Source: Vogesella margarita
GTDB taxonomy: Bacteria > Pseudomonadota > Gammaproteobacteria > Burkholderiales > Chromobacteriaceae
Length of the DNA stretch: 64,000 bases
Assembly: GCF_028548475.1 (NCBI RefSeq)
Contig: NZ_JAQQLE010000001.1
Coordinates: forward strand, 1 to 64,000
Direction of reading: 5' to 3'
Shown: positions 1 to 64,000 of the stretch, piece by piece
Layout: the number at the start of each line of letters is the position of its first letter
Numbering within the stretch: position 1 is the stretch's first letter
Program-made: the position numbers and the translations under genes
The notes under the pieces: generated by a model
What the model was told of the DNA's origin: nothing
Database searches by the model: none
The model's input: only the letters and a program-made list of their open reading frames with translations

Positions 1-73
1 CAGGACCGTGAAACGCCTTAGCGCCGATGATAGTGCAGATACCTGTGTGAAAGTAGGACACCGCCAGACGCCC
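1..73 (+). rRNA. rrf: 5S ribosomal RNA, 3' end only
   Basis: The first ~73 bases match the conserved 3' half of bacterial 5S rRNA: the stretch around 12-30 (AACGCCTTAGCGCCGATGA) followed by GTGAAAGTAGGACACCGCCAG near 47-66. The 5' part lies outside the window, so this is the distal end of an rRNA operon running into the window on the plus strand. The exact 3' terminus is estimated from the family. A Rho-independent terminator follows directly. Confidence 0.9.
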
Positions 74-79
74 CTTACG

Positions 80-106
80 AAGCCCAGCTCAATCGAGCTG
101 GGCTTT
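80..106 (+). terminator. rRNA operon terminator
   Basis: An 11-bp perfect stem (AAGCCCAGCTC at 80-90 with GAGCTGGGCTT at 95-105) closes a 4-nt loop and runs into T-rich sequence. Its position just after 5S rRNA fits termination of the rrn operon. A one-mismatch copy of the dispersed 13-mer (minus orientation, 174-186) sits further downstream; otherwise I see nothing in 107-249. Confidence 0.85.
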
Positions 107-249
107 GTGCTTTGTGGCGTGCAAAGGCACCGAGCCTTGCTGCCGTCATTCAAGCTTCTTCCCTCGGGCCTGTTGTGGCCAACCTTGCTTGATTTACCCT
201 GTTCGCCTCTGTCTTGCTGACGTCTCGGCCACCCCTGCGGGCTTGTCCA

Positions 250-1713
250 TCACGTCTTCCCCTGTTCCCGCAGCAGGCTGGCCAGCACCTGGGCGCCATG
301 CCGGATTGCCTGCTGGTCGACGCCGGCATAGCCCAGTACCAGGCCTTGCTGCTGCGGAGTTGCCAGATAGTGGCGCGCCAGTGGCCGCAGCCAGACGCCC
401 TGTGTCGCGGCGGCTTGACTCAACGTCTGCTCTTGCAGGCCAGGTGGCAGGCTGGCTACCAGGTGCATGCCGGCTTCTCCGGGCGATAAAACCAGCTGTT
501 CAGCAGCGGAGTCGGCCAGTGCCTGGCGCAGTAGTAGCTGCCGCTTACGATACAGCTCGCGCATGCGGCGCACGTGGCGGGAGAAGTGTCCGGCGGCGAT
601 AAAGTCGGCCAGCGCCGCCTGTACCGGGTACTGGCCTTCCCTATAAAGGCGGGCATTGGCACTGCGAAAGGCGTCGATCAGCGCATCCGGCACCACCAGG
701 TAGCCGATACGCAGGCCGGGGTACATCACCTTGCTGAAGGTGCCGACGTAGATCACCCGTTCGTCCGGTGCCATGCCCTGTAGTGCCGGCAATGGCTGCG
801 AGCGGTAGCGGAATTCGCTGTCGTAGTCGTCCTCGATGATCCACGCCTGAGCCTGTTCAGCGTGCTGCAGCAAGGCCAGTCGCCGCGACAGGCTCATCAC
901 TACGCCGGATGGATACTGGTGCGACGGCGTGGTGTAGATCAGGCGCGGCGGGCGCGGATCGGCGACCAGTTGCGGTGCCAGACCTTCGGCGTCGACCGGT
1001 GCCGGCAGCAGTGTCAGGCCGGCACCGCGGAACGCGGCATGAGCGCCGGCATAGCCCGGCTCTTCCACCCAGGCGATGTCGCCGGGGTCGGCCAGCAGCC
1101 GCGCCGTCAGCTCCAGCCCTTGCTGAGCGCCGTGGGTGATCAGGATCTGTTCCGGCCGGCAGCGTACCGAGCGCGACAGCTGCAGGTATTCCGCCAGGAC
1201 CTCGCGCAGTGCTGGCAGGCCGCCGTCGGCGGTGTAGTTGAGCATGGCCGGATGAGCTTGCCGCTGGTGGCGCGATAGCAGCTGCTGCCAGCAGTGATGC
1301 GGGAACTGGCGGATCTCCGGCACTCCCGGTGCGAAGGCGCCGCTTAGCCCCTGTGGCAGGCCGCAGCTGGCGAACAGGCTGGCGCCGCGCGCCGACAGCC
1401 CCAAGGGCAGGCTTCTTGCTGGCAGCGGCGTCTGCTGGCGCTGGCGAAACAGGCCGGTGACGTAGGTGCCGGCACCGTGGCGCGTACACAGATAGCCTTC
1501 CGCCTGCAGTTGTTCATAGGCGTTCAGTACCGTGTTGCGGCCAACTTTGAGGCTGGCGGCCAGTTCGCGGCTGGCCGGCAGCAGGGTGTCGCCGGCCAGG
1601 CGCCCGTCGCTGATCCACTGTCGCAGCAGCCGCATTAGCTGCCGCGACAGCCCTTCCTTGCTGTGCCGCTCCAGACTGGCGGCCAGTGCCTCGCTGATCC
1701 ATGCTGCTTGCAA
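250..1713 (-). CDS. MocR-type GntR/aminotransferase transcriptional regulator
   Basis: A 487-residue regulator of the MocR/PdxR subfamily: an N-terminal GntR winged helix (about residues 18-85, ending in the typical NTVLNAYEQLQAEGYL stretch) fused to a fold-type I aminotransferase-like domain. The PLP lysine lies in GTFSKVMYPGLR near residue 310. Such proteins sense PLP or amino-group metabolites and usually control a divergent neighbour. The start is a TTG at 1713: AGAGGGG sits about 6 nt upstream, and a stop codon lies in frame just beyond. It diverges from the rhodanese and GNAT genes, which are the likely targets. The ligand cannot be read from sequence. Confidence 0.88.
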   Translation of the reverse strand: MQAAWISEALAASLERHSKEGLSRQLMRLLRQWISDGRLAGDTLLPASRELAASLKVGRNTVLNAYEQLQAEGYLCTRHGAGTYVTGLFRQRQQTPLPARSLPLGLSARGASLFASCGLPQGLSGAFAPGVPEIRQFPHHCWQQLLSRHQRQAHPAMLNYTADGGLPALREVLAEYLQLSRSVRCRPEQILITHGAQQGLELTARLLADPGDIAWVEEPGYAGAHAAFRGAGLTLLPAPVDAEGLAPQLVADPRPPRLIYTTPSHQYPSGVVMSLSRRLALLQHAEQAQAWIIEDDYDSEFRYRSQPLPALQGMAPDERVIYVGTFSKVMYPGLRIGYLVVPDALIDAFRSANARLYREGQYPVQAALADFIAAGHFSRHVRRMRELYRKRQLLLRQALADSAAEQLVLSPGEAGMHLVASLPPGLQEQTLSQAAATQGVWLRPLARHYLATPQQQGLVLGYAGVDQQAIRHGAQVLASLLREQGKT

Positions 1714-1740
1714 AGTGGTTCCCCTCTACCGTCATAGACT

Positions 1741-1757
1741 GGCCCTTGGACAGGGCC
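1741..1757. promoter_or_regulatory. Inverted repeat in the MocR/rhodanese divergent promoter region
   Basis: GGCCCT (1741-1746) and AGGGCC (1752-1757) form a 6-bp dyad with a 5-nt spacer in the 95-bp gap between the divergent starts. It could be an operator, but MocR regulators often bind direct repeats, so this is only a candidate. Confidence 0.3.
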
Positions 1758-1808
1758 GCCAATGTTTTTACCATGAAGTGGTCGGGATACCAACGGAGCG
1801 GAAACAGA

Positions 1809-2210
1809 ATGGATCAAATCGCGTTTTATCAGGCCAAGCTGGCGTACGAGATCGACAGTTGGGATGTGGCGGAGCGGCAGAAGCAGGGCGCGGCGCTACT
1901 GCTGGTGGATGGCCGCTCGCCGGCGGCCTACGCTGCCGAAACCCTGCCGGGCGCCATCAACCTGCCGCATCGCGGCATCACGGCAGAAAGCACCGCACAG
2001 CTGCCGCGAGATGTGCTGCTGGTGACCTTCTGCGATGGCATCGGCTGCAATGCCTCCACCAAGACCGCGCTGAAGCTGGCTGAGCTGGGCTTTAGCGTGA
2101 AGGAGCTGCAGGGCGGAGTGGACTGGTGGAAGCGCGATGGCTATCCCACGGTACAGGGCGGCACCTGCTGCGATATCAACATGGCGGCCGATTGCGGCTG
2201 CGGAGGCTGA
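1809..2210 (+). CDS. Rhodanese-like domain protein with cysteine-rich tail
   Basis: A 133-residue single-domain rhodanese homologue. Residues about 30-115 carry the fold: LLLVDGRSPAAYAAETLPGAINLPH, then the active-site loop FCDGIGCNASTK, then the C-terminal LQGGVDWWKRDGYPT. The catalytic cysteine would be the C of FCDG or GCN. The last residues hold four cysteines (CC...C.C in TCCDINMAADCGCGG), unusual for rhodaneses and possibly metal- or thiol-binding. I chose the ATG at 1809 because CGGAGCGG lies about 8 nt upstream; an in-frame ATG at 1773 is less likely. The GNAT gene starts 2 nt after the stop, so the two are probably cotranscribed. Confidence 0.82.
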   Translation: MDQIAFYQAKLAYEIDSWDVAERQKQGAALLLVDGRSPAAYAAETLPGAINLPHRGITAESTAQLPRDVLLVTFCDGIGCNASTKTALKLAELGFSVKELQGGVDWWKRDGYPTVQGGTCCDINMAADCGCGG

Positions 2211-2212
2211 AC

Positions 2213-3376
2213 ATGGACATGCAATACGATCAGTATGGTCGCGCGCTGGGCGTGACGGTGGACAACTGGCAGGGCGCCACCCCGCCGCAGCGTGTCACCC
2301 TGCAGGGGCGCAGTTGCCGGGTGGAACCGTTCAGCCGCCAGCAGCATGGCGCCGGGCTGCGCGCGGCGCTGGAGCTGGATGTGGATGGCCGCGACTGGGC
2401 CTACCTGATGCCGCGCCCGCAGAGTGATGCCGACTGGAGCAACTGGTTCGGCATGATGGAGGACAGCCGCGACCCGCTGTTCTTCGCCATTGTCGATCAG
2501 GCCAGCGGCCAGGCGGTGGGCAGCTGCAGCTACCTGCGCATCGACCCGGCGATGGGCGTGATCGAAGTGGGCTGGCTGCGCTTCTCGCCGCTGTTGCAGC
2601 GCACTGCGGCGGCTACCGAGGCCATGTACCTGATGATGTGTCAGGCTTTCGACTGGGGCTACCGCCGCTACGAGTGGAAGTGCAATGCGCTGAACGCACC
2701 GTCGATGCGCGCCGCGCCGCGGCTGGGTTTCACCTTCGAGGGCATCTTCCGCCAGGCGCGGGTGAACTGGGGGCTGAACCGTGACACCGCATGGTTCAGC
2801 CTGCTGGACAGCGAGTGGCCGGCCAACCGCGCCGCCATGGAAGCCTGGCTGGATGCGGCCAACTTCGATGCCGAGGGCAAGCAGCGCCGCAGCCTGGAGG
2901 AGTGTCGCCGCGTGCAGGCAGCGCAGACGCGGCAGGATGGCGTGCGGCTGGCCACGCTGGCCGACCTGCCGCAGCTGGCTGTGCTGTTCGATGGCTACCG
3001 CCAGTTCTACGGCCGCCACGACGATGCCGCCACCTCGCATGATTTCATCCGCCAGCGCCTGGTGCAGGGCGATTCCACCATTCTGGTGTACGAGCAAGCG
3101 GGCGCGCTGCAGGGCTTTACCCAGCTGTATCCGCTTTATACCTCGGTAGCGGCTGCGCCGGCCTGCCTGCTGAACGACCTGTTCGTGGCGCCGGCGGCGC
3201 GCGGGGGGGGGGGTGGCCGCAAGCTGCTGGCGGCGGCTGCCGAACTGGCCAAGGCGCGCGGTCTGGCGCGGTTGGAGCTGGCTACCGCGCACGACAACCT
3301 GACGGCGCAGGCACTGTACGAGAGCATGGGCTGGCAGCGCGAGACCCAGTTCTATCGTTACCGCTTGCCGCTGTAA
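2213..3376 (+). CDS. Two-domain GNAT acetyltransferase with internal G11 tract
   Basis: A 387-residue protein made of two GNAT domains. The N-terminal half (about 1-215) resembles RimJ/RimL-type N-acetyltransferases (IEVGWLRFSPLLQRT, then NAPSMRAAPRLGFTFEG). The C-terminal half (about 235-387) is a second GNAT domain with the acetyl-CoA loop ARGGGGGRKLL and LYESMGWQRETQFY. The loop is encoded by eleven consecutive G residues (3203-3213), so slippage would frameshift the last ~55 codons. The start overlaps no other gene and sits 2 nt after the rhodanese stop. The substrate is unknown. The fusion of two GNAT domains is seen; their cooperation is inferred. Confidence 0.8.
   Translation: MDMQYDQYGRALGVTVDNWQGATPPQRVTLQGRSCRVEPFSRQQHGAGLRAALELDVDGRDWAYLMPRPQSDADWSNWFGMMEDSRDPLFFAIVDQASGQAVGSCSYLRIDPAMGVIEVGWLRFSPLLQRTAAATEAMYLMMCQAFDWGYRRYEWKCNALNAPSMRAAPRLGFTFEGIFRQARVNWGLNRDTAWFSLLDSEWPANRAAMEAWLDAANFDAEGKQRRSLEECRRVQAAQTRQDGVRLATLADLPQLAVLFDGYRQFYGRHDDAATSHDFIRQRLVQGDSTILVYEQAGALQGFTQLYPLYTSVAAAPACLLNDLFVAPAARGGGGGRKLLAAAAELAKARGLARLELATAHDNLTAQALYESMGWQRETQFYRYRLPL
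3203..3213 (+). repeat. G11 homopolymer inside the GNAT gene
   Basis: Eleven G residues encode the glycine run of the acetyl-CoA-binding loop. The tract is in frame as given. It is either a slippage-prone contingency tract or an assembly-sensitive site. Confidence 0.9.
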
Positions 3377-3455
3377 CAGCGATAACAGCACACCATACGG
3401 CGGCGTCGGGGTAGAATGCCAAGTTGTTTTTCAAGACAGTATCGACGTCAGCCGT

Positions 3456-4889
3456 ATGAAATCGCATCCGCGCAATGTCCCGATCAAGGGCGACCCATTC
3501 ATCCCCAGCCGTTTCATCTTTGGTGACGCCGTCGAAGAGAAGGGGCTGGAACCTTACGAATACGTGATTCATACCCAGGAGCCGGTGTTCGTCTGTCGTC
3601 TGGTGGGTATGGACCTGACGCCGTTTGACGGTCGCGACCAGGAGGGATTCCGCAGCGTGGTGCTGTACGACGAAAGCCATCACCTGACGCACTACGTCAC
3701 CAACTCCGGCTTCCGCCTGTTCGATTTCAACTTCTGGGGCGAGATCCCGACCGCAGCCCAGTTGCAGAAGATCTGCGACGAGGCGATGCAGGTCTACCAG
3801 CGCCTGCAGAAGGCCTATATCGACCGCGAGGTGGCACCGAAGGAGCGCGATTTCCGTCTGGTGCCGACCGAGCCGCTGCCGCCGGCGGAGCGACAGGCGC
3901 GCATTGCCGAGCTGCTCGCGCTCAGCCGTGACGCACAGCAGAACCCGGTCAAGCGCATCCAGCTGGCCGCGCTGGTGCAGCAGGTGCTGTCGGGTGGCGA
4001 CCAGGCGGTGTTTACCGAGGCGCAACTGGCGCTGCAGGGCGAGGCCGCGGCGCGCAAGCTGCTGCTGGACTGCGCCCACGACACCATCGCCTTCCCCGAG
4101 GTGATGCGTCCGGACGGCCATGTCGCCTCCTACGAGCTGTGGGCGTTCCCGGTGGTGTTCTCGCGGGCGCAGGGCGGGGTGTGGTGGCACTTCCCGCTGC
4201 TGGAGCAGGTGGAGCCGCCGCTGGCCGAAGCGCTGCAACTGGCGCCGGAAACCATCCTGTGGATGTCGCCGACCATCTTCACCGTCGACAGCCTGGCCGA
4301 GCGCAGCTGCCAGTCGCTGGTGCATCTGGCGCCGACCATGGACGCCGGCTGCGATCTGGCGCTGCACGACGTTGCCGCCTCGCGCGCCAGCTTCGAGGCT
4401 GCCTCCACCGTCAACGAGCCGCAGCTGGTGCTGGCGTGGCTGCCGTTCATCGTCGAGCGCGGCAAGTTGCCGCTGGCGCAGGTGCGTCGCCACGCACGCG
4501 AGGCACTGGACGCCACCATGCCACTGGTGCAGCAGGCGCTGTCGGCGGAAATGGTGTACGGCGAGGCCGAGCTGTTCATGCCGCTGCCGTGGTGGGAGGC
4601 GCTGGCCGCCGGTACCGCCGCCTACAACCGCAAGCGTTTTGCGCTGACCATGGCGGTACTGGCCGGCAGCGAACTGCCGGACGGACTGCACGCTGAGGCG
4701 GAGTACCAGCCGGAACACCAGGCGTACGATGTGCGCCTGCTGGGCGGCTCGCAGCAGCTGCTGGCACATACGCCGTGGTTGCTGACGCCGGACCTGAGCC
4801 CGGATCGCAGCCTGGTGTGGCAAGACCTGCAGTCCTGCCTGCGTCAGGCCGGGATTCCGGTGACCGAACACGCCCCGAAGCTGCACTGA
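3456..4889 (+). CDS. Conserved-looking hypothetical protein, 477 residues
   Basis: I do not recognise a family. The reading frame is long, uses the same GC-rich third positions as its neighbours, and has no signal peptide or membrane segment, so a soluble cytoplasmic protein is expected. The N-terminal 110 residues are rich in aromatic and acidic residues (DPFIPSRFIFGDAVEEKG, then FRLFDFNFWGEIP). The centre and C-terminus contain YELWAFPVVFSRAQGGVWWH and an AYNRKRFALTMAVLAG segment. It follows the GNAT gene after 79 nt and precedes a diguanylate cyclase by 39 nt. No strong ribosome-binding site precedes the ATG at 3456, so the start is only probable. Confidence 0.72.
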   Translation: MKSHPRNVPIKGDPFIPSRFIFGDAVEEKGLEPYEYVIHTQEPVFVCRLVGMDLTPFDGRDQEGFRSVVLYDESHHLTHYVTNSGFRLFDFNFWGEIPTAAQLQKICDEAMQVYQRLQKAYIDREVAPKERDFRLVPTEPLPPAERQARIAELLALSRDAQQNPVKRIQLAALVQQVLSGGDQAVFTEAQLALQGEAAARKLLLDCAHDTIAFPEVMRPDGHVASYELWAFPVVFSRAQGGVWWHFPLLEQVEPPLAEALQLAPETILWMSPTIFTVDSLAERSCQSLVHLAPTMDAGCDLALHDVAASRASFEAASTVNEPQLVLAWLPFIVERGKLPLAQVRRHAREALDATMPLVQQALSAEMVYGEAELFMPLPWWEALAAGTAAYNRKRFALTMAVLAGSELPDGLHAEAEYQPEHQAYDVRLLGGSQQLLAHTPWLLTPDLSPDRSLVWQDLQSCLRQAGIPVTEHAPKLH

Positions 4890-4928
4890 GCGCTGCCGCC
4901 CTCAGCCATAGCCAACTGTTGTCCAGGG

Positions 4929-7307
4929 ATGCCGAGCCGGGCCATGTTTGAATGTATGCCGTTGTCGACGCTGCGCCACCGTCTGCTGGTGCTGGGTGGC
5001 CTGTTTCTGCTGCTGCTGTTGCTGCTGTTCGGCGCCGGAGCCTATCTGGAGAGCCGCAGTGCACTGCGCGAGGTGCAGGCGCACAATCTGGAAACGCTGG
5101 CGACAAGGTTGGCCGCAGATGTCGACGACCGCGTGCGCACGCGCCAGGTGCTGCTGGAGCAGGCTGCGGCCAGTCTGCAACTGGCGCCGCCGCAGCTTGA
5201 GCGGCAGGGCGCCGCACTGGTTGCCCGCTTCCGCGATCTGAAGGGCATGTTCAACAACGTGCTGCTGTACGACCGCAATGGCAAGCTCATTGCCGACTAC
5301 CCCGGACTGTCGGGGCGGCTCGGCGCCGATGTCTCCACCCAGGATTATTTCCGCAGCACCCGCGACACCTTGCGGCCGCAGGTGTCGGAGCCCGTACGCC
5401 TGGGCGGCGAGCCGAACCGCGCCGTGATCGTGTTCACCGCGCCGGTGTTCAGTGCCGAAGGCCAGCTTGCCGGGGTACTGGGCGGCAGCCTAGACCTGGA
5501 CGCACCGGAGTTCTTCGGCGAACTGAAAAACATCGCCATCGGGCAGGGCGGCTTCCTGACTATCCATACCCTGCGCAGCCGGCTTGCCATCCTGCATGCC
5601 GATGCCGGTTCGGTCATGCAGGCGCCGGTATCGGTCGATCCGCTGCTGCAGCGTGCCTTCAAGGGCATCCAGGGGCCGGCCGGGGTCGGCGTCAGCCGTG
5701 GTGTGCCGGCACTGCTGGTCTACCAGCGCCTGCGCAATGTGCCATGGCTGCTGGGTGTCGAGCAGCCGCTGCACGAGGCGATGCAGCCGGCGCGTCTGCT
5801 TGGCCGCAATTATCTGTTGCTGGGGTTGGGCGTGCTATTGCTGCTGTTGCCGCTGGCGTGGTGGGGCATGTACCGCCTGCTGCGGCCGCTGCCGCGACTG
5901 CAGGCGCAGCTCGCGCGCTGGCGGCATGAGCCCTACGCGGCGGTGCCGGTGTTGGGTTGTCGCGAAATGCAGGACATCGCCCATGAAGTAGCGGCGGCCG
6001 TCCGTCGCCGTGCCGACTGCGAGCGGCAACTCGCCGCGCGCGACGCCCTGTTCGACACCCTGAGCGAGGAGTCGCCGATGGGGGTGCTGGTGGTGGATGC
6101 GCAGGCGCGCCTGCAGTCACTCAATCCGGCCAGCATGCGTCTGGCCGGCCTGCCCGCGGCGGAGATCGGCAACTGGATCGGCCGTCACTGGCTGGACGAG
6201 ATCCATCCGGACAGCCTGCCGCAGGTGGCCGGGCAGTGGCAGCAATTGCTGGCCACCGGCAGCGGCTTCGAGCTGCTGTGTCGGCTGCAGCATCGCAACG
6301 GTTGTCAGGCCATGGTGGAGCTTCGCTTCAGCGAGCTGGCCGGCAGTGGCGGCGAGCGCCGTTTCCTCGGCCTGATCAGCGATGTCAGCGCCCGCGAGGA
6401 GGCGCGCGGCAAGCTGCAGGCTGAGCGCGAGCGCAGCATGCTGCTGCTGGGCTCGATCAGCGACGTCGTGGTGCTGACCAACCGCATGGACGAGATCGAG
6501 TACGTGAACCCGCCGGCGCTGGCGCTGTTCGGGGTGCCGGCCTCGGACGTGCTTGGCCGCCTGCTGGGGGTGTTCCTGAATCTGGTCTGCCCGGAGAGCG
6601 GACAGGCGGTGGCGCTGCGCGACATCGAGCGCGATGCCGCCGGCAAGCCGCTGGCGCTGGATCTGCTCAGCCGCGACATGCGGGTACAGCCGGTACTGCT
6701 GACGCTGTCGGTGCTGACCGGCAACAGCCCGCTGCAGGGCTGCAAGGTGGTGACGCTGCGCCCCGACAGCGAGCGGCAGCATCGCGAGCTGCTGCAGCGT
6801 CGGGCCGCCAGCCATGACGGGCTGACCGGGCTGCGCAACCGCCGCGGTTTCCTGGCCGCGCTGGGCGAGGTGCTCGACGACAACCGCGTGCACTACCAGC
6901 CGCACGTGCTGGCGATAATCGACCTCGACCACTTCAAGGCCGTCAATGACAGTGCAGGGCATGAGGGCGGCGACCTGTTGCTGCAGGATGTGGCGCGCAT
7001 CATGCAGCGCCAGGTGCGCAGCAACGACATCGTCGCCCGGCTGGGCGGCGACGAGTTCGCCATCCTGCTATGTCACTGCGAGCTGGAAGTCGCCGAGCGC
7101 ACGCTGCGCGAGCTGCTGCAGGCGATCGACGCCCACATCGTGTATCTGGGCGAGCGCGTGTTCCGCATCAGCGCCAGCATCGGCGTGACCATGATCCTGC
7201 CGCAGGACGAGCGGGCACAGCCGGTGCTGTCCCGCGCCGACGACGGCTGCTACCAGGCCAAGCAGCGCGGCCGCAACTGTCTGGTGCTGCACGCCGGCGC
7301 GCTCTGA
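4929..7307 (+). CDS. Membrane diguanylate cyclase (dCACHE-PAS-PAS-GGDEF)
   Basis: A 792-residue c-di-GMP synthase. A transmembrane helix (about residues 18-40, leucine-rich) precedes a periplasmic double-CACHE-like sensor (about 45-290) and a second helix (about 294-317). Two PAS regions (about 365-480 and 495-600) and a GGDEF domain (about 620-792) follow. The active-site GGDEF is near residue 706, and the product-inhibition I-site RSND lies five residues before it, so feedback control is expected. Starts at 4929, 4944 and 4956 are all in frame; the choice is uncertain. An exact copy of the dispersed 13-mer encodes TRLAA at residues 58-62. Confidence 0.9.
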   Translation: MPSRAMFECMPLSTLRHRLLVLGGLFLLLLLLLFGAGAYLESRSALREVQAHNLETLATRLAADVDDRVRTRQVLLEQAAASLQLAPPQLERQGAALVARFRDLKGMFNNVLLYDRNGKLIADYPGLSGRLGADVSTQDYFRSTRDTLRPQVSEPVRLGGEPNRAVIVFTAPVFSAEGQLAGVLGGSLDLDAPEFFGELKNIAIGQGGFLTIHTLRSRLAILHADAGSVMQAPVSVDPLLQRAFKGIQGPAGVGVSRGVPALLVYQRLRNVPWLLGVEQPLHEAMQPARLLGRNYLLLGLGVLLLLLPLAWWGMYRLLRPLPRLQAQLARWRHEPYAAVPVLGCREMQDIAHEVAAAVRRRADCERQLAARDALFDTLSEESPMGVLVVDAQARLQSLNPASMRLAGLPAAEIGNWIGRHWLDEIHPDSLPQVAGQWQQLLATGSGFELLCRLQHRNGCQAMVELRFSELAGSGGERRFLGLISDVSAREEARGKLQAERERSMLLLGSISDVVVLTNRMDEIEYVNPPALALFGVPASDVLGRLLGVFLNLVCPESGQAVALRDIERDAAGKPLALDLLSRDMRVQPVLLTLSVLTGNSPLQGCKVVTLRPDSERQHRELLQRRAASHDGLTGLRNRRGFLAALGEVLDDNRVHYQPHVLAIIDLDHFKAVNDSAGHEGGDLLLQDVARIMQRQVRSNDIVARLGGDEFAILLCHCELEVAERTLRELLQAIDAHIVYLGERVFRISASIGVTMILPQDERAQPVLSRADDGCYQAKQRGRNCLVLHAGAL
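5105..5117 (+). repeat. Dispersed 13-mer AAGGTTGGCCGCA (exact, in diguanylate cyclase)
   Basis: Exact copy, sense to the gene, read as Arg-Leu-Ala-Ala with AGG and TTG codons. Confidence 0.95.
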
Positions 7308-7336
7308 GGATGCCGGTGCCGCGGTGATCGGCAATG

Positions 7337-7367
7337 ACAAAGCCGGTGTCGTCGACACCGGCTTTGT
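7337..7367. terminator. Bidirectional terminator between diguanylate cyclase and gabD
   Basis: A 14-bp perfect stem (7337-7350 with 7354-7367) has a 3-nt loop. It lies between the convergent 3' ends of the cyclase and gabD genes and starts and ends in A/T-rich arms (ACAAAG...CTTTGT), so it can work on both strands. Confidence 0.8.
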
Positions 7368-7374
7368 CTTGCGC

Positions 7375-7399
7375 AAGGTTGGCCGCAAGCGGCCAACCT
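7375..7399. repeat. Inverted pair of the dispersed 13-mer (hairpin)
   Basis: An exact AAGGTTGGCCGCA (7375-7387) is followed by an inverted copy, GCGGCCAACCT (7389-7399). The perfect 11-bp stem (7376-7386 with 7389-7399) has a 2-nt AA spacer. It lies 8 nt beyond the preceding hairpin and 12 nt from the gabD stop. Confidence 0.92.
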
Positions 7400-7411
7400 G
7401 TCTGTCACGGC

Positions 7412-8872
7412 TTACTTGTCGATGCCACCCAGCAGCACGTACTTGATTTCCAGGTAGTCTTCGATGCCGTACTTGGAGCCTTCGCGGCCGAGGCCGGATT
7501 GCTTCACGCCACCGAACGGTGCGGCCTCGTTGGACAGGATGCCGCTGTTGACGGCGACCATGCCGTACTCCAGACCTTCGGACACGCGGAAGATGCGGCC
7601 GATGTCGCGGGCGTAGAAGTAGGAAGCCAGGCCGAACTCGGTGTCGTTGGCCATCTGGATCGCTTCTGCTTCGGTCTTGAAGCGGAACAGCGGCGCCAGC
7701 GGGCCGAAGGTTTCTTCCTTCGCCACTTTCATTTCCGGAGTCACACCGGTGATCACGGTCGGCTCGAAGAAGCTGTAGCCCAGTTCGTGGCGCTTGCCGC
7801 CGGTCAACAGGTTGCCGCCCTTGGCCAGCGCGTCGGCGATGTGCTCTTCCACCTTGGTCACCGCGTTCTCGTCGATCATCGGGCCCTGGGTGATGCCGGC
7901 TTCCAGGCCGTTACCCACTTTCAGTTTGGCGACTGCGTCGGCGAACTTGGCGGCGAAGGCATCGTACACGCCGTCCTGTACCAGCAGACGGTTGGCACAC
8001 ACGCAGGTCTGGCCGGCGTTGCGGTACTTGGAAATCATCGCGCCTTCTACTGCGGCGTCCAGGTCGGCGTCGTCGAACACGATGAACGGTGCGTTGCCGC
8101 CCAGTTCCATCGATACCTTCTTCACGGTTTCGGCACACTGGCTGATCAGCTTGCGGCCAACTTCGGTGGAGCCGGTGAAGGAGAATTTCTTCACGGTGTC
8201 GCTACCGGTGAGCACGCCACCAATTTCGGTGGAACCACCGGTGAGTACCGAGAACACGCCAGCCGGAATGCCGGCGCGCTCGGCCAGTACGGCGATGGCC
8301 AGTGCCGACAGCGGGGTCTGGCTGGCCGGGCGTACCACCATCGGGCAACCGGCTGCCAGGGCCGGGGCTGCCTTGCGGGTGATCATGGCATTCGGGAAGT
8401 TCCACGGGGTGATGGCGGCGGTAACGCCGATCGGCTCCTTGCTTACCAGGATGCGCTTGTCGGCGCCGGTGGAAGGAATGGTGTCGCCGTAGATGCGCTT
8501 GGCTTCTTCGGCATACCACTCGATGTAGCTGGCGCCGTAGGCGATTTCGCCCTTGGCTTCCGCCAGCGGCTTACCTTGCTCGCTGGTCAGGATCACGGCC
8601 AGGTCGTCCTGGTTCGCCATCATCAGGTCGAACCACTTGCGCAGGATGCCGGCGCGTTCCTTGGCGGATTTTTTCTTCCAGGTCTTGAACGCTTCTGCAG
8701 CGCCGTCCACGGCGCGCTGGGCCTCGGCGCTACCCATTTTCGGCACGTGGGCGATGGTTTCGCCGGTAGCCGGGTTGGTGACCGCAATGGTCTGGCCGCT
8801 ATCGGCATCCACCCACTGACCATTGATGTAGCACTGCTGGCGCAGCAGGGAAGGATCTTTCAGATTCAGCAT
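7412..8872 (-). CDS. gabD: Succinate-semialdehyde dehydrogenase
   Basis: A 486-residue NAD(P)-dependent aldehyde dehydrogenase oxidising succinate semialdehyde to succinate, the last step of GABA catabolism. Visible ALDH features are the ITPWNFPNAMITRKAAPALAAG cofactor region near residue 150, the general-base ELGGNAPFIVFDDADLD near 255, and the catalytic cysteine in NAGQTCVCANR near 287; GPLAPLFRF follows near 390. The second cysteine beside the catalytic one is typical of GabD-type enzymes. AAGGA lies about 9 nt before the ATG. It follows gabT on the same strand with 78 nt between, filled by a hairpin of the dispersed 13-mer. Confidence 0.93.
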   Translation of the reverse strand: MLNLKDPSLLRQQCYINGQWVDADSGQTIAVTNPATGETIAHVPKMGSAEAQRAVDGAAEAFKTWKKKSAKERAGILRKWFDLMMANQDDLAVILTSEQGKPLAEAKGEIAYGASYIEWYAEEAKRIYGDTIPSTGADKRILVSKEPIGVTAAITPWNFPNAMITRKAAPALAAGCPMVVRPASQTPLSALAIAVLAERAGIPAGVFSVLTGGSTEIGGVLTGSDTVKKFSFTGSTEVGRKLISQCAETVKKVSMELGGNAPFIVFDDADLDAAVEGAMISKYRNAGQTCVCANRLLVQDGVYDAFAAKFADAVAKLKVGNGLEAGITQGPMIDENAVTKVEEHIADALAKGGNLLTGGKRHELGYSFFEPTVITGVTPEMKVAKEETFGPLAPLFRFKTEAEAIQMANDTEFGLASYFYARDIGRIFRVSEGLEYGMVAVNSGILSNEAAPFGGVKQSGLGREGSKYGIEDYLEIKYVLLGGIDK

Positions 8873-8895
8873 GGTGTTGTGTCCTTGTTATGCAA

Positions 8896-8930
8896 TGCGG
8901 CCAACGTTGCATGGTGCAAGGTTGGCCGCA
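8896..8930. repeat. Imperfect inverted pair of the dispersed 13-mer between gabT and gabD
   Basis: TGCGGCCAACGTTGCA (8896-8911) and TGCAAGGTTGGCCGCA (8915-8930) form a 16-bp stem with one mismatch and a 3-nt loop. The right arm contains an exact 13-mer (8918-8930). It fills the gabT-gabD gap and could attenuate or process the message, because both genes are on the minus strand. Confidence 0.9.
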
Positions 8931-8950
8931 GGTCAATTCAGCTCAGGTAA

Positions 8951-10216
8951 TCAGGCCTTGATGGCGGCAACCAGCTTCTGCAGCGCTTCTTCGAAGATAG
9001 CGTCTTCGATGGTCAGCGGGAACAGGAAGCGGACTACGTTGCCGTACACACCGCAAGTCAGCAGGATCAGGCCGGATTCCAGCGCCTTGGTCTGCACTTT
9101 CTTGGTGAAGTCGGCATCGGCTTCGTGGCTGCCGGCCTTGTTGAATTCCACGGCGATCATGGCGCCCAGGCCGCGTACTTCGGCGATCTGCGGAACTTCA
9201 GCCTTCAGGCCGTTCAGGGTTTCCTTCAGCTGGGTGCCAAGCTTGTTGGCGCGGTCCAGCAGTTTTTCTTCCTGGATTGCCTGGATGACGGCTTTGGAAG
9301 CTGCCAGTGCCAGCGGGCTGCCGGCGTAGGTGCCGCCCAGACCGCCCGGTGCCGGTGCGTCCATGTATTCTGCCTTGCCTACCACTGCGGAGATCGGGAA
9401 ACCGCCAGCCATGGACTTGGCCATGGTCATCAGGTCCGGGGCTACGTCGTAGTGTTCCATGGCAAAGAACTTGCCGGTACGGGCAAAGCCGGCCTGTACT
9501 TCGTCGGCGATCATCAGGATGCCGTGCTTGTCGCACAGCGCGCGAACGGCGCGTACCCATTCCGCCGGCGCGGCGTAGAAGCCACCTTCGCCCTGAACCG
9601 GTTCGAAGATGATGGCAGCCACGCGGGTGGCTTCAATGTCGTACTTGAACAAGTGCTCGATGCTGGCGATGGAGTCTTCAACCGATACGCCGTGCAGCGG
9701 GTTCGGGAACAGGCCGTGGTACACGTCGGACGGGAACGGGCCGAAACCGATCTTGTACGGTGCTACCTTGCCGGTCAGCGCCATGCCCATCAGGGTACGG
9801 CCGTGGAAGCCGCCACCGAAGGCGATGATGCCCGGACGGCCGGTTGCGGCACGGGCGATTTTCACTGCGTTTTCCACGGCTTCGGCGCCGGTGGTGTAGA
9901 ACGCGGTTTTCTTGGCGAAGTTGCCCGGGGTCAGCTGGTTCAGCTTTTCGGCAACTTCGATATAGAGTTCGTACGGTACTACCTGGTAGCAGGTGTGGCT
10001 GAACTTGTTCAGCTGCTCGGCAACGGCGGCTTGTACCTTGTCATGCAGGTGGCCGGTGTTCAGCACGCCGATACCACCGGCGAAGTCGATGTAACGCTTG
10101 CCTTCGGTGTCCCAGATCTCGGCATTCTTCGCGCGCTCGGCGAAGAAGGAACACATCACGCCCACACCGCGCGGGGTGGCATTGGCTTTACGTTGCATCA
10201 GTTCTTGCGGACTCAT
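8951..10216 (-). CDS. gabT: 4-aminobutyrate aminotransferase
   Basis: A 421-residue class III PLP aminotransferase converting GABA and 2-oxoglutarate to succinate semialdehyde and glutamate. Family signatures are FAGGIGVLNTGHLH near residue 50, TGAEAVENAVKIARAATGR near 110, the aspartate motif IADEVQAGFARTGKF near 240, and the PLP lysine in TMAKSMAGGFPIS near 268. A strong AAGGAG lies 7 nt before the ATG. It is upstream of gabD, so the pair supplies the whole GABA-to-succinate route. A large hairpin lies about 150-190 nt upstream of its start. Confidence 0.93.
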   Translation of the reverse strand: MSPQELMQRKANATPRGVGVMCSFFAERAKNAEIWDTEGKRYIDFAGGIGVLNTGHLHDKVQAAVAEQLNKFSHTCYQVVPYELYIEVAEKLNQLTPGNFAKKTAFYTTGAEAVENAVKIARAATGRPGIIAFGGGFHGRTLMGMALTGKVAPYKIGFGPFPSDVYHGLFPNPLHGVSVEDSIASIEHLFKYDIEATRVAAIIFEPVQGEGGFYAAPAEWVRAVRALCDKHGILMIADEVQAGFARTGKFFAMEHYDVAPDLMTMAKSMAGGFPISAVVGKAEYMDAPAPGGLGGTYAGSPLALAASKAVIQAIQEEKLLDRANKLGTQLKETLNGLKAEVPQIAEVRGLGAMIAVEFNKAGSHEADADFTKKVQTKALESGLILLTCGVYGNVVRFLFPLTIEDAIFEEALQKLVAAIKA

Positions 10217-10365
10217 GAATTTCTCCTTTGGACGGCCCTGCCTTGTCTGCTGGGGACGACCTCGCCCAGCACCGGCTAGAGTATTGGCTCATTCTATGCT
10301 GGTGTTTAGTAAAAAGCCACGGGTGATCGATAAGTTAAACATCTGTCGTCGCAAAATTACCAATT

Positions 10366-10405
10366 CCGTGTGGTGCAGAGCGCAGTCGTGCTGCGCACCA
10401 CACGG
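10366..10405. other. Long bulged hairpin upstream of gabT
   Basis: CCGTGTGGT (10366-10374) pairs with ACCACACGG (10397-10405), and inside it GCGCAG (10380-10385) pairs with CTGCGC (10391-10396), leaving a 5-nt bulge and a 5-nt loop. On the plus strand five T's follow at 10414-10419, so it looks like a terminator for an unidentified short plus-strand transcript. On the minus strand it is in the gabT leader. The 285-bp gap 10217-10502 holds this, an A/T-rich pilin promoter region, and nothing else I recognise. Confidence 0.5.
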
Positions 10406-10440
10406 TGCTTAGCCTTTTTCGATACATCCATAAGATTTTT

Positions 10441-10467
10441 AATGCCAATTAAAATACGTATGGCATT
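10441..10467. promoter_or_regulatory. Inverted repeat in pilin promoter region
   Basis: AATGCCA (10441-10447) and TGGCATT (10461-10467) form a 7-bp dyad around an A/T-rich centre containing a TAAAAT-like -10 sequence. The first pilin start is 36 nt downstream. It is a plausible operator and promoter; nothing identifies the regulator. Confidence 0.35.
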
Positions 10468-10502
10468 ATTTGAAAGCAGGGCAGCCGAAGAGGGGTACGA
10501 AC

Positions 10503-11042
10503 ATGTCGCGGACTCATGGCTTTTCACTGTTGCAAACACTGATGGTGCTGCTGCTTTGCGGCGTGGTGCTGTCGTTTGCCGTTCCGGCGTGGAGCGGCAT
10601 GGTGCGGGAGCGGGTGCTGCAGGCCTATATCAGCCGCCTGCAGGTGTTGCTGTTGCGAGCCAGGAATGATGCATTGCTGCGGCAACAGCCGGTGTATGTC
10701 TGTGCGGCCAACCTGAAGAGCAACCAGGATCTGCAGGGCTGCTTCGCCAGCCCTCCGCTTGTGGCCGGCGTGCGCCATTGGCCAGAAGGTGTCCTGCTGT
10801 ATCAGGACCGGGCGGGAGGCAGCCTGGCTCGTTACGACTCCAAAGAGGCCCTGCATGTGCTGGCGCTGAAAGCAACGTCGGCCGCGCCGCAGTTGCTGGT
10901 GTCGGTTCCACATTTTGAAGTCGGTGAGTGGGGCGGCTTGAAGAACGTGCAGGAGGTCAGTTTTACGGTACAGGATCGGGACGGCGGCTGCCGGCAACTG
11001 CGGGTGTCGGTGCCGATGCGTATCCGCGCGCTGCCATGCTAG
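10503..11042 (+). CDS. FimT/GspH-like minor type IV pilin
   Basis: A 179-residue prepilin. The short leader MSRTHG is followed by a hydrophobic helix beginning FSLLQTLMVLLLCG, so prepilin peptidase would cleave after Gly6. Mature position 5 is Gln instead of the usual Glu. The C-terminal domain has the FimT/GspH character: a beta-rich domain, cysteine pairs (VCAAN...GCFAS and GGCRQ...LPC) and a basic tail, RVSVPMRIR. The mature protein has a net excess of Arg/Lys. FimT proteins of other bacteria have been reported to bind DNA during transformation; applying that here is inference. GAGGGG precedes the ATG at 10503. It overlaps the next pilin gene by 7 nt and is far from the usual minor-pilin operon genes. 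Confidence 0.78.
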   Translation: MSRTHGFSLLQTLMVLLLCGVVLSFAVPAWSGMVRERVLQAYISRLQVLLLRARNDALLRQQPVYVCAANLKSNQDLQGCFASPPLVAGVRHWPEGVLLYQDRAGGSLARYDSKEALHVLALKATSAAPQLLVSVPHFEVGEWGGLKNVQEVSFTVQDRDGGCRQLRVSVPMRIRALPC

Positions 11043-11470
11043 CGCGGCGCGGCTTCACCCTGCTTGAGCTGCTGCTGCTGCTGGTGCTGGCATTGCTCGG
11101 CATCCTGTCTGCCGCGGCCTTGCCGGCGTATCAGGGGTATGTGCAGCGCAGCCAGCGGGCGCTGGCGGTCGCCCTGCTGCAGGAAAACGCGATGTTTCTG
11201 GAAGAGTTCTATCACCGTCAGGGTAGCTACAAGCTGACACCGACGCGCTGGCCGGCGTTGCCGGCGGTGGTGTCGCCATCCGATGGCGAGCCGCAGTATC
11301 AGCTGGCATTCGGCTCGACGCCACGCAATACCGACGACGGCTACTATGTGCTGCGTGCCACGCGCTTGCAGGCAAGGGATGAAACCGAGGTGATTACCCT
11401 GACACAGACCGGCATCATGAAACTGTGCCTGCGGCGTGACGGGGTGGAGCGGTGTGAACTGGTGCACTGA
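11036..11470 (+). CDS. PilE/ComP-like minor type IV pilin
   Basis: A 144-residue type IV prepilin. The leader MLARRG is followed by FTLLELLLLLVLALLG, with the canonical Glu at mature position 5, then LPAYQGYVQRSQ as in PilE-type pilins. A C-terminal disulphide loop is likely (LCLRRDGVERC). Length fits ComP or PilE-like minor pilins, about 145 residues. It overlaps the FimT-like gene by 7 nt, so the two are translationally coupled and likely work together. In Neisseria the orphan minor pilin ComP binds the DNA uptake sequence. A similar role here is a hypothesis, prompted by the dispersed 13-mer; an ordinary structural minor pilin is the alternative. Confidence 0.78.
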   Translation: MLARRGFTLLELLLLLVLALLGILSAAALPAYQGYVQRSQRALAVALLQENAMFLEEFYHRQGSYKLTPTRWPALPAVVSPSDGEPQYQLAFGSTPRNTDDGYYVLRATRLQARDETEVITLTQTGIMKLCLRRDGVERCELVH

Positions 11471-11521
11471 GTGCGGCTTGGCTGGCGACGTGCCGCATTA
11501 CCGAAGTGTCGATCGGCTGCG

Positions 11522-11552
11522 CGGGCAAGGGCGGTTGACTGCCGCTTGCCCG
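11522..11552. terminator. Possible terminator between pilin and FimV-like genes
   Basis: CGGGCAAG (11522-11529) pairs with CTTGCCCG (11545-11552), with further pairing inside. It lies between two convergent genes but has no clear T run. Confidence 0.45.
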
Positions 11553-11574
11553 GCGTGGTGTGCGACATGGACGC

Positions 11575-11964
11575 TCAGTGCATGGACTGCTGGAACAGGG
11601 GATACTCCGGTGCCAGGCTGCGGCCAACGTGGCAGATGTGCGCCCACTCCGGCCGGTGTGCCAGGCGGCCTTGCAGTTTTGCGGCCAGCTGGCAGTAGTC
11701 CTGGCTGCTTTCCAGCAGATAGTAGGTATGCAGCAGCAGGATGTGGGCCGGCAGGTTGTCCGGCTCGGTCTGGATGGTGTGGCGCAGGACTTGCCGCGCC
11801 CGTTTGTAGCGCTGGTAGGTGAGATACACCTCGGCTTCGCCGACCGGGTCGATGCCACGCTGTCGTGGCGGCACGAAGCGCAATTGATGCATCAGCTCGC
11901 CCGGGTGGGCAATGTCGGCGACAGTGTCAAAGGCTTTGGCGACATCGGCAAGTAGACGCAGCAT
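11575..11964 (-). CDS. Small TPR protein resembling the FimV C-terminal domain
   Basis: A 129-residue soluble protein. The centre, DPVGEAEVYLTYQRYKRARQ, matches the helical repeat that ends FimV/TspA-type proteins, where the pattern DP-x-x-EAEVYLAYGRY is typical, followed by ILLLHTYYLLESSQDY as a second helix-turn-helix. It has no LysM, no membrane segment and no long acidic region, so it would be a stand-alone version of the FimV cytoplasmic tail. The start at 11964 is set by GAGGAGGG 6 nt upstream. It is convergent with the pilin pair and just past the aroB 3' end. A role in pilus assembly or regulation is inferred from similarity and context. Confidence 0.65.
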   Translation of the reverse strand: MLRLLADVAKAFDTVADIAHPGELMHQLRFVPPRQRGIDPVGEAEVYLTYQRYKRARQVLRHTIQTEPDNLPAHILLLHTYYLLESSQDYCQLAAKLQGRLAHRPEWAHICHVGRSLAPEYPLFQQSMH

Positions 11965-12042
11965 GGTGATCCCTCCTCGTTGGAGCAACCATTGTGCAGT
12001 GCGCTACCCGCCGCGACAATTCGTAGAAATGCGTAGTGGTAT

Positions 12043-13134
12043 TTACGCGATATTGCCGACAAAACGACTGTTCAGGGTCTGCTCCAGGATGGCAGCGGGC
12101 AGCTTTGCGACAACGGCATGGCCCAGCGACTTGAGCAGTACGAAGCGGATCTCGCCACCCTCTACTTTTTTGTCATGGCCCATCAGTTCGATCCAGCGAG
12201 CGGTGCCAAGAGCGGGTGCGACGGTCGGCAGACCGGCTTGTTTCAGTACCGCTTCCACCCGCGCGACCTGGGCCTGATCCAGCCAGCCCAGCTGGCGTGA
12301 CGCTTCGGCCGCCAGCTGCATGCCGGCACCGACGGCCTCGCCATGCAGCCAGGTGCCAAAACCAAGGCCGGCCTCGATGGCGTGACCAAAGGTGTGGCCG
12401 AGATTGAGCAGCGCGCGCATGCCCTGTTCCTTCTCGTCCTGGGCCACGATGTCGGCCTTCATCTTGCAGGAGTGCTCCACCGCGTAGGCCAGTGCCTGCT
12501 TGTCGCGCTTGCGCAGCGCGGACATGTTCTGCTCCAGCCAGCCCAGAAACTGTTCGTCGCCCAGCAGGCCGTACTTGATGATTTCGGCCAGACCCGCCGA
12601 CAGTTCGCGCTCCGGCAGCGTGTCCAGCAAGTCCATGTCGGCAATCACCGCTTGCGGCTGATAGAACGCACCGATCATGTTCTTGCCTTGCGGATGATTG
12701 ATAGCGGTCTTGCCGCCGACGGACGAGTCGACTTGGGCCAGTAGGGTGGTCGGAATCTGGATGAAAGGCACGCCGCGCTGGTAACAGGCGGCGGCAAAGC
12801 CGGTCATGTCGCCGATGACGCCGCCACCCAGCGCGATCAGCGTGGTGCCGCGCTCGCAACGGTGCGACAGCAGCGCATCAAAAATCTGGTTGAGGGTGTC
12901 CCAGGTCTTGAAATCCTCCCCGTCCGGCAGTATCACCGGCAGGCAGTCAATGCCGGCCTGTTCCAGGCTGCGCAGCAGCGGCTCCAGGTACAGCGCCGCC
13001 ACCGTGGTGTTGGTGACGATGGCCACGCGCGGCTGCTTGAGGTGGGAGGTAATCAGCTCGACCTTGCCGAGTAATTGCTGACCGATATGAATGGGGTAAC
13101 GGGTATCGGGGAGAACAAGATCGAGCGTTTTCAT
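12043..13134 (-). CDS. aroB: 3-dehydroquinate synthase
   Basis: A 363-residue NAD-dependent enzyme converting DAHP to 3-dehydroquinate, step two of the shikimate pathway. Visible family motifs are [13 protein letters not shown] near residue 82, [15 protein letters not shown] near 108, [13 protein letters not shown] near 140, the metal ligand region [13 protein letters not shown] near 190, and [10 protein letters not shown] and LHGEAVGAG near 260-285 with the zinc histidines. It is the last gene of the pilMNOPQ-aroK-aroB block, a linkage common in beta- and gammaproteobacteria. AroK ends 3 nt upstream of its start. Confidence 0.95.
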
Positions 13135-13137
13135 GGT

Positions 13138-13677
13138 TCAGGTGGATTTCGGAGAGGTCAGGATCTCGGCCAACTGCTGTTCCAGGCGGGCAATCAGCGC
13201 ATTAACGTTTTGATGGGAAGTATCGATGATCAGGTCGGCCACTTCGCGATACAGCGGATCGCGCTGGGCAAACAGCTCTTCCAGCTTGGCGCGCGGATTG
13301 CCGGTCTGCAGCAGCGGGCGGCTCTTGTCGTGCAGGGTGCGGGCCAGGATGTCGTCGATCTGGGCGCGCAAATAGATCACGGTGCCGTGGCTGCGCAGTG
13401 CCTGCCGGTTTTCCGGCGCCAGAATGGCGCCACCACCGGTGGCCAGCACGATATTGTCCATCGCGCACAGCTCGGCAATGGTGTCGCGCTCCCGCTCGCG
13501 AAAGCGCTCCTCGCCCTCGATGTCGAAGATGGTAGTGATGCGAACGCCGGTGCGCTTTTCGATTTCGTGATCGGAGTCGAAAAATTGTTTGCCGGTATGG
13601 CGGGCAAGGGTGCGGCCAACCGTGGTTTTGCCGGCACCCATCAAGCCGACCAGAAAAATATTGCCTGCCAGTTTCAT
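13138..13677 (-). CDS. aroK: Shikimate kinase
   Basis: A 179-residue P-loop kinase that phosphorylates shikimate at O3. The Walker A motif GLMGAGKTTVGR starts near residue 9, the shikimate-binding DSDHEIEKRTG near 32, VLATGGGAIL near 78, and an RPLLQ lid region near 118. I chose the start MKLAGNIF at 13677; an in-frame ATG at 13686 is equally possible, as neither has a clear ribosome-binding site. The start follows the pilQ stop by about 43 nt, so coupling to the pilus operon is likely. Confidence 0.92.
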   Translation of the reverse strand: MKLAGNIFLVGLMGAGKTTVGRTLARHTGKQFFDSDHEIEKRTGVRITTIFDIEGEERFRERERDTIAELCAMDNIVLATGGGAILAPENRQALRSHGTVIYLRAQIDDILARTLHDKSRPLLQTGNPRAKLEELFAQRDPLYREVADLIIDTSHQNVNALIARLEQQLAEILTSPKST

Positions 13678-13720
13678 GACAGGCATTGTAAAGGAAGTGT
13701 CACCACGCTGTCGCCTGCCC

Positions 13721-15859
13721 TTAGCGGGCAATCAGCTCGTTTTCGACGATTCGCGGCGTGATGAAAATCAGCAGTTCGCGACGGTTGTTGGTGACGGACT
13801 TGTTGCGGAACAGCACGCCCAGCAGCGGGATGTCGGCCAGCAACGGAACTTTGTTTTCGACATTGTTTTCTTCCTGCACATAAATGCCGCCGATCACGAC
13901 CGTGCCGCCATTTTCGACGCGAACTTGGGTATTGACGGTCTTGTTGTCAATGGCTGGCCCGGCATCAAGAGACAGTTTCAGGTTCGGTGTGTCCTTGGTG
14001 ATGTCGAGCTGCATGATGATGTCGTCTTCCGGCGTCACCTGCGGGGTCACCGACAGACTCAGGTTTGCTTTCTTGAAGGTCGTGGTCGACTTGCCGTTGT
14101 CGTCGATAGACTGGTAGGGAATCTCGGTCCCTTCGGTGATGGTCGCCTTGGTGCGGTCTGCGGTCAGGATGCGCGGGCTGGACACCACCTTGCCCTTGTC
14201 CTCGGCCTGCATTGCGGACAACTCCAGACCGATCAGGGTACTAGCGTTCTTGAAGATGGCGCCAATGGACGCACCGGCAAGGCCAGCAGGCAGGTCAACG
14301 TTGGGATTCCATACCTTGGGTGCGCCAAGCACTCCGGTGCCTGGAATGGGCATGCCAGAGCCTTCTTCGCCATTCCAGTTGCCGATGGCAGTGTCGCCAC
14401 CAAGCTTGGTGACGCCAAGACGCACGCCCAGATCGCGCTGGAAGTTGTCCTTGGCCTCGACGATGCGCGCCTCGATCAGCACCTGGCGCAGCGGCACGTC
14501 CAGAATCTCGATGACCTTGCGAATTTCCTCGATCATGGAGACACCGGCGCGCACGATCATCCGGTTGGAGCGGCTGTCGACCATGATGGCCATGCTGTTA
14601 CTGACGGTGGTCGCCGCCCGGGTATTGGAGCCCGTTTCGCTGTCGCTGCTTTCCCGTTCACTCTGCGCCACGCTACTGAAACGCCCCAGATCCTTGATCG
14701 CTTCCTTGATTTCTTCTGCGGCACGATAGCGGATGGCGAAGGTCTCGGTGATGAACGGCTCCGAGGTCTTCTTGACGCGGTTGGCTTCGGCGATCTGGCG
14801 TTCGATGTTGACCAGCTCGCTACGCGGTGCGATGCGAATGACGTTGCCGACCTGGCGTTTTTCCAGGTTTTTCTGCGCCAGGATAAGGTCCAGAGCCTGA
14901 TCCCATGGCACGTCGTTGAGGCGCAGGCTAAGGCTGCCGGTCACGCTGTCGCTGGCGATGATGTTCAGGCCGGTGAACTCGGCGATGACCTGCAGCAGCG
15001 AACGCACGTCGACGGTCTGGAAATTGAGGGACAACCGTTGTCCCTTGTAACTGGTCTTGCCCTGCGCCAGCAGGTTGGCCTCGGCCTCTTCCTGTGATAT
15101 GGCGCGAATCTCGACCACCAGCTGCTTGTCGGTTTGATAGGACGAATACTCCCAGTTGCCGGCGGACTGGATGGCAATGCGGCTGCCGCTGTTCTGGTTG
15201 ACGGCATCGACGCGGCTGCTCGGGGTGGCAAAGTCGCTGACATCGAGGCGCCGCTCCAGGTGGCGTGGCAGCTTGATGCCGGCCAGATCCACGATCAGGT
15301 TGTTGCCTTCGCGCTTGATGTCCACCGGGCTGTTGCTGGCAGGCAGGTCGACGATGATGCGCGCCTCGCCCTTGCTGCCGCGGCGGAAATCGACATTGGC
15401 GACCTGGCCTGCCGTGCCAAGGTTGGCCGCAACGGGGCTGGCAAGCGGGATGCCGCCTGCCGTAGCCGGCTTGTCGGCTGCGTTGAAGCTCACCAGCAGC
15501 TGCTTGCCGTCGATGCGGGCGTTGTGCGCGCTACTCTTGTTGAGATTGAGCACCAGCCGGGTGCGGTCGCCGCTTTCCACAAGGGTGGCGGCGTTGAGCA
15601 GGTCGCTGCTGAACGGCAGCAGGGTCTTGCCACTCTGGTTTTTCGTGTCCTTGAAGTCGAAGGCGATGCGCGGTGGGTTGGTGATGGAAAAGCTGGCCGG
15701 CATGGCGGGCGCTTCGGCAAAGCTGATGGCCAGCACCGGCTCGTTCCGGCTGTTGTTGACGAGGTCGATGGCGGTGATGGCATTGGCGGCGAGCAGGGCC
15801 GGGGAGAGGCCGGCCAGGAGCAGGCTGCTGGCCAGTGTTTTCAGGTAATGCTTGTTCAT
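13721..15859 (-). CDS. pilQ: Type IV pilus secretin PilQ
   Basis: A 712-residue outer-membrane secretin through which the pilus and incoming DNA pass. It has a signal peptide (MNKHYLKTLASSLLLAG...LLAANA), N-terminal AMIN-type domains (about 30-240) and an STN/N0 region (QRLSLNFQTVDVRSLLQVIA near 285). An N1 domain follows, then the C-terminal secretin core, with VPLRQVLIEARIVEAKDNFQ near 460 and LLADIPLLGVLFRNK near 680. The start overlaps the end of pilP by 4 nt. An exact copy of the dispersed 13-mer, antisense to this gene, encodes AANL near residue 144. It is required for twitching and transformation in related bacteria. Confidence 0.95.
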   Translation of the reverse strand: MNKHYLKTLASSLLLAGLSPALLAANAITAIDLVNNSRNEPVLAISFAEAPAMPASFSITNPPRIAFDFKDTKNQSGKTLLPFSSDLLNAATLVESGDRTRLVLNLNKSSAHNARIDGKQLLVSFNAADKPATAGGIPLASPVAANLGTAGQVANVDFRRGSKGEARIIVDLPASNSPVDIKREGNNLIVDLAGIKLPRHLERRLDVSDFATPSSRVDAVNQNSGSRIAIQSAGNWEYSSYQTDKQLVVEIRAISQEEAEANLLAQGKTSYKGQRLSLNFQTVDVRSLLQVIAEFTGLNIIASDSVTGSLSLRLNDVPWDQALDLILAQKNLEKRQVGNVIRIAPRSELVNIERQIAEANRVKKTSEPFITETFAIRYRAAEEIKEAIKDLGRFSSVAQSERESSDSETGSNTRAATTVSNSMAIMVDSRSNRMIVRAGVSMIEEIRKVIEILDVPLRQVLIEARIVEAKDNFQRDLGVRLGVTKLGGDTAIGNWNGEEGSGMPIPGTGVLGAPKVWNPNVDLPAGLAGASIGAIFKNASTLIGLELSAMQAEDKGKVVSSPRILTADRTKATITEGTEIPYQSIDDNGKSTTTFKKANLSLSVTPQVTPEDDIIMQLDITKDTPNLKLSLDAGPAIDNKTVNTQVRVENGGTVVIGGIYVQEENNVENKVPLLADIPLLGVLFRNKSVTNNRRELLIFITPRIVENELIAR
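15419..15431 (+). repeat. Dispersed 13-mer AAGGTTGGCCGCA (exact, in pilQ)
   Basis: Exact copy, antisense to pilQ; in the gene it reads Ala-Ala-Asn-Leu. Confidence 0.95.
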
Positions 15860-16392
15860 GGTTTTGCCCCTTGTTCCGGCTGTAGCAAGTACAACGTACT
15901 TTCCTGTTGTACCCACTCCCCATTGATGTTTTCCACGGTTTCTTCCAGAACCACTTCGGTCTCGCTGACTTTGCGCACTATGCCAAAGTTGGGACCGACA
16001 AAACTGCCAGGCCGCACACGGTATATTCCGTTGTCGGGTGTCTGGATCAGTCCGAAATACTGTTTGTTGAAGCGCAAGGTGCCGGTCAGCTTGAGCTGGC
16101 TCAGCTCATAGTTTTCCAGTGCCTCGCGCGGCCGGTTGCTGTTGAACAAGCCCTTGACCTTGTTGCGGGCCAGTTGCAGCCGGGCCGGATCAAACGGCGA
16201 GCCCAGTTGGGCGCTTTGAAACGGATAAGGCTCATAAGGCTGCACCGGTGGCAAGGGTTCGACCTTGCCTTGCAGGTCTTTGCCTGCGTGCTGCATCCAT
16301 TGTTCGATGCTCTCCTGCTCGGCGCCGCAGGCGGTCAGCGCCAGCAGGCAGGGCAGGATGAGGGCGGTGCGTAGGCGCGCTGTTTTCATCAT
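15856..16392 (-). CDS. pilP: Type IV pilus lipoprotein PilP
   Basis: A 178-residue lipoprotein. The signal ends in the lipobox LTAC, so Cys21 or so would be lipidated. A disordered proline-rich linker (PLPPVQPYEPYPFQ) leads to the PilP beta domain (YELSQLKLTGTLRFNKQYFGLI, then VRPGSFVGPNFGIV). PilP links the inner-membrane PilMNO complex to PilQ. It starts within 4 nt of the pilO stop and overlaps pilQ by 4 nt. Two ATG codons occur in tandem at the start (16392 and 16389). Confidence 0.94.
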   Translation of the reverse strand: MMKTARLRTALILPCLLALTACGAEQESIEQWMQHAGKDLQGKVEPLPPVQPYEPYPFQSAQLGSPFDPARLQLARNKVKGLFNSNRPREALENYELSQLKLTGTLRFNKQYFGLIQTPDNGIYRVRPGSFVGPNFGIVRKVSETEVVLEETVENINGEWVQQESTLYLLQPEQGAKP

Positions 16393-16994
16393 GGTTTGCC
16401 TGCCTTGGCCGTCTGCTCGCCGGCCTCCAGTGCGCGATAGGTCTTGGCAGTGGCCTGCAGTTGCAGCCGGTCGCTGCCGTTCGGCGTCAGGGAAATGTCG
16501 CCGATGGTCACGATGCGGGACAGCTGCGCCACGTCATTGACGAAGGTGGCCAGCTCGACGTAGCTGCCACTGAGGCGGATCTGGATCGGCAGGGTGGCGA
16601 TTTGCGCCGCCTTGGTTTCGCTGCCGGGGCGGAACAGCTCGAACAGCAGGCCGCGGCCAACTCCGGCCTGGTTGATTTCGGTGAGCAGGGCCGGCATTTC
16701 GGCCTTGGTCGGCAGCTGTTTGAGCAGGGCGCCGAAAGACGATTCGATTTCTTGCAGCTGCTTTTCCAGGGCCGCCAGGTTGGCAACCTGGCGCTTCTTG
16801 TCGAGGAAGGTTTCCTTCAGCTGTACCTCTTTGGCTTGCTGACGCTCGATCTGGTCCTGCAGGTCAGCAAACACGAAGTAGTAGGCCAGCCCCAAGATGG
16901 CGGCAATCATGATGACCAGACTGGCGATCTGTGGCCCGAGCGGCAAGTCCGGCAGGTTCTTGAGGTCGAGTTGACGGAGTTCATCCATTGTCAT
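16389..16994 (-). CDS. pilO: Type IV pilus alignment protein PilO
   Basis: A 201-residue bitopic inner-membrane protein. A short cytoplasmic N-terminus is followed by one helix (ASLVIMIAAILGLAYYFVF, about residues 24-42). A periplasmic coiled coil follows (about 45-95, rich in Q, E and K), then a ferredoxin-like domain. It pairs with PilN to form the alignment subcomplex. It overlaps pilN by 4 nt and pilP by 4 nt, an arrangement that indicates tight translational coupling. Confidence 0.94.
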   Translation of the reverse strand: MTMDELRQLDLKNLPDLPLGPQIASLVIMIAAILGLAYYFVFADLQDQIERQQAKEVQLKETFLDKKRQVANLAALEKQLQEIESSFGALLKQLPTKAEMPALLTEINQAGVGRGLLFELFRPGSETKAAQIATLPIQIRLSGSYVELATFVNDVAQLSRIVTIGDISLTPNGSDRLQLQATAKTYRALEAGEQTAKAGKP

Positions 16995-17581
16995 GGCGCT
17001 GCTCCTGGTGGGGTCTGGCCGGGTTGGCTGGCGTTGGTCGCCGGCGCACGCAGCGACAGGTTGAGGCTGAAGTCATTGGCGCGCACATTGTCGATCAGCG
17101 TGGAGCTGACCTCGATCAGGATCGGTGAGCTGAACACCTCGGACTGCTCCAGGTTACGCATCAGTGCCGACACCCTGGCGCTGGACAGGGCGGTGCCACT
17201 GATCGCGATGGATGTGCCGGTCTGCTTGAAACTCTTGATGAACACGCCTTCCGGCAGGGTCTTGATCAGGTGGTCGAAAATCCGGGTGGCTTCGGTGCGG
17301 CTGCTTTGCAGCTGTTCGACCAGCTCCTTGCGCGAGAGCAGGGCCATGCGCTGCTGTCGCAGGTTCTCGATATTGCTCAGTTGCTGGTCGAGCTGGGCAA
17401 TCGCCTGTTCCAGCTGCTGGTTGCGGTGCTGCTGCTCGCCGAGGGTGCTGTCCAGCCAGCTGTAGCCGGCATAGGACAGTCCCAGCCCGGCGAGGAGTGC
17501 CGCGGCCAGCATGTTCTGGAAGCGTTTGCGGTGGGCCGCCTTTTTCAGTTCGCGGTGGGGGAGCAGGTTGATCCGGATCAT
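16991..17581 (-). CDS. pilN: Type IV pilus assembly protein PilN
   Basis: A 196-residue bitopic inner-membrane protein. The N-terminal MIRINLLPHRE is the conserved tail that binds PilM. A helix follows (about 24-42), then a coiled coil (about 45-95) and a ferredoxin-like periplasmic domain with LPEGVFIKSFKQTGTSIAISG. The C-terminus is a proline/glutamine-rich tail. It lies between pilM (3-nt gap) and pilO (4-nt overlap). Confidence 0.95.
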   Translation of the reverse strand: MIRINLLPHRELKKAAHRKRFQNMLAAALLAGLGLSYAGYSWLDSTLGEQQHRNQQLEQAIAQLDQQLSNIENLRQQRMALLSRKELVEQLQSSRTEATRIFDHLIKTLPEGVFIKSFKQTGTSIAISGTALSSARVSALMRNLEQSEVFSSPILIEVSSTLIDNVRANDFSLNLSLRAPATNASQPGQTPPGAAP

Positions 17582-17584
17582 GGT

Positions 17585-18706
17585 TCAGTCGAATCTCCGC
17601 AAGGCCAGTCCGCACGCGACCAGTAACGATGGCGCATCCAGCAGCAGGTTTTTCAGCTCGACGTGCGAGGAGTGCGTCATGGTGGTAAACGGGTTGGCGA
17701 TCATGGTGCTAATCTGGGTGCGGCCAAGCACGGCGTCGTCCAGCCCTGCCAGCATGCTGGAGCCGCCGGCCAGCAGGATGTAGTCGACCCGCAGGTACTG
17801 CGACACGCTGACACTGGTGTAGAAAAACTGCAGTGCGCGCTGGATTTCCTGTGCCAGCGAGTCGACGAAGGGGCGCAGCAGCTCGTTCTCGTAGCCTTCC
17901 GGCAGCATCATGGTGCGCTTGCCGTGCTCCGATTCCTCGTGGCTGTAGCCGTAGCGGCGCTGGATGTCACGGGTGAGCTGGCCGCCGCCGAAGGCCTGTT
18001 CGCGGTAGTACAGCTGCTGGCCGTTGCGGATCACCGAGCAATGGATGGCGGTGGCGCCGATGTCGAACAGGGCGAAGGTCTGGTTGATGCCCTGATCCGG
18101 CAGCTGCTGTTGCAGCTGCTCGAAGGCGGTCAGCATGGCGAAGGCATCAATGTCGACCACATCCACTTTCAATCCCGCCATTTCGGCAACAGCCACGCGT
18201 TCCTCGACTTTTTCCTTGCGCGCGGCGCAGATCATCACGTCGAGGTCGTTGCCGCTGTTGGCGGACGGGCCGAGCACCTGGTAGTCGAGGTTGACCTCGT
18301 CCAGTGGAAACGGGATGTACTGGTTGGATTCGGACTCCACCAGCATGGCCAGGTCGTCGGGGTTCTGGGCGGCTGGCACCAGGATTTTCTTGTAGATCGC
18401 CATCGCGGTGGGCAGGGCGATGGCTACCCGCTTGCAGGACGAGCCGAGGTGGCGGCGGGCCTCGCGGATGGCTTCGGCCACGGCCTCCATGTTCTGGATA
18501 TTGCCCTCCACCACCGCATCCTTGGGCAGCGGTTCGATGACGTAGCGCTCCAACTGCAGGCCGCGACCGGCGCTGCCGAGTTCGACCAGCTTGATGGCGC
18601 TGGAGCTGATGTCCATGCCCAGCAGACCGTGCTCGGTACTGCGCAGCAGCGGCGCCAGGGCTTTTTTCAGTCTGGAAACATCCAGTGAGGATTTTTTGTC
18701 AAACAT
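17585..18706 (-). CDS. pilM: Type IV pilus cytoplasmic protein PilM
   Basis: A 373-residue actin-like (FtsA-fold) ATP-binding protein that docks on PilN. Motifs are LLGMDISSSAIKLVELG near residue 28, FALFDIGATAIHCSVIRNG near 215, and DYILLAGGSSMLAGLDD near 310. The start MFDKKSSLD at 18706 gives an N-terminus only slightly longer than usual. It is the first gene of the minus-strand pilus operon. The 191-bp region between it and ponA must hold both promoters. Confidence 0.94.
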   Translation of the reverse strand: MFDKKSSLDVSRLKKALAPLLRSTEHGLLGMDISSSAIKLVELGSAGRGLQLERYVIEPLPKDAVVEGNIQNMEAVAEAIREARRHLGSSCKRVAIALPTAMAIYKKILVPAAQNPDDLAMLVESESNQYIPFPLDEVNLDYQVLGPSANSGNDLDVMICAARKEKVEERVAVAEMAGLKVDVVDIDAFAMLTAFEQLQQQLPDQGINQTFALFDIGATAIHCSVIRNGQQLYYREQAFGGGQLTRDIQRRYGYSHEESEHGKRTMMLPEGYENELLRPFVDSLAQEIQRALQFFYTSVSVSQYLRVDYILLAGGSSMLAGLDDAVLGRTQISTMIANPFTTMTHSSHVELKNLLLDAPSLLVACGLALRRFD

Positions 18707-18851
18707 GGTATTCAAGCCGCGCCTGTCGTGATTGCTGACTGGGCGCGGCCAACCTCCGGTCTTGTGGCCATTGATCGGCTGGTGGTCATCCGCGGCACGG
18801 CTGCGATGACCGGCTGAGGCGCCGTTACGTATCGTCGCTATCTGAAAAAGG

Positions 18852-18857
18852 TATAAT
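18852..18857 (+). promoter_or_regulatory. Consensus -10 box for ponA
   Basis: A perfect TATAAT lies 40 nt before the chosen ponA start. The -35 region is poor. The in-frame ATG at 18856 is part of this box and would lie upstream of the transcription start, which is why the later ATG at 18898 is preferred. Confidence 0.6.
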
Positions 18858-18897
18858 GCGCCATCCTTCTGAAAGGCAAGAGTTCCACTATCCACTT

Positions 18898-21261
18898 ATG
18901 TTGCCACGCATACTCTCCGTGACCGCCGGTATCATCGCCGGCCTGACCATTCTGGTGCTGGGCTTGGCCGTGATCGCCATTCTGGTGACCTATCCGCGCC
19001 TGCCGAGTCTGGACGTCCTGACCGATTATCGTCCGAAAATCCCGTTGCGCGTCTATACCCAGGACAAGGTATTAATCGGTGAATTTGGCGAGGAACGACG
19101 TTCTTTTACCAAAATCGGCGATGTACCACAGTTGATGAAACAGGCGGTTTTGTCGGCAGAAGATGAGCGTTTTTACCAGCACGGCGGTATTGATTACATT
19201 GGCGTAATGCGTGCCGCAGTAGGCAACATAGTATCCGGTCGCACGCATTCCGGTGCAAGCACGATCACCATGCAGGTGGCCAAAAACTTCTTCCTGTCCA
19301 GCGAGAAAACCTTTACCCGGAAATTCAACGAAGCGCTGCTCGCGTTCAAGATTGAGCACACTTTATCGAAAGACCAGATTCTCGAGCTCTATTTCAATCA
19401 AATCTATCTGGGACAGCGTGCATACGGCTTCTCCGCTGCGGCGCAAGCCTATTTCGGTCGCCCGCTGCAAAACCTGAGCGTGGCGGAGATGGCGATGCTG
19501 GCCGGCTTGCCGAAGGCGCCATCCAGCTACAATCCCGTTGTCAATCCAGAGCGGGCAAAATTACGCCAAGCCTATGTTTTACGTCGTATGCATGAGCTGC
19601 GCTACATCACCGCCGAGCAGTACGAGGCAGCCAGAAACGAGCCGCTGCGCCTGGCTGCCGCCAATCAGGACACCTCGCTTCCGGCGCAGTACGTGGCGGA
19701 AATGGTGCGCCAGGCGATGTACGAGCGTTACAAGGACGGCGCCTACACCGAAGGGTTTCGCGTTTTTACCACAATCGACAGCCGCCACCAGCAGTGGGCG
19801 TTCGACGCGCTGCGTGCCGGCCTGATGGATTACGACAGCCGCCAGCCCTACCGCGGCCCGGAGTCGTTCGTCGACCTGAGCAAGGTGGACGATGCCGATC
19901 TGGAAGAAACGCTGGATGAAACGCTGGCCGCCGTGCGCGACAGCGGCAACATGCAGCCGGGCGTAGTGCTGTCGGCTTCGCCGTCGTCGGTGAGCGTCTA
20001 CCTGCGTGGCGGGCGCAAGCTGCAGATCCGCGGCCGCGGCCTGACCTTCGCCCGCAGTGCGCTGTCGGAACGGGTAACCCCGGTGCAGCGCATCCGCCGT
20101 GGCGCGGTGATCCGCATCGTGGAGCAGGGCAATAACGCCAGCATCGTGCAGATGCCGACGGTGGAGGGCGCCTTCGTGGCGATGGACCCGGCCAATGGCG
20201 CGATCCGCTCGCTGGTCGGCGGTTTCGACTTCAACCGCAGCAGCTTCAACCACGTGACCCAGGCGATGCGCCAGCCGGGTTCCACTTTCAAGCCCTTCGT
20301 CTACTCCGCTGCGCTCGACCGCGGCTTCACGCCGTCGACCATGATCAACGATGCGCCGATCACAGTCGATCCGCAGACCATCGGCGGCCAAAGCTGGGAC
20401 CCGAAGAACGATGACGGCAAATATGCCGGCATGATCACGATGCGCCGCGCGCTGGCGCTGTCGAAAAACCTGGTGTCGATCCGCATCCTGATGTCGATCG
20501 GCACCGACTTCGGCCAGCAGTACGTGCAGCGTTTCGGCTTCGAGTCGAAGAACATCCCGGCCTACCTGACCATGGCGCTGGGCGCCGGCCAGGCTTCGCC
20601 GCTGCAGATGGCTGAAGGCTACGCTGTGTTCGCCAACGGCGGTTACCGCACCCGCGCCTACTTCATCGACCGCATCGAGGATGCCGGCGGCCGCCTGCTG
20701 GCGCGCACCGAGCCGGCGGTGGCGGGACGCAACGCGGCGCAGGCGATCGATCCGCGCAATGCCTACATCATCAGCAACATGCTGAAGGACGTGGTGCGCT
20801 ACGGCACCGCCAACCGTGCCACCGCGCTGGGTCGCGGCGACATCTCCGGCAAGACCGGTACCACCAACAACTTCCGCGACGCCTGGTTTGCCGGTTTCAC
20901 CCCGTCGCTGGTGGCGGTGACCTGGGTCGGCTTCGACCAGCCGCGCAGTCTTGGCCGTTACGGCTACGGCGGCACCGCGGCGTTGCCGATCTGGATCAAC
21001 TACATGAACAATGCGTTGAAGGGCGTGCCGGACATCGAGCTGCCGCCGCCGCCGGGCATCGTGGTGCGGCCGGGTGCCGGCCTGCGCGGCAACGACGAGT
21101 ACTATATGGAAGAGTTCCAGCGCACCAATCCGCAGCTGAGCATCAACAACCGCGGCACGGTGCCGGGTAGCGGCAACGCGACGCCGGACGAGACGGCGCC
21201 GGCCGAGGAGGCGGCGCCGGCGGGCGACGCGGTGGAAAACGTGAAGGAACTGCTGTTCTGA
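18898..21261 (+). CDS. ponA: Penicillin-binding protein 1A
   Basis: A 787-residue class A PBP, polymerising and cross-linking peptidoglycan at the outer face of the inner membrane. One N-terminal helix (about residues 6-32) precedes the GT51 transglycosylase domain, with EDERFYQHGGID near 78 and GASTITMQVAKN near 112. An OB-like insert follows, then the transpeptidase with the SxxK serine in PGSTFKPF near 460, the SKN motif near 522 and SGKTGTTNNFRD near 650. The C-terminus ends in an acidic, low-complexity tail. It diverges from pilM as in many proteobacteria. Confidence 0.95.
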   Translation: MLPRILSVTAGIIAGLTILVLGLAVIAILVTYPRLPSLDVLTDYRPKIPLRVYTQDKVLIGEFGEERRSFTKIGDVPQLMKQAVLSAEDERFYQHGGIDYIGVMRAAVGNIVSGRTHSGASTITMQVAKNFFLSSEKTFTRKFNEALLAFKIEHTLSKDQILELYFNQIYLGQRAYGFSAAAQAYFGRPLQNLSVAEMAMLAGLPKAPSSYNPVVNPERAKLRQAYVLRRMHELRYITAEQYEAARNEPLRLAAANQDTSLPAQYVAEMVRQAMYERYKDGAYTEGFRVFTTIDSRHQQWAFDALRAGLMDYDSRQPYRGPESFVDLSKVDDADLEETLDETLAAVRDSGNMQPGVVLSASPSSVSVYLRGGRKLQIRGRGLTFARSALSERVTPVQRIRRGAVIRIVEQGNNASIVQMPTVEGAFVAMDPANGAIRSLVGGFDFNRSSFNHVTQAMRQPGSTFKPFVYSAALDRGFTPSTMINDAPITVDPQTIGGQSWDPKNDDGKYAGMITMRRALALSKNLVSIRILMSIGTDFGQQYVQRFGFESKNIPAYLTMALGAGQASPLQMAEGYAVFANGGYRTRAYFIDRIEDAGGRLLARTEPAVAGRNAAQAIDPRNAYIISNMLKDVVRYGTANRATALGRGDISGKTGTTNNFRDAWFAGFTPSLVAVTWVGFDQPRSLGRYGYGGTAALPIWINYMNNALKGVPDIELPPPPGIVVRPGAGLRGNDEYYMEEFQRTNPQLSINNRGTVPGSGNATPDETAPAEEAAPAGDAVENVKELLF

Positions 21262-21283
21262 CGTTGGCCGCAGCGACAAAGCA

Positions 21284-21309
21284 ACAAGGCCAGCATCTGC
21301 TGGCCTTGT
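21284..21309. terminator. Terminator between ponA and arsC
   Basis: ACAAGGCCAGCA (21284-21295) pairs with TGCTGGCCTTGT (21298-21309), a 12-bp perfect inverted repeat between convergent genes. A degenerate copy of the dispersed 13-mer (21260-21272, two mismatches) is just upstream. Confidence 0.7.
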
Positions 21310-21330
21310 CGTTTCGCGGAAGCGCTGCCG

Positions 21331-21675
21331 TTACAGCAGCGACAGCACCTGTTCCGGCGGCCGGCCGATCACGGCGCGCTCGCCCAGCAGCGCGATCGGA
21401 CGCTCCAGCAGCTGCGGATGGGTGTGGATCGCCTGCAGCAGATGCTTGTCCTCCAGCGACACGTCGTCCAGGTGCAGGCGGGCGTAATCGTCCTCCTTGC
21501 TGCGCATCATCTGGCGCGGGCTGACGCCCAGCGCCTGGCACAGCTGCTGCAGCTCTTCGATGGTGGGGGGAGTTTTCAGGTATTCCACGATCTCGAGCGG
21601 GGCGGAGCGCTCCTGTAACAGTTTTAATGCTTCTCTGGATTTCGAGCAGCGCGGGTTGTGATAAAAACGGATCAT
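21331..21675 (-). CDS. arsC: ArsC-family arsenate reductase (glutaredoxin-like)
   Basis: A 114-residue thioredoxin-fold protein. The active cysteine is in NPRCSKSREAL near residue 10; EIVEYLKTPPTIEEL and the C-terminal GRPPEQVLSLL are family hallmarks. Glutathione/glutaredoxin-linked reduction of arsenate to arsenite is the classical reaction. No other ars gene is nearby, so a YffB-type housekeeping role with an unknown substrate is the main alternative. Confidence 0.85.
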   Translation of the reverse strand: MIRFYHNPRCSKSREALKLLQERSAPLEIVEYLKTPPTIEELQQLCQALGVSPRQMMRSKEDDYARLHLDDVSLEDKHLLQAIHTHPQLLERPIALLGERAVIGRPPEQVLSLL

Positions 21676-21788
21676 GAATCGCTACTTTCTGCTATGTATT
21701 GAGAGTTCTTGAACACACTGTTGTTCGTCAGCGCCACCGTGGCATGCTACGGTGCCGATTATATTTCCTAGCCCGTTCTTTGCCGACT

Positions 21789-22991
21789 ATGCCCGAATCC
21801 TCCCGCCAGCGCCACGCCGTGCTGGCCCTGCTGCTTGCCGCGCTGGCCACCCTCGGCCCGTTCTCCATCGATACCTTCCTGCCGGCGATGGCCGACATCG
21901 GCGTGGCGCTGTCCGCCTCGCCGATGCAGATGCAGCAGGCGCTGTCGGTCTACCTGTTCTGCTACGCGCTGATGATGCTGTGGCACGGCGCCATTTCCGA
22001 CAGCGTCGGGCGGCGGCCGGTGATCCTGGTGTCGTGCCTGTGCTTTGCCATCGCCTCGGTCGGCTGCGCGATGGCCAGCGACCTGTCGACGCTGCTGCTG
22101 TTCCGCGGCATGCAGGGGCTGTGCGGCGGCGCCGGGCTGGTGGTCGGCCGCGCCATCATTCGCGACCGCTTCCACGGCCACGACGCGCAACGCATGATGT
22201 CGCAGGTGACGATGCTGTTCTCGGTGTCGCCGGCGATTGCGCCGGTGGTCGGCGGCCTGCTGTTCGGCAGTTTCGGCTGGCGCTCGATCTTCGTGTTCAT
22301 GGCGCTGTTGGGGCTGCTGCTGTTTGTCGCCTGCTGGCGCAGCCTGCCGGAGACGCTGGCGCGCGAGGTGCGCCCGCCGTTCGCCTGGCGGCAGCTGGCA
22401 CGCAACTATCTGGAGGTTGGTCGCAAGCGCGAATTCCAGCTGCTGGCGCTGGCGGTGTCGTTCAACTTCGCCGGCTTCTTCCTTTATATCCCGTCGGCGC
22501 CGGTGTTCGTGATGCAGCACCTGGGGCTGGGCCACGACCAGTTCATCTGGATGTTCGGCCCGGCGGTGGGCGGCATCATGCTCGGCGCCTTCCTGTCCGG
22601 GCGGCTGGCCGGGCGGCGCAATGCGCGGCAGCTGGTGTCGCTGGGCTACGGTCTGATGTTCGGCGCCGCGGCGCTCAACGTGCTGTCGGCGTGGCTGCTG
22701 CCGCCGTCGGTGTGGAGCAGCGTGCCGCCGCTGGCGCTGTATTCGACCGGGATGTCGCTGTCGGCGCCGTCGATCACCATCGTGCTGATGGACCAGTTCC
22801 CGCACCTGCGCGGCACGGTGTCGTCGATGCAGGGCTTTACCCAGACCATGTTCTCCAGCCTGATCGCCGGGGTGATCGCGCCGCTGGTGTGGACATCGAC
22901 GCTGTCGCTGGCGCTGACCATGAGCGGCCTGCTGCTGGTCGGCTTCCTGCTGCGTAGCGCCTACCGCCGTCGCGTCAGCCGCGCGGCGTAA
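21789..22991 (+). CDS. Bcr/CflA-family drug efflux transporter
   Basis: A 400-residue major facilitator with about 12 membrane helices. Subfamily signatures include ATLGPFSIDTFLPAMADI near residue 22, the loop motif GAISDSVGRRPVIL near 68, and RGMQGLCGGAGLVVGRAIIRD near 105. Proton-coupled export of drugs or dipeptides is the family role. I placed the start at 21789 (MPESSRQRH); earlier in-frame ATGs add a non-hydrophobic extension. The 128-nt gap before ybaK shows nothing notable. Confidence 0.87.
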   Translation: MPESSRQRHAVLALLLAALATLGPFSIDTFLPAMADIGVALSASPMQMQQALSVYLFCYALMMLWHGAISDSVGRRPVILVSCLCFAIASVGCAMASDLSTLLLFRGMQGLCGGAGLVVGRAIIRDRFHGHDAQRMMSQVTMLFSVSPAIAPVVGGLLFGSFGWRSIFVFMALLGLLLFVACWRSLPETLAREVRPPFAWRQLARNYLEVGRKREFQLLALAVSFNFAGFFLYIPSAPVFVMQHLGLGHDQFIWMFGPAVGGIMLGAFLSGRLAGRRNARQLVSLGYGLMFGAAALNVLSAWLLPPSVWSSVPPLALYSTGMSLSAPSITIVLMDQFPHLRGTVSSMQGFTQTMFSSLIAGVIAPLVWTSTLSLALTMSGLLLVGFLLRSAYRRRVSRAA

Positions 22992-23119
22992 GAGCGGTCA
23001 CCGGGGTGATCCGGGGTGGGCATCGCGCAAAACGGGCGGACTGATATCGACAGCCACGGCGCGTTGTTGGCCAATGCTGGCTGCTCTGACGTTGACGCGC
23101 GAGAGCGGGAGCCGCTCGC

Positions 23120-23605
23120 TCAGCTGGCGGCGGCCTGCACCAGCACCGGCTGCAGCACGCGGATCACCTCCTGCGGCGACAGGCCGAGCAGGAAGCCGCG
23201 TTTGCCGCCGTTGATGTAGATCTTGTCCAGCTCGGCGATGCTGGCTTCCATGTACACCGGCATGCTGGCGCGGGTGCCGAACGGGCTGGTGCCGCCGACC
23301 TGGTAGCCGCTGTGCTTGTCGGCGGTCTTGGCGTCGCAGGGGCTGATCTTCTTGACGCCGGCCTGCTTGGCCAGCATGCCGGTGCCGACCTCGCGGTCGC
23401 CGTGCATCAGCACGATCAGCGGCTTCTTGTGCTCGTCTTCCATGATCAGGGTCTTGATCACGCAATGCTCGTCGACACCCAGCTCGCGCGCCGAGACGCG
23501 GGTGCCGCCTTTTTCCTCGTACTTGTACAGGTGTTCGCTGTAGCTGACCTGATGCTGGCGCAGCAGGCGGATGGCCTGGGTGACCGGGGCTTTCTCTTTC
23601 GACAT
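23120..23605 (-). CDS. ybaK: Cys-tRNA(Pro)/Cys-tRNA(Cys) deacylase YbaK
   Basis: A 161-residue YbaK/EbsC trans-editing protein that hydrolyses cysteine mischarged onto tRNA-Pro. Family motifs are VIKTLIMEDEHKKPLIVLMHGD near residue 50, the glycine-rich GYQVGGTSPFGTR near 100, and KIYINGGKRGFLLGLSP near 128. It is on the minus strand downstream of msrQ, whose stop lies 27 nt before its start, so cotranscription with msrPQ is possible. Confidence 0.92.
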   Translation of the reverse strand: MSKEKAPVTQAIRLLRQHQVSYSEHLYKYEEKGGTRVSARELGVDEHCVIKTLIMEDEHKKPLIVLMHGDREVGTGMLAKQAGVKKISPCDAKTADKHSGYQVGGTSPFGTRASMPVYMEASIAELDKIYINGGKRGFLLGLSPQEVIRVLQPVLVQAAAS

Positions 23606-23632
23606 GATGCTGGATCCAGTGCAAGACGCCGG

Positions 23633-24286
23633 CTATTTTACCCGTGCGGCCAACGTTGGCCGTAAGTATCGCCACACTCGCCACAGCAGCAGCGCCGCGA
23701 GGATGGCGGCATAGATCAGCGGCGACTGGAGGTCACGCTTCACCAGCCACAGGTAGTGCAGCACCCCCAGCGGGGCGATGACGTAGACCAGGCGGTGCAG
23801 CTTGCCCCAGTTGCGCTTCAGGCGGCGGATCCAGCCGTCGGTGGAGGTGATCGCCAGCGGCAGCAGCAGCACAAAGGCGAGCATGCCGACGGTGATGAAC
23901 GGCCGTTTCACGATGTCGCGTACGATGGCGGCCCAGTCGAAGAACTGGTCCAGCCACAGGTAGGTCAGCAGGTGCAGGCAGGCGTAGAAAAACGCGTACA
24001 ACCCCAGCATGCGGCGCAGGCGCAGCAGCCAGCCCGGCGCCCCCAGCGCGCGCAGTGGCGACACGCACAGCGTGATCAGCAGGAAGCGCAGCGTCCAGGT
24101 GCCGCTGCCGTGGGTCAGGTCTTCGATCGGATTCACCGCGGCACCTGACAGGATGTGCCAGGCCAGTTGCGCCAGCGGCAGCAAACAGACCAGGAACAGG
24201 CTGCCCTTGATGGCGGCGAACAGGCGCGGGCCGGGCTGTTGCCAGTGCAGGGCCAGCGGACGGGCGAGGGTGGTGCTGTCGGCCAT
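23633..24286 (-). CDS. msrQ: Heme-binding membrane subunit MsrQ of methionine-sulfoxide reductase
   Basis: A 217-residue integral membrane protein of the MsrQ/YedZ (ferric-reductase-like) family with about six helices. Heme-ligand histidines are visible in FFYACLHLLTYLW near residue 100 and in LHRLVYVIAPLGVLHYLWL near 165-180. It passes quinol electrons to periplasmic MsrP. The msrP stop lies 1 nt before its start. Its C-terminal codons overlap a palindromic variant of the dispersed 13-mer. Confidence 0.93.
   Translation of the reverse strand: MADSTTLARPLALHWQQPGPRLFAAIKGSLFLVCLLPLAQLAWHILSGAAVNPIEDLTHGSGTWTLRFLLITLCVSPLRALGAPGWLLRLRRMLGLYAFFYACLHLLTYLWLDQFFDWAAIVRDIVKRPFITVGMLAFVLLLPLAITSTDGWIRRLKRNWGKLHRLVYVIAPLGVLHYLWLVKRDLQSPLIYAAILAALLLWRVWRYLRPTLAARVK
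23645..23664. repeat. Palindromic variant of the dispersed 13-mer at the msrQ 3' end
   Basis: TGCGGCCAAC followed immediately by GTTGGCCGTA gives a 20-nt near-perfect palindrome (one mismatch), built from two head-to-head 10-mer cores. It encodes the C-terminal LRPTLAARV of MsrQ. Confidence 0.85.
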
Positions 24287-24287
24287 G

Positions 24288-25199
<912 letters not shown>

Positions 25200-25286
25200 G
25201 GTGGTGATCTCGCAGGGGAACATGCCTTAGTCGTGGCATTCCGCCTGATCTGACAGCCGCCGGCAAAAACAGTTGCGCGCCGCGGC

Positions 25287-26207
25287 TTACCCCGCCACCC
25301 AAGGTCGGCCGAGCGCGCTGCCCTGCGGCCCGTCGGCGGCCAGGTTTGCGGCAATCGCCTGCAGCGCCGGCCAGCGCGGACCGCACCAGTCGGGCGCGAT
25401 CAGCGTCGGCGCCTGCGCGGTGGCGGACACGCGGTGGTAGACCACCCCGGGCGGGGTATGGCGGATCAGCTCGGCGGCCAGCGCGGCGTAGTGCGCCTGC
25501 GTCAGCGGGGCGATCTCGCCGCGGCGGTACTGCGCCGCCATGCGGCTGCCGCGCACGATCATCAGCGGGTGCAGCTTGAGGCCTTCCACGCCGATGTCCA
25601 GCACCGTGGCCAGCGTCTGGCGTACCTGAGCGTCGCCCTCGCCGGGCAGGCCGGCGATCAGGTGGGTGCAGACCTTCAGCCCGCGCTGGTGTGCACGCCG
25701 CACCGCGTCGCGGTAGTCGGCGAGGCCGTGGCCGCGGCGGATCCGCGCCTGGGTGGCGTCGTGCGCGGTCTGCAGACCCAGCTCCAGCCAGACCTCATAG
25801 CCGCGCTGCTGGTAGCCGGCGAGCAGGTCGAGCGCGGCATCCGGCACGCAGTCGGGGCGGGTACCGACACACAGGCCGACCACGTCGCTCTGGGCCGCCG
25901 CCTCGTCGTACAGCGCCTTGAGCGTGGCCACCTCGGCGTAGGTGCTGGTATAGGCCTGGAAGTAGGCCAGATAGCGGCGGGCGCGGTCGGTCTTGGGTTT
26001 CTCGCGGGCGATCTGCTCGGCGATGGACAGCGTACCGCCCTCGCGACCGAAGCTTTTCACGTTGCAGAAGGTGCAGCCGCCGCGATCTAGCGTGCCGTCG
26101 CGGTTGGGGCAGGTAAAGTCGCCGGCCAGCGACAGCTTGTGCACCTTTTCCCCGAAACGGGTCTTCAGGTAGTGGCCGAAGGTATGAAGGTGGCGGGTCA
26201 GGTCCAT
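25287..26207 (-). CDS. YhcC-type radical SAM protein (TIGR01212 family)
   Basis: A 306-residue radical SAM enzyme. The iron-sulfur cluster cysteines are in DFTCPNRDGT and GGCTFCN near residues 32-50, spaced as in this subfamily. GTRPDCVPDAALDLL and LELGLQTAHDATQARIRRGH near 120-155 and THLIAGLPGE near 185 complete the TIM barrel. The substrate is not known for the family. The start MDLTRHLHTFG at 26207 matches the family N-terminus; upstream codons in the same frame are low-quality. It stands alone between msrP and a small membrane gene. Confidence 0.88.
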   Translation of the reverse strand: MDLTRHLHTFGHYLKTRFGEKVHKLSLAGDFTCPNRDGTLDRGGCTFCNVKSFGREGGTLSIAEQIAREKPKTDRARRYLAYFQAYTSTYAEVATLKALYDEAAAQSDVVGLCVGTRPDCVPDAALDLLAGYQQRGYEVWLELGLQTAHDATQARIRRGHGLADYRDAVRRAHQRGLKVCTHLIAGLPGEGDAQVRQTLATVLDIGVEGLKLHPLMIVRGSRMAAQYRRGEIAPLTQAHYAALAAELIRHTPPGVVYHRVSATAQAPTLIAPDWCGPRWPALQAIAANLAADGPQGSALGRPWVAG

Positions 26208-26290
26208 GCGCAGCCAGGCTCGTCGGCAGAAAAGCCGGCAGTCTAGCGCCTTGGGGTCCGATGCGGAGTGAGCGGGATCAAGGCGATGGC

Positions 26291-26470
26291 CTACAGCCGC
26301 ACACCGGCCAGATTCAGCAGCAGGAACAGCAGTGAGCTGGCCAGCAGCGCGATGGCGAGGGTGCGGATGAAATCGCGGACGGTCTGGCGCTGTTCGCGGC
26401 TGAACAGCCAGCGGATCAGCAGGAAAGCGGCGACAAACAGCAGGGCGAGCCGGAACAGGCGACCGATCAT
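26291..26470 (-). CDS. Small putative membrane protein
   Basis: A 59-residue frame with two hydrophobic segments, [19 protein letters not shown] (about residues 4-22) and [19 protein letters not shown] (about 38-56), joined by a charged hinge ([13 protein letters not shown]). The alternation of charged linker and helices looks genuine. No clear ribosome-binding site precedes the ATG, and I do not recognise a family. It lies between the radical SAM gene and the metX leader. Confidence 0.5.
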
Positions 26471-26644
26471 GGCGAAAAACCGCGAAAATTTGCAGGGAAT
26501 GATTATTGGCGGCGCGGGCAAGCCTGTGCAAGCGTGCGTCGGCAAGTTAAGCTCTCTCCTTGCTCAGGAGCAGCCTTGAACGGGGACGGGCAGAGCCGAA
26601 AAGGCCGCCATTCCTGCCCCCGCCGCCGATTACAAGAGGCAGTT

Positions 26645-27787
26645 ATGTCCAATCTTTCGTCATCCGTCGGCATCGTCACGCCGCAGCACGCGGATTTTGC
26701 CACGCCCTTGCCGCTCAATAGCGGCCATGTGCTGGCGTCGTATCGCCTGACTTTTGAAACCTACGGCACGCTGAATGCCGCGCGCAGCAATGGCATTCTG
26801 ATCTGCCACGCGCTGTCCGGCCACCACCACGTCGCCGGCCGCTACAGCCCGGACGACAAGGCCGCCGGCTGGTGGGACAACATGGTCGGCCCCGGCAAGC
26901 CCATCGACACCAACCGTTTCTTCGTGGTCGGGGTCAACAATCTCGGCGGCTGCCACGGCAGCACCGGCCCGTCCAGCATCGATCCGGATTGCGGCCAACC
27001 CTGGGGCTCGCGCTTTCCGGTAATGACCGTGCCGGACTGGGTCACCGCGCAGGCGCGCCTCGCCGACCGTCTCGGCATCGACCGCTGGGCGGCGGTGATC
27101 GGCGGCAGCCTCGGCGGCATGCAGGCGCTGCAGTGGAGCATCGACTACCCGGAACGCATCGCTCACGCGCTGGTGATCGCCTCGGCGCCCAAGCTGTCGG
27201 CGCAGAACATCGCCTTCAATGACGTGGCGCGGCAGGCGATCATCACCGACCCCGACTTCCTCGGCGGCGACTTCTACGCCGCCGGCACCATTCCGCGCCG
27301 CGGCCTGCGCCTGGCGCGCATGCTGGGCCACATCACCTACCTGTCCGACGACGGCATGGGCGAGAAATTCGGCCGCATGCTGCGCTCCGGCGAGTACCAG
27401 TTCGGCTACGACGTGGAGTTCGAGATCGAGAGCTACCTGCGCTACCAGGGCGACAAGTTCTCCGACTACTTCGACGCCAATACCTACCTGCTGATGACCA
27501 AGGCGCTGGACTACTTCGACCCGGCCAAGGATTACGGTGGTGATCTGGTGGCGGCGCTGAAAAAGGCGACGGCCAGCTTCCTGGTGGCCAGCTTCACCAG
27601 CGACTGGCGCTTCTCGCCGGAACGCTCGCGCGAGACGGTGAAGGCGCTGATCGCCGCCGGCAAGCGCGTCAGCTACGGCGAGATCGAGTCGGTGCACGGC
27701 CACGACGCCTTCCTGATGACCGACCAGCCCTACGTCGACCTGATGCAGGCCTATCTGGACCGCGTGGCCGAGGAGGTGAACGCATGA
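26645..27787 (+). CDS. metX: Homoserine O-acyltransferase MetX
   Basis: A 380-residue alpha/beta-hydrolase-fold enzyme acylating homoserine for methionine synthesis. The nucleophile is in [13 protein letters not shown] near residue 155, with [11 protein letters not shown] and [10 protein letters not shown] near the C-terminus supplying Asp and His. [15 protein letters not shown] near 98 is a strong family marker. Many proteobacterial MetX enzymes prefer succinyl-CoA, so acetyl versus succinyl specificity is open. The ATG at 26645 follows AAGAGGC. It overlaps metW by 4 nt. The 174-nt leader shows no riboswitch I can recognise. Confidence 0.94.
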
Positions 27788-28380
27788 CGACCCTGACAAC
27801 ATTGCGCCCCGATCTGCAGCTGATCGCCGACTGGGTGGCCCCGGCCAGCCGCGTGCTGGACCTCGGCTGCGGCGAGGGTGAGCTCTTGGCCTGGCTGCAG
27901 CAGCACAAGCAGGTCAACGGCTACGGCGTCGATTTCGACGTGAACAACGTGGTGCGCTGCGTGAAGGCCGGCGTCAACGCCATCCAGGGCGACCTGGAGG
28001 CGGGCTTGGCCGAATTCGAGGATCAGCGCTTCGAGCACGTGGTGCTGTCGCAGACCATCCAGGCGATGCAGCACACCGAGGAGATCCTGCAGGAGATGCT
28101 CAGGGTTGGCCGCGAGGCCATCGTCACCTTCCCCAACTTCGGCTACTGGCAGAACCGCTGGCAGATCATGCAGGGCCACATGCCGGTGTCCGACGACATG
28201 CCCTACCAGTGGTACAACACGCCCAACATCCACTGGTGCATGCTGGGCGACTTCGAGAACCTGTGCGCCAAGAACCACATCCGCGTGCTGGAGCGGGTGG
28301 TGATGACGCACGGCCGGCAGGTGAACTTCCTGCCCAATCTGCGCGGCAGCCTGGCGTTTTACCGCGTCGGCCGTGTCTGA
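27784..28380 (+). CDS. metW: Methionine biosynthesis protein MetW
   Basis: A 198-residue SAM-methyltransferase-fold protein with the motif [16 protein letters not shown] near residue 22. [17 protein letters not shown] near 84 and [18 protein letters not shown] near 118 are MetW hallmarks. MetW is needed with MetX for acyl-homoserine formation in several proteobacteria. The start overlaps the metX stop (ATGA), so synthesis is coupled. Confidence 0.94.
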
Positions 28381-28415
28381 CGCGCAACCGGCCGGGGTTC
28401 GCCCCCGGCGGCTTC

Positions 28416-28441
28416 AGGGCGCGTGATCCGCGCTCTTTTTA
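28416..28441 (+). terminator. Rho-independent terminator of metXW
   Basis: GCGCG (28419-28423) pairs with CGCGC (28429-28433), extended by AGG/TCT-type pairs, and is followed by TCTTTTTAT. It lies 36 nt after metW. Confidence 0.65.
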
Positions 28442-28464
28442 TTTGGCAGGGACAGGAAGGGTAG

Positions 28465-30057
28465 ATGGCTGATTTTCGCAAGAGCGGCGCGTGGCGCATG
28501 TTGATGATCGGGGTGCTGGGCTTTGCCAGCGGCCTGCCGCTGGCGCTGTCCGGCACCGCGATGCAGGCGTGGCTGACGGTGGACGGTCTCGACATCGCCA
28601 CCATCGGCTTCCTGAGCCTGGTCGGCCTGCCGTACACCTTCAAGTTCCTGTGGGCGCCGCTGATGGACCGCTTCGAGCCGCCGTGGCTGGGGCGCCGCCG
28701 CGGCTGGCTGGTGCTGTCGCAGCTGGGCATCGCCGCCACGCTGGCGCTGATGTCCCGGACCTCGCCGGCGCACGGCATCCAGGCGTTCGCGCTGCTGGCG
28801 GTGCTGCTGTCCTTTCTGTCCGCGTCACAGGACGTGGTGATCGACGCCTACCGCACCGACGTGCTGGCGCCGCAGGAACGCGGCCTCGGCTCCTCGCTGG
28901 GGGTGTTCGGCTACCGGCTGGCGATGATCCTGTCCGGCGGTATCGCGATGGTGTGGGCCGATCCGGTCAGCGGTAGCGGCCTGAACTGGAACGGCATCTA
29001 CCTGCTGATGGCGGGGCTGATGCTGGCGGCGGCGCTGGTGTCGCTGTTGCTGGTGCCGGCGGTGCCGGCCGGCAATGTCGCGCCGCACAGCAACGCGCGC
29101 AACGACCTGAAAGGCTTTGTCGCGGTGCTGCTGGCGGTGGTGGTCGGCTACCAGTTCACCTCCCGCGTCGGCGCGCCGCTGGCCGACGCCGTGCTGTCGC
29201 CGCTGTTCGGCACGGCCCCTGCCTCTGCTGCCAACCTTGCGTCGCCGCCCAACCCGGACCAGAAAAAATGGGTCGACCTGCTGACCCTGCTGATTGGCAT
29301 GGCGGTGACCATCCCGCTGGCGTGGTGGGCGGCGCGGCGCGCGCGCTTCGAGACGCTGAACCGCTCGCTGGGCAACTACTTCAGCATGGAGGCGGCCGGC
29401 GCCTTCCTGGCGCTCATCATCCTCTACAAGCTGGGCGACGCCTTTGCCGGCGCGCTGACCACCACCTTTTTGCTCAAGGGCGTCGGCTTTGCCCAGGCCG
29501 AGATCGGCGTGGTCAACAAGGTGATCGGCATCTGGCTGACCATCGTCGGCGCGCTGGCCGGCGGTGCGCTGATGATGAAACTGGGGCTGTTCCGCTCGCT
29601 GCTGCTGTTCGGCGTGCTGCAGCTGTTGTCCAATCTCGGTTTCTGGCTGGTGGCGGTGTCGGGCAAGGGCGCCTGGGGCGGCTTCTCGCTGCCGCCGTTC
29701 GACTGGGGACTGGTGGCGCTGCACGAGGCCACCGCTGTCGACAACCTGCTGCTGTTCGCGGTCAGCATCGAGAACCTGACCGCCGGCATGGGCACCGCCG
29801 CCTTCGTCGCCTTCCTGATGGCGCTGTGCAACCAGAAATTCACCGCCACCCAGTTCGCGCTGCTGTCGGCGTTTTCCGCCATCGGCCGCGTGTGGGTCGG
29901 GCCGATGTCCGGGGTACTGGCCGCAAGCGTCGGCTGGCCGGCGTTCTTCCTGTTCTCGACGGTGATGGCGCTGCCGGGGCTGCTGATGCTGTGCTATCTG
30001 CGCGGGCGCATCCAGGCGCTGGACGTGCCGCGCGGCGCGCTGCCGGCGGACGATTGA
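28465..30057 (+). CDS. ampG: AmpG-type muropeptide permease
   Basis: A 530-residue major facilitator importing anhydro-muropeptides for cell-wall recycling. AmpG markers are GFASGLPLALSGTAMQAWL near residue 18, LPYTFKFLWAPLMDRF near 55 and SASQDVVIDAYRTDVL near 118. It has about 14 helices; the segment near residues 250-275 between helices is a soluble loop. It follows metW after a terminator and has AGGGTAG-type spacing before the ATG. Confidence 0.93.
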   Translation: MADFRKSGAWRMLMIGVLGFASGLPLALSGTAMQAWLTVDGLDIATIGFLSLVGLPYTFKFLWAPLMDRFEPPWLGRRRGWLVLSQLGIAATLALMSRTSPAHGIQAFALLAVLLSFLSASQDVVIDAYRTDVLAPQERGLGSSLGVFGYRLAMILSGGIAMVWADPVSGSGLNWNGIYLLMAGLMLAAALVSLLLVPAVPAGNVAPHSNARNDLKGFVAVLLAVVVGYQFTSRVGAPLADAVLSPLFGTAPASAANLASPPNPDQKKWVDLLTLLIGMAVTIPLAWWAARRARFETLNRSLGNYFSMEAAGAFLALIILYKLGDAFAGALTTTFLLKGVGFAQAEIGVVNKVIGIWLTIVGALAGGALMMKLGLFRSLLLFGVLQLLSNLGFWLVAVSGKGAWGGFSLPPFDWGLVALHEATAVDNLLLFAVSIENLTAGMGTAAFVAFLMALCNQKFTATQFALLSAFSAIGRVWVGPMSGVLAASVGWPAFFLFSTVMALPGLLMLCYLRGRIQALDVPRGALPADD

Positions 30058-30091
30058 GCCACACCGCAAACCGATTCAAGGAGTCCGAAAC

Positions 30092-30418
30092 ATGAAAGGC
30101 AAGACCATGGCACTGGCGCTGCTGCTGGCGGCGGGCACGCTGCAGGCGCAGACGGTGGATCAGCAACTGCTGTCGGCGCAGATGGCGTACCAGAGTGCCG
30201 ACAGCCGGCTGGAGAGCGCGCGGCGGCAGAAACAGCAGGCGGAGGCGGAGCAAAGGTTGGCCGCACAGCGGCTGGAGCAGGCGCAGCAACAGCTGGCGCA
30301 GGCCAATCTGCAGTTGCAGCAGGCCGACAGTCAGTTGCTGGCGGCGGAAGGCGGCCTGCAGCAGGCGCAGCAGGTATTGAAGGACGCCTGGCAGCAGAAG
30401 GAAGCGGCGCAGCAGTAA
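30092..30418 (+). CDS. Small exported coiled-coil protein
   Basis: A 108-residue protein. A signal peptide (MKGKTMALALLLAAGTLQAQ) precedes an uninterrupted Q/A/E/L-rich helix with heptad spacing, predicted to be a periplasmic coiled coil resembling Lpp-like or YfgL-linked helical proteins, though I recognise no family. AAGGAG precedes the ATG by 8 nt. An exact copy of the dispersed 13-mer encodes QRLAA at residues 54-58. The 34-nt gap from ampG suggests cotranscription. Confidence 0.75.
   Translation: MKGKTMALALLLAAGTLQAQTVDQQLLSAQMAYQSADSRLESARRQKQQAEAEQRLAAQRLEQAQQQLAQANLQLQQADSQLLAAEGGLQQAQQVLKDAWQQKEAAQQ
30253..30265 (+). repeat. Dispersed 13-mer AAGGTTGGCCGCA (exact, in coiled-coil gene)
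   Basis: Exact copy, sense to the gene, read as Arg-Leu-Ala-Ala with AGG and TTG codons. Confidence 0.95.
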
Positions 30419-30514
30419 GGCCGACCGCCCGCCGTTCAGGGCATGGGTGTGGCCAGCGGCCGCGCGGGGCGACCGTGGCCGGGAGTGCCGCGCGGCAAGG
30501 CGCGGCGACGTCGC

Positions 30515-31159
30515 TCAGGCGTTGACGCCGTACTGGGCGCGGTAGGCGCGTACCGCTTCCAGGTTGTCGGCCAGCTCCGGGCTGCCTTCGAGGAAGCCGA
30601 GCAGGTCGTGCAGGTTGGCAATCGCCACCACCGGCAGGTTGAAGTCGCGGGCGACTTCCTGCACCGCCGACAGCTCGCCGGTGCCTCGTTCCATGCGGTC
30701 CAGCGCGATGGCGACGCCGGCCGGCTCGGCACCGGCGGCGCGGATCAGCTGTACCGATTCGCGCACTGAGGTGCCGGCGGAGATCACATCGTCGATGATC
30801 AGTACCTTGCCCTTGAGCGGCGCACCGACCAGGGTGCCGCCTTCGCCGTGATCCTTGGCTTCCTTGCGGTTGTAGGCGAACGGCACGTTGCGGCCCTGTT
30901 CGGCCAGCGCCATCGACGCGGCGGCGGCGAGGATGATGCCCTTGTAGGCCGGCCCGAAGATCATGTCGAACTCAACGCCGCTGCTGCTGATGGATTTTGC
31001 ATAAAAACGCGACAGCTGCAGTACGCTGTCGCCATCATTGAACAGGCCGGCGTTGAAGAAGTACGGCGAGGTGCGTCCGGCTTTGGTGACGAATGCGCCA
31101 AAACGCAATACCTGCTTGCTCAGCGCAAAACGAATAAAATCCTGACGAAAATCGCTCAT
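30515..31159 (-). CDS. pyrE: Orotate phosphoribosyltransferase
   Basis: A 214-residue enzyme joining orotate to PRPP in pyrimidine synthesis. Motifs are [14 protein letters not shown] near residue 27, [13 protein letters not shown] near 68, the flexible loop [17 protein letters not shown] near 97, and the PRPP-binding [17 protein letters not shown] near 120. AAGAGG is 9 nt before the ATG at 31159; an ATG two codons earlier is too close to it. It diverges from the exonuclease III gene. Confidence 0.95.
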
Positions 31160-31234
31160 TTCCATATGCCTCTTTAATGATTAACACTTTGACGTGCCTG
31201 AAAAATTGCCGGCAAGGATACCACGGGAGACCCC

Positions 31235-32008
31235 ATGCTTCGAATCGTTTCCGCCAACCTCAACGGCATCCGCTCTGCCGACAAGAAGGGCTTTTTTGAC
31301 TGGCTGGCCGGGCACAATGCCGATTTTGTCTGCGTGCAGGAGCTGAAGGCGCAGGCCGGCGACCTGTCGCCGCGGATGCAGAATCCGGACGGCCTGACCG
31401 GCTACTTCCATTACGCCGACAAGAAGGGCTACAGCGGCGTTGGCATCTACACCCGCCACCAGCCGGACGCGGTCACCATCGGCCTCGGCGTGGACTGGAT
31501 CGATGCCGAAGGCCGCTATCTGCAGGTCGATCGCGGCAATTTGTCGGTGATTTCGCTGTACCTGCCGTCCGGCTCCAGCAGCGACGAACGCCAGGACGTG
31601 AAATTCCGCTTCCTCGACGTGTTCAAGCCGCACCTGGACCAGCTGCGCGCGCAGGGCCGTGACGTGGTGATCTGTGGCGACTGGAACATCGCCCACCAGG
31701 AGATCGACCTCAAGAACTGGAAGGGCAACGTCAAGAATTCCGGCTTCCTGCCGGAAGAACGCGCGTGGATGACGCAGCTGCTGAACGACGGCTGGTGCGA
31801 CGTGTGGCGCCGCCTGTATCCGGAGGCGCCGGGCTACAGCTGGTGGAGCAACCGCGGCCAGGCCTACGCCAAGGACGTCGGCTGGCGTATCGACTACCAC
31901 ATCGTGACGCCGTCGCTGATGGCACAGGCGCACAGCGCCAGCGTCTATAAAGACGAAAAGTTCTCCGACCATGCACCGTTGACGGTGGACTACAATATGA
32001 CGTTCTAA
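31235..32008 (+). CDS. xthA: Exodeoxyribonuclease III (AP endonuclease)
   Basis: A 257-residue ExoIII-type enzyme cutting abasic sites in base-excision repair. Motifs are SANLNGIRSADKKGF, VCVQELKAQ (metal-binding Glu near residue 34), GDWNIAHQEIDLKNW near 150, and the catalytic SDHAPLTVDY near the C-terminus. The last 14 codons before the final four residues (31952-31993) are exactly repeated at 33654-33695, after the next gene. The present C-terminus NMTF differs from the ending in the second copy, which suggests its 3' end was replaced when the intervening gene arrived. Confidence 0.94.
   Translation: MLRIVSANLNGIRSADKKGFFDWLAGHNADFVCVQELKAQAGDLSPRMQNPDGLTGYFHYADKKGYSGVGIYTRHQPDAVTIGLGVDWIDAEGRYLQVDRGNLSVISLYLPSGSSSDERQDVKFRFLDVFKPHLDQLRAQGRDVVICGDWNIAHQEIDLKNWKGNVKNSGFLPEERAWMTQLLNDGWCDVWRRLYPEAPGYSWWSNRGQAYAKDVGWRIDYHIVTPSLMAQAHSASVYKDEKFSDHAPLTVDYNMTF
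31952..31993 (+). repeat. 42-bp direct repeat, left copy (3' end of xthA)
   Basis: Identical to 33654-33695. It encodes the conserved DEKFSDHAPLTVDY of ExoIII. The two copies flank the diguanylate cyclase gene. Confidence 0.95.
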
Positions 32009-32083
32009 AAACCAAAATGGGTCACACATGGACTCGCTTTGGATCTATTCCAGGCGAGCTGTCCCAAACTTGATAGGCCAGAC

Positions 32084-33529
32084 ATGCGTTTTTCTACCAG
32101 ACGATGGATCGTCTTGCTGGCGAGTTGTTGCGCAACGCAACTGTGGGCCGCTGGAGCCGTGCTGAAGCTGACCGATGCCCAGCAGCAATGGCTGACCCAG
32201 CACCAGCAGCGACAAATCAAGTATTGCTTCAATGCTAACTGGGCGCCCTATGACTCCCTGAAAGATGGCAAGCCACAGGGTATCTTCCATGACTACTTGG
32301 GCATCTTTACCCAGCGTCTCGGTATCGAGTTCGTTCCGCACATCACCCCCGACTGGACCGCGGCGCTGGCCGCGGTCCAGCGTGGCGACTGTGCTTTCCT
32401 CGTCGGGGCGGTGAAGACGCCGGAGCGTGAAGCCTTTCTCAATTTCACCAGCCCCTACTTCAGCATGTACAACGTGCTGGTGGCCAAGCCGGACAAGCCC
32501 TTTATCGGCTCGCTGGACAGCCTCAACGGCAAGAGCATTTCCGGCCCGAGAAACGGTGCGGTGATGCAATGGCTGGCGAAAGAGCATCCTGGTATCAAGC
32601 AGGTCAACGTGGTCACTGGCGACGAAACGCTGGCCCTGGTCATGGAAGACAAGGCCTATGCTGCGGTTTCCCCGCTCGACTCCTTCGTGGCCGACTACAA
32701 ATGGCAGATACACAATCTCAAGATCATCGGCAAGCTGGACTACCCGTATCCCATTTCGGTTGCCGTGCGCAAGGATCAGCCTGAACTGTTCAGCCTGATG
32801 GAGGTGGCGGTCAACAGCCTGGGCGAGGCCGATCATGCCGCAATCACCCGCAAGTACCAGAGCTTCACGGTGGTAGAGGAGGTGGACTACCGCAAGCTGG
32901 CCGGTATTGTGGCGGTGGCGCTGGCCTTGATCGGCTATCTCTATTATTCCAACCGCCGCCTGAGCGGGGAAATTGCCCGCCGCCAACGTGCCGAAGCAGA
33001 GCTCGTACATCTGGCCCATCATGATGCGTTGACCGGTCTGCCCTCCCTGCGTATGGGGATGGCTCAACTTGATGCTGCGCTACTGCGTAGCCAGCGGACA
33101 CGGAAATTGGTCGGTGTACTGTTTATTGACCTGGACGGCTTCAAGGCGGTTAACGACAACTGGGGGCATCAGGCGGGCGATGCCTTGCTCAAACAGGCCG
33201 CCTTGGCCATCCAGTCGAGTTTGCGCTCCAGCGACATGGCGGCTCGCATCGGTGGTGACGAGTTCATTGTGCTGCTTGAAGATGCCGACAAGGTTGAGGA
33301 CATGATGGTGGTTGGCCGCAAAATCCAGCAGGCACTGGCGTGCACCTTTTCTGTGGGCGAGGCATCGGTGCAGGTAACGGCCAGCATTGGACTGGCGGTG
33401 CATCCGCTTCACGCCAACGATGCGGAAAGCCTGATGAAAATGGCCGATCAGGCCATGTACGAGGCCAAACGCGCGGGGAAAAACACGGTGCAGATGGCGA
33501 ACAACATAAGGCAGGAGCAGGCAGGGTAG
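32084..33529 (+). CDS. Periplasmic-binding-domain diguanylate cyclase
   Basis: A 481-residue c-di-GMP synthase. A signal/anchor (MRFSTRRWIVLLASCCATQLWA) precedes a bacterial extracellular solute-binding (SBP_bac_3) sensor (about 35-255; FNANWAPYDSLKDGKPQGIF is its start). A membrane helix (about 278-296) and a GGDEF domain follow, with GGDEF near residue 390 and an I-site RSSD five residues before it. The sensor suggests control by a small amino-acid-like ligand. I chose the ATG at 32084; an earlier ATG at 32039 adds residues before the signal. The whole gene sits between 42-bp direct repeats and appears to be an insertion. Confidence 0.88.
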   Translation: MRFSTRRWIVLLASCCATQLWAAGAVLKLTDAQQQWLTQHQQRQIKYCFNANWAPYDSLKDGKPQGIFHDYLGIFTQRLGIEFVPHITPDWTAALAAVQRGDCAFLVGAVKTPEREAFLNFTSPYFSMYNVLVAKPDKPFIGSLDSLNGKSISGPRNGAVMQWLAKEHPGIKQVNVVTGDETLALVMEDKAYAAVSPLDSFVADYKWQIHNLKIIGKLDYPYPISVAVRKDQPELFSLMEVAVNSLGEADHAAITRKYQSFTVVEEVDYRKLAGIVAVALALIGYLYYSNRRLSGEIARRQRAEAELVHLAHHDALTGLPSLRMGMAQLDAALLRSQRTRKLVGVLFIDLDGFKAVNDNWGHQAGDALLKQAALAIQSSLRSSDMAARIGGDEFIVLLEDADKVEDMMVVGRKIQQALACTFSVGEASVQVTASIGLAVHPLHANDAESLMKMADQAMYEAKRAGKNTVQMANNIRQEQAG

Positions 33530-33653
33530 AAGAGGAGATTTGCATAGCGGATGTCTCGGCGCTGGCCGCTCCTTTAGCTGGTTTTCTCGGGTTGATATGC
33601 TCAAAATTTTGTCGGAAATAACGATACGTCGTGTGTGCTGCCAGTGCGTACGG

Positions 33654-33695
33654 GACGAAAAGTTCTCCGACCATGCACCGTTGACGGTGGACTAC
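33654..33695 (+). repeat. 42-bp direct repeat, right copy (orphan xthA 3' end)
   Basis: Identical to 31952-31993. Read in the ExoIII frame it continues to DYDRSE and a TGA at 33708-33710 that overlaps the ATG of the next gene. It therefore looks like the ancestral xthA terminus. The 124 nt between the cyclase stop and this copy show no gene. Confidence 0.92.
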
Positions 33696-33709
33696 GACAG
33701 GAGTGAGTG

Positions 33710-34306
33710 ATGCTGGACGATGACGACGTGTTCCTGATTACCGTGCCCGGCTGGGGCAACTCCGGCGCCAGCCACTGGCAGAGTTACTGGGAAGTGCTGT
33801 ATCCACTGGCGCGGCGGGTGGAGCAGGACGATTGGCTGTACCCGACGCGTGACGCCTGGGTGCAAAGGTTGGCCGCGACGGTGGCGGACTGCGACGGCAA
33901 GGTGGTGATCGCCGCGCACAGTCTCGGCTGTCACACTACGGTGGAGTGGCTGGGCCAGGCCAGCCTGTTGGAGCAGAAAAAGGTGAAGGGCGTGCTGCTG
34001 GTGGCGCCGCCGGCGCTGCCGATCACGCCGCAGCGCGCCGCCGCCAGTGGCGAGCTGCCGCCGGGGGCGCCGCTGCCCGACTTTGCCGGCTTTGCCGCGC
34101 CGCGCGAACTGCGCCTGCCGGTGCCGGCGCGGCTGGTGGCCAGCCACGACGACCTGTTCTGCGACTGGACGGAGGCGGAGGCGCTGGCCGCGTGCTGGCA
34201 GGTGCCGCTGCTCAGCGCCGGTAACAGCGGCCACATGGGCAGCAACAGCGGGCTTGGCGACTGGAAGGCCGGCCAGCGCCTGATCCAGCAGCTGATTCTC
34301 GACTGA
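33710..34306 (+). CDS. RBBP9/YdeN-family serine hydrolase
   Basis: A 198-residue alpha/beta hydrolase of the RBBP9 family. VPGWGNSGASHWQSYW opens the domain, the nucleophile serine is in AAHSLGCHTTVEW near residue 72, and the catalytic Asp and His are in ASHDDLFC near 145 and NSGHMG near 170. The substrate is unknown. AGGAG lies 6 nt before the ATG at 33710; GTG at 33707 is too close. A 12-of-13 copy of the dispersed motif (33865-33877) encodes QRLAA. The preceding orphan xthA end implies it once followed xthA directly. Confidence 0.85.
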   Translation: MLDDDDVFLITVPGWGNSGASHWQSYWEVLYPLARRVEQDDWLYPTRDAWVQRLAATVADCDGKVVIAAHSLGCHTTVEWLGQASLLEQKKVKGVLLVAPPALPITPQRAAASGELPPGAPLPDFAGFAAPRELRLPVPARLVASHDDLFCDWTEAEALAACWQVPLLSAGNSGHMGSNSGLGDWKAGQRLIQQLILD

Positions 34307-34335
34307 GCGCGGTCGCGCCTTGCGGCTAACCTTGA

Positions 34336-34369
34336 AACAACAATCCCCGCCGCGGCGGGGATTGTTGTT
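34336..34369. terminator. Bidirectional terminator between hydrolase and sulfurtransferase genes
   Basis: A 16-bp perfect stem (34336-34351 with 34354-34369) between convergent genes has A/T-rich arm ends, so it can act both ways. A one-mismatch copy of the dispersed 13-mer (34321-34333) abuts it. Confidence 0.88.
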
Positions 34370-34390
34370 GTGCAGACATTGAACCGGTGC

Positions 34391-35233
34391 TCAGGCGCCG
34401 GTGGCCACCGGGCGCGTCGGGTCGCTGCACCACTCGCTCCACGAGCCGGCGTACAGCCGCGCGCCGCTGAGGCCGGCGTACTCCAGCGCCAGCTTGTTGT
34501 GGCAGGCGGTGACGCCGCTGCCGCAGGACAGGATTACCTGCCCGGCCGGGGTGCCGTCCAGCAGCGCCAGCCATTCGGCACGCAGCTGCGCGGCCGGTTT
34601 GAACAGGCCGTCGCCGCCGAGGTTGTCCATGAAGAAGCGGTTCTTGGCGCCGGGGATGTGGCCGCCGACCGGGTCCAGCGTCTCGTTCTCGCCGGCAAAG
34701 CGGTCCGGTGCGCGGGCGTCGACCAGCTGGTACTGCGGCGTGCACAGGTTGGCCGCAATCTCGTCCAGCAGCACCACGCTTTCCTGCGGCGTGCCCATGC
34801 TGAAGCGGGTGGCGTTGCGTTCCGGCGCGGCGGTGTCCAGCGCGCCGCCGGCCTGCTGCCAAGCCTGGATGCCGCCATCCAGCACCGCGACATTGACGTG
34901 GCCCAGCCAGCGCAGCAGCCACCAGGCGCGGGCGGCGAACATGCCGCCGGCGTCGTCGTAGGCCACCACCTGGGTGTCCGGGCCGATGCCGAGCGCGCCG
35001 AGGTTGACCGCCAGGCGCTGTCCGTCCGGCAGCGGGTGACGGCCGTTGCTGCCGTTCTTGGTGCCGGACAGGTGGTAATCGAGATGCAGGTAGTGCGCGC
35101 CGGGCAGGTGGCCTTCGTCGTAGGCCGCACGGCCGAAGTCGGGGTCGTTGAGGCGGAAACGGCAGTCGAGCAGTACGGTGTGCTGGTCGTCCAGTTGTTG
35201 TAGTTGGCTGGCGGAAATCAGGGTAGTGAACAT
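34391..35233 (-). CDS. sseA: 3-mercaptopyruvate/thiosulfate sulfurtransferase
   Basis: A 280-residue two-domain rhodanese. The N-terminal inactive domain carries LLDCRFRLNDPDFGR and GHLPGAHYLHLD. The C-terminal catalytic domain has the CGSGVTAC loop near residue 235, with CGSG/T typical of mercaptopyruvate sulfurtransferases, and ends ARLYAGSWSEWCSDPTRPVATG. GAGGAG is about 5 nt before the ATG. The one-mismatch 13-mer at 34745-34757 lies antisense within it. Confidence 0.9.
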   Translation of the reverse strand: MFTTLISASQLQQLDDQHTVLLDCRFRLNDPDFGRAAYDEGHLPGAHYLHLDYHLSGTKNGSNGRHPLPDGQRLAVNLGALGIGPDTQVVAYDDAGGMFAARAWWLLRWLGHVNVAVLDGGIQAWQQAGGALDTAAPERNATRFSMGTPQESVVLLDEIAANLCTPQYQLVDARAPDRFAGENETLDPVGGHIPGAKNRFFMDNLGGDGLFKPAAQLRAEWLALLDGTPAGQVILSCGSGVTACHNKLALEYAGLSGARLYAGSWSEWCSDPTRPVATGA

Positions 35234-35376
35234 CAATGCTCCTCGGTCAAGGGTGACGGAGCCGCTTCATAGCCGGTCTGGAGGGTGGACAAGACCGGCT
35301 GGGAAGTGGTTCTGGTGGGTGAACTGAAACGCGGTTCACCTTAGCACCCGCCCGCCATGCCGGCAATGTCATTGCG

Positions 35377-35784
35377 TTAACCGGCGGCCCCCAGCGCGTG
35401 GCGCAGTTGTGCGGCCAGCGTTGGCGAGCCGTGAGCCACTCCCTCGCGCATCGCCGCGCCCCACAGCGGGTTGGGGAAGTGCTTGTCGTCGGCAAAGCGC
35501 GGGATCACGTGCCAGTGCAGGTGCGGCACCATGTTGCCGAAGCTGGCGAGGTTGATCTTGTCCGGGTTCAGCACGTCGCGCAGCGCCTGCTCGGTGCGCA
35601 GCACCCAGTCCAGCACGTGGGCGCGGTCGGCGGGGGCAAGGTCGGTCATTTCCTTCACGTGCGCGTGCCAGATCACGCGGCAGAACGCCGGGTAGTCGGC
35701 ATCGGCCACCAGGATCACCCGCAGCCTGTCGTCGCGGTACAGGATGTCGCCACCGTCCTGGTGGCACAGTTCGCAGTTCATCAT
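35377..35784 (-). CDS. HIT-family nucleotide hydrolase
   Basis: A 135-residue histidine-triad protein. CELCHQDGGDILYRDDRLRVI begins the fold, and the triad HLHWHVIPRF lies near residue 87. HIT proteins hydrolyse or transfer nucleotidyl groups from dinucleotides or nucleotide conjugates. GGAG is 5 nt before the first of two tandem ATGs. The gene follows hemF; between them is an exact 13-mer copy that directly abuts the ribosome-binding site. Confidence 0.88.
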   Translation of the reverse strand: MMNCELCHQDGGDILYRDDRLRVILVADADYPAFCRVIWHAHVKEMTDLAPADRAHVLDWVLRTEQALRDVLNPDKINLASFGNMVPHLHWHVIPRFADDKHFPNPLWGAAMREGVAHGSPTLAAQLRHALGAAG

Positions 35785-35794
35785 TACTTCTCCA

Positions 35795-35807
35795 AAGGTT
35801 GGCCGCA
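35795..35807 (+). repeat. Dispersed 13-mer AAGGTTGGCCGCA (exact, hemF-HIT gap)
   Basis: Exact isolated copy in the 27-nt gap between the hemF stop and the HIT gene start, adjoining the HIT Shine-Dalgarno sequence. Confidence 0.95.
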
Positions 35808-35811
35808 GGGT

Positions 35812-36747
<936 letters not shown>

Positions 36748-36834
36748 TCAACAAGCGCCGATTGTAGCAAATGCGCCTGCCGGCGCCGCGACTGATCACG
36801 CCCGCGCGGCGGGCAGGCTGCGCGGCCGGCGACA

Positions 36835-36861
36835 TAAAAAAAGCCCGCCGGGGAGGCGGGC
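36835..36861 (-). terminator. Terminator of the outer-membrane barrel gene
   Basis: On the minus strand GCCCGCC (36861-36855) pairs with GGCGGGC (36849-36843) across a 5-nt loop, followed by seven T's. It lies 36 nt after the barrel gene. Confidence 0.88.
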
Positions 36862-36896
36862 AAATGCACACGAGGATGTTACTGAACAGCAGGAAA

Positions 36897-37487
36897 TCAG
36901 AAGCGGTAACCCAGACCGACCTTCAGCGCGCCGACCGGCGCGGTATCGGTGATGTCCTTGTGACCGATGTTGCCGATGCCTTCGTACTCGACACGGGCGG
37001 ACAGGTTCTTGTCGAAGTTGTAGGCGGCGCCTACACCCAGGCCCATGCCGAAGCTGCTGTCCTTGCTGCTGGCCAGCGCGGGCGAGGCACTGTTGAACTT
37101 GCTGCGGATGTGGTTGGCGGACACCTTGCCGTAGACTTCAAGCTGCTGGTTTACCGGGATGATGCCAAGTGCAGCGACACGAAAAGTGTCGTAGTCCAGG
37201 CTGCCGGCACCGTTCAGCGCCGTGGCGTCGCCGTGGCGCAGATAGCTGCCCTCGACCGCGAAGTTGTCGTTGATGCGCTGGCCGACACCGATCTCGACCA
37301 TGCCGGAGGTGGCATCGTCGTCGTTGACCTTGCGGTCGCCGACGCCGGCGCGGTTGGCGGCGCCGTCTTTCAGTGTCCACTGGTTGGCGGAGATGCCGAC
37401 ATTACCGAACACGTAGTTGCCGGTTTCTGCGGCGAAGGCGGTACTGGCGACAGCGGCAAACAGGGTAGCGACAAGCAGTTTCTTCAT
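36897..37487 (-). CDS. Small outer-membrane beta-barrel protein (OmpW/Omp-like)
   Basis: A 196-residue exported protein. The signal peptide MKKLLVATLFAAVASTAFA ends at an AXA site. The mature part shows alternating hydrophobic strands with glycine turns and ends GALKVGLGYRF, the terminal aromatic typical of BamA-recognised porins. ASLGIGY-like segments (FGMGLGVGAAYNFDKNLSARVEYEG) resemble the OmpA/opacity-protein eight-stranded barrels. GGAG sits 6 nt before the ATG at 37487. It has its own terminator and stands next to a two-component system, which may control it. Confidence 0.82.
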   Translation of the reverse strand: MKKLLVATLFAAVASTAFAAETGNYVFGNVGISANQWTLKDGAANRAGVGDRKVNDDDATSGMVEIGVGQRINDNFAVEGSYLRHGDATALNGAGSLDYDTFRVAALGIIPVNQQLEVYGKVSANHIRSKFNSASPALASSKDSSFGMGLGVGAAYNFDKNLSARVEYEGIGNIGHKDITDTAPVGALKVGLGYRF

Positions 37488-37593
37488 GATGGACTCCGTT
37501 TCACGGTGAGTGAGGTTGATGAGTCCATTCTGCGTGCCGCCGCCGCGCAACACTATGGCGCTTGCGTACGCCGACTGTGTGGTTGCCGTGCGT

Positions 37594-38916
37594 TTATGTG
37601 ACGCTTTGTGACGGCGCCGGCTGCAGCGGCAGCGTCAGCCCGAAGCGGGCGCCGCCTTGCGGCGACTGGGTGATCCACGCCTTGCCACCGTGGTGGTGGG
37701 CGATCAGGCGCACGAAGGACAGGCCGAGACCGTAGCCGCCACTGGCGCGGTCGCGCGAGCGGTCGAGGCGCTGGAACGGGTCGAAGATGCGCTCGCGCTC
37801 CTTTTCCGGGATGCCCGGCCCGTCGTCGTCGACGGTGACGATCAGCTGGTCGTGCTCGACCGCCACCGTCATGGCCACCTGCTGGCGCGCGTACTTGAAG
37901 GCGTTCAGCAGCAGGTTGCGGGTGGCGACGTAGACCAGGCGGCGGTCGACGGTGGCCTCGCCGCGTGCGCAGTCCAGCGTCAGCTGCAGCAAGGTTGGCC
38001 GCAACGGTTGCACCAGCTCGATCAGGTCCTCGAACCACTCTTCCAGGTCGATGGTGTCGTACTCCAGCGGCACCTCGCCGCGGTCGAGCTTGGCGTAGCT
38101 GAGGCTGACGTTGATCAGCTCGTCCAGCTCCTGCATGTCGCGCTCCATGCCGTCGCGGTAGCCACGGCGTTCGTCATCGGATTCCGCCTCGTCCATCATG
38201 GTCAGGCCGAAGCGCAGGCGCGCCACCGGCGTGCGCAGCTCGTGGGCGATCGCGTGTGCCAGCGCCTGCCGCGTCTCCATCTGCGTTTCCAGTTTTTCCG
38301 CCATGCTGTTGAGCTGGCGTTGCAGCGGCGAGAACAACGGGCTGCGCGCCGCCGGCGCCCGCGCGCCGAGGTCGCCCTCCGCCAGCCGCAGCGAGGTGTC
38401 GCGCAGCGCGGCCAGGTCGTGCCAGTGCGGGCGCAGGTTGAGGTAGATCAGCAGCGCCAGCGGCACGCCGAAGAAGACAAACCACAGCACGAACAGGCCC
38501 AGCTCGCTGTGCAGCCAGCCGCCGCCGCCGTCCTGGTTGTCCAGCGGGCCGATCACCAGCAGCTGGCTGGTGCCGGGCAGCGGCGCGTACAGGTTCTGCT
38601 GGCTGCTGTCGAGCCAGCTCTGGCCGCTGGCCAGCCGCGCGCGCGCCTCTTCACCGAGCGTGGCCGGCGCTTGTTTAAGCAGCGCCAGCGGATAGGCGAA
38701 CAGCGGCTGCAGTTCGCGCAGGCTGGCGTCGCGCTGCGCCGGTGGCTGGCGCAGCAGCTCGCGCTGGATCAGGCGCACGGTGCCGTCCATCTGCTTTTGC
38801 AGCCGTTCGCGCTCGCCGTTGGCGGATAGCACGATCAGCAGCAGCACGAAGCCGAGCAGCAGCACGAACTGCAGCAGCATGGTCTGCGCGAAGTAGCGCG
38901 CGAACATGCGCGCCAT
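37594..38916 (-). CDS. rstB: RstB-like sensor histidine kinase
   Basis: A 440-residue membrane kinase: helix 1 (about 12-32), a periplasmic domain, helix 2 (about 150-172), HAMP, and HisKA with the phospho-accepting His in IAHELRTPVARLRFG near residue 232. The ATPase boxes are N (LLLNAFKYARQ near 335), D/F (DDDGPGIPEKERERIFDPFQR near 365) and G (GGYGLGLSFV near 393). The gene starts 14 nt after the response regulator stop. Similarity to E. coli RstB rests mainly on the partner and layout. An exact 13-mer copy lies antisense in it. Confidence 0.85.
   Translation of the reverse strand: MARMFARYFAQTMLLQFVLLLGFVLLLIVLSANGERERLQKQMDGTVRLIQRELLRQPPAQRDASLRELQPLFAYPLALLKQAPATLGEEARARLASGQSWLDSSQQNLYAPLPGTSQLLVIGPLDNQDGGGGWLHSELGLFVLWFVFFGVPLALLIYLNLRPHWHDLAALRDTSLRLAEGDLGARAPAARSPLFSPLQRQLNSMAEKLETQMETRQALAHAIAHELRTPVARLRFGLTMMDEAESDDERRGYRDGMERDMQELDELINVSLSYAKLDRGEVPLEYDTIDLEEWFEDLIELVQPLRPTLLQLTLDCARGEATVDRRLVYVATRNLLLNAFKYARQQVAMTVAVEHDQLIVTVDDDGPGIPEKERERIFDPFQRLDRSRDRASGGYGLGLSFVRLIAHHHGGKAWITQSPQGGARFGLTLPLQPAPSQSVT
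37991..38003 (+). repeat. Dispersed 13-mer AAGGTTGGCCGCA (exact, in rstB-like gene)
   Basis: Exact copy, antisense to the kinase gene; in the gene it is part of LRPTL. Confidence 0.95.
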
Positions 38917-38930
38917 GCCCAGCGGCGCTC

Positions 38931-39632
38931 TCACTCCCAGTCGCTCCGCGAGAACAGGTAGCCCTTGCCGCGCACGGTCTTGATGCGGGTTGGCGTTTCC
39001 GGGTTGTCGTCCAGCTTCTTGCGCAGGCGCGAGATGCGGGCGTCGATGGAGCGGTCCAGGCCGTCGAAGCCGATGCCGCGCAGCTGGTTCATGATGTCGT
39101 CGCGCGACAGGATTTCGCCGGCATGGCTGGCCAGCAACCACAGCAGGTCGAATTCGGCGGTGGTCAGCTCCAGCGACTGCGCGCCAAGCACCGCCTCGCG
39201 CGTGCTCTGGCAGATGCTGAAGCTGCCGAAGCCGAGCCTGTCCTGGTCGCCGCTGTCGTCGCCGCCGTTGTCGCTGCGACGCAGCAGCGCGCGGATGCGC
39301 GCCAGCAGGCGACGCGGCTCCACCGGCTTGGCCAGGTAGTCGTCGGCGCCCAGTTCCAGGCCGAGGATCTCGTCGATCTCCTCGTCGCGGGCGGTCATCA
39401 TCAGGATGCGTCCCGGATAGCGGTGGCGCACCGCGCGGCAGACTTCGAAGCCGTCCTTGCCCGGCAGCATCACGTCCAGGATCACCAGGTCGGGCATGAT
39501 CTCGATGATGCGTTCGGCCGCACCGTCGCCGTGGGCATGGTGCTGGATGTCGTAGCCGTTCTTGCGCAGGTAGCTGCTGACGAGGTCGGCCAGGCGCTGA
39601 TCGTCCTCGATCAGCAACAGACGTGGGTTCAT
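38931..39632 (-). CDS. rstA: RstA-like OmpR-family response regulator
   Basis: A 233-residue response regulator. The receiver domain has the acidic pair in LLIEDDQRL, the phospho-acceptor Asp in LVILDVMLPGKDG near residue 51, and the conserved Lys in DYLAKPVEP near 100. The C-terminal OmpR-type winged helix ends SIDARISRLRKKLDDNP and IKTVRGKGYLFS, closely like RstA. AAAGGAT precedes the ATG at 39632. It is cotranscribed with the kinase and may control the adjacent outer-membrane barrel. Confidence 0.9.
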   Translation of the reverse strand: MNPRLLLIEDDQRLADLVSSYLRKNGYDIQHHAHGDGAAERIIEIMPDLVILDVMLPGKDGFEVCRAVRHRYPGRILMMTARDEEIDEILGLELGADDYLAKPVEPRRLLARIRALLRRSDNGGDDSGDQDRLGFGSFSICQSTREAVLGAQSLELTTAEFDLLWLLASHAGEILSRDDIMNQLRGIGFDGLDRSIDARISRLRKKLDDNPETPTRIKTVRGKGYLFSRSDWE

Positions 39633-39688
39633 GGCAGATCCTTTGGGGGTGACTGGCCGGTTATACCGCAATTCCGCCGGCAGGCAAA

Positions 39689-39711
39689 ACAGCCCGCGGC
39701 GGGCGGGCTGT
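39689..39711 (-). terminator. Terminator after thrB
   Basis: On the minus strand ACAGCCCGC pairs with GCGGGCTGT around a short loop, followed by TTT. It lies 30 nt past the thrB stop and upstream of the rstA start. Confidence 0.7.
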
Positions 39712-39740
39712 GCGGTGGCGGCTGGCGGGCGGGATGCGCG

Positions 39741-40679
39741 TTACAGCCAGAAGTCCTGGCGTGCGCGGTGCGCTTCCAGCAGGCGCTGGAACACGCCGGG
39801 GTCCTTGGTGTAGGTCATCTCGCCGCTGGCCGGACGGTAGAAGTCGAGCAGGCGCGACACCCAGAAGCGCAGCGCCGCGGCGCGCAGCATCACCGGCCAC
39901 GCCTTGCGCTCCTCCTCGGTCAGCGGCCGGATGCTCTGGTAGCCGGCGATGATGGCGCGCGCCAGCTCGGCGTCGATGTCGCCCTGCACATCGCGCGCCC
40001 AGTCGTTGAGCGCGATGGCGAGGTCGTACAGCAGGATGTCGTTGCAGGCGTAGTAGAAGTCGATGAAGCCGGCGATGCGGTCGCCGTCCATCAGCACGTT
40101 ATCCTTGAACAGGTCGGCGTGGATCACCCCCTGCGGAAGGAAGTCGAAGCGGTGACTGTCCTGGAACGCGATCTCGCTGCGCAGGCTGGCGGCATCGGCG
40201 GCCGGCAGCTGCGGGTACAGCGCGGCGGCGGTGCGGCTCCACCACTCCGGGCCGCGCGGGTTGCGCATGCGGCGCGGGAAGGTGCTGCTGGCCTTGTGCA
40301 TCTGCGCCAGCATCTCGCCGACGGCGTAGCACTGCGCGGCGTTCGGCGCTGCCACGTCGTGGCCGTCCAGACAGCTGACCAGGCAGGCCGGCTTGCCGGC
40401 CAGCAGCGAGGCGAAGTGGTCGTTGTGGTCGGCAATCGGCGCCGGGCAGGCGACGCCGTGGCGCGCCAGATGGCTTTTCAACTCCAGGAAGTAGGGCAGC
40501 TCGTCCAGCTGCAGCACCTCGAACAGCGTCAGCACATAGCGGCCATGGGTGGTGGTGACAAAGTAGTTGGTATTGGTGATTCCGGCCGCAATGCCTTTCA
40601 GCTCGACCAGCTCGCCCAGCGCATAGCGCTGCAGCCACTGTGCCAGCTCTGCGGTCGAGACCGAGGTATAAACCGACAT
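39741..40679 (-). CDS. thrB: Homoserine kinase (ThrB2, APH fold)
   Basis: A 312-residue kinase of the aminoglycoside-phosphotransferase fold, the form of homoserine kinase found in many beta- and alphaproteobacteria. Markers are ITNTNYFVTTTHGRYVLTLFE near residue 34, the catalytic loop GVIHADLFKDNVL near 185, and GFIDFYYACNDILLYDLAIALND near 205. It phosphorylates homoserine for threonine synthesis. A DUF2782 gene precedes it by 9 nt, a common pairing in betaproteobacteria. Confidence 0.93.
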   Translation of the reverse strand: MSVYTSVSTAELAQWLQRYALGELVELKGIAAGITNTNYFVTTTHGRYVLTLFEVLQLDELPYFLELKSHLARHGVACPAPIADHNDHFASLLAGKPACLVSCLDGHDVAAPNAAQCYAVGEMLAQMHKASSTFPRRMRNPRGPEWWSRTAAALYPQLPAADAASLRSEIAFQDSHRFDFLPQGVIHADLFKDNVLMDGDRIAGFIDFYYACNDILLYDLAIALNDWARDVQGDIDAELARAIIAGYQSIRPLTEEERKAWPVMLRAAALRFWVSRLLDFYRPASGEMTYTKDPGVFQRLLEAHRARQDFWL

Positions 40680-40688
40680 GCCCGCTCC

Positions 40689-41000
40689 TCAGAAGGTCAG
40701 CAGGACCCACTGCGGCACCACCAGGCGCTGCGACGGGTCGATGCGTTTCATCTGGCCGTTACCCTCGTCGTCACGCAGGTAGTACGGTGGCGCATTCTTT
40801 GGCGTCACTTTCATCAGGTAGAGGCGGCCGTTGAGACGGTATTCCTCGATGCTGTTGTCGCCGTCCTGGATGATGCGGACTTCCGGCTCTGCCATGGCAT
40901 CGGCGGCAATGGTCGGCGGTGGCGGCAGCACCGCGGCGGGGGTATCGGCCAGCGCCGGCAGGGCGATGGCGGCCAGCACGGCCAGAATCAGGCGGGACAT
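40689..41000 (-). CDS. DUF2782 family exported protein
   Basis: A 103-residue protein. A signal peptide (MSRLILAVLAAIALPALA) is followed by a proline-rich linker and the DUF2782 core: VRIIQDGDNSIEEYRLNGRLYLMKVTP near residue 41 and PPYYLRDDEGNG near 72. The function is unknown; a periplasmic location is inferred from the signal. It is upstream of thrB on the same strand, as in relatives, and downstream of the LOG-family gene. Confidence 0.87.
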   Translation of the reverse strand: MSRLILAVLAAIALPALADTPAAVLPPPPTIAADAMAEPEVRIIQDGDNSIEEYRLNGRLYLMKVTPKNAPPYYLRDDEGNGQMKRIDPSQRLVVPQWVLLTF

Positions 41001-41049
41001 GGGGTTTCCTTGGTTGTCGGCGCTGCCAGGCAGCGCCGGTCGGCAAATA

Positions 41050-41778
41050 TTACAGATTGAGCAGCTGTTCGCGTTCTTCCGGCAGGGCCTCGAAGCCGCG
41101 GGTTTCGTAAAAGGTGAAGATGGTTTCCACGATCTGCTGCGGATCGTCGATCAGCTGCAGCAGGTCTAGGTCTTCGGCGTTGATCAGGCCGTCGCCGATC
41201 AGGCGCTGGCGCACCCAGTCGAGCAGACCGCTCCAGAATTCGGCGCCGCACAGGATGATGGGCATCTTGCGCGTCTTGCCGGTCTGGATCAGCGTCAGCG
41301 CCTCGAACATTTCGTCCAGTGTACCAAAGCCGCCGGGCATCACCACATAGGCCAGCGCATGTTTGACGAACATCACCTTGCGGCTGAAGAAGTGGTCGAA
41401 CTTCAGGCTCAGGTCCTGGTACTCGTTCGGGCGCTGTTCGTGCGGCAGCACGATGTTGAGGCCGACCGACGGGCTGTTGCCGTAATAGGCGCCCTTGTTG
41501 GCCGCCTCCATGATGCCGGGGCCGCCGCCGGAGATCACCGCGAAGCCGGCATCGGATAACAGGCGGGCAATGTCCTCGGCCAGCTTATAATAGCGATGAT
41601 CGCGCGGCGTCCGTGCGCTGCCAAAAATACTTACAGCTGGACTGATCTGTTGCAGTTCTTCTGCCGATTCAACAAATTCCGACAGAATTTTCATCACATG
41701 CCAGGCTTCGCGCGAGCGGAAACGCTGCATCATCGCGTAGCGGTCGCTGGTTTGCGGTAATTTATCGGACAAGCTCAT
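41050..41778 (-). CDS. LOG-family nucleotide phosphoribohydrolase
   Basis: A 242-residue Rossmann-fold protein of the LOG (formerly 'lysine decarboxylase') family, TIGR00730-like. The diagnostic pair of motifs is SGGGPGIMEAANKGA near residue 82 and PGGFGTLDEMFE near 152. Family members cleave nucleoside monophosphates such as cytokinin ribotides or purine/pyrimidine 5'-nucleotides; the substrate here is open. Its start is only 16 nt from that of polA on the other strand. Confidence 0.9.
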   Translation of the reverse strand: MSLSDKLPQTSDRYAMMQRFRSREAWHVMKILSEFVESAEELQQISPAVSIFGSARTPRDHRYYKLAEDIARLLSDAGFAVISGGGPGIMEAANKGAYYGNSPSVGLNIVLPHEQRPNEYQDLSLKFDHFFSRKVMFVKHALAYVVMPGGFGTLDEMFEALTLIQTGKTRKMPIILCGAEFWSGLLDWVRQRLIGDGLINAEDLDLLQLIDDPQQIVETIFTFYETRGFEALPEEREQLLNL

Positions 41779-41794
41779 ATCTGCCCCTTTTCTT

Positions 41795-44593
41795 ATGAAA
41801 ACCTTGTTATTGATTGACGGCTCTTCTTATTTGTACCGGGCCTTCCATGCGATGCCCGACTTGCGCTCGCCCACCGGCGATCCGACCGGTGCCATCTACG
41901 GCATGGTCAACATGCTGCGCCGGCTGGAAAAGGAAGTGCAGTTCGATTATAGCGCCTGCATTTTCGATGCTAAAGGTAAGACTTTCCGCGACGAGCTGTA
42001 CCCGGAGTACAAGGCCAACCGGCCGTCGATGCCCACCGACCTCGCCGCGCAGGTCGTCACCGTGTACGAGGTGGTGCGCGCCAGCGGCTGGCCGCTGCTG
42101 ATGGTGGACGGCGTCGAGGCCGACGACGTGATCGGCACCCTGGCCCGCAGCGCCGAGGCTGCCGGCATGCGGGTGATCGTGTCTACCGGCGACAAGGACA
42201 TGGCTCAGCTGGTGACGCCGGCGGTGTCGCTGGTCAACACCATGACCAACGAAAACCTGGACGAGGCCGGGGTGCAGGAGAAGTTCGGCGTGCCACCGCA
42301 CCTGATCATCGACTACCTGACGCTGATCGGCGACAAGGTCGACAACGTGCCCGGCGTCGACAAGTGCGGCCCGAAGACGGCGCTGAAGTGGCTGCAGGAG
42401 TACGGCACGCTGGAGGGAGTGATCGCCCATGCGGCCAACGTTGGCGGCAAGGTCGGCGACAACCTGCGTGCGGCGCTGGACTGGCTGCCGCGCGGGCGCG
42501 AGCTGATCACCATCAAGTGCGACGTGCCGCTGCAGGCCGAGCTGCCACAGGGCATGGACAGCCTGCTGCACGGCAGCAAGGACAAGGCGCGGCTGGCGGA
42601 ACTGTTCGCCGCCTGCGGCTTCCGCACCTTCCTGCGCGAAGTCAGCGAGACGGTGGCCGACTCCGTCACCAGCAGCCCCGCCGTGCCACGGGCGCAGCCG
42701 GCGCTGCATACCAGCGGCGACCTGTTCGGTGACGACAGCGAGGCGGCAGCGGAGACGGTGCCGGCGGCGCCGTCGCCCGCCGCCATTGCGCGCCACTACG
42801 ACACCATTCTCACCGACGCGCAGCTGGACGACTGGCTGCAAAGGTTGGCCGCGGCCGAGGTAGTGTCGCTGGACACCGAGACCACCAGCCTCGACCAGAT
42901 GCAGGCGCAGCTGGTCGGTATCAGCTTCTCGGTGGCGGCGGGGCAGGCGGCTTACCTGCCGCTGGCGCACCGCGGCCCGGACGCGCCGCAGCAGCTGGAT
43001 TTCGACGCCACGCTGGCGCGACTGAAGCCGTGGCTGGAAGACGCCGCCAGTAAAAAGCTGGGGCAGAACCTGAAGTACGACCGCCACGTGTTTGCCAACC
43101 ACGGCATCACCCTGCGCGGCGTCATTGACGATACGCTGCTGGCCTCCTATGTGATCGAGAGCCACGAACGCCACGGCATGGACGATCTGGCGCGCCGCCA
43201 CCTGAACGAAACCACGGTCAGCTACGAGGACATCTGCGGCAAGGGCGCCAAGCAGATCGGCTTTGCCGAGGTGGCGGTGGACGTGGCGGCCAACTATGCG
43301 GCCGAGGACGCCGACATCACCCTGCGCCTGGCGCAGCACTTCGCCCCACTACTGAGCGGCAAGCTGGCCGAGGTCTATCGCGACATCGAGCTGCCGGTGG
43401 CGGAGGTGCTGTTCAAGATGGAGCGCAACGGCGTGCTGATCGACCGCGACAGGTTGGCGGCGCAAAGCCACGCGCTTGGCAGCGAGATGCTGCAACTGGA
43501 GCAGCAGGCCTACGCGCTGGCCGGTCAGCCGTTCAACCTCAATTCGCCGAAGCAGCTGCAGGAAATCCTGTTCGGCAAGCTCGGCATCCCGACCAAGGGC
43601 GTGCGCAAGACGCCGTCTGGCGGCTTTTCCACCGACGAGGAAGTACTGGAAAAACTGGCACTGGATCACCCGCTGCCGAAGCTGATCCTGCAGTACCGTG
43701 GCCTCGCCAAGCTGAAGTCGACCTATACCGACAAGCTGCCGACGCTGATTAATCCACAGACCGGCCGCGTGCACACTACTTATGCACAGGCGGTGGCGAT
43801 TACCGGCCGTCTGGCCAGCTCCGACCCCAATCTGCAGAACATCCCGGTGCGCACCGCCGAGGGCCGCCGCGTGCGCGAGGCCTTCATCGCCGCGCCCGGC
43901 CACGTGATCGTTTCCGCCGACTACTCGCAGATCGAGCTGCGCATCATGGCGCATCTGTCCGGCGACGCCGGCATGCTGGCGGCGTTCGCCAGCGGCGAGG
44001 ACATCCACAAGGCCACCGCCGCCGAGGTGTTCAGCACGCCGCTGGCGGAGGTCAGCACCGAGCAGCGTCGCGCCGCCAAGGCCATCAACTTCGGCCTGAT
44101 CTACGGCATGGGCGAATTCGGCCTCGCCTCGCAGCTGGACATCAGCCGCGACGCCGCCAAGCTGTACATCGACAGCTACTTCCGCAAGTACCCGGGCGTC
44201 GCCGAGTACATGCAGCAGACGCGCGATGCGGCGCGCGAGCAGGGCTACGTCGAGACCGTGTTCGGCCGCCGCCTGTACCTGCCGGAGATCCGCGCCGCCA
44301 ACCAGGCGCGTCGCGCCGGCGCCGAGCGCGCGGCGATCAACGCGCCGATGCAGGGCACCGCCGCCGACCTGATCAAGCTGGCGATGATCGCGGTGCAGGG
44401 CTGGCTGGAGGCGGAGCGATTGCAGAGCAAGCTGATCATGCAGGTGCACGATGAACTGGTGCTGGAAGTGGCAGACAGCGAACTGGCGCGGGTGCGGGAA
44501 AAACTGCCGCAGCTGATGGCGGGCGTCGCCGCGCTGAAGGTGCCGCTGCTGGCGGAGGTCGGTGTCGGCAACAGCTGGGAGAGTGCACACTAA
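41795..44593 (+). CDS. polA: DNA polymerase I
   Basis: A 932-residue three-domain polymerase. The 5' nuclease domain (about 1-290) has IDGSSYLYRAFHAMPDLRSP and DGVEADDVIG. The 3'-5' exonuclease (about 350-530) keeps the acidic LDTETTSLD, so proofreading is likely intact. The polymerase domain (about 530-932) has SADYSQIELRIMAHLSGD, RRAAKAINFGLIYGMG and VHDELVLEV. It repairs gaps and removes RNA primers. A 12-of-13 copy of the dispersed motif (42841-42853) lies in the linker before the exonuclease. A 20-bp-stem terminator follows. Confidence 0.97.
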   Translation: MKTLLLIDGSSYLYRAFHAMPDLRSPTGDPTGAIYGMVNMLRRLEKEVQFDYSACIFDAKGKTFRDELYPEYKANRPSMPTDLAAQVVTVYEVVRASGWPLLMVDGVEADDVIGTLARSAEAAGMRVIVSTGDKDMAQLVTPAVSLVNTMTNENLDEAGVQEKFGVPPHLIIDYLTLIGDKVDNVPGVDKCGPKTALKWLQEYGTLEGVIAHAANVGGKVGDNLRAALDWLPRGRELITIKCDVPLQAELPQGMDSLLHGSKDKARLAELFAACGFRTFLREVSETVADSVTSSPAVPRAQPALHTSGDLFGDDSEAAAETVPAAPSPAAIARHYDTILTDAQLDDWLQRLAAAEVVSLDTETTSLDQMQAQLVGISFSVAAGQAAYLPLAHRGPDAPQQLDFDATLARLKPWLEDAASKKLGQNLKYDRHVFANHGITLRGVIDDTLLASYVIESHERHGMDDLARRHLNETTVSYEDICGKGAKQIGFAEVAVDVAANYAAEDADITLRLAQHFAPLLSGKLAEVYRDIELPVAEVLFKMERNGVLIDRDRLAAQSHALGSEMLQLEQQAYALAGQPFNLNSPKQLQEILFGKLGIPTKGVRKTPSGGFSTDEEVLEKLALDHPLPKLILQYRGLAKLKSTYTDKLPTLINPQTGRVHTTYAQAVAITGRLASSDPNLQNIPVRTAEGRRVREAFIAAPGHVIVSADYSQIELRIMAHLSGDAGMLAAFASGEDIHKATAAEVFSTPLAEVSTEQRRAAKAINFGLIYGMGEFGLASQLDISRDAAKLYIDSYFRKYPGVAEYMQQTRDAAREQGYVETVFGRRLYLPEIRAANQARRAGAERAAINAPMQGTAADLIKLAMIAVQGWLEAERLQSKLIMQVHDELVLEVADSELARVREKLPQLMAGVAALKVPLLAEVGVGNSWESAH

Positions 44594-44619
44594 GGGCACA
44601 CATCTTCACCGTAATGACG

Positions 44620-44661
44620 AAAGGTTGGCCGCAACAGCGTGCGCTGTTGCGGCCAACCTTT
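44620..44661. terminator. Terminator built from an inverted pair of the dispersed 13-mer
   Basis: AAGGTTGGCCGCA (44621-44633) and its reverse complement (44648-44660) are the outer parts of a perfect 20-bp stem (44620-44639 with 44642-44661) with a 2-nt loop, followed by T's to 44664 on the plus strand. It separates the convergent polA and diguanylate cyclase genes and should stop transcription from polA. Confidence 0.93.
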
Positions 44662-44677
44662 TTTGTCGTAACGGCGC

Positions 44678-46345
44678 TTACAGCGATTCGGCGACGCAGA
44701 CGCGGTTGCGTCCCTTGGCCTTGGCCTGGTACAGCGCCTGGTCGGCGTGGCGGATCAGTTCGCTCAGCTCGCGGCAGGCCGGTGCCAGCGAGGCGACGCC
44801 GATGCTGACCGTGATCGGGATGGTGTGGTCCTGGTGCGTGATCGGCAGCGCGGCGATGGCGTTGCGCAGGCGTTTTGCCACCACCAGCGCCTCTTCGGCC
44901 GGTGTATCCGGCAGGATGGCGGCAAACTCTTCGCCGCCCATGCGGCAGACCAGGTCGCTGGCGCGCAGCGCGCCCTTCACGCACTGGGCGAAGGCCTGCA
45001 GCACCACGTCGCCGCCCTCGTGACCGTGTTTGTCGTTGACGCGCTTGAAGTGGTCGATGTCCATCATCAGCAGGCTGAACGGTTTGCCGAGGTAGCGTGC
45101 CTCCTTGAAACGTTGCGAGGCGAGGTCGATGAAGTGGCGGCGGTTGGCCATGCCGGTCAGCCCGTCCTGCGTCGCCAGCCGGTACAGCGCGGTGGCGCGC
45201 TGCTCCTGCTGGATGGCGATCGCCATCAGGTGCGAGGTGCGGCGCACGATGTCCAGCAAGTGCGGCTCCGGCGTGCAGGGGTGCTCGTGGTAGAGGCCGA
45301 AGGTGCCGAGCACCTTGCCGTCCTGTGCCAGGATGGGCAGCGACCAGCAGGCGCCAAGCCGGTGGGCGGCGGCCAGCTCGCGGTAGTCCTGCCACAGTGG
45401 GTCATGGGCGATGTCGCTGACGATCACCATCTCGCCTCGCCACGCGGTGGTGCCGCAGGAGCCGATGCCCTCGCCGATCGGCAGCCCGTCGATCGCGTCC
45501 TTGTACTCGCTGGCCAGCGACGGTGCCGCCGCCAGGTACAGCCGTTCGCCGGCCTCATCCAGCAGCATGATGCTGCACATCGCGCCCCCGAGCTGGCCCT
45601 CGAGGGTCTGGCAAGTCCAGCCCATCACCTCCGGCAGCGGGCGGTCGTTGGCGATCATTTCCAGCAGCCGGTTCTCGTCGGCTTCCCATTGTCTGGTCGC
45701 ATGCTGCTCGCTGATGTCGCGATCGATGCTGAGCAGCGATTGCAGCTCGCCGTCGTCGTTGTACTCCGGCAGCAGTCTCGATTCAAACACATAGTGTCGT
45801 TGCGGCAGGCTCAGCTCGCTGATGAAGCGTTGCGGCTTGCCGCTGGCGATCACCTGCTGTGCATTGTGGCGGATGGCGTCCTTCAGCTGCGCGGGCAGGA
45901 AACGTTCTTCCAGCGTGCGGCCGATGTGTTCCGCCGCCGAGGTCGGCGAGAACTTGCTCAGCGAGTGGTTGATGAAGCGGCAGCGCAGGTCGAGGTCGTA
46001 GCGGGTGATGATGTCCGGCGAGTTGTCGACCAGGGTGCGGAAGGCGTGGCGGTCCTCGCGCACGCTGATCAGCCAGCCGGCGCTCAGCGGTGTCACCAGC
46101 CACTCCAGCAGCAGGCCCTGCGCTGGCAGCGTCAGGTCGCCGTTGTCGGGTTGTTCCAGGCGCTGCAGCACCGCCTGTGGCAGCAGTGTGGCCGGCAAGG
46201 GACTGCCGACGACGGGCAGCGGCTGGCCGTGACAGGCGATGCTGAAACGCTCGCTGACGAAGACGACCTGTCGCGACAGGTCAAGCAGCAGGTAACCGGC
46301 CGGCAGCGCGCTGAGGACGGTTTCGAGAGTGGCTTGGGCGAACAC
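44678..46345 (-). CDS. Soluble PAS-GAF-GGDEF diguanylate cyclase
   Basis: A 555-residue cytoplasmic c-di-GMP synthase. An N-terminal PAS-like region (about 1-95), a PAS domain (about 105-220, NSPDIITRYDLDLRCRFIN), a GAF domain (about 235-380, QLGGAMCSIMLLDEAGERLY and EGIGSCGTTAWRGE) and a GGDEF domain (about 395-555) are visible. The active site is GGEEF near residue 478, with I-site RASD five residues before it. The CGTTA cysteine motif in GAF is common in this class. There is no membrane segment. It is the third diguanylate cyclase in the window. Confidence 0.9.
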   Translation of the reverse strand: MFAQATLETVLSALPAGYLLLDLSRQVVFVSERFSIACHGQPLPVVGSPLPATLLPQAVLQRLEQPDNGDLTLPAQGLLLEWLVTPLSAGWLISVREDRHAFRTLVDNSPDIITRYDLDLRCRFINHSLSKFSPTSAAEHIGRTLEERFLPAQLKDAIRHNAQQVIASGKPQRFISELSLPQRHYVFESRLLPEYNDDGELQSLLSIDRDISEQHATRQWEADENRLLEMIANDRPLPEVMGWTCQTLEGQLGGAMCSIMLLDEAGERLYLAAAPSLASEYKDAIDGLPIGEGIGSCGTTAWRGEMVIVSDIAHDPLWQDYRELAAAHRLGACWSLPILAQDGKVLGTFGLYHEHPCTPEPHLLDIVRRTSHLMAIAIQQEQRATALYRLATQDGLTGMANRRHFIDLASQRFKEARYLGKPFSLLMMDIDHFKRVNDKHGHEGGDVVLQAFAQCVKGALRASDLVCRMGGEEFAAILPDTPAEEALVVAKRLRNAIAALPITHQDHTIPITVSIGVASLAPACRELSELIRHADQALYQAKAKGRNRVCVAESL

Positions 46346-46523
46346 GCGGTGCTCCTGCAGGCCATGGCCGCGCGGCGGGCGATGGCGGATCCGGAAATGT
46401 TTGAAGCATAGTACCTGAATGCCATGGCCGCCGGTATCCGCCGCCGGATGTAGTGCCTGGGTCGGGCATCGCCAAGCTGCGCCGGCTGGAGTATTCTGCC
46501 AAGGTCAGCTACAGGAGCATTCC

Positions 46524-47939
46524 GTGGAGTATTTTCCGATTTTCATGCGCCTTGCCGGCGAGCCGTGCCTGTTGGTCGGCGGCGGCGAGGTGGCGGTGCG
46601 CAAGGCGCGCCTGCTGCAGTCGGCCGGCGCACGGCTGACGGTGGTGGCGCCGCAGCTGGTGCCGGAGCTGGCCGCGATGGCGGCCGCCGGCGAGGTGTGC
46701 CATATCGACGCCTGTTTCCAGCCGGCGCAGGTCGGCGGCCAGCGGCTGGTGGTGGCCGCCACCAACCAGCGCGAGGTCAATCGTCTGGTGTCGCAGACGG
46801 CGCAGGCGCTGGGCATTCCGGTCAACGTGGTGGATGACCCCGAGCTGTCCAGCTACATCACGCCGGCCATCGTCGACCGCTCGCCGCTGGTGATCGCGGT
46901 ATCGACCGGCGGCGGCGTGCCGGTGCTGGCGCGGCTGATCCGCGCGCGGCTGGAAAGCCTGATTCCGGCCGGTTTCGGTCGCCTGGCGCAGTTTGCCACG
47001 CGTTTCCGCGACCGGGTCAAGGCGCGCTTCGGCAATGTCGAGGAGCGGCGCGCGTTCTGGGAGGCGGTGCTGGAAGGGCCGCTGGCGGAACAGGTGATGA
47101 ACGGCGACGAGCGCGCGGCCGAGGCCGACCTGCTGCAAAGGTTGGCCGCAGGTGACAGCGCGCCGTCCGGCGCGGTGTACCTGGTCGGCGCCGGCCCCGG
47201 CAACCCCGACCTGCTCACCTTCCGCGCCCTGCGCCTGATGCAGCAGGCCGATGTGGTGCTGTACGACAATCTGGTGGCGCCGGAGCTGATGGAACTGGTG
47301 CGCCGCGACGCGGAACGCATCTTCGTCGGCAAGCAGCGCGCCAACCACACCATGCCGCAGGAAGAGATCAACACCCTGCTGGTGCGCCTGGCGCAAGAGG
47401 GCAAGCGCGTGCTGCGGCTGAAGGGCGGCGATCCGTTCACCTTCGGCCGTGGCGGCGAGGAAATCGAGCTGCTGGCCGAGCACCGCATCCCGTTCGAGGT
47501 GGTGCCCGGCATCACCTCGGCCAGCGGTGCCGCCGCTTACGCCGGCATTCCGCTGACCCACCGCGATCACGCGCAGGCGGTGGTATTTGTTACAGGTCAT
47601 AAAAAAGACGGTAGCATTCAGTTAGACTGGCCGGCGTTGACGCGCCCGGATCAGACGGTGGTGGTGTACATGGGACTGGCGATGGCGGCCGAGATCTGCG
47701 ACGCCTTCATCGCGCACGGCAAGCCGGCTTCCACGCCGGCGGCGGTGGTGCATCGCGCCACCACCGCGCAGCAGCGCACTGTGGTCGGCACGCTGGCCAG
47801 CCTGCCGGCCAAGATCGCGCAGAGCGGCATCACCTCGCCGGCCTTGATCATCGTCGGCGACGTGGTGGCGCTGTCGTCGCGGCTGGGCTGGTTCCGCGAT
47901 GTCGAGGAGATCGTACCGACCCCCGACACGCAGCAGTGA
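46524..47939 (+). CDS. cysG: Siroheme synthase CysG
   Basis: A 471-residue multifunctional enzyme making siroheme for sulfite and nitrite reductases. The N-terminal NAD-binding dehydrogenase/ferrochelatase domain starts [21 protein letters not shown]. The C-terminal SAM-dependent uroporphyrinogen methyltransferase (about 215-460) has [35 protein letters not shown] and [19 protein letters not shown]. The start is GTG at 46524: AGGAG lies 6 nt upstream and the residues match the family N-terminus. An exact 13-mer copy lies in the linker joining the two halves. Confidence 0.94.
47138..47150 (+). repeat. Dispersed 13-mer AAGGTTGGCCGCA (exact, in cysG)
   Basis: Exact copy, sense to cysG, read as QRLAA in the interdomain linker, where sequence is least constrained. 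Confidence 0.95.
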
Positions 47940-47948
47940 ATCCAGGGC

Positions 47949-47971
47949 GGTGACGGCGCGGTACCGTCACC
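47949..47971 (+). terminator. Possible terminator after cysG
   Basis: GGTGACGG (47949-47956) pairs with CCGTCACC (47964-47971) across a 7-nt loop. No T run follows, so activity is uncertain. Confidence 0.4.
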
Positions 47972-48016
47972 ACGTCATAACGCGGGCAATACCGGCTCGT
48001 CCGGAGCAAGACAATC

Positions 48017-48415
48017 ATGGTAGGTGTACTGATCATTTCGCATGGCGAGCTGGGCTTGTGCCTGGCCGACTGTGCACGGCACGTGCTGGGGCGCGTGCCG
48101 GACAATCTGGCCATCCTCGGCGTCGAGAAACAGGACAATCCCGACGCGCGGCTGCTGGACGCGCAGGCATTGATCGACAAGATCAACGACGGCAGCGGCG
48201 TGCTGGTGTTAAGCGACATGCTCGGCGGGACGCCTTGCAATATTGCCAGCCGCCTGCGCAAGCGCGGCGTGGTCGAGGTCGTCGCCGGCGTCAACCTGCC
48301 GATGCTGGTGCGGGCGCTGAGCTACAGTGCGCAGCCGCTGGAGGTGGTGGTCAGCAAGGCGATTACAGGGGGACTGGAAGGCGTGTACTACGTCATTCCC
48401 GAGGGAAAAGAATGA
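48017..48415 (+). CDS. PTS mannose-type EIIA component
   Basis: A 132-residue EIIA of the mannose family. The phospho-accepting His is in LIISHGELG near residue 9, and LSDMLGGTPCNIA near 67 and SKAITGGLEGVYYV near 118 are family markers. No EIIB/C permease genes are nearby, so the phosphate probably regulates rather than drives sugar import, as in many betaproteobacteria. It overlaps the HPr gene by 4 nt (ATGA). Confidence 0.9.
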   Translation: MVGVLIISHGELGLCLADCARHVLGRVPDNLAILGVEKQDNPDARLLDAQALIDKINDGSGVLVLSDMLGGTPCNIASRLRKRGVVEVVAGVNLPMLVRALSYSAQPLEVVVSKAITGGLEGVYYVIPEGKE

Positions 48416-48681
48416 AAACACAGCAAATCGAGATCATCAACAAGCTGGGCCTGCACGCGCGCGCCTCCAGCAAGTTCACCCAGACCGCCAGCCGTTTCAA
48501 GGCCGAAGTCTGGATCGCGCGCAACGGCCGCCGCGTCAACGGCAAGAGCATCATGGGGGTGATGATGCTGGCGGCGGCGAAAGGCTCGCAAATCGAGCTG
48601 GAAACCAATGGCGAGGACGAGGATCTCGCGATGGCGGCACTGGTCGAACTGATCAACAACCGCTTTGACGAGGCGGAATAA
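48412..48681 (+). CDS. ptsH: Phosphocarrier protein HPr
   Basis: An 89-residue HPr. The active-site His is in NKLGLHARASSKFTQ near residue 16, and the regulatory serine region reads GKSIMGVMMLAAAKG near 45, so HPr kinase control is possible although no hprK is in the window. It sits between EIIA (4-nt overlap) and EI (45-nt gap) and passes phosphate from EI to EIIA. Confidence 0.95.
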   Translation: MKTQQIEIINKLGLHARASSKFTQTASRFKAEVWIARNGRRVNGKSIMGVMMLAAAKGSQIELETNGEDEDLAMAALVELINNRFDEAE

Positions 48682-48726
48682 CCGCCCGCAACAAGAACAG
48701 GGACCGGACAGGGGAGAGGGCGCAAC

Positions 48727-50466
48727 ATGAGCATCGTTTTGCACGGGGTACCGATCGGTGGTGGCATCGCCATCGGCCGTGCCCACTTGCTGTCGCAAAG
48801 CATGGATGACGTGGTGCATTACAGTATCGACGACCACGAAATCGCGGCAGAACAGCAGCGTTTCGACCAGGCGGTGCGGGCCACGCGCAAGCAGCTGGAA
48901 ATGCTGTGGGGCAGCATCCCGGAGAACGCCCCGGCGGAGCTGGGGGCCTTCCTGTCGTTGCACATCATGCTGCTGTCGGATGTGACCCTGACGCGCGACC
49001 CGCGCGAACTGATCGCCAGCCTGCGTTGCAACGCGGAGTGGGCGCTGAAACAGCAGTGCGACACCCTGATCGAGCAGTTCGACGCCATCGAGGAAGACTA
49101 CCTGCGCGAACGCAAGCACGACGTGCTGCAGGTGGTGGAGCGGGTGTTCAAGAACCTCGGCGGCCATACCACCGAGCTGCAGCTGTCGGAAGGGCTGGAC
49201 GGCGACGCCATCCTGGTGGCGCACGACCTGTCGCCTGCCGACATGGTCTACTTCAAGGATTCCAGTGTCGCGGCCTTCGTCACCGACGTCGGCGGCGCCA
49301 CCAGCCATACCGCCATTCTCGGCCGCAGCCTCGACCTGCCGTCGGTGATCGCGCTGCACCACGCGCGCGAATTGGTGCGCGAGGACGAGCTGATCATCGT
49401 CGATGGCCAGCAGGGCGTGCTGCTGATCAACCCAGAACCGACGGTGCTGGCCGAGTACCGCCGCCGGCAGCGCGCCTGCGTCGAGGCGCGGCGCAAGCTG
49501 TCCAGCATCCGCAACACCGACGCCATCACCGGGGACGGCACCCCGATCGAGCTGCTGGCCAATATCGAGCTGCCGCAGGATGCGGCCAACGTGCTGGACG
49601 CCGGCGCCGTCGGCGTCGGCCTGTTCCGCAGCGAATTCCTGTTCCTCGGTCGCGACAACCTGCCGTCGGAGGACGAGCAGTTCGAGGCCTACCGCATGGT
49701 GGCGGAGCTGACCGGCGGCGCGCCGGTGACGGTGCGCACCATGGACCTCGGTGCCGACAAGAGCCCGCGCTGGCTCAACCATCAGCTGGCCGAAAACCCG
49801 GCGCTTGGCCTGACGGGTATCCGCCTGTGCCTGGCCGAGCCGCTGATGTTCCGCGCCCAGCTGCGCGCGCTGCTGCGCGCGTCGGCCTTCGGCAAGGTCC
49901 GCATCCTGTTTCCGATGATCAACAGCCTGGGCGAGCTGAAGCAGTCGCTGACCCAGCTGGAGTACGCCAAGGCCGAGCTGCGCGCCGAAGGCATCGCCTT
50001 TGCCGAGGCGGTAGAGGTCGGCGCCATGATCGAGATCCCGTCGGCGGCGCTGGTGGTGGGCAGCTTCATCAAGCATGTCGACTTCCTCTCCATCGGCACC
50101 AACGACCTGATCCAGTACACGCTGGCGATCGACCGCAACGACGACAGCGTCAGTCACCTGTACGACCCCATCCATCCGGCGGTGCTGAAGCTGATCTCCT
50201 ACACCATCAAGACCGCCAGCAAGGCCGGGGTGCCGGTCTCGGTGTGCGGCGAGATGGCCGGCGACGCGCGCCTGACCCGGTTGCTGCTGGGCATGGGCCT
50301 GCGCCGCTTCTCGATGCACCCGGCCAACCTGCTGGACGTGAAGCAGCAGGTGCTGTCCAGTCACCTCGATGAAGTGGGGCCGTTTGTTGCGCGCATGCTT
50401 CGCAGCGAAGACCCTGATAGAATCGCCGATCTTCTGCAACAACTGAATGCCGGGCCGGACGCCTGA
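48727..50466 (+). CDS. ptsI: PTS enzyme I
   Basis: A 579-residue PEP-dependent enzyme that phosphorylates HPr. The swivelling domain has the active His in GGATSHTAILGRS near residue 193. The PEP-binding barrel has GVGLFRSEFLFLGRD near 298, IGTNDLIQYTLAIDRN near 455, and the Cys of VSVCGEMAGD near 505. It completes a permease-less EIIA-HPr-EI relay. Its stop codon lies inside an intrinsic terminator. Confidence 0.95.
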   Translation: MSIVLHGVPIGGGIAIGRAHLLSQSMDDVVHYSIDDHEIAAEQQRFDQAVRATRKQLEMLWGSIPENAPAELGAFLSLHIMLLSDVTLTRDPRELIASLRCNAEWALKQQCDTLIEQFDAIEEDYLRERKHDVLQVVERVFKNLGGHTTELQLSEGLDGDAILVAHDLSPADMVYFKDSSVAAFVTDVGGATSHTAILGRSLDLPSVIALHHARELVREDELIIVDGQQGVLLINPEPTVLAEYRRRQRACVEARRKLSSIRNTDAITGDGTPIELLANIELPQDAANVLDAGAVGVGLFRSEFLFLGRDNLPSEDEQFEAYRMVAELTGGAPVTVRTMDLGADKSPRWLNHQLAENPALGLTGIRLCLAEPLMFRAQLRALLRASAFGKVRILFPMINSLGELKQSLTQLEYAKAELRAEGIAFAEAVEVGAMIEIPSAALVVGSFIKHVDFLSIGTNDLIQYTLAIDRNDDSVSHLYDPIHPAVLKLISYTIKTASKAGVPVSVCGEMAGDARLTRLLLGMGLRRFSMHPANLLDVKQQVLSSHLDEVGPFVARMLRSEDPDRIADLLQQLNAGPDA

Positions 50467-50483
50467 TCCGGCTTTTTTCTTTT
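50454..50483 (+). terminator. Intrinsic terminator overlapping the ptsI stop
   Basis: GCCGGA (50454-50459) pairs with TCCGGC (50467-50472) across a 7-nt loop and is followed by TTTTTTCTTTT (50473-50483). The ptsI stop is in the loop, and the next gene starts 3 nt after the T run. Confidence 0.78.
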
Positions 50484-50485
50484 CT

Positions 50486-51568
50486 ATGCTCAAAGACGCT
50501 ATCGATCTGTCCACCGTGCGCCGCGTGCTTGTCGTCAAGCTGCGCCACCACGGCGACGTGCTGTTGTCGTCGCCGGTGCTGTCGGTGCTGAAGACGCACG
50601 CGCCGCATGCCGAGATCGACGCGCTGGTGTATCACGATACCCGCGACATGTTGTCCGGCCATCCGGCGCTGTCGCAGCTGTTCACCATCGACCGGAACTG
50701 GAAAAGGCTCGGCCTGCGCGGGCAGCTGGCCGCCGAGTGGCAGCTGCTGTCCGGCCTGAGAGCAAGGCAGTACGACCTGATCGTGCACCTGACCAATCAC
50801 AAGCGTGGTGCCTGGCTGAGCCGTTTGCTGCGGCCACGCTGGGCGGTAGCACCGGGCGGCAGTTTCGGCAAGTTCTTCACCAACAGTTTCAGCCACCGTT
50901 ACCCGGTGATTGGCGGCAACCGCCGCCATACCGTGGAAACCCATCTTGATGCCTTGCGCCGCCTCGGTATTTATCCAGCAGCCGACGAGCGCCGGCTGCG
51001 GCTGGTGGCGGGCGAGGCGGCCGAGCAGAGTGTGCGCCAGAAGCTGGCGGCGCAGGGCGTCAGTGCTCCTTACCTCGTCATCCATCCGACCTCGCGCTGG
51101 CTGTTCAAGACCTGGCCCGCCGCACGCATGGCGGCACTGATCGAACAGCTGCGTGCACAGGGCGAAACCGTGGTTCTGTCGGCGGCGCCGGACCCGGCCG
51201 AGCTGGCGATGCTGGCCGATATCACCGACCGGCTGTCACAACCGGTGGCCTCGCTGGCCGGCCAGCTGAGCCTGAAGGAGCTGGCGGCGCTGATCGACAG
51301 CGCGCAGGCCTTCATCGGCATGGATTCGGTGCCGATGCACATCGCTGCGGCGATGCAGACGCCGTGCGTGGCGCTGTTCGGCCCCTCCGGCGACATCGAG
51401 TGGGGACCGTGGCAGGTACCGCATCGCCTGCTGCGCGCCGAGCTGCCATGCCGCCCGTGCGGCAAGGATGGCTGTGGCGGCGGCAAGCGCAGCGAATGCC
51501 TGGAGCTGATCGGCGAAACACAGGTGCTGGCTGCCTTCAACAGCCTGATGACCGAGGTCGGCGCATGA
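50486..51568 (+). CDS. rfaQ: LPS core heptosyltransferase, RfaQ type (GT9)
   Basis: A 360-residue GT9 enzyme of the heptosyltransferase III (RfaQ/WaaQ) type. VLVVKLRHHGDVLLSSPVLSVL opens the domain, YLVIHPTSRWLFKTWPAARMAAL begins the ADP-heptose-binding half, and FIGMDSVPMHIAAAMQTPCVALFGPSG is the donor site. The cysteine-rich ELPCRPCGKDGCGGGKRSECL near 310 is typical of RfaQ. It would add heptose to the LPS inner core on the cytoplasmic face. No ribosome-binding site precedes the ATG, which follows a terminator T run. It overlaps the next gene by 4 nt. Confidence 0.87.
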   Translation: MLKDAIDLSTVRRVLVVKLRHHGDVLLSSPVLSVLKTHAPHAEIDALVYHDTRDMLSGHPALSQLFTIDRNWKRLGLRGQLAAEWQLLSGLRARQYDLIVHLTNHKRGAWLSRLLRPRWAVAPGGSFGKFFTNSFSHRYPVIGGNRRHTVETHLDALRRLGIYPAADERRLRLVAGEAAEQSVRQKLAAQGVSAPYLVIHPTSRWLFKTWPAARMAALIEQLRAQGETVVLSAAPDPAELAMLADITDRLSQPVASLAGQLSLKELAALIDSAQAFIGMDSVPMHIAAAMQTPCVALFGPSGDIEWGPWQVPHRLLRAELPCRPCGKDGCGGGKRSECLELIGETQVLAAFNSLMTEVGA

Positions 51569-52686
51569 CGCGGCTGGCCATCGTGCGACAGAAGTACAAT
51601 CCGGCCGGCGGCGCCGAGCGCTTCGTCAGCCGTGCGCTGTCGGCGCTGTCGGCGCAGGGTGATCTGGACGTGAACCTGATCGCACGTAAGTGGGAAGCGC
51701 TTTCCGGCGTGCGCGCCTTTGCGGCCAACCCTTTCTACCTCGGCAGTGTCTGGCGCGACTGGGGCTTTGCCTGTGCCGCGCGCCGCATCTGGCAGCGCGA
51801 AGGCTTCGACCTGGTGCAGTCGCACGAGCGCATTGCCGGCTGCGACATCTACCGTGCCGGCGACGGTGTGCATCGCCACTGGCTGCAACTGCGCCGCCGT
51901 GTACTGTCGCGGCGGGGGCGGCTGACCATGCTGCTGAATCCCTATCACCACTACGTGCAGTGGATGGAGCGGCGCATGTTCCTGCATCCGCGCCTCAAAA
52001 CCGTGATCTGCAACTCGCAGATGGTGAAGCGCGAGATCCAGCACTATTTCGGCCTGCCGGACGAGCGTTTTGCCGTGATCTACAACGGCGTCGATACCGC
52101 GGCGTTTCACCCGTCGTTGCGCGAACATCGCGACGCGATGCGCAAGCAGTGGCAGATTCCGGCTTCCGCGCCCTTGCTGCTGTACGTCGGCTCCGGTTTC
52201 GAGCGCAAGGGCGTGGCACGGGCCTTGCAGGCCATCGTGCCGCATCCGGATGTACATCTGGTGGTGGTGGGGCACGACAAGCACGCCGCGCAGTACCAAA
52301 GGTTGGCCGCCACGCTGGGCATCGCATCGCGTGTCCGTTTTGCCGGCGCGCAAAACGACGTCAAGCCGTTTTACGGCATGGCCGACGCCTTCATCCTGCC
52401 GACCCTGTACGACCCGTTCCCCAATGTCTGTGTCGAGGCACTGGCCTGCGGTTTGCCGGTGTTCACCACGCAGCAGTGCGGTGCTGCCGAGCTGATCCGC
52501 GATGGCGACAACGGCTGGGTGGCCGACGCGCTGGACGGCGCGACCCTGCGCCAGCAGCTCGGCCAATGGCTGGCCTGCCGTGCCGATTGGCCAAGGTTGG
52601 CCGCAGCCGCGCGTGACAGTGTGGCCGAGCTGACGCTGGACAAGATGGCCGCGCGTCTGCTGGCTTGCTACCAGCGCTTGTTGTGA
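51565..52686 (+). CDS. LPS core glycosyltransferase (GT4, RfaG-like)
   Basis: A 373-residue GT4 retaining glycosyltransferase. RQKYNPAGGAERFVSRAL near residue 7 and ICNSQMVKREIQHYFG near 150 are like RfaG/WaaG. YNGVDTAAFHP near 173, YVGSGFERKGVARAL near 210 and PTLYDPFPNVCVEALACGLPV near 280 form the donor site. It would add the first hexose to the core. It carries two motif copies: a 12-of-13 at 52299-52311 (QRLAA) and an exact one at 52593-52605 (PRLAA). Confidence 0.85.
   Translation: MTRLAIVRQKYNPAGGAERFVSRALSALSAQGDLDVNLIARKWEALSGVRAFAANPFYLGSVWRDWGFACAARRIWQREGFDLVQSHERIAGCDIYRAGDGVHRHWLQLRRRVLSRRGRLTMLLNPYHHYVQWMERRMFLHPRLKTVICNSQMVKREIQHYFGLPDERFAVIYNGVDTAAFHPSLREHRDAMRKQWQIPASAPLLLYVGSGFERKGVARALQAIVPHPDVHLVVVGHDKHAAQYQRLAATLGIASRVRFAGAQNDVKPFYGMADAFILPTLYDPFPNVCVEALACGLPVFTTQQCGAAELIRDGDNGWVADALDGATLRQQLGQWLACRADWPRLAAAARDSVAELTLDKMAARLLACYQRLL
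52593..52605 (+). repeat. Dispersed 13-mer AAGGTTGGCCGCA (exact, in RfaG-like gene)
   Basis: Exact copy, sense to the gene, read as Arg-Leu-Ala-Ala with AGG and TTG codons. Confidence 0.95.
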
Positions 52687-52690
52687 CAGG

Positions 52691-52719
52691 GCCCGGCTGG
52701 CGCCGGGCTAGTTTATAAT
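52691..52719 (+). promoter_or_regulatory. Hairpin and -10 box before msbA
   Basis: GCCCGGC (52691-52697) pairs with GCCGGGC (52702-52708), then a consensus TATAAT occurs at 52714-52719. The hairpin may end the upstream operon and the -10 may start msbA transcription 27 nt before its ATG. The -35 is not recognisable. Confidence 0.5.
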
Positions 52720-52745
52720 CGTCTGTTTTATCATTGGTTTTTCGC

Positions 52746-54506
52746 ATGACAACTACTCCTGAGACCAGCAGTTTCGCGCTTTACAAGCGGGTACTCGGCT
52801 ATCTGCGGCCTTACTGGAAGGTATTCGCGATATCGCTGCTGTCGATGAGCATCGCCGCGGCCACCGAGCCGGCCTTTGCGCGGCTGATGAAGCCGTTGAT
52901 CGACGGCGGCTTCGTCAACAAGGACGGCTCGTCGCTGATCTGGGCGCCACTGGCCATCGTCGGCCTGTTCCTGGTGCGTGGTATTACCAGCTACGTCAAC
53001 GAATACTCCACCAGCTGGCTGACCGGGCATCTGGTGCAGTCGCTGCGGGAGGAGATGTTTGCCAAGCTGCTGCGCCTGCCGGTGAACTACTACGACGACC
53101 ATCCGTCCGGCCGCCTGCTGTCGCGCATCGCCTTCGACGTCAACCAGGTGACCGAGGCCGGTTTCAACGTGGTCACCGTCACCGTCAAGGACGGCATTAC
53201 CATCCTTGGTCTACTGGGTCTGCTGTTTTATACCGACTGGCAGCTGACGCTGATCTGCCTCGCGGTACTGCCGATCGTGACGCTGTGCGTGCGCGTGGTC
53301 GGCAAGCGCCTGCGCGGCCTGTCGCGCCAGAACCAGCAGAACATGGCGCAGCTGACCCAGGTGCTGGGTGAAAGCATCGATTGCCATCGCGTGGTCAAAG
53401 TCTACGGCGGCGAAGGCTACGAGGCACAGCGCTTCCACCGCTCTGCCGAGGCCATCCGTCACAACGCCGTCAAGCAAAGCGCCACCTCGTCGGCCAATAC
53501 CGGTGTTACCCAGCTATTCATCGCCTGCGCGCTGGCGGCTATCCTGTATTTCGCCGCGCTGCGTGCCCACAACGGCAGCTTTACCGCCGGCGATTTCATG
53601 TCCTTCCTGACCGCAATGCTGATGCTGTTCGCACCGGTCAAGCGCATCACCAGCATTTCGCAATCGCTGCAGAAAGGCCTGGCCGCCGCCGAGAGCGTGT
53701 TCGGCTTCCTCGACGAGCAGGGTGAGCCGGATAACGGCACCCGCCGCCTGCAGGGTACGCGCGGTGAGCTGGTATTCGACAATGTGCAGTTCCGCTACCC
53801 TGCCGCCGAGCGCCCGGCGCTGCAGGACATCCGCTTTGCCGTCAAGCCGGGCGAGACCGTGGCGCTGGTCGGCTCCAGCGGCAGCGGCAAGACCACGCTG
53901 GTCAGCCTGATCCCGCGCTTTTACGAGCCGTCCGCAGGCCAGATTACGCTGGACGGTATGCCGCTGACCGACATCACCCTGGCCAGCCTGCGCCAGCACA
54001 TCGCGCTGGTCAGCCAGGACGTGGTGCTGTTCAACGACAGTGTGGCGGCCAACATTGCCTATGGTCGCATCGGCGAGGTCAGCCGCGAGCAGATTGTCGA
54101 AGCCGCCCGCGCCGCCAATGCGCTGGAATTCATCGAGGCGATGCCGCAGGGCTTTGACACCATGATCGGTGAAAACGGCGTGCGCCTGTCCGGTGGCCAG
54201 CGCCAACGGCTGGCGATTGCCCGCGCCTTGCTGAAGAATGCGCCTATCCTGATCCTGGACGAGGCCACCAGCGCGCTGGATACCCAGTCTGAACGGCTGG
54301 TGCAGGCGGCGCTGGAGAACCTGATGCAGAACCGCACCACACTGGTGATCGCCCACCGCCTGTCTACCATCGAGCACGCCGACCGCATTGTGGTGATGCA
54401 CCAGGGCCGTATTGCCGAAGTCGGCAACCACGGCGAACTGATCGCGCAGGATGGCCTGTACGCCAACCTGCACCGCCTGCAGTTCAAGGAGCCCGCGCAT
54501 GACTAA
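52746..54506 (+). CDS. msbA: Lipid A/LPS export ABC transporter MsbA
   Basis: A 586-residue half-transporter with about six N-terminal helices and a C-terminal ATPase. Walker A GSSGSGKTTLVS is near residue 376, the signature LSGGQRQRLAIARALLK near 480, Walker B ILILDEATSALD near 500, and the switch His in AHRLSTIEHAD near 536. MsbA flips lipid A-core across the inner membrane, fitting the surrounding glycosyltransferases. It overlaps the following GT4 gene by 8 nt. Confidence 0.95.
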   Translation: MTTTPETSSFALYKRVLGYLRPYWKVFAISLLSMSIAAATEPAFARLMKPLIDGGFVNKDGSSLIWAPLAIVGLFLVRGITSYVNEYSTSWLTGHLVQSLREEMFAKLLRLPVNYYDDHPSGRLLSRIAFDVNQVTEAGFNVVTVTVKDGITILGLLGLLFYTDWQLTLICLAVLPIVTLCVRVVGKRLRGLSRQNQQNMAQLTQVLGESIDCHRVVKVYGGEGYEAQRFHRSAEAIRHNAVKQSATSSANTGVTQLFIACALAAILYFAALRAHNGSFTAGDFMSFLTAMLMLFAPVKRITSISQSLQKGLAAAESVFGFLDEQGEPDNGTRRLQGTRGELVFDNVQFRYPAAERPALQDIRFAVKPGETVALVGSSGSGKTTLVSLIPRFYEPSAGQITLDGMPLTDITLASLRQHIALVSQDVVLFNDSVAANIAYGRIGEVSREQIVEAARAANALEFIEAMPQGFDTMIGENGVRLSGGQRQRLAIARALLKNAPILILDEATSALDTQSERLVQAALENLMQNRTTLVIAHRLSTIEHADRIVVMHQGRIAEVGNHGELIAQDGLYANLHRLQFKEPAHD

Positions 54507-55599
54507 GCCGGTGCTGACCATCGTCCATACCGAATCGTCGCTGGGCTGGGGCGGGCAGGAGCACCGCACCTTCAAGGAGATGGTCGGCCTGCGCCAGCTG
54601 GGCCACCGCATGATCCTGCTGTGCCAGCCCAAGGCCAAATTCGGCGCCCGTGCGCGCGAGGCCGGTTTCGAGGTGTTCGAGGTGCGCATGCGCAACGGCA
54701 TCGACCTGCCGGCGGCGTGGCGCATGGCGGCCATCATCCGCCGCGTGCAGGCCGACGTGGTCAATACCCACAGCGGCCGCGACAGCATCCTAGGCGGCCT
54801 GGCCGGGCTGCTGGCCGGCCGTCTGGTGGTGCGTACCCGCCATCTGGCGCTGCCGATCACCTCGCGTTTCACCTACACCACGCTGCCGCACCATGTCGTC
54901 AGTGTCAGCGAGCATGTACGCCGCTACCTGATCAGCGAGGGCGTGCCGGAATCGCGCGTGTCTACCGTGTATACCGGCATTGATCCGCAGGTGATGCAAC
55001 TGGACGGTCCGTCCACGCTGCGGGCCGAGCTGGGCATTGCCGATGGCGCGCGCGTGATCGGCACCGTGGCCATCCTGCGCATGAAAAAGGGGCACCGTTT
55101 CATCGTGGAGGCAGCCGACCGCATTCTGGCCGCGCATCCGGACACCCATTTCGTGTTTGCCGGCGACGGCGCGCAGATGGACAACCTCAAAACACTGATT
55201 GCGGCCAAAGGGTTGGCCGCACGCATACACCTGCTCGGCCTGCGCCGCGACATCGCCAACGTACTGGCCGGCTGCGACCTGTTCCTGCTGCCGACCGAGC
55301 AGGAGGCGCTGGGCACCTCCTATATCGAGGCGATGGCGATGGGCCTGCCGGTTGTGGGCACCAATGTCGACGGCGTACCGGAAGTGGTCCGCGACGGCGA
55401 CAACGGCCTGCTGATCGCGCCGGGCAATGCCGCCAGCCTGGCCGAGGCGGTCAACCGCCTGCTGGGCGACGACGCGCTGCGCCGGCGCATGGCCGAGCGC
55501 AGCCGCGAACTGGTGTCGTCGGTATTCCACGTCGATACCATGTGCCGCTCGATGCTGGACCTGTACCGTCGTCTGCTGGCACAACGGGGGCAGGGATGA
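54499..55599 (+). CDS. GT4 glycosyltransferase
   Basis: A 366-residue GT4 enzyme. HTESSLGWGGQEHRTFKEM near residue 9 and NTHSGRDSILGGLAG near 88 form the acceptor half. YTGIDPQVMQL near 155, FAGDGAQMDNLKTLI near 218 and PTEQEALGTSYIEAMAMGLPV near 262 form the nucleotide-sugar half. It overlaps msbA and the deacetylase gene, so the three are coupled. Sugar and linkage cannot be read. A one-mismatch 13-mer (55209-55221) encodes KGLAA. Confidence 0.87.
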   Translation: MTKPVLTIVHTESSLGWGGQEHRTFKEMVGLRQLGHRMILLCQPKAKFGARAREAGFEVFEVRMRNGIDLPAAWRMAAIIRRVQADVVNTHSGRDSILGGLAGLLAGRLVVRTRHLALPITSRFTYTTLPHHVVSVSEHVRRYLISEGVPESRVSTVYTGIDPQVMQLDGPSTLRAELGIADGARVIGTVAILRMKKGHRFIVEAADRILAAHPDTHFVFAGDGAQMDNLKTLIAAKGLAARIHLLGLRRDIANVLAGCDLFLLPTEQEALGTSYIEAMAMGLPVVGTNVDGVPEVVRDGDNGLLIAPGNAASLAEAVNRLLGDDALRRRMAERSRELVSSVFHVDTMCRSMLDLYRRLLAQRGQG

Positions 55600-56417
55600 A
55601 ACAGGCCAAAGCCATTCCGGTACTGATGTACCACCACGTCAGCCCCAGCCCCGGGCTGGTGACGGTCTCGCCGCAGACCTTCGAGCACAATATGCGCTGG
55701 CTGGCGGAAAACGGCTGGACCACCATTCGTTGCGACGACCTGGCCGGGTTTCTGGCTGGCCGGCCGCTGCCGGACAAAAGCGTGCTGGTCACCTTTGACG
55801 ACGGTTATCTCGACAACTGGGTCTACGCCCATCCGGTGCTGCAGCGCTACGGTCAGCAGGCCACGCTGTTCACCATCACCGGCTGGATCGGCGACGGCGC
55901 GGTACGTCCGCACGACGGTTACGGCCAACCTTTGCCGGCCACGCCGGATCACAAGGGCTGCAAGCGGGCGGTCGACGAGGACCGTGCCGATGAGGTGATG
56001 ATGCGCTGGAGCGAGATCGAGGCGGCGCGCGCCGCCGGCACCTTCGAGTTCCACAGTCATACCCACAGCCATGCGCGTTGGGACAAGCTGTGTGCCAGTC
56101 GCGAAGACAAGCGCGAACGGCTGGCCGCCGATCTGGCACAGTCGCGTGCCACGCTGCAGGCGCGGCTAGGCACGGTCAGCGATCACCTGTGCTGGCCGCA
56201 GGGCTATTTTGACGACGACTACCTGGCGGTGGCCGACGCGGCCGGTTTCCGCCACCTGTACACGGTGGACAAGGCGCTCAATACCCGCAAAACCTCACCA
56301 CGGCACATCGGCCGCATCGTGACCAAGGACCGCAGCGACGGCTGGTTCGGACGCCGTCTCGGCCTGTACCGCAGCCCGCTGCTGGGGCGCGCCTATCTGG
56401 CGTTGCGGGGCAAATAA
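55596..56417 (+). CDS. Polysaccharide deacetylase (NodB domain)
   Basis: A 273-residue NodB/CE4-type deacetylase. PVLMYHHVSP opens the domain; the metal-binding Asp pair is in VTFDDGYLDNW near residue 68, and the His motif HSHTHSH is near 152. CWPQGYFDDDYLAVADAAGF is the third block. It lacks a signal peptide, unlike envelope-acting members, so it may act on a cytoplasmic or lipid-linked sugar. It lies within the LPS cluster and overlaps both neighbours. Confidence 0.87.
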   Translation: MKQAKAIPVLMYHHVSPSPGLVTVSPQTFEHNMRWLAENGWTTIRCDDLAGFLAGRPLPDKSVLVTFDDGYLDNWVYAHPVLQRYGQQATLFTITGWIGDGAVRPHDGYGQPLPATPDHKGCKRAVDEDRADEVMMRWSEIEAARAAGTFEFHSHTHSHARWDKLCASREDKRERLAADLAQSRATLQARLGTVSDHLCWPQGYFDDDYLAVADAAGFRHLYTVDKALNTRKTSPRHIGRIVTKDRSDGWFGRRLGLYRSPLLGRAYLALRGK

Positions 56418-57562
56418 TGGGCACCCGCATTCGCGAGAACCTGCTGGCGTGGGGGCTGGGCCTGGCCCGCCGTTTCGATCGCCGCGCACCGGACCCGGCC
56501 GAACTGGGCACCGCAGCCATCCGCCGCATCCTGGTGATGTCCTGCACCGCCATCGGCGACACGCTGCTGTCCACGCCGGCCATTCGCAGCCTGCGCCAGC
56601 GCTACCCGCAGGCGCGCATCGTGCTGCTGGTCAACGCGCCGTATCACGGCCTGTTTGCCGATAATCCCGATATCGACGATCTGATCGACTACCACGGCGG
56701 CTATCGCCGTTTTGTGCGTCTGGCGCTGGCGCTGCGTCGCGAGCGGTTCGATCTGGTTACCATCCTGCACGCCAACGAGCCGCAGGCCACGCCGCTGGCG
56801 TATCTGAGCGGCGCCCGCTGGCGTTTCAAGCTGCCCAACAACAGCCGTTTCCGCTTCTTGCTCAGCAATCACCAGCAGGTAAGCAACTGGAGCGATTTCA
56901 CCCACGGCATTGACCAGCGTCTGGCCGTGGCCGCGCTGGCCGGTGCCGACGGCCGCGACAAGCACATGATCCTGCCGGTATCGACACAGAACCGCGACGC
57001 GGTGGCCGGCTGGCTGCAACAACAGTACGGCATCACGCCGCAGCAGCCGGTGGTCGGCTTCCAGGTGGGGGCCTCGACCGCCAGCCGGCGTTGGCGCCCG
57101 GAACGCTATGCCGAACTGGCGCAGCGCCTGCTTGCGGCCAACCCAAGCTTACGCATCGTGGTGACCGGCTCGCCACAGGAGCGGGCGCTGGCGGATGCCG
57201 TTGCCGACGCCGTCAACGACGCGCGGCTGGTGGTGACGGCAGGGCAGCTGCCGCTGACGCGGATGCCGGCGCTGGTGCAGCGTTTTGCCTGTCTGGTGAC
57301 GCCGGACACCGGCATCATGCACATGGCAATTGCAGTGGGCACGCCGATCGTCGGCCTGTTCGCCGCCGCGCACTGGCACGGCTCCGGCCCGACCACCGAT
57401 CTGCAGCGCCATATCGTGATCCAGAAACACCGCACCTGCGACCCCTGCCTGGGCAAACGCTGCAAATATGCGGCGCCGCCGTGCATGGACAACATTACGG
57501 TTGACGAAGTACTGGCCGCCTGTGAGCGCCAGTTGTCGTTGCAACCGGAGAATCCTCAATGA
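56417..57562 (+). CDS. GT9 heptosyltransferase-family protein
   Basis: A 381-residue GT9 enzyme. ILVMSCTAIGDTLLSTPAIRSLRQ near residue 34 and the block HANEPQATPLAYLSGARWRFKLP near 118 precede VGFQVGASTASRRWRPERYAEL, and LVTPDTGIMHMAIAVGTPIVGLFA is the donor site. The C-terminal cysteines (TCDPCLGKRCKYAAPPC) match RfaF/RfaQ relatives. It is closely paralogous to the AT-rich gene at 59887. It starts at the last base of the deacetylase stop and overlaps the next gene by 4 nt. Confidence 0.87.
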   Translation: MGTRIRENLLAWGLGLARRFDRRAPDPAELGTAAIRRILVMSCTAIGDTLLSTPAIRSLRQRYPQARIVLLVNAPYHGLFADNPDIDDLIDYHGGYRRFVRLALALRRERFDLVTILHANEPQATPLAYLSGARWRFKLPNNSRFRFLLSNHQQVSNWSDFTHGIDQRLAVAALAGADGRDKHMILPVSTQNRDAVAGWLQQQYGITPQQPVVGFQVGASTASRRWRPERYAELAQRLLAANPSLRIVVTGSPQERALADAVADAVNDARLVVTAGQLPLTRMPALVQRFACLVTPDTGIMHMAIAVGTPIVGLFAAAHWHGSGPTTDLQRHIVIQKHRTCDPCLGKRCKYAAPPCMDNITVDEVLAACERQLSLQPENPQ

Positions 57563-58770
57563 CAACCCGAACCAGAATCCTGTTGCTGGATACCGGCAAT
57601 GAATGGGGCGGCGGGACCAATAGCCTGTTCGAGCTGCTCAAGCGCATCGACCGCGAGCGTTTCGACATCACCTGCCTGTTCTACCGCGATTACAGCAAGG
57701 GCCAGAGCACGCTGTCCCGCGAGCTGGCCGCCATCGGCATGCCGCTGCGACTGCTGCCGCAGCGTAAGCAGCCGCTGTGGGCCAAGCTGGCCAAGGAGCT
57801 GGCGCGCGGCCTGCTGGCCTGGCACAAGCCCTGGCGTCAGGCGCTGGTCAAGCGCATCGAGCACGCCTGGCGCATTGCGCCCAATGCGGCCGCGATTGCC
57901 CGCCAGCTGCGCGACGAGCGTTTTGACCTGCTGTACATGAACAACCAGCCGCGCTCCAATCTGGAAGGCTATCTGGCGGCCGAGCGGACCGGCGTGCCGG
58001 TGGTGCAGCACTGCCGCATCGAGCCGCTGATGGATGCCGCCGATGCGGCCATCGTCAACCGCGTGGCCAGCAAGGTAATCGGCGTCTCCAACGGCGTGGT
58101 CGGAGCTCTGGTCCGACACGGGGTGCAGGCAGACAAATGCGTGGCGGTGCTGAACGGCATCGATCCTGACCAGCCCCTGCCGGATGGCAGGGCGGTACGG
58201 GAACAACTGCTGGCCGGCCGCGAGCACGAGATCGTGCTGGGTGCGGTCGGGCAACTGGTAGAGCGCAAGGGCCTGCGCTTTTTGCTGCAAGCGACGGCTG
58301 AGTTGCTGCGGCGCCAGCTACCGGTGCGCCTGCTGCTGGTCGGTGACGGCCCGCAGCGTGCCGAACTGGAAAGGTTGGCCGCAAGTCTGGGCATCGCCGG
58401 GCAGGTGGTGTTTGCTGGCTTCCAGCCGCAGCCGCTGGCCTATACCGCCGCGATGGACGTCTGCGTGCTGGTGTCGCAAAGCGAGGGCCTGCCGCGCGTG
58501 CTGCTGGAGGCGATGCTGCTAGCCAAGCCGGTGGTGGCCTCGCGCGTGGTCGGCTCACAGGAGCTGGTGGCCGACGGTGACAGCGGTCTGCTGGTGCCGT
58601 ATGCCGACAGCGCGGCGCTGGCTGACGCACTGGCGGCGCTGGTCGCCGATGCCGGCCTGCGTCAGCGCATGGGGCAGGCAGGGGAGGCACGGGTCAAGGC
58701 GAACTACACCATTGCCCGCTACGTGGCGGGTACCGAGGCCATTCTGGCGGAGGCGGCGGGCAAACCATGA
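57559..58770 (+). CDS. GT4 glycosyltransferase
   Basis: A 403-residue GT4 enzyme. LLLDTGNEWGGGTNSLFELLKR near residue 9 is the glycine-rich acceptor loop, and VLNGIDPDQPLPDGR near 195 starts the donor domain. VGDGPQRAELERLAASLG near 260 and SQSEGLPRVLLEAMLLAKPV near 312 complete it. An exact 13-mer copy encodes ERLAA. Both ends overlap neighbours by 4 nt, part of a run of ATGA-coupled genes. Confidence 0.87.
   Translation: MTTRTRILLLDTGNEWGGGTNSLFELLKRIDRERFDITCLFYRDYSKGQSTLSRELAAIGMPLRLLPQRKQPLWAKLAKELARGLLAWHKPWRQALVKRIEHAWRIAPNAAAIARQLRDERFDLLYMNNQPRSNLEGYLAAERTGVPVVQHCRIEPLMDAADAAIVNRVASKVIGVSNGVVGALVRHGVQADKCVAVLNGIDPDQPLPDGRAVREQLLAGREHEIVLGAVGQLVERKGLRFLLQATAELLRRQLPVRLLLVGDGPQRAELERLAASLGIAGQVVFAGFQPQPLAYTAAMDVCVLVSQSEGLPRVLLEAMLLAKPVVASRVVGSQELVADGDSGLLVPYADSAALADALAALVADAGLRQRMGQAGEARVKANYTIARYVAGTEAILAEAAGKP
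58371..58383 (+). repeat. Dispersed 13-mer AAGGTTGGCCGCA (exact, in GT4 gene)
   Basis: Exact copy, sense to the gene, read as Arg-Leu-Ala-Ala with AGG and TTG codons. Confidence 0.95.
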
Positions 58771-59879
58771 TCTATGTGCTGCTGACCTATCTGCTGGTGC
58801 CGTGGTGGCGGCTGGCCAAACGCCTGCAGCGCCGGGACAGGATTGAGCGCATCCTGCTGGTGCAGACCGCCAAGATCGGCGACATGCTGTGCGCCACGCC
58901 GGTGATCCTGGCCTTGCGCCAGCACTATCCCGACGCAGAGTTGACGGTGCTGCACGCGCCGGTCACCGGCAAGATCATCGCCGGCCTGAACGAGGTCGAC
59001 CACTGCATCGCCATCCGCTCCGACTCCTGGCGCGGTCTGGCGGGCAAGTGGCGGCTGGCGCGGCTGATTGCCGCCGGGCGCTACGACCTGGCGGTGAACC
59101 TGTCGCCGTCGCTGCCTTTGCTATGCGGCCTGATCTGGGCCGGCGTGCCGCGTACGTTGTCCATCATGCCAACCAAGGTTGGCCGCACGCTGGCGGCCCT
59201 GCGCCGCTGCATCGATCTGACCGAGCAACATCGTCCGGGAGAGCTGGTGCTGGCTACCAAGCAGCGCCTGCTGCAGCAGCAGGGCATCGCCATGGGCCTG
59301 CGCAAGAAGATGGCCATCGCCGTCAGCGGCGAAGCGGTGTGTGACCGGTTGGGCATCACCCGCGACCATTCCGCCATCGGGCTTGCGATTTCCAGCGCCA
59401 ACAAGCTGAAGGAGCTGGGTGAGGACCTGCTGTCGGCGCTGGTGACGCGACTGTTGCAGGATTATCCGGGGCAGGTAGTGTTGATTGGCGGGCCGGAGGA
59501 CGGCCCGAGCGCCACCGAGGTAGTCGGCCGCGTACAGGGCGGAGAGCGCGTGATCAATGCCGCCGGCGCCTTCCAGCTGGACGAGCTGCCGGCGCTGATG
59601 CAGCGGCTGAAGCTGTTCATCGGCGTCGATTCCGGGCTGACCTATCTGGCGGACACCTTTGACGTACCGCTGGTTTCGGTGGTCGGGCCGATGGATTTTC
59701 GCGAGCAGCGACCAATGGGCGAGCGTGTCCGGTTTGTTGTGAAGAAGCCGGCGTGTTATCCCTGCGTGTTTATTTTTGATACACCCTATTATTGTAAACA
59801 GAAAAATAGAAGCTGCATTACTACGGTAGCGGTTGATGATATTGTTTTTGCTATTAATGATGCTCTACGAGACTTCTAG
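58767..59879 (+). CDS. GT9 heptosyltransferase-family protein with AT-rich 3' end
   Basis: A 370-residue GT9 enzyme with LLVQTAKIGDMLCATPVILALR near residue 30, AGRYDLAVNLSPSLPLL near 103, and FIGVDSGLTYLADTFDVPLVSVVGP near 288. It ends in KPACYPCVFIFDTPYYCKQKN and VAVDDIVFAINDALRDF. From about 59740 the base composition falls sharply and A/T-ending codons dominate, so the last 40-45 codons look like part of the AT-rich insert that follows. The recombination joint probably lies inside this gene. An exact 13-mer copy (59175-59187) encodes TKVGRT. Confidence 0.86.
   Translation: MIYVLLTYLLVPWWRLAKRLQRRDRIERILLVQTAKIGDMLCATPVILALRQHYPDAELTVLHAPVTGKIIAGLNEVDHCIAIRSDSWRGLAGKWRLARLIAAGRYDLAVNLSPSLPLLCGLIWAGVPRTLSIMPTKVGRTLAALRRCIDLTEQHRPGELVLATKQRLLQQQGIAMGLRKKMAIAVSGEAVCDRLGITRDHSAIGLAISSANKLKELGEDLLSALVTRLLQDYPGQVVLIGGPEDGPSATEVVGRVQGGERVINAAGAFQLDELPALMQRLKLFIGVDSGLTYLADTFDVPLVSVVGPMDFREQRPMGERVRFVVKKPACYPCVFIFDTPYYCKQKNRSCITTVAVDDIVFAINDALRDF
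59175..59187 (+). repeat. Dispersed 13-mer AAGGTTGGCCGCA (exact, in GT9 gene)
   Basis: Exact copy, sense to the gene, read in a different frame from the others (Lys-Val-Gly-Arg). Confidence 0.95.
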
Positions 59880-59886
59880 GTGAGTT

Positions 59887-61026
59887 ATGAATATCAGAAA
59901 GCCTTTTTACCTGGCTATCGTTAGGGTTATTAATTTTTTTGATTTTAGAAAAAGAGATGCTGAGTTTTTTAATAGAAAAAAAGTAGGTAAAGTACTGATC
60001 ATACCATCAACACAAATTGGTGATATGTATATGTCTTTGCCTTCCATTCATGCAGTAATACGATCATATCGCAGTGAAAATGTGGTCTTATTGTTGAATG
60101 AAATGTATCGAAATGTTTTTGACTTTCCATCGGGTGTGACAATTATTTATCGAGGAAAAGGGTGGCAGAATTTCCTTTATGATGCGTTGAAAGTATACAG
60201 GCAGCATTGTGATGTGGCGCTGATTTTGCATGCAAATGAAATGCAGCATACGCCTTTGGCATACATGTCAGGGGCACGATTTATTTTTCAGCTGCCGAAT
60301 AAGACGAGGTTCAATTATTTACTTAGTAATTCGTTCCCTGTCCGAGGCTGGGGCGCGGACGAGCATGCTTCATACACAAGGTATGAGGTTGTAAAGCTAA
60401 TAGGAATTTCTGAAGACAGGAATGATTTTTTTATAAAAGCATTTTCTAGTGAAGCCAACCGTAAGGTTGGTGTTCAGGTCGTGAATGATATCAAAAGTGA
60501 CCATTGTTCTGATTTTGTTGTCGGTCTGCAATTGGGTGCTTCAAGCAAGAACAGGTGTTGGAGTATAAATAATTATGCTCATCTTGTTTCTATGTTTAAA
60601 GATTGTTCTGAACAATACGGACGAGTCACTTTTGTTGCTTTGGGTGGGAAGGATGACTTGGCCTTGGCAGAAGAGTTGCTGAAGTTGACCGGGTCAAGTG
60701 TTGTTTCTTTAGTTGGGAAAACAAAAATTTCAGAATTACCTGGTGTGATTTCTGGTATGGATTTTATTGTTTCTCCTGATACAGGCACTTTGCATATTGC
60801 GGAGTCGATGGGAACGCCTGTGATAGGTTTGTTTGGCGTTGAAAAAAGTAAATTCAGTGGCTCCGGTTATTTGGGTGGCAAGAAGTACATTATAGAAAAG
60901 CCTCAAACTTGTCAGCCTTGTCTTTATAACCGATGTGCTTATTCTCCGCCAAAATGTATGGAGCAGATTGCCGTGCATGAGGTTTTTTCTCTTGCCTGCA
61001 ATATTATAAAGGATATTGAAAAATGA
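59887..61026 (+). CDS. GT9 heptosyltransferase-family protein, AT-rich
   Basis: A 379-residue GT9 enzyme. VLIIPSTQIGDMYMSLPSIHAV near residue 36 and HANEMQHTPLAYMSGARFIFQLP near 115 precede VVGLQLGASSKNRCWSINNY and FIVSPDTGTLHIAESMGTPVIGLFG. The C-terminus (TCQPCLYNRCAYSPPKC) aligns with the product of 56417, so the two are diverged paralogues in one cluster. Codons end mainly in A or T, unlike the flanking genes, a sign of recent acquisition. GAGTT-type spacing precedes the ATG, and it overlaps the next gene by 4 nt. Confidence 0.86.
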   Translation: MNIRKPFYLAIVRVINFFDFRKRDAEFFNRKKVGKVLIIPSTQIGDMYMSLPSIHAVIRSYRSENVVLLLNEMYRNVFDFPSGVTIIYRGKGWQNFLYDALKVYRQHCDVALILHANEMQHTPLAYMSGARFIFQLPNKTRFNYLLSNSFPVRGWGADEHASYTRYEVVKLIGISEDRNDFFIKAFSSEANRKVGVQVVNDIKSDHCSDFVVGLQLGASSKNRCWSINNYAHLVSMFKDCSEQYGRVTFVALGGKDDLALAEELLKLTGSSVVSLVGKTKISELPGVISGMDFIVSPDTGTLHIAESMGTPVIGLFGVEKSKFSGSGYLGGKKYIIEKPQTCQPCLYNRCAYSPPKCMEQIAVHEVFSLACNIIKDIEK

Positions 61027-62090
61027 ACGTATTGTTTGGTACTACGCGCCAATGGAATCCTGGTGATGAATTTATTCTTATGGGGTGTATTAATTTGCTC
61101 CATAAGGTCATTGGTGATTTCAATCCGATTATATATAACAGAAACCCTCAAACCAGGCCCGTTGTGAAACGGAAGGGGGTGAAAAAATTTTTCTATGAGA
61201 AATTTTTCTCTGGTAATGAGTTTTTGGATAATTCTTTCAAAGATGATCCTGAGGTAAATTATGTGGACTTGGTTGTTTTTGCCGGGTCTCCAGAATGGAA
61301 GGGTGAGAGACTTAGCTCTCTGTATGATTTTATTGTTAAACACAATGTGCCTGTTGTTTTTATTGGACTTGGCTCAGCAAAAAAATTCAATTTTGATGAG
61401 GGGTTTTTGACAGAAAAAGAAATGTCCGTATTGAATTCTGCCCTTTTTATTTCTTGTCGAGATGATGTTACTTTTGCCGGTTTTGATGGTAAGGCTAATG
61501 CAAGAAAAATTACCTGCCCAGCACTTCTTTCCAGTAAGACAAGTTCTGTTGTAGAAGAAGTTAAAAAGATTGGTCTAATTTATGGTAGGTCTGATGCTGT
61601 AAATAGTAATAGGGTGTCAGAAGAAACTTACGATTATCTGATGCGCTTTTACAGAAAATTGATAGAAATTTATTCTGGTCAGTACGAGTTTGAATTTATT
61701 GCACATTATATTGATGAGTTGCCTAGGTTTTCTGAAGATTTTCCTGGGTTTAAATTGAACTATTCGTATGATGCAAAGGATTACGTGGATATATTTGGTA
61801 AGTTCGATGTCGTTGTAGGCCATCGTATCCATGGTATTGGTTTGGCTGCATCTCAGGGTATACCTGGGGTTGCTATCTCTCATGATAGGAGAGGGGCGAC
61901 TGCTAAAGGGTTTGGTGCTGAGATGATCTCTGTTGGTGAGGATCTGAATATGGCTGTTGATAAATTCAATATGGTTGTTTCTGAGGTTTCAACCCGAAGC
62001 AAAAAAATTATTTTTGATAAAAATGCTCTCATGGATGAGTATGTCTCTATTTTGAGTGATGCATTGAGTGAATTCAATAAAAAGGGTTAG
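61023..62090 (+). CDS. Polysaccharide pyruvyl transferase-family protein, AT-rich
   Basis: A 355-residue protein with the outline of the polysaccharide pyruvyl transferase family: an N-terminal [15 protein letters not shown] block near residue 12, [20 protein letters not shown] near 82, [13 protein letters not shown] near 140, and the C-terminal [25 protein letters not shown] near 260. The family adds pyruvate ketals to surface sugars or acts as related GT-B transferases. AT-rich codon use matches its neighbours in the insert. Confidence 0.8.
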
Positions 62091-62095
62091 CTTTC

Positions 62096-62734
62096 ATGTT
62101 GAGGAGAACTGTTGGGAGGTTTGTTAGAAAACTCTTGAGAGTGGCAGGGGTGAATGGTGATGTTTATAGAAAGAGCGCTATTGATGATGGCAATTTGGTT
62201 TTTTTAGGTAGTGCCCGTCCTGATTTTTCTATAAAAAAACCAGTGGTTATAAATGGGCTTGTTGTTTACTGTTGGGATTCTACTGTCAAGTTGAGTATTG
62301 GTAATTATTCTTCTATTGCTGATGGTGTTTGTATTGTTGCTGGTGGTGAGCATAGGTTGAACTGGGTTACTACTTATGCTTTTATTGAAAATTGGAAAAT
62401 TAAAGATTTGTACAACAAGCTTGAGAAGAAAAGTAAAGGGGATATCGTTATCGGGAGTGATGTTTGGGTGGGTAGTGGAGCTACAATTTTGTCTGGTGTA
62501 AGTGTTGGGCATGGTGCTGTAGTGGCTGCAGGTTCTGTGGTTGTTAAAGATGTTCCGCCATACGCTATTGTTGGAGGGAATCCAGCGCGGTTAATACGTT
62601 ATAGGTTTACTCCAGATGTAATTGAGAAAATGATGGCTATTGCATGGTGGAGTTGGCCTGAGAATTTAGTCAGGGAAAGAGCTGGCGATTTAATAGATGT
62701 TGATGGATTTGTGAGAAAATATAGTTGTAGATAA
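62096..62734 (+). CDS. Hexapeptide-repeat acetyltransferase, AT-rich
   Basis: A 212-residue left-handed beta-helix acyltransferase of the CatB/xenobiotic type. [28 protein letters not shown] near residue 65 holds the catalytic His. Hexapeptide turns run from about 118 ([18 protein letters not shown]) to [17 protein letters not shown], with [17 protein letters not shown] at the end of the helix. It probably O-acetylates a core or surface sugar. It is the last AT-rich gene; composition returns to high GC within 20 nt of its stop. Confidence 0.87.
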
Positions 62735-62750
62735 ATTGATTGCGCTGAAA

Positions 62751-63803
62751 ATGAAAATCCTGGTGATACGTCGCGACAATATCGGCGATCTGGTTTGTAC
62801 CACGCCCTTGATTGCAGCCTTGCGTGATAAATATCCGCAAGCGGCAATCTACGCACTGGTCAACGACTACAACAAGGATGTGCTGGATGGGCACCCGCTG
62901 CTGGATGGCGTGTACTTCTATACCAAACTGAAGCACCGCCAAGCGGGGGATTCGGTTGTGCGGGTGATCTGGCGCAAGCTGATGACCTACCTTGCGCTGC
63001 GGCGAGAACATTTTGATTACGCGATCGTGGCCGGCTCGGGTTATCCCAAGAATGCGGTCCGTCTGGCCAAGGCCGCTAGACCGAAGCACGTGATCAGTTT
63101 CGTGTCGGAGGGGACAGACTATGATGCCATCGTGGACTACCCGATCCCCTTCACGCGGGATCATGTGTTCCGTCACGAAGTAGAGTGCCTTGCCGAACTA
63201 CTGGTACCGCTTGGCGTGACTCAAGCGCCCGGCAAGCTGAGTTTGCCTCCTGTTGTGGTGCCTGATGTCTTGGCCCGCCGTTTTTCCACCAAGCAGCGTC
63301 CGGTTATCGCCTTGCACATCAGTGCCCGCGAAAACAGTCGGGTGTGGGCGGTCGAGCATTTTTGCGAAGTGATCCGTAGCTGCTTGTCGCGGGACGTGGA
63401 TTTCCTGCTGCTGTGGGCGCCTGGTGCCGCGGATGATCCCCGTCACCCGGGGGATGATGAGAAAGCGCATTACATCCGCAGCCAGTTCCCGGATCACGAG
63501 CGCCTGGTGTTCTACCCGACACGTACGGTCAAGGATTTGATGGCTGCTTTTTCCTGCGCCGATCTGGCGGTGTGTTCGGATGGTGGCGGCTTGCATCTCG
63601 CGGCGGGGAGCGGGGCCTGTGTGGTCGGCCTGTTCGAGCATCTGGAAAAGAAAACCAAACATTGGTATCCGTGGCAGGTGCCGCACCGGGTGTTGACCTC
63701 CGGTTCCGAACAGGACTGGCAGGTTGGTCATATCCCTGTACAGGCTGTTGTGGATGCGATTGACGACTTGCTGCCACAGGCGGCAGGGGCTAGCCGCGAC
63801 TGA
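62751..63803 (+). CDS. GT9 heptosyltransferase-family protein
   Basis: A 350-residue GT9 enzyme. ILVIRRDNIGDLVCTTPLIAALRD near residue 3 is the N-terminal glycine loop, IALHISARENSRVWAVEHFCEVI near 182 begins the donor domain, and LAVCSDGGGLHLAAGSGACVVGLF near 270 closes it. I chose the ATG at 62751; a TTG at 62736 is the alternative. High GC resumes here. It ends the cluster and is followed by an inverted motif pair. Confidence 0.86.
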   Translation: MKILVIRRDNIGDLVCTTPLIAALRDKYPQAAIYALVNDYNKDVLDGHPLLDGVYFYTKLKHRQAGDSVVRVIWRKLMTYLALRREHFDYAIVAGSGYPKNAVRLAKAARPKHVISFVSEGTDYDAIVDYPIPFTRDHVFRHEVECLAELLVPLGVTQAPGKLSLPPVVVPDVLARRFSTKQRPVIALHISARENSRVWAVEHFCEVIRSCLSRDVDFLLLWAPGAADDPRHPGDDEKAHYIRSQFPDHERLVFYPTRTVKDLMAAFSCADLAVCSDGGGLHLAAGSGACVVGLFEHLEKKTKHWYPWQVPHRVLTSGSEQDWQVGHIPVQAVVDAIDDLLPQAAGASRD

Positions 63804-63832
63804 GCCGTTTCTGAAAACGTTGTGTTGTTGTG

Positions 63833-63866
63833 ATTGCGGCCAACCTTGTCCAAGGTTGGCCGCAAT
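63833..63866. terminator. Palindromic pair of the dispersed 13-mer, probable terminator
   Basis: TGCGGCCAACCTT (63835-63847) and AAGGTTGGCCGCA (63852-63864) form a perfect 16-bp stem (63833-63848 with 63851-63866) with a 2-nt loop. GTTTTTGG follows on the plus strand. It separates the convergent GT9 and TolC-like genes, so it likely ends transcription from both. Confidence 0.9.
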
Positions 63867-63898
63867 GTTTTTGGTGCACCGTCTGCTGTAAACCAGAA

Positions 63899-64000
63899 TC
63901 AGAAGAAACGGTTGACCTCTTCCACCACTTCGTCGTCCAGCGTGCCGGCAGCCTGTGCCAGCGCCAGTCTTGCCTGCAGGAAGTTGTAGCGTGCCTGTGC
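63899..64000 (-). CDS. TolC-family outer-membrane efflux protein, C-terminal fragment
   Basis: Thirty-three residues and a TGA stop are visible; the rest lies beyond the window. The sequence RYNFLQARLALAQAAGTLDD is the conserved end of TolC-type outer-membrane factors (type I secretion or RND efflux), followed by VVEEVNRFF. It is convergent with the LPS cluster. Its partner proteins cannot be identified from this window. Confidence 0.75.
   Translation of the reverse strand, partial: AQARYNFLQARLALAQAAGTLDDEVVEEVNRFF

Follow-up and report, generated by a model that had tools for sequence, protein, structure and literature searches.

An uptake-sequence-like repeat of Vogesella and its inverted pairs as putative terminators at gene 3′ ends

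Vogesella genomes carry an abundant repeat, GGTTGGCCGCA, that resembles a DNA uptake sequence. Inverted pairs of this repeat lie 3′ of genes, where they quite probably form hairpins that would act as intrinsic terminators wherever a U-tract follows. At the level of DNA sequence, the abundance of the repeat, its inverted-only pairing, the 3′ position of the pairs, the T-runs on their gene-facing sides and the replacement of the hairpin after polA are all evident. Two inverted copies just 3′ of a gene would make the transcript fold into a very stable GC-rich hairpin. Joined to a U-tract, such a hairpin, in many cases lying between convergent genes, would serve as an intrinsic (Rho-independent) terminator, and pairs without a U-tract may be weak terminators or 3′-end hairpins. 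The repeat itself may be an uptake signal, recognised by a minor pilin of the ComP or FimT type. The DNA analysed ("the window") is a stretch of 64,000 nt from Vogesella margarita (NZ_JAQQLE010000001.1, positions 1 to 64,000), in which a sequence-only reading had taken four inverted pairs for terminators.

The repeat and its possible role in uptake

The repeat can be written as GGTTGGCCGC(A), and its full extended form is AAGGTTGGCCGCAA. An exact count of GGTTGGCCGCA gave 1312 copies in the 3.33-Mb Vogesella genome, with 644 on one strand and 668 on the other, and 23 exact copies lie within the 64-kb window. The reversed control of GGTTGGCCGCA had no copy in the same genome. This count (1312 vs 0), together with the 168 inverted pairs vs 1 direct pair described below, led us to reject chance or low complexity as the origin of the repeat and its pairs. 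Copy numbers were then compared across 61 genomes of the family, which is Chromobacteriaceae by NCBI. All 13 Vogesella genomes held 1141–1510 copies each, and none of the 48 non-Vogesella genomes held more than 22. Among 300 genomes of the order, more than 19 copies were found only in the three Vogesella members drawn. A scan of named genomes for the paired pattern gave at least 98 stretches, with Vogesella species, Beta proteobacterium L13 and Neisseriaceae MAGs among the matches listed. Judged by its sequence and distribution, GGTTGGCCGCA (AAGGTTGGCCGCAA) resembles an uptake sequence and occurs throughout the genus Vogesella.

The copy number and the presence on both strands agree with what is expected of a DUS (about 1000 copies or more, both strands). 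On the other hand, GGTTGGCCGCA contains no CTG, the core of published DUS, and GCCGTCTGAA had 0 copies in a 464-kb sample of the genome. Because the CTG core is absent, the repeat was filed as DUS-like only and not as a member of the neisserial DUS. The uptake-signal reading, for which the likeness to Neisseria had been cited, gained indirect support, but the motif does not belong among the CTG-core dialects of neisserial DUS.

Should the motif serve in uptake, the candidate receptor gene would be that of a ComP-like minor pilin in the window (11036..11470, + strand, PF16732). The best solved match of its product was 2nba; the matches, to 2nba, 2m3k and 5hz7, covered the C-terminal part, and two matched chains are named ComP. 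The gene follows a GspH/FimT-like gene with a marginal Pfam score, the two together spanning 10542-11470. Within ~10 kb of polA, a PF16732 match was also seen in several further genomes of the family. The second PF16732 match (C10) resembles a pilin of the PilA/PilE type, and neighbouring ORFs appear pilin-like by eye. PF16732 matches were present in 61/61 family genomes with or without the motif (60 of them over the cut-off), showing that the presence of a match does not track the motif.

This lack of tracking, like the absence of the CTG core of known DUS, would also suit a genome-wide site of another kind, Chi- or KOPS-like, bound by a nucleoid protein or methylated, whose pairs would still be reused as terminators. 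Several observations make this unlikely. A Chi/KOPS-like strand bias was looked for and none was seen, with 92 vs 87 copies on the leading and lagging strands in 20 stretches from two genomes. No copy was found in a 20-kb stretch of phage genes (L300, G347:C1:1500001-1520000), one of 41 stretches examined; each of the eight genes scanned there matched a phage structural or packaging family (terminase, portal, head, tail sheath). Moreover, the repeat has lineage-specific dialects as in Neisseriaceae, and the window encodes the ComP-like pilin.

Position and terminator signature of the inverted pairs

Pairs were classed by the order of their copies, motif-first as type A and complement-first as type B, with 0–30 bp between the 10-bp cores. 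The genome contains 105 type A and 63 type B pairs, 168 inverted pairs in all, vs a single direct pair with a gap of ≤30 bp. Type B pairs numbered 34–67 per genome in all 13 Vogesella genomes. We examined 107 of the 168 pairs, namely the first-listed of types A and B and those in the 464-kb sample; with a gap of up to 10, 43 of them were motif-first and 41 complement-first. Spacers ranged from 2 to 23 nt, and both flanks and spacers differed from pair to pair. The type A spacers were unevenly distributed, 16 nt occurring in 9/57 examined pairs, separate from the main peak of 5–9.

The 464-kb sample consisted of the window and 20 stretches of the same genome, which were picked by place and spread over nine contigs. 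Gene calls were our own and approximate; the caller started from five seed genes, three of them identified by Pfam (polA, aroB and the GGDEF gene next to polA) and two by ORF that Pfam confirmed later, and a length-only fallback was used for uncovered stretches. Because the stretches were picked after the pair lists had been seen and are pair-rich (33 pairs vs 23.4 expected), densities from this sample run high. It held 224 copies of the motif, 66 paired and 158 single. Paired copies were intergenic in 64/66 cases vs 50/158 for single copies, in DNA that is ~88% coding. Pair density varied among Vogesella species with a similar motif count, from 33 in the pair-rich 464 kb here to 5 (G350) and 2 (G347) per 200 kb.

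Being palindromic, intergenic, at 3′ ends and in many copies, the pairs invite comparison with REP/BIME- or MITE-like mobile palindromes. We rejected this origin, which is hardly credible, because the palindrome is not the unit (158 of the 224 sample copies are unpaired, 108 of those in coding DNA) and no sequence is shared beyond the arms, given the differing flanks and the spacers of 2–23 nt. Two opposite geometries were also found at one polA site within the genus.

A survey of pair positions of the kind that the sequence-only reading had called for did not refute that reading, as the pairs were not mostly within or before genes. Among the 107 pairs, 54 lay in convergent gaps, 48 in co-directional gaps and 0 in divergent gaps; four were at stretch edges and one in a doubtful ORF, which leaves 102 placed pairs. 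The last, the sole "intragenic" pair, sits in a length-only fallback ORF that has no coding score. The distance from pair to stop codon had a median of 20 bp and was ≤50 bp in 94/102 placed pairs. A co-directional gap is 3′ of one gene and 5′ of the next, and 45/48 pairs in such gaps were closer to the upstream stop than to the downstream start. In the 464-kb sample, where gaps of ≥40 bp comprised 62 convergent, 148 co-directional and 63–64 divergent ones, the 33 pairs were divided into 16 convergent, 16 co-directional, 0 divergent and 1 within the doubtful ORF.

Single copies, too, favoured convergent gaps, with 1.42 per kb against 0.52 per kb in divergent ones, as would be expected if 3′ gaps merely tolerated insertions and the inverted pairing served DNA uptake or arose neutrally, with no role in RNA. 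This possibility appears quite improbable, since direct pairs are nearly absent (1), and divergent gaps, where 9/49 intergenic singles lie, contain 0/32 pairs of the same sample. In one relative (G328, see below), T-runs follow the pairs and not the single copies.

The sequence beside the copies also differed from shuffles in some classes. Outer-flank complementarity was above shuffles in convergent type B pairs (0.626 vs 0.553; 18/2000 shuffles as high) and was not above shuffles in type A or co-directional type B pairs. Inner complementarity was above shuffles in type A pairs (0.790 vs 0.671; 6/2000 as high) and was not in type B pairs.

Runs of four T (T4) within 12 nt of a pair were counted as the signature of a U-tract. 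They were found on 59/156 gene-facing sides vs 2/48 sides facing no gene end (Fisher p 1.4e-6), and in 14/143 control windows free of the motif at like distance from stops. The signature was clearest for type B, with T at positions 5-8 in 45–79% of gene-facing sides vs 0–22%. At least one gene-facing T4 run was present in 46/102 pairs (33/54 convergent, 13/48 co-directional), so that a classical U-tract is missing from the 3′ hairpins formed by over half of the pairs. The 56/102 pairs without a gene-facing run were foremost type A pairs in co-directional gaps, 23/30 of which lacked one.

These 56 pairs are what would be expected if the pairs were 3′-end hairpins and mostly not terminators, with Rho ending the transcripts further on, exonucleases trimming them back and the hairpin protecting the mRNA. 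As a general account of the pairs, this seems somewhat unlikely, considering the bias of T-runs to gene-facing sides (59/156 vs 2/48) and the fact that polA pairs stand where outgroups have a hairpin and T-run. The pairs without a T-run may nevertheless be weak terminators, protect the 3′ end or have no such role.

Motif-free terminators were rarer at pair-bearing 3′ ends than at pairless ones (6/58 vs 55/214, p 0.013), as though pairs stood in for them. With a strict finder, terminators of any kind were found at 20/58 pair-bearing and 56/214 pairless 3′ ends; pair-built ones were found at only 14/58 pair-bearing ends by this finder, which misses T-tails starting some bases past the stem. A general terminator scan was powerless here, with 19 found vs 16.4 expected and 14 vs 19.0 expected from shuffles. 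Overall, the excess of inverted over direct pairs, the position 3′ of genes and the gene-facing T-runs (in 46 of the 102 pairs only) match the sequence pattern of uptake-repeat-pair terminators as a class.

The polA 3′ end and the other window sites

The pair at 44620..44661 (type A, + strand, copies 44623-44632 and 44649-44658) forms a 19–20 bp stem 3′ of polA, the DNA polymerase I gene (41795..44593, +, Pfam DNA_pol_A and exonuclease domains). A convergent GGDEF/GAF/PAS gene (44678..46345, −, Pfam) lies on the other side. The palindrome has 20 complementary pairs around a 2-nt centre and folds as ~19 bp with a 4-nt loop. Its stem begins 26 nt past the polA stop, and the RNA fold has −49.4 kcal/mol with a z of −8.2. 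The T run which had been reported after this pair was confirmed as T6 on the polA strand (44659..44664, +); it comes after the last G-C pair, and the stem takes in its first bases as well, three of the T's lying inside the longest stem. By its own rule, the general terminator scan did not list the site. With a hairpin 3′ of the stop codon and a U-tract, the 44620 pair looks like an intrinsic (Rho-independent) terminator.

The polA 3′ end was compared in the best 30 of 61 family genomes, 17 outgroup and 13 Vogesella loci. A short ordinary hairpin with a T-run was found in 16/17 outgroup loci, the remaining locus (L280) being unreadable. An inverted-motif-pair hairpin stands after polA in 7/13 Vogesella loci: the pair is of type A in five, with a single substituted base in two of the five, and of type B with T-runs in the other two. 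The other Vogesella loci comprise five with a single copy and other hairpins, and one with a hairpin without the motif. Across these loci, the position at the polA 3′ end is kept and the hairpin sequence is replaced, with two opposite geometries within the genus. Of all the evidence, this replacement points most directly to a terminator role of the pairs.

All four pairs described by the sequence-only reading (7375, 8896, 44620 and 63833) are present and intergenic. Their stems have the lengths given there, perfect ones of 11, 20 and 16 bp and one of 16 with a single mismatch, the palindrome proper of the 7375 site being 7376-7399. Seven folded strands of the four window regions each beat all 200 dinucleotide shuffles.

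The pair at 63833..63866 (type B, +, copies 63836-63845 and 63854-63863, a 16-bp palindrome) lies 29 nt past the stop of a glycosyltransferase family 9 gene (62736..63803, +, Pfam); on its other side lies a (−) gene that is truncated at the window edge. The pair is followed by GTTTTTGG and also has a T-run, absent from the sequence-only reading, in the form of TTTTT at 63868-63872. The site is listed by the general terminator scan. As at polA, hairpin and U-tract 3′ of a stop codon make the 63833 site look like an intrinsic terminator. Upstream of it, at 59887-62734, three long ORFs were rejected by the codon-based caller and are possibly foreign; they lie beside the glycosyltransferase gene at 62736.

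Neither the pair at 7375 nor that at 8896 is flanked by a T4 run within 12 nt, and the general terminator scan lists neither. The 7375 site is located between a GGDEF gene (+) and an aldehyde dehydrogenase gene (7412..8872, −, Pfam Aldedh), and its type A pair (7376..7399) has 11 bp around a 2-nt centre. Between this pair and the upstream stop stands a separate perfect 15-bp hairpin without the motif (7336..7368), whose GC part is followed by TTTGTCTT on the + strand; this hairpin is the better terminator candidate of its gap. The type B pair at 8896..8930 (−, 16 positions with one mismatch, no U-tract) lies between a class III aminotransferase gene (8951..10216, −, Pfam Aminotran_3) and the aldehyde dehydrogenase gene, also on the (−) strand, and ends 23 nt before the next start. 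It is more likely an intercistronic hairpin or attenuator than a terminator. The flanking genes are presumably gabT and gabD. The claim that all four pairs are terminators was thus too strong, since only 44620 and 63833 look like intrinsic terminators.

Sister repeats and comparison with known systems

Related repeats were found elsewhere in the family. In k-mer counts on 40-kb samples of 10 relatives, GGTTGGCCGAA occurred in the g4, g140 and g141 genomes and GGTTGGCCGAG in g137; two genomes each of g2, g3 and g139, sampled likewise, gave nothing comparable to the dialect repeats. Whole-genome counts of GGTTGGCCGAR exceeded 100 copies in 10/48 non-Vogesella family genomes (126–1068 copies), one of which was the single positive among ten g3 genomes. 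The other 38 family genomes and the 13 Vogesella genomes had ≤21 copies, and outside the family none of 399 genomes of the order had more than 26. The stretches in which the sister repeats GGTTGGCCGAA and GGTTGGCCGAG were noticed (L244, L245, L250-L255 and L306-L325) belong to the relatives G328, G338, G341 and G283.

The relatives differed in how their copies are paired. In 240 kb of G328, 10/10 pairs were type B, eight of them convergent, and T4 runs were present on 17/18 gene-facing sides. T's were found at five positions in 80–90% of the 20 paired copies and not in the 64 single copies, indicating that the U-tract there belongs to the terminator and not to the repeat. In G338, three type A pairs were found in 240 kb, with T4 on 2/5 gene-facing sides. 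The five pairs in 200 kb of G350 had T4 on 0/8 gene-facing sides, and the two pairs in 200 kb of G347 on 2/3. We lean toward the view that the Chromobacteriaceae have their own set of uptake dialects built on GGTTGGCCG (GGTTGGCCGCA in Vogesella, GGTTGGCCGAA/GAG in 10/48 others) without CTG, and that lineages separately made inverted copies into terminators, with differing geometries and with a T-run only where the copies are paired.

In Neisseria, inverted DUS pairs act as terminators, and the same pattern was described for the USS of Pasteurellaceae (Kingsford et al., 2007, PMC1852404). That paper proposed that hairpins come ready-made from the abundant uptake repeats and acquire their T-tail through point mutation. 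Within 10 nt, it counted 226 motif-first and 5 complement-first pairs in Neisseria, and 50 and 25 pairs in the two geometries in H. influenzae. According to Frye et al. (2013, PMC3630211), all DUS dialects reported there share 5′-CTG-3′ and inverted pairs occur in all DUS genomes; the same source reports no obvious DUS in five genomes, of Laribacter, Lutiella, Pseudogulbenkiania and Chromobacterium (2).

Among the titles listed in the literature searches, none presents the motif as an uptake sequence, and the searches turned up no uptake assay. The kind of system is known; within the reach of these searches, the repeat and its dialects are new. The Vogesella pairs would represent the same exaptation of uptake-type repeats as terminators, here with another repeat and in another lineage. 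This suggests that having many invertible copies, and not one particular sequence, is what creates the link. As an uptake sequence, the repeat would be an exception to the rule that DUS in this order have a CTG core in common. It would also offer a dialect set (CA, AA and AG endings) in relatives with ComP-like pilins, which could be used in tests of receptor specificity.

Among the closest known systems are the inverted DUS-pair terminators of Neisseria. An abundant short repeat, inverted pairs and a near absence of direct pairs are shared (PMC1852404), as are the enrichment in convergent gaps and the A-/T-tails tracking gene direction (PMC1852404, PMC3630211). Unlike in Neisseria, the repeat is another one and the geometry is mixed, with 105 motif-first and 63 complement-first pairs within 30 bp in Vogesella. 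The use of both geometries resembles the USS pairs of Pasteurellaceae, from which Vogesella differs in having an unrelated repeat and lineage (PMC1852404). With the DUS of Neisseriaceae, the Vogesella repeat shares lineage dialects and more than 1000 copies per genome on both strands, and a ComP-like pilin, as the candidate receptor, is present (PMC3630211, PMC10715097); unlike those dialects, the Vogesella motif contains no CTG (PMC3630211).
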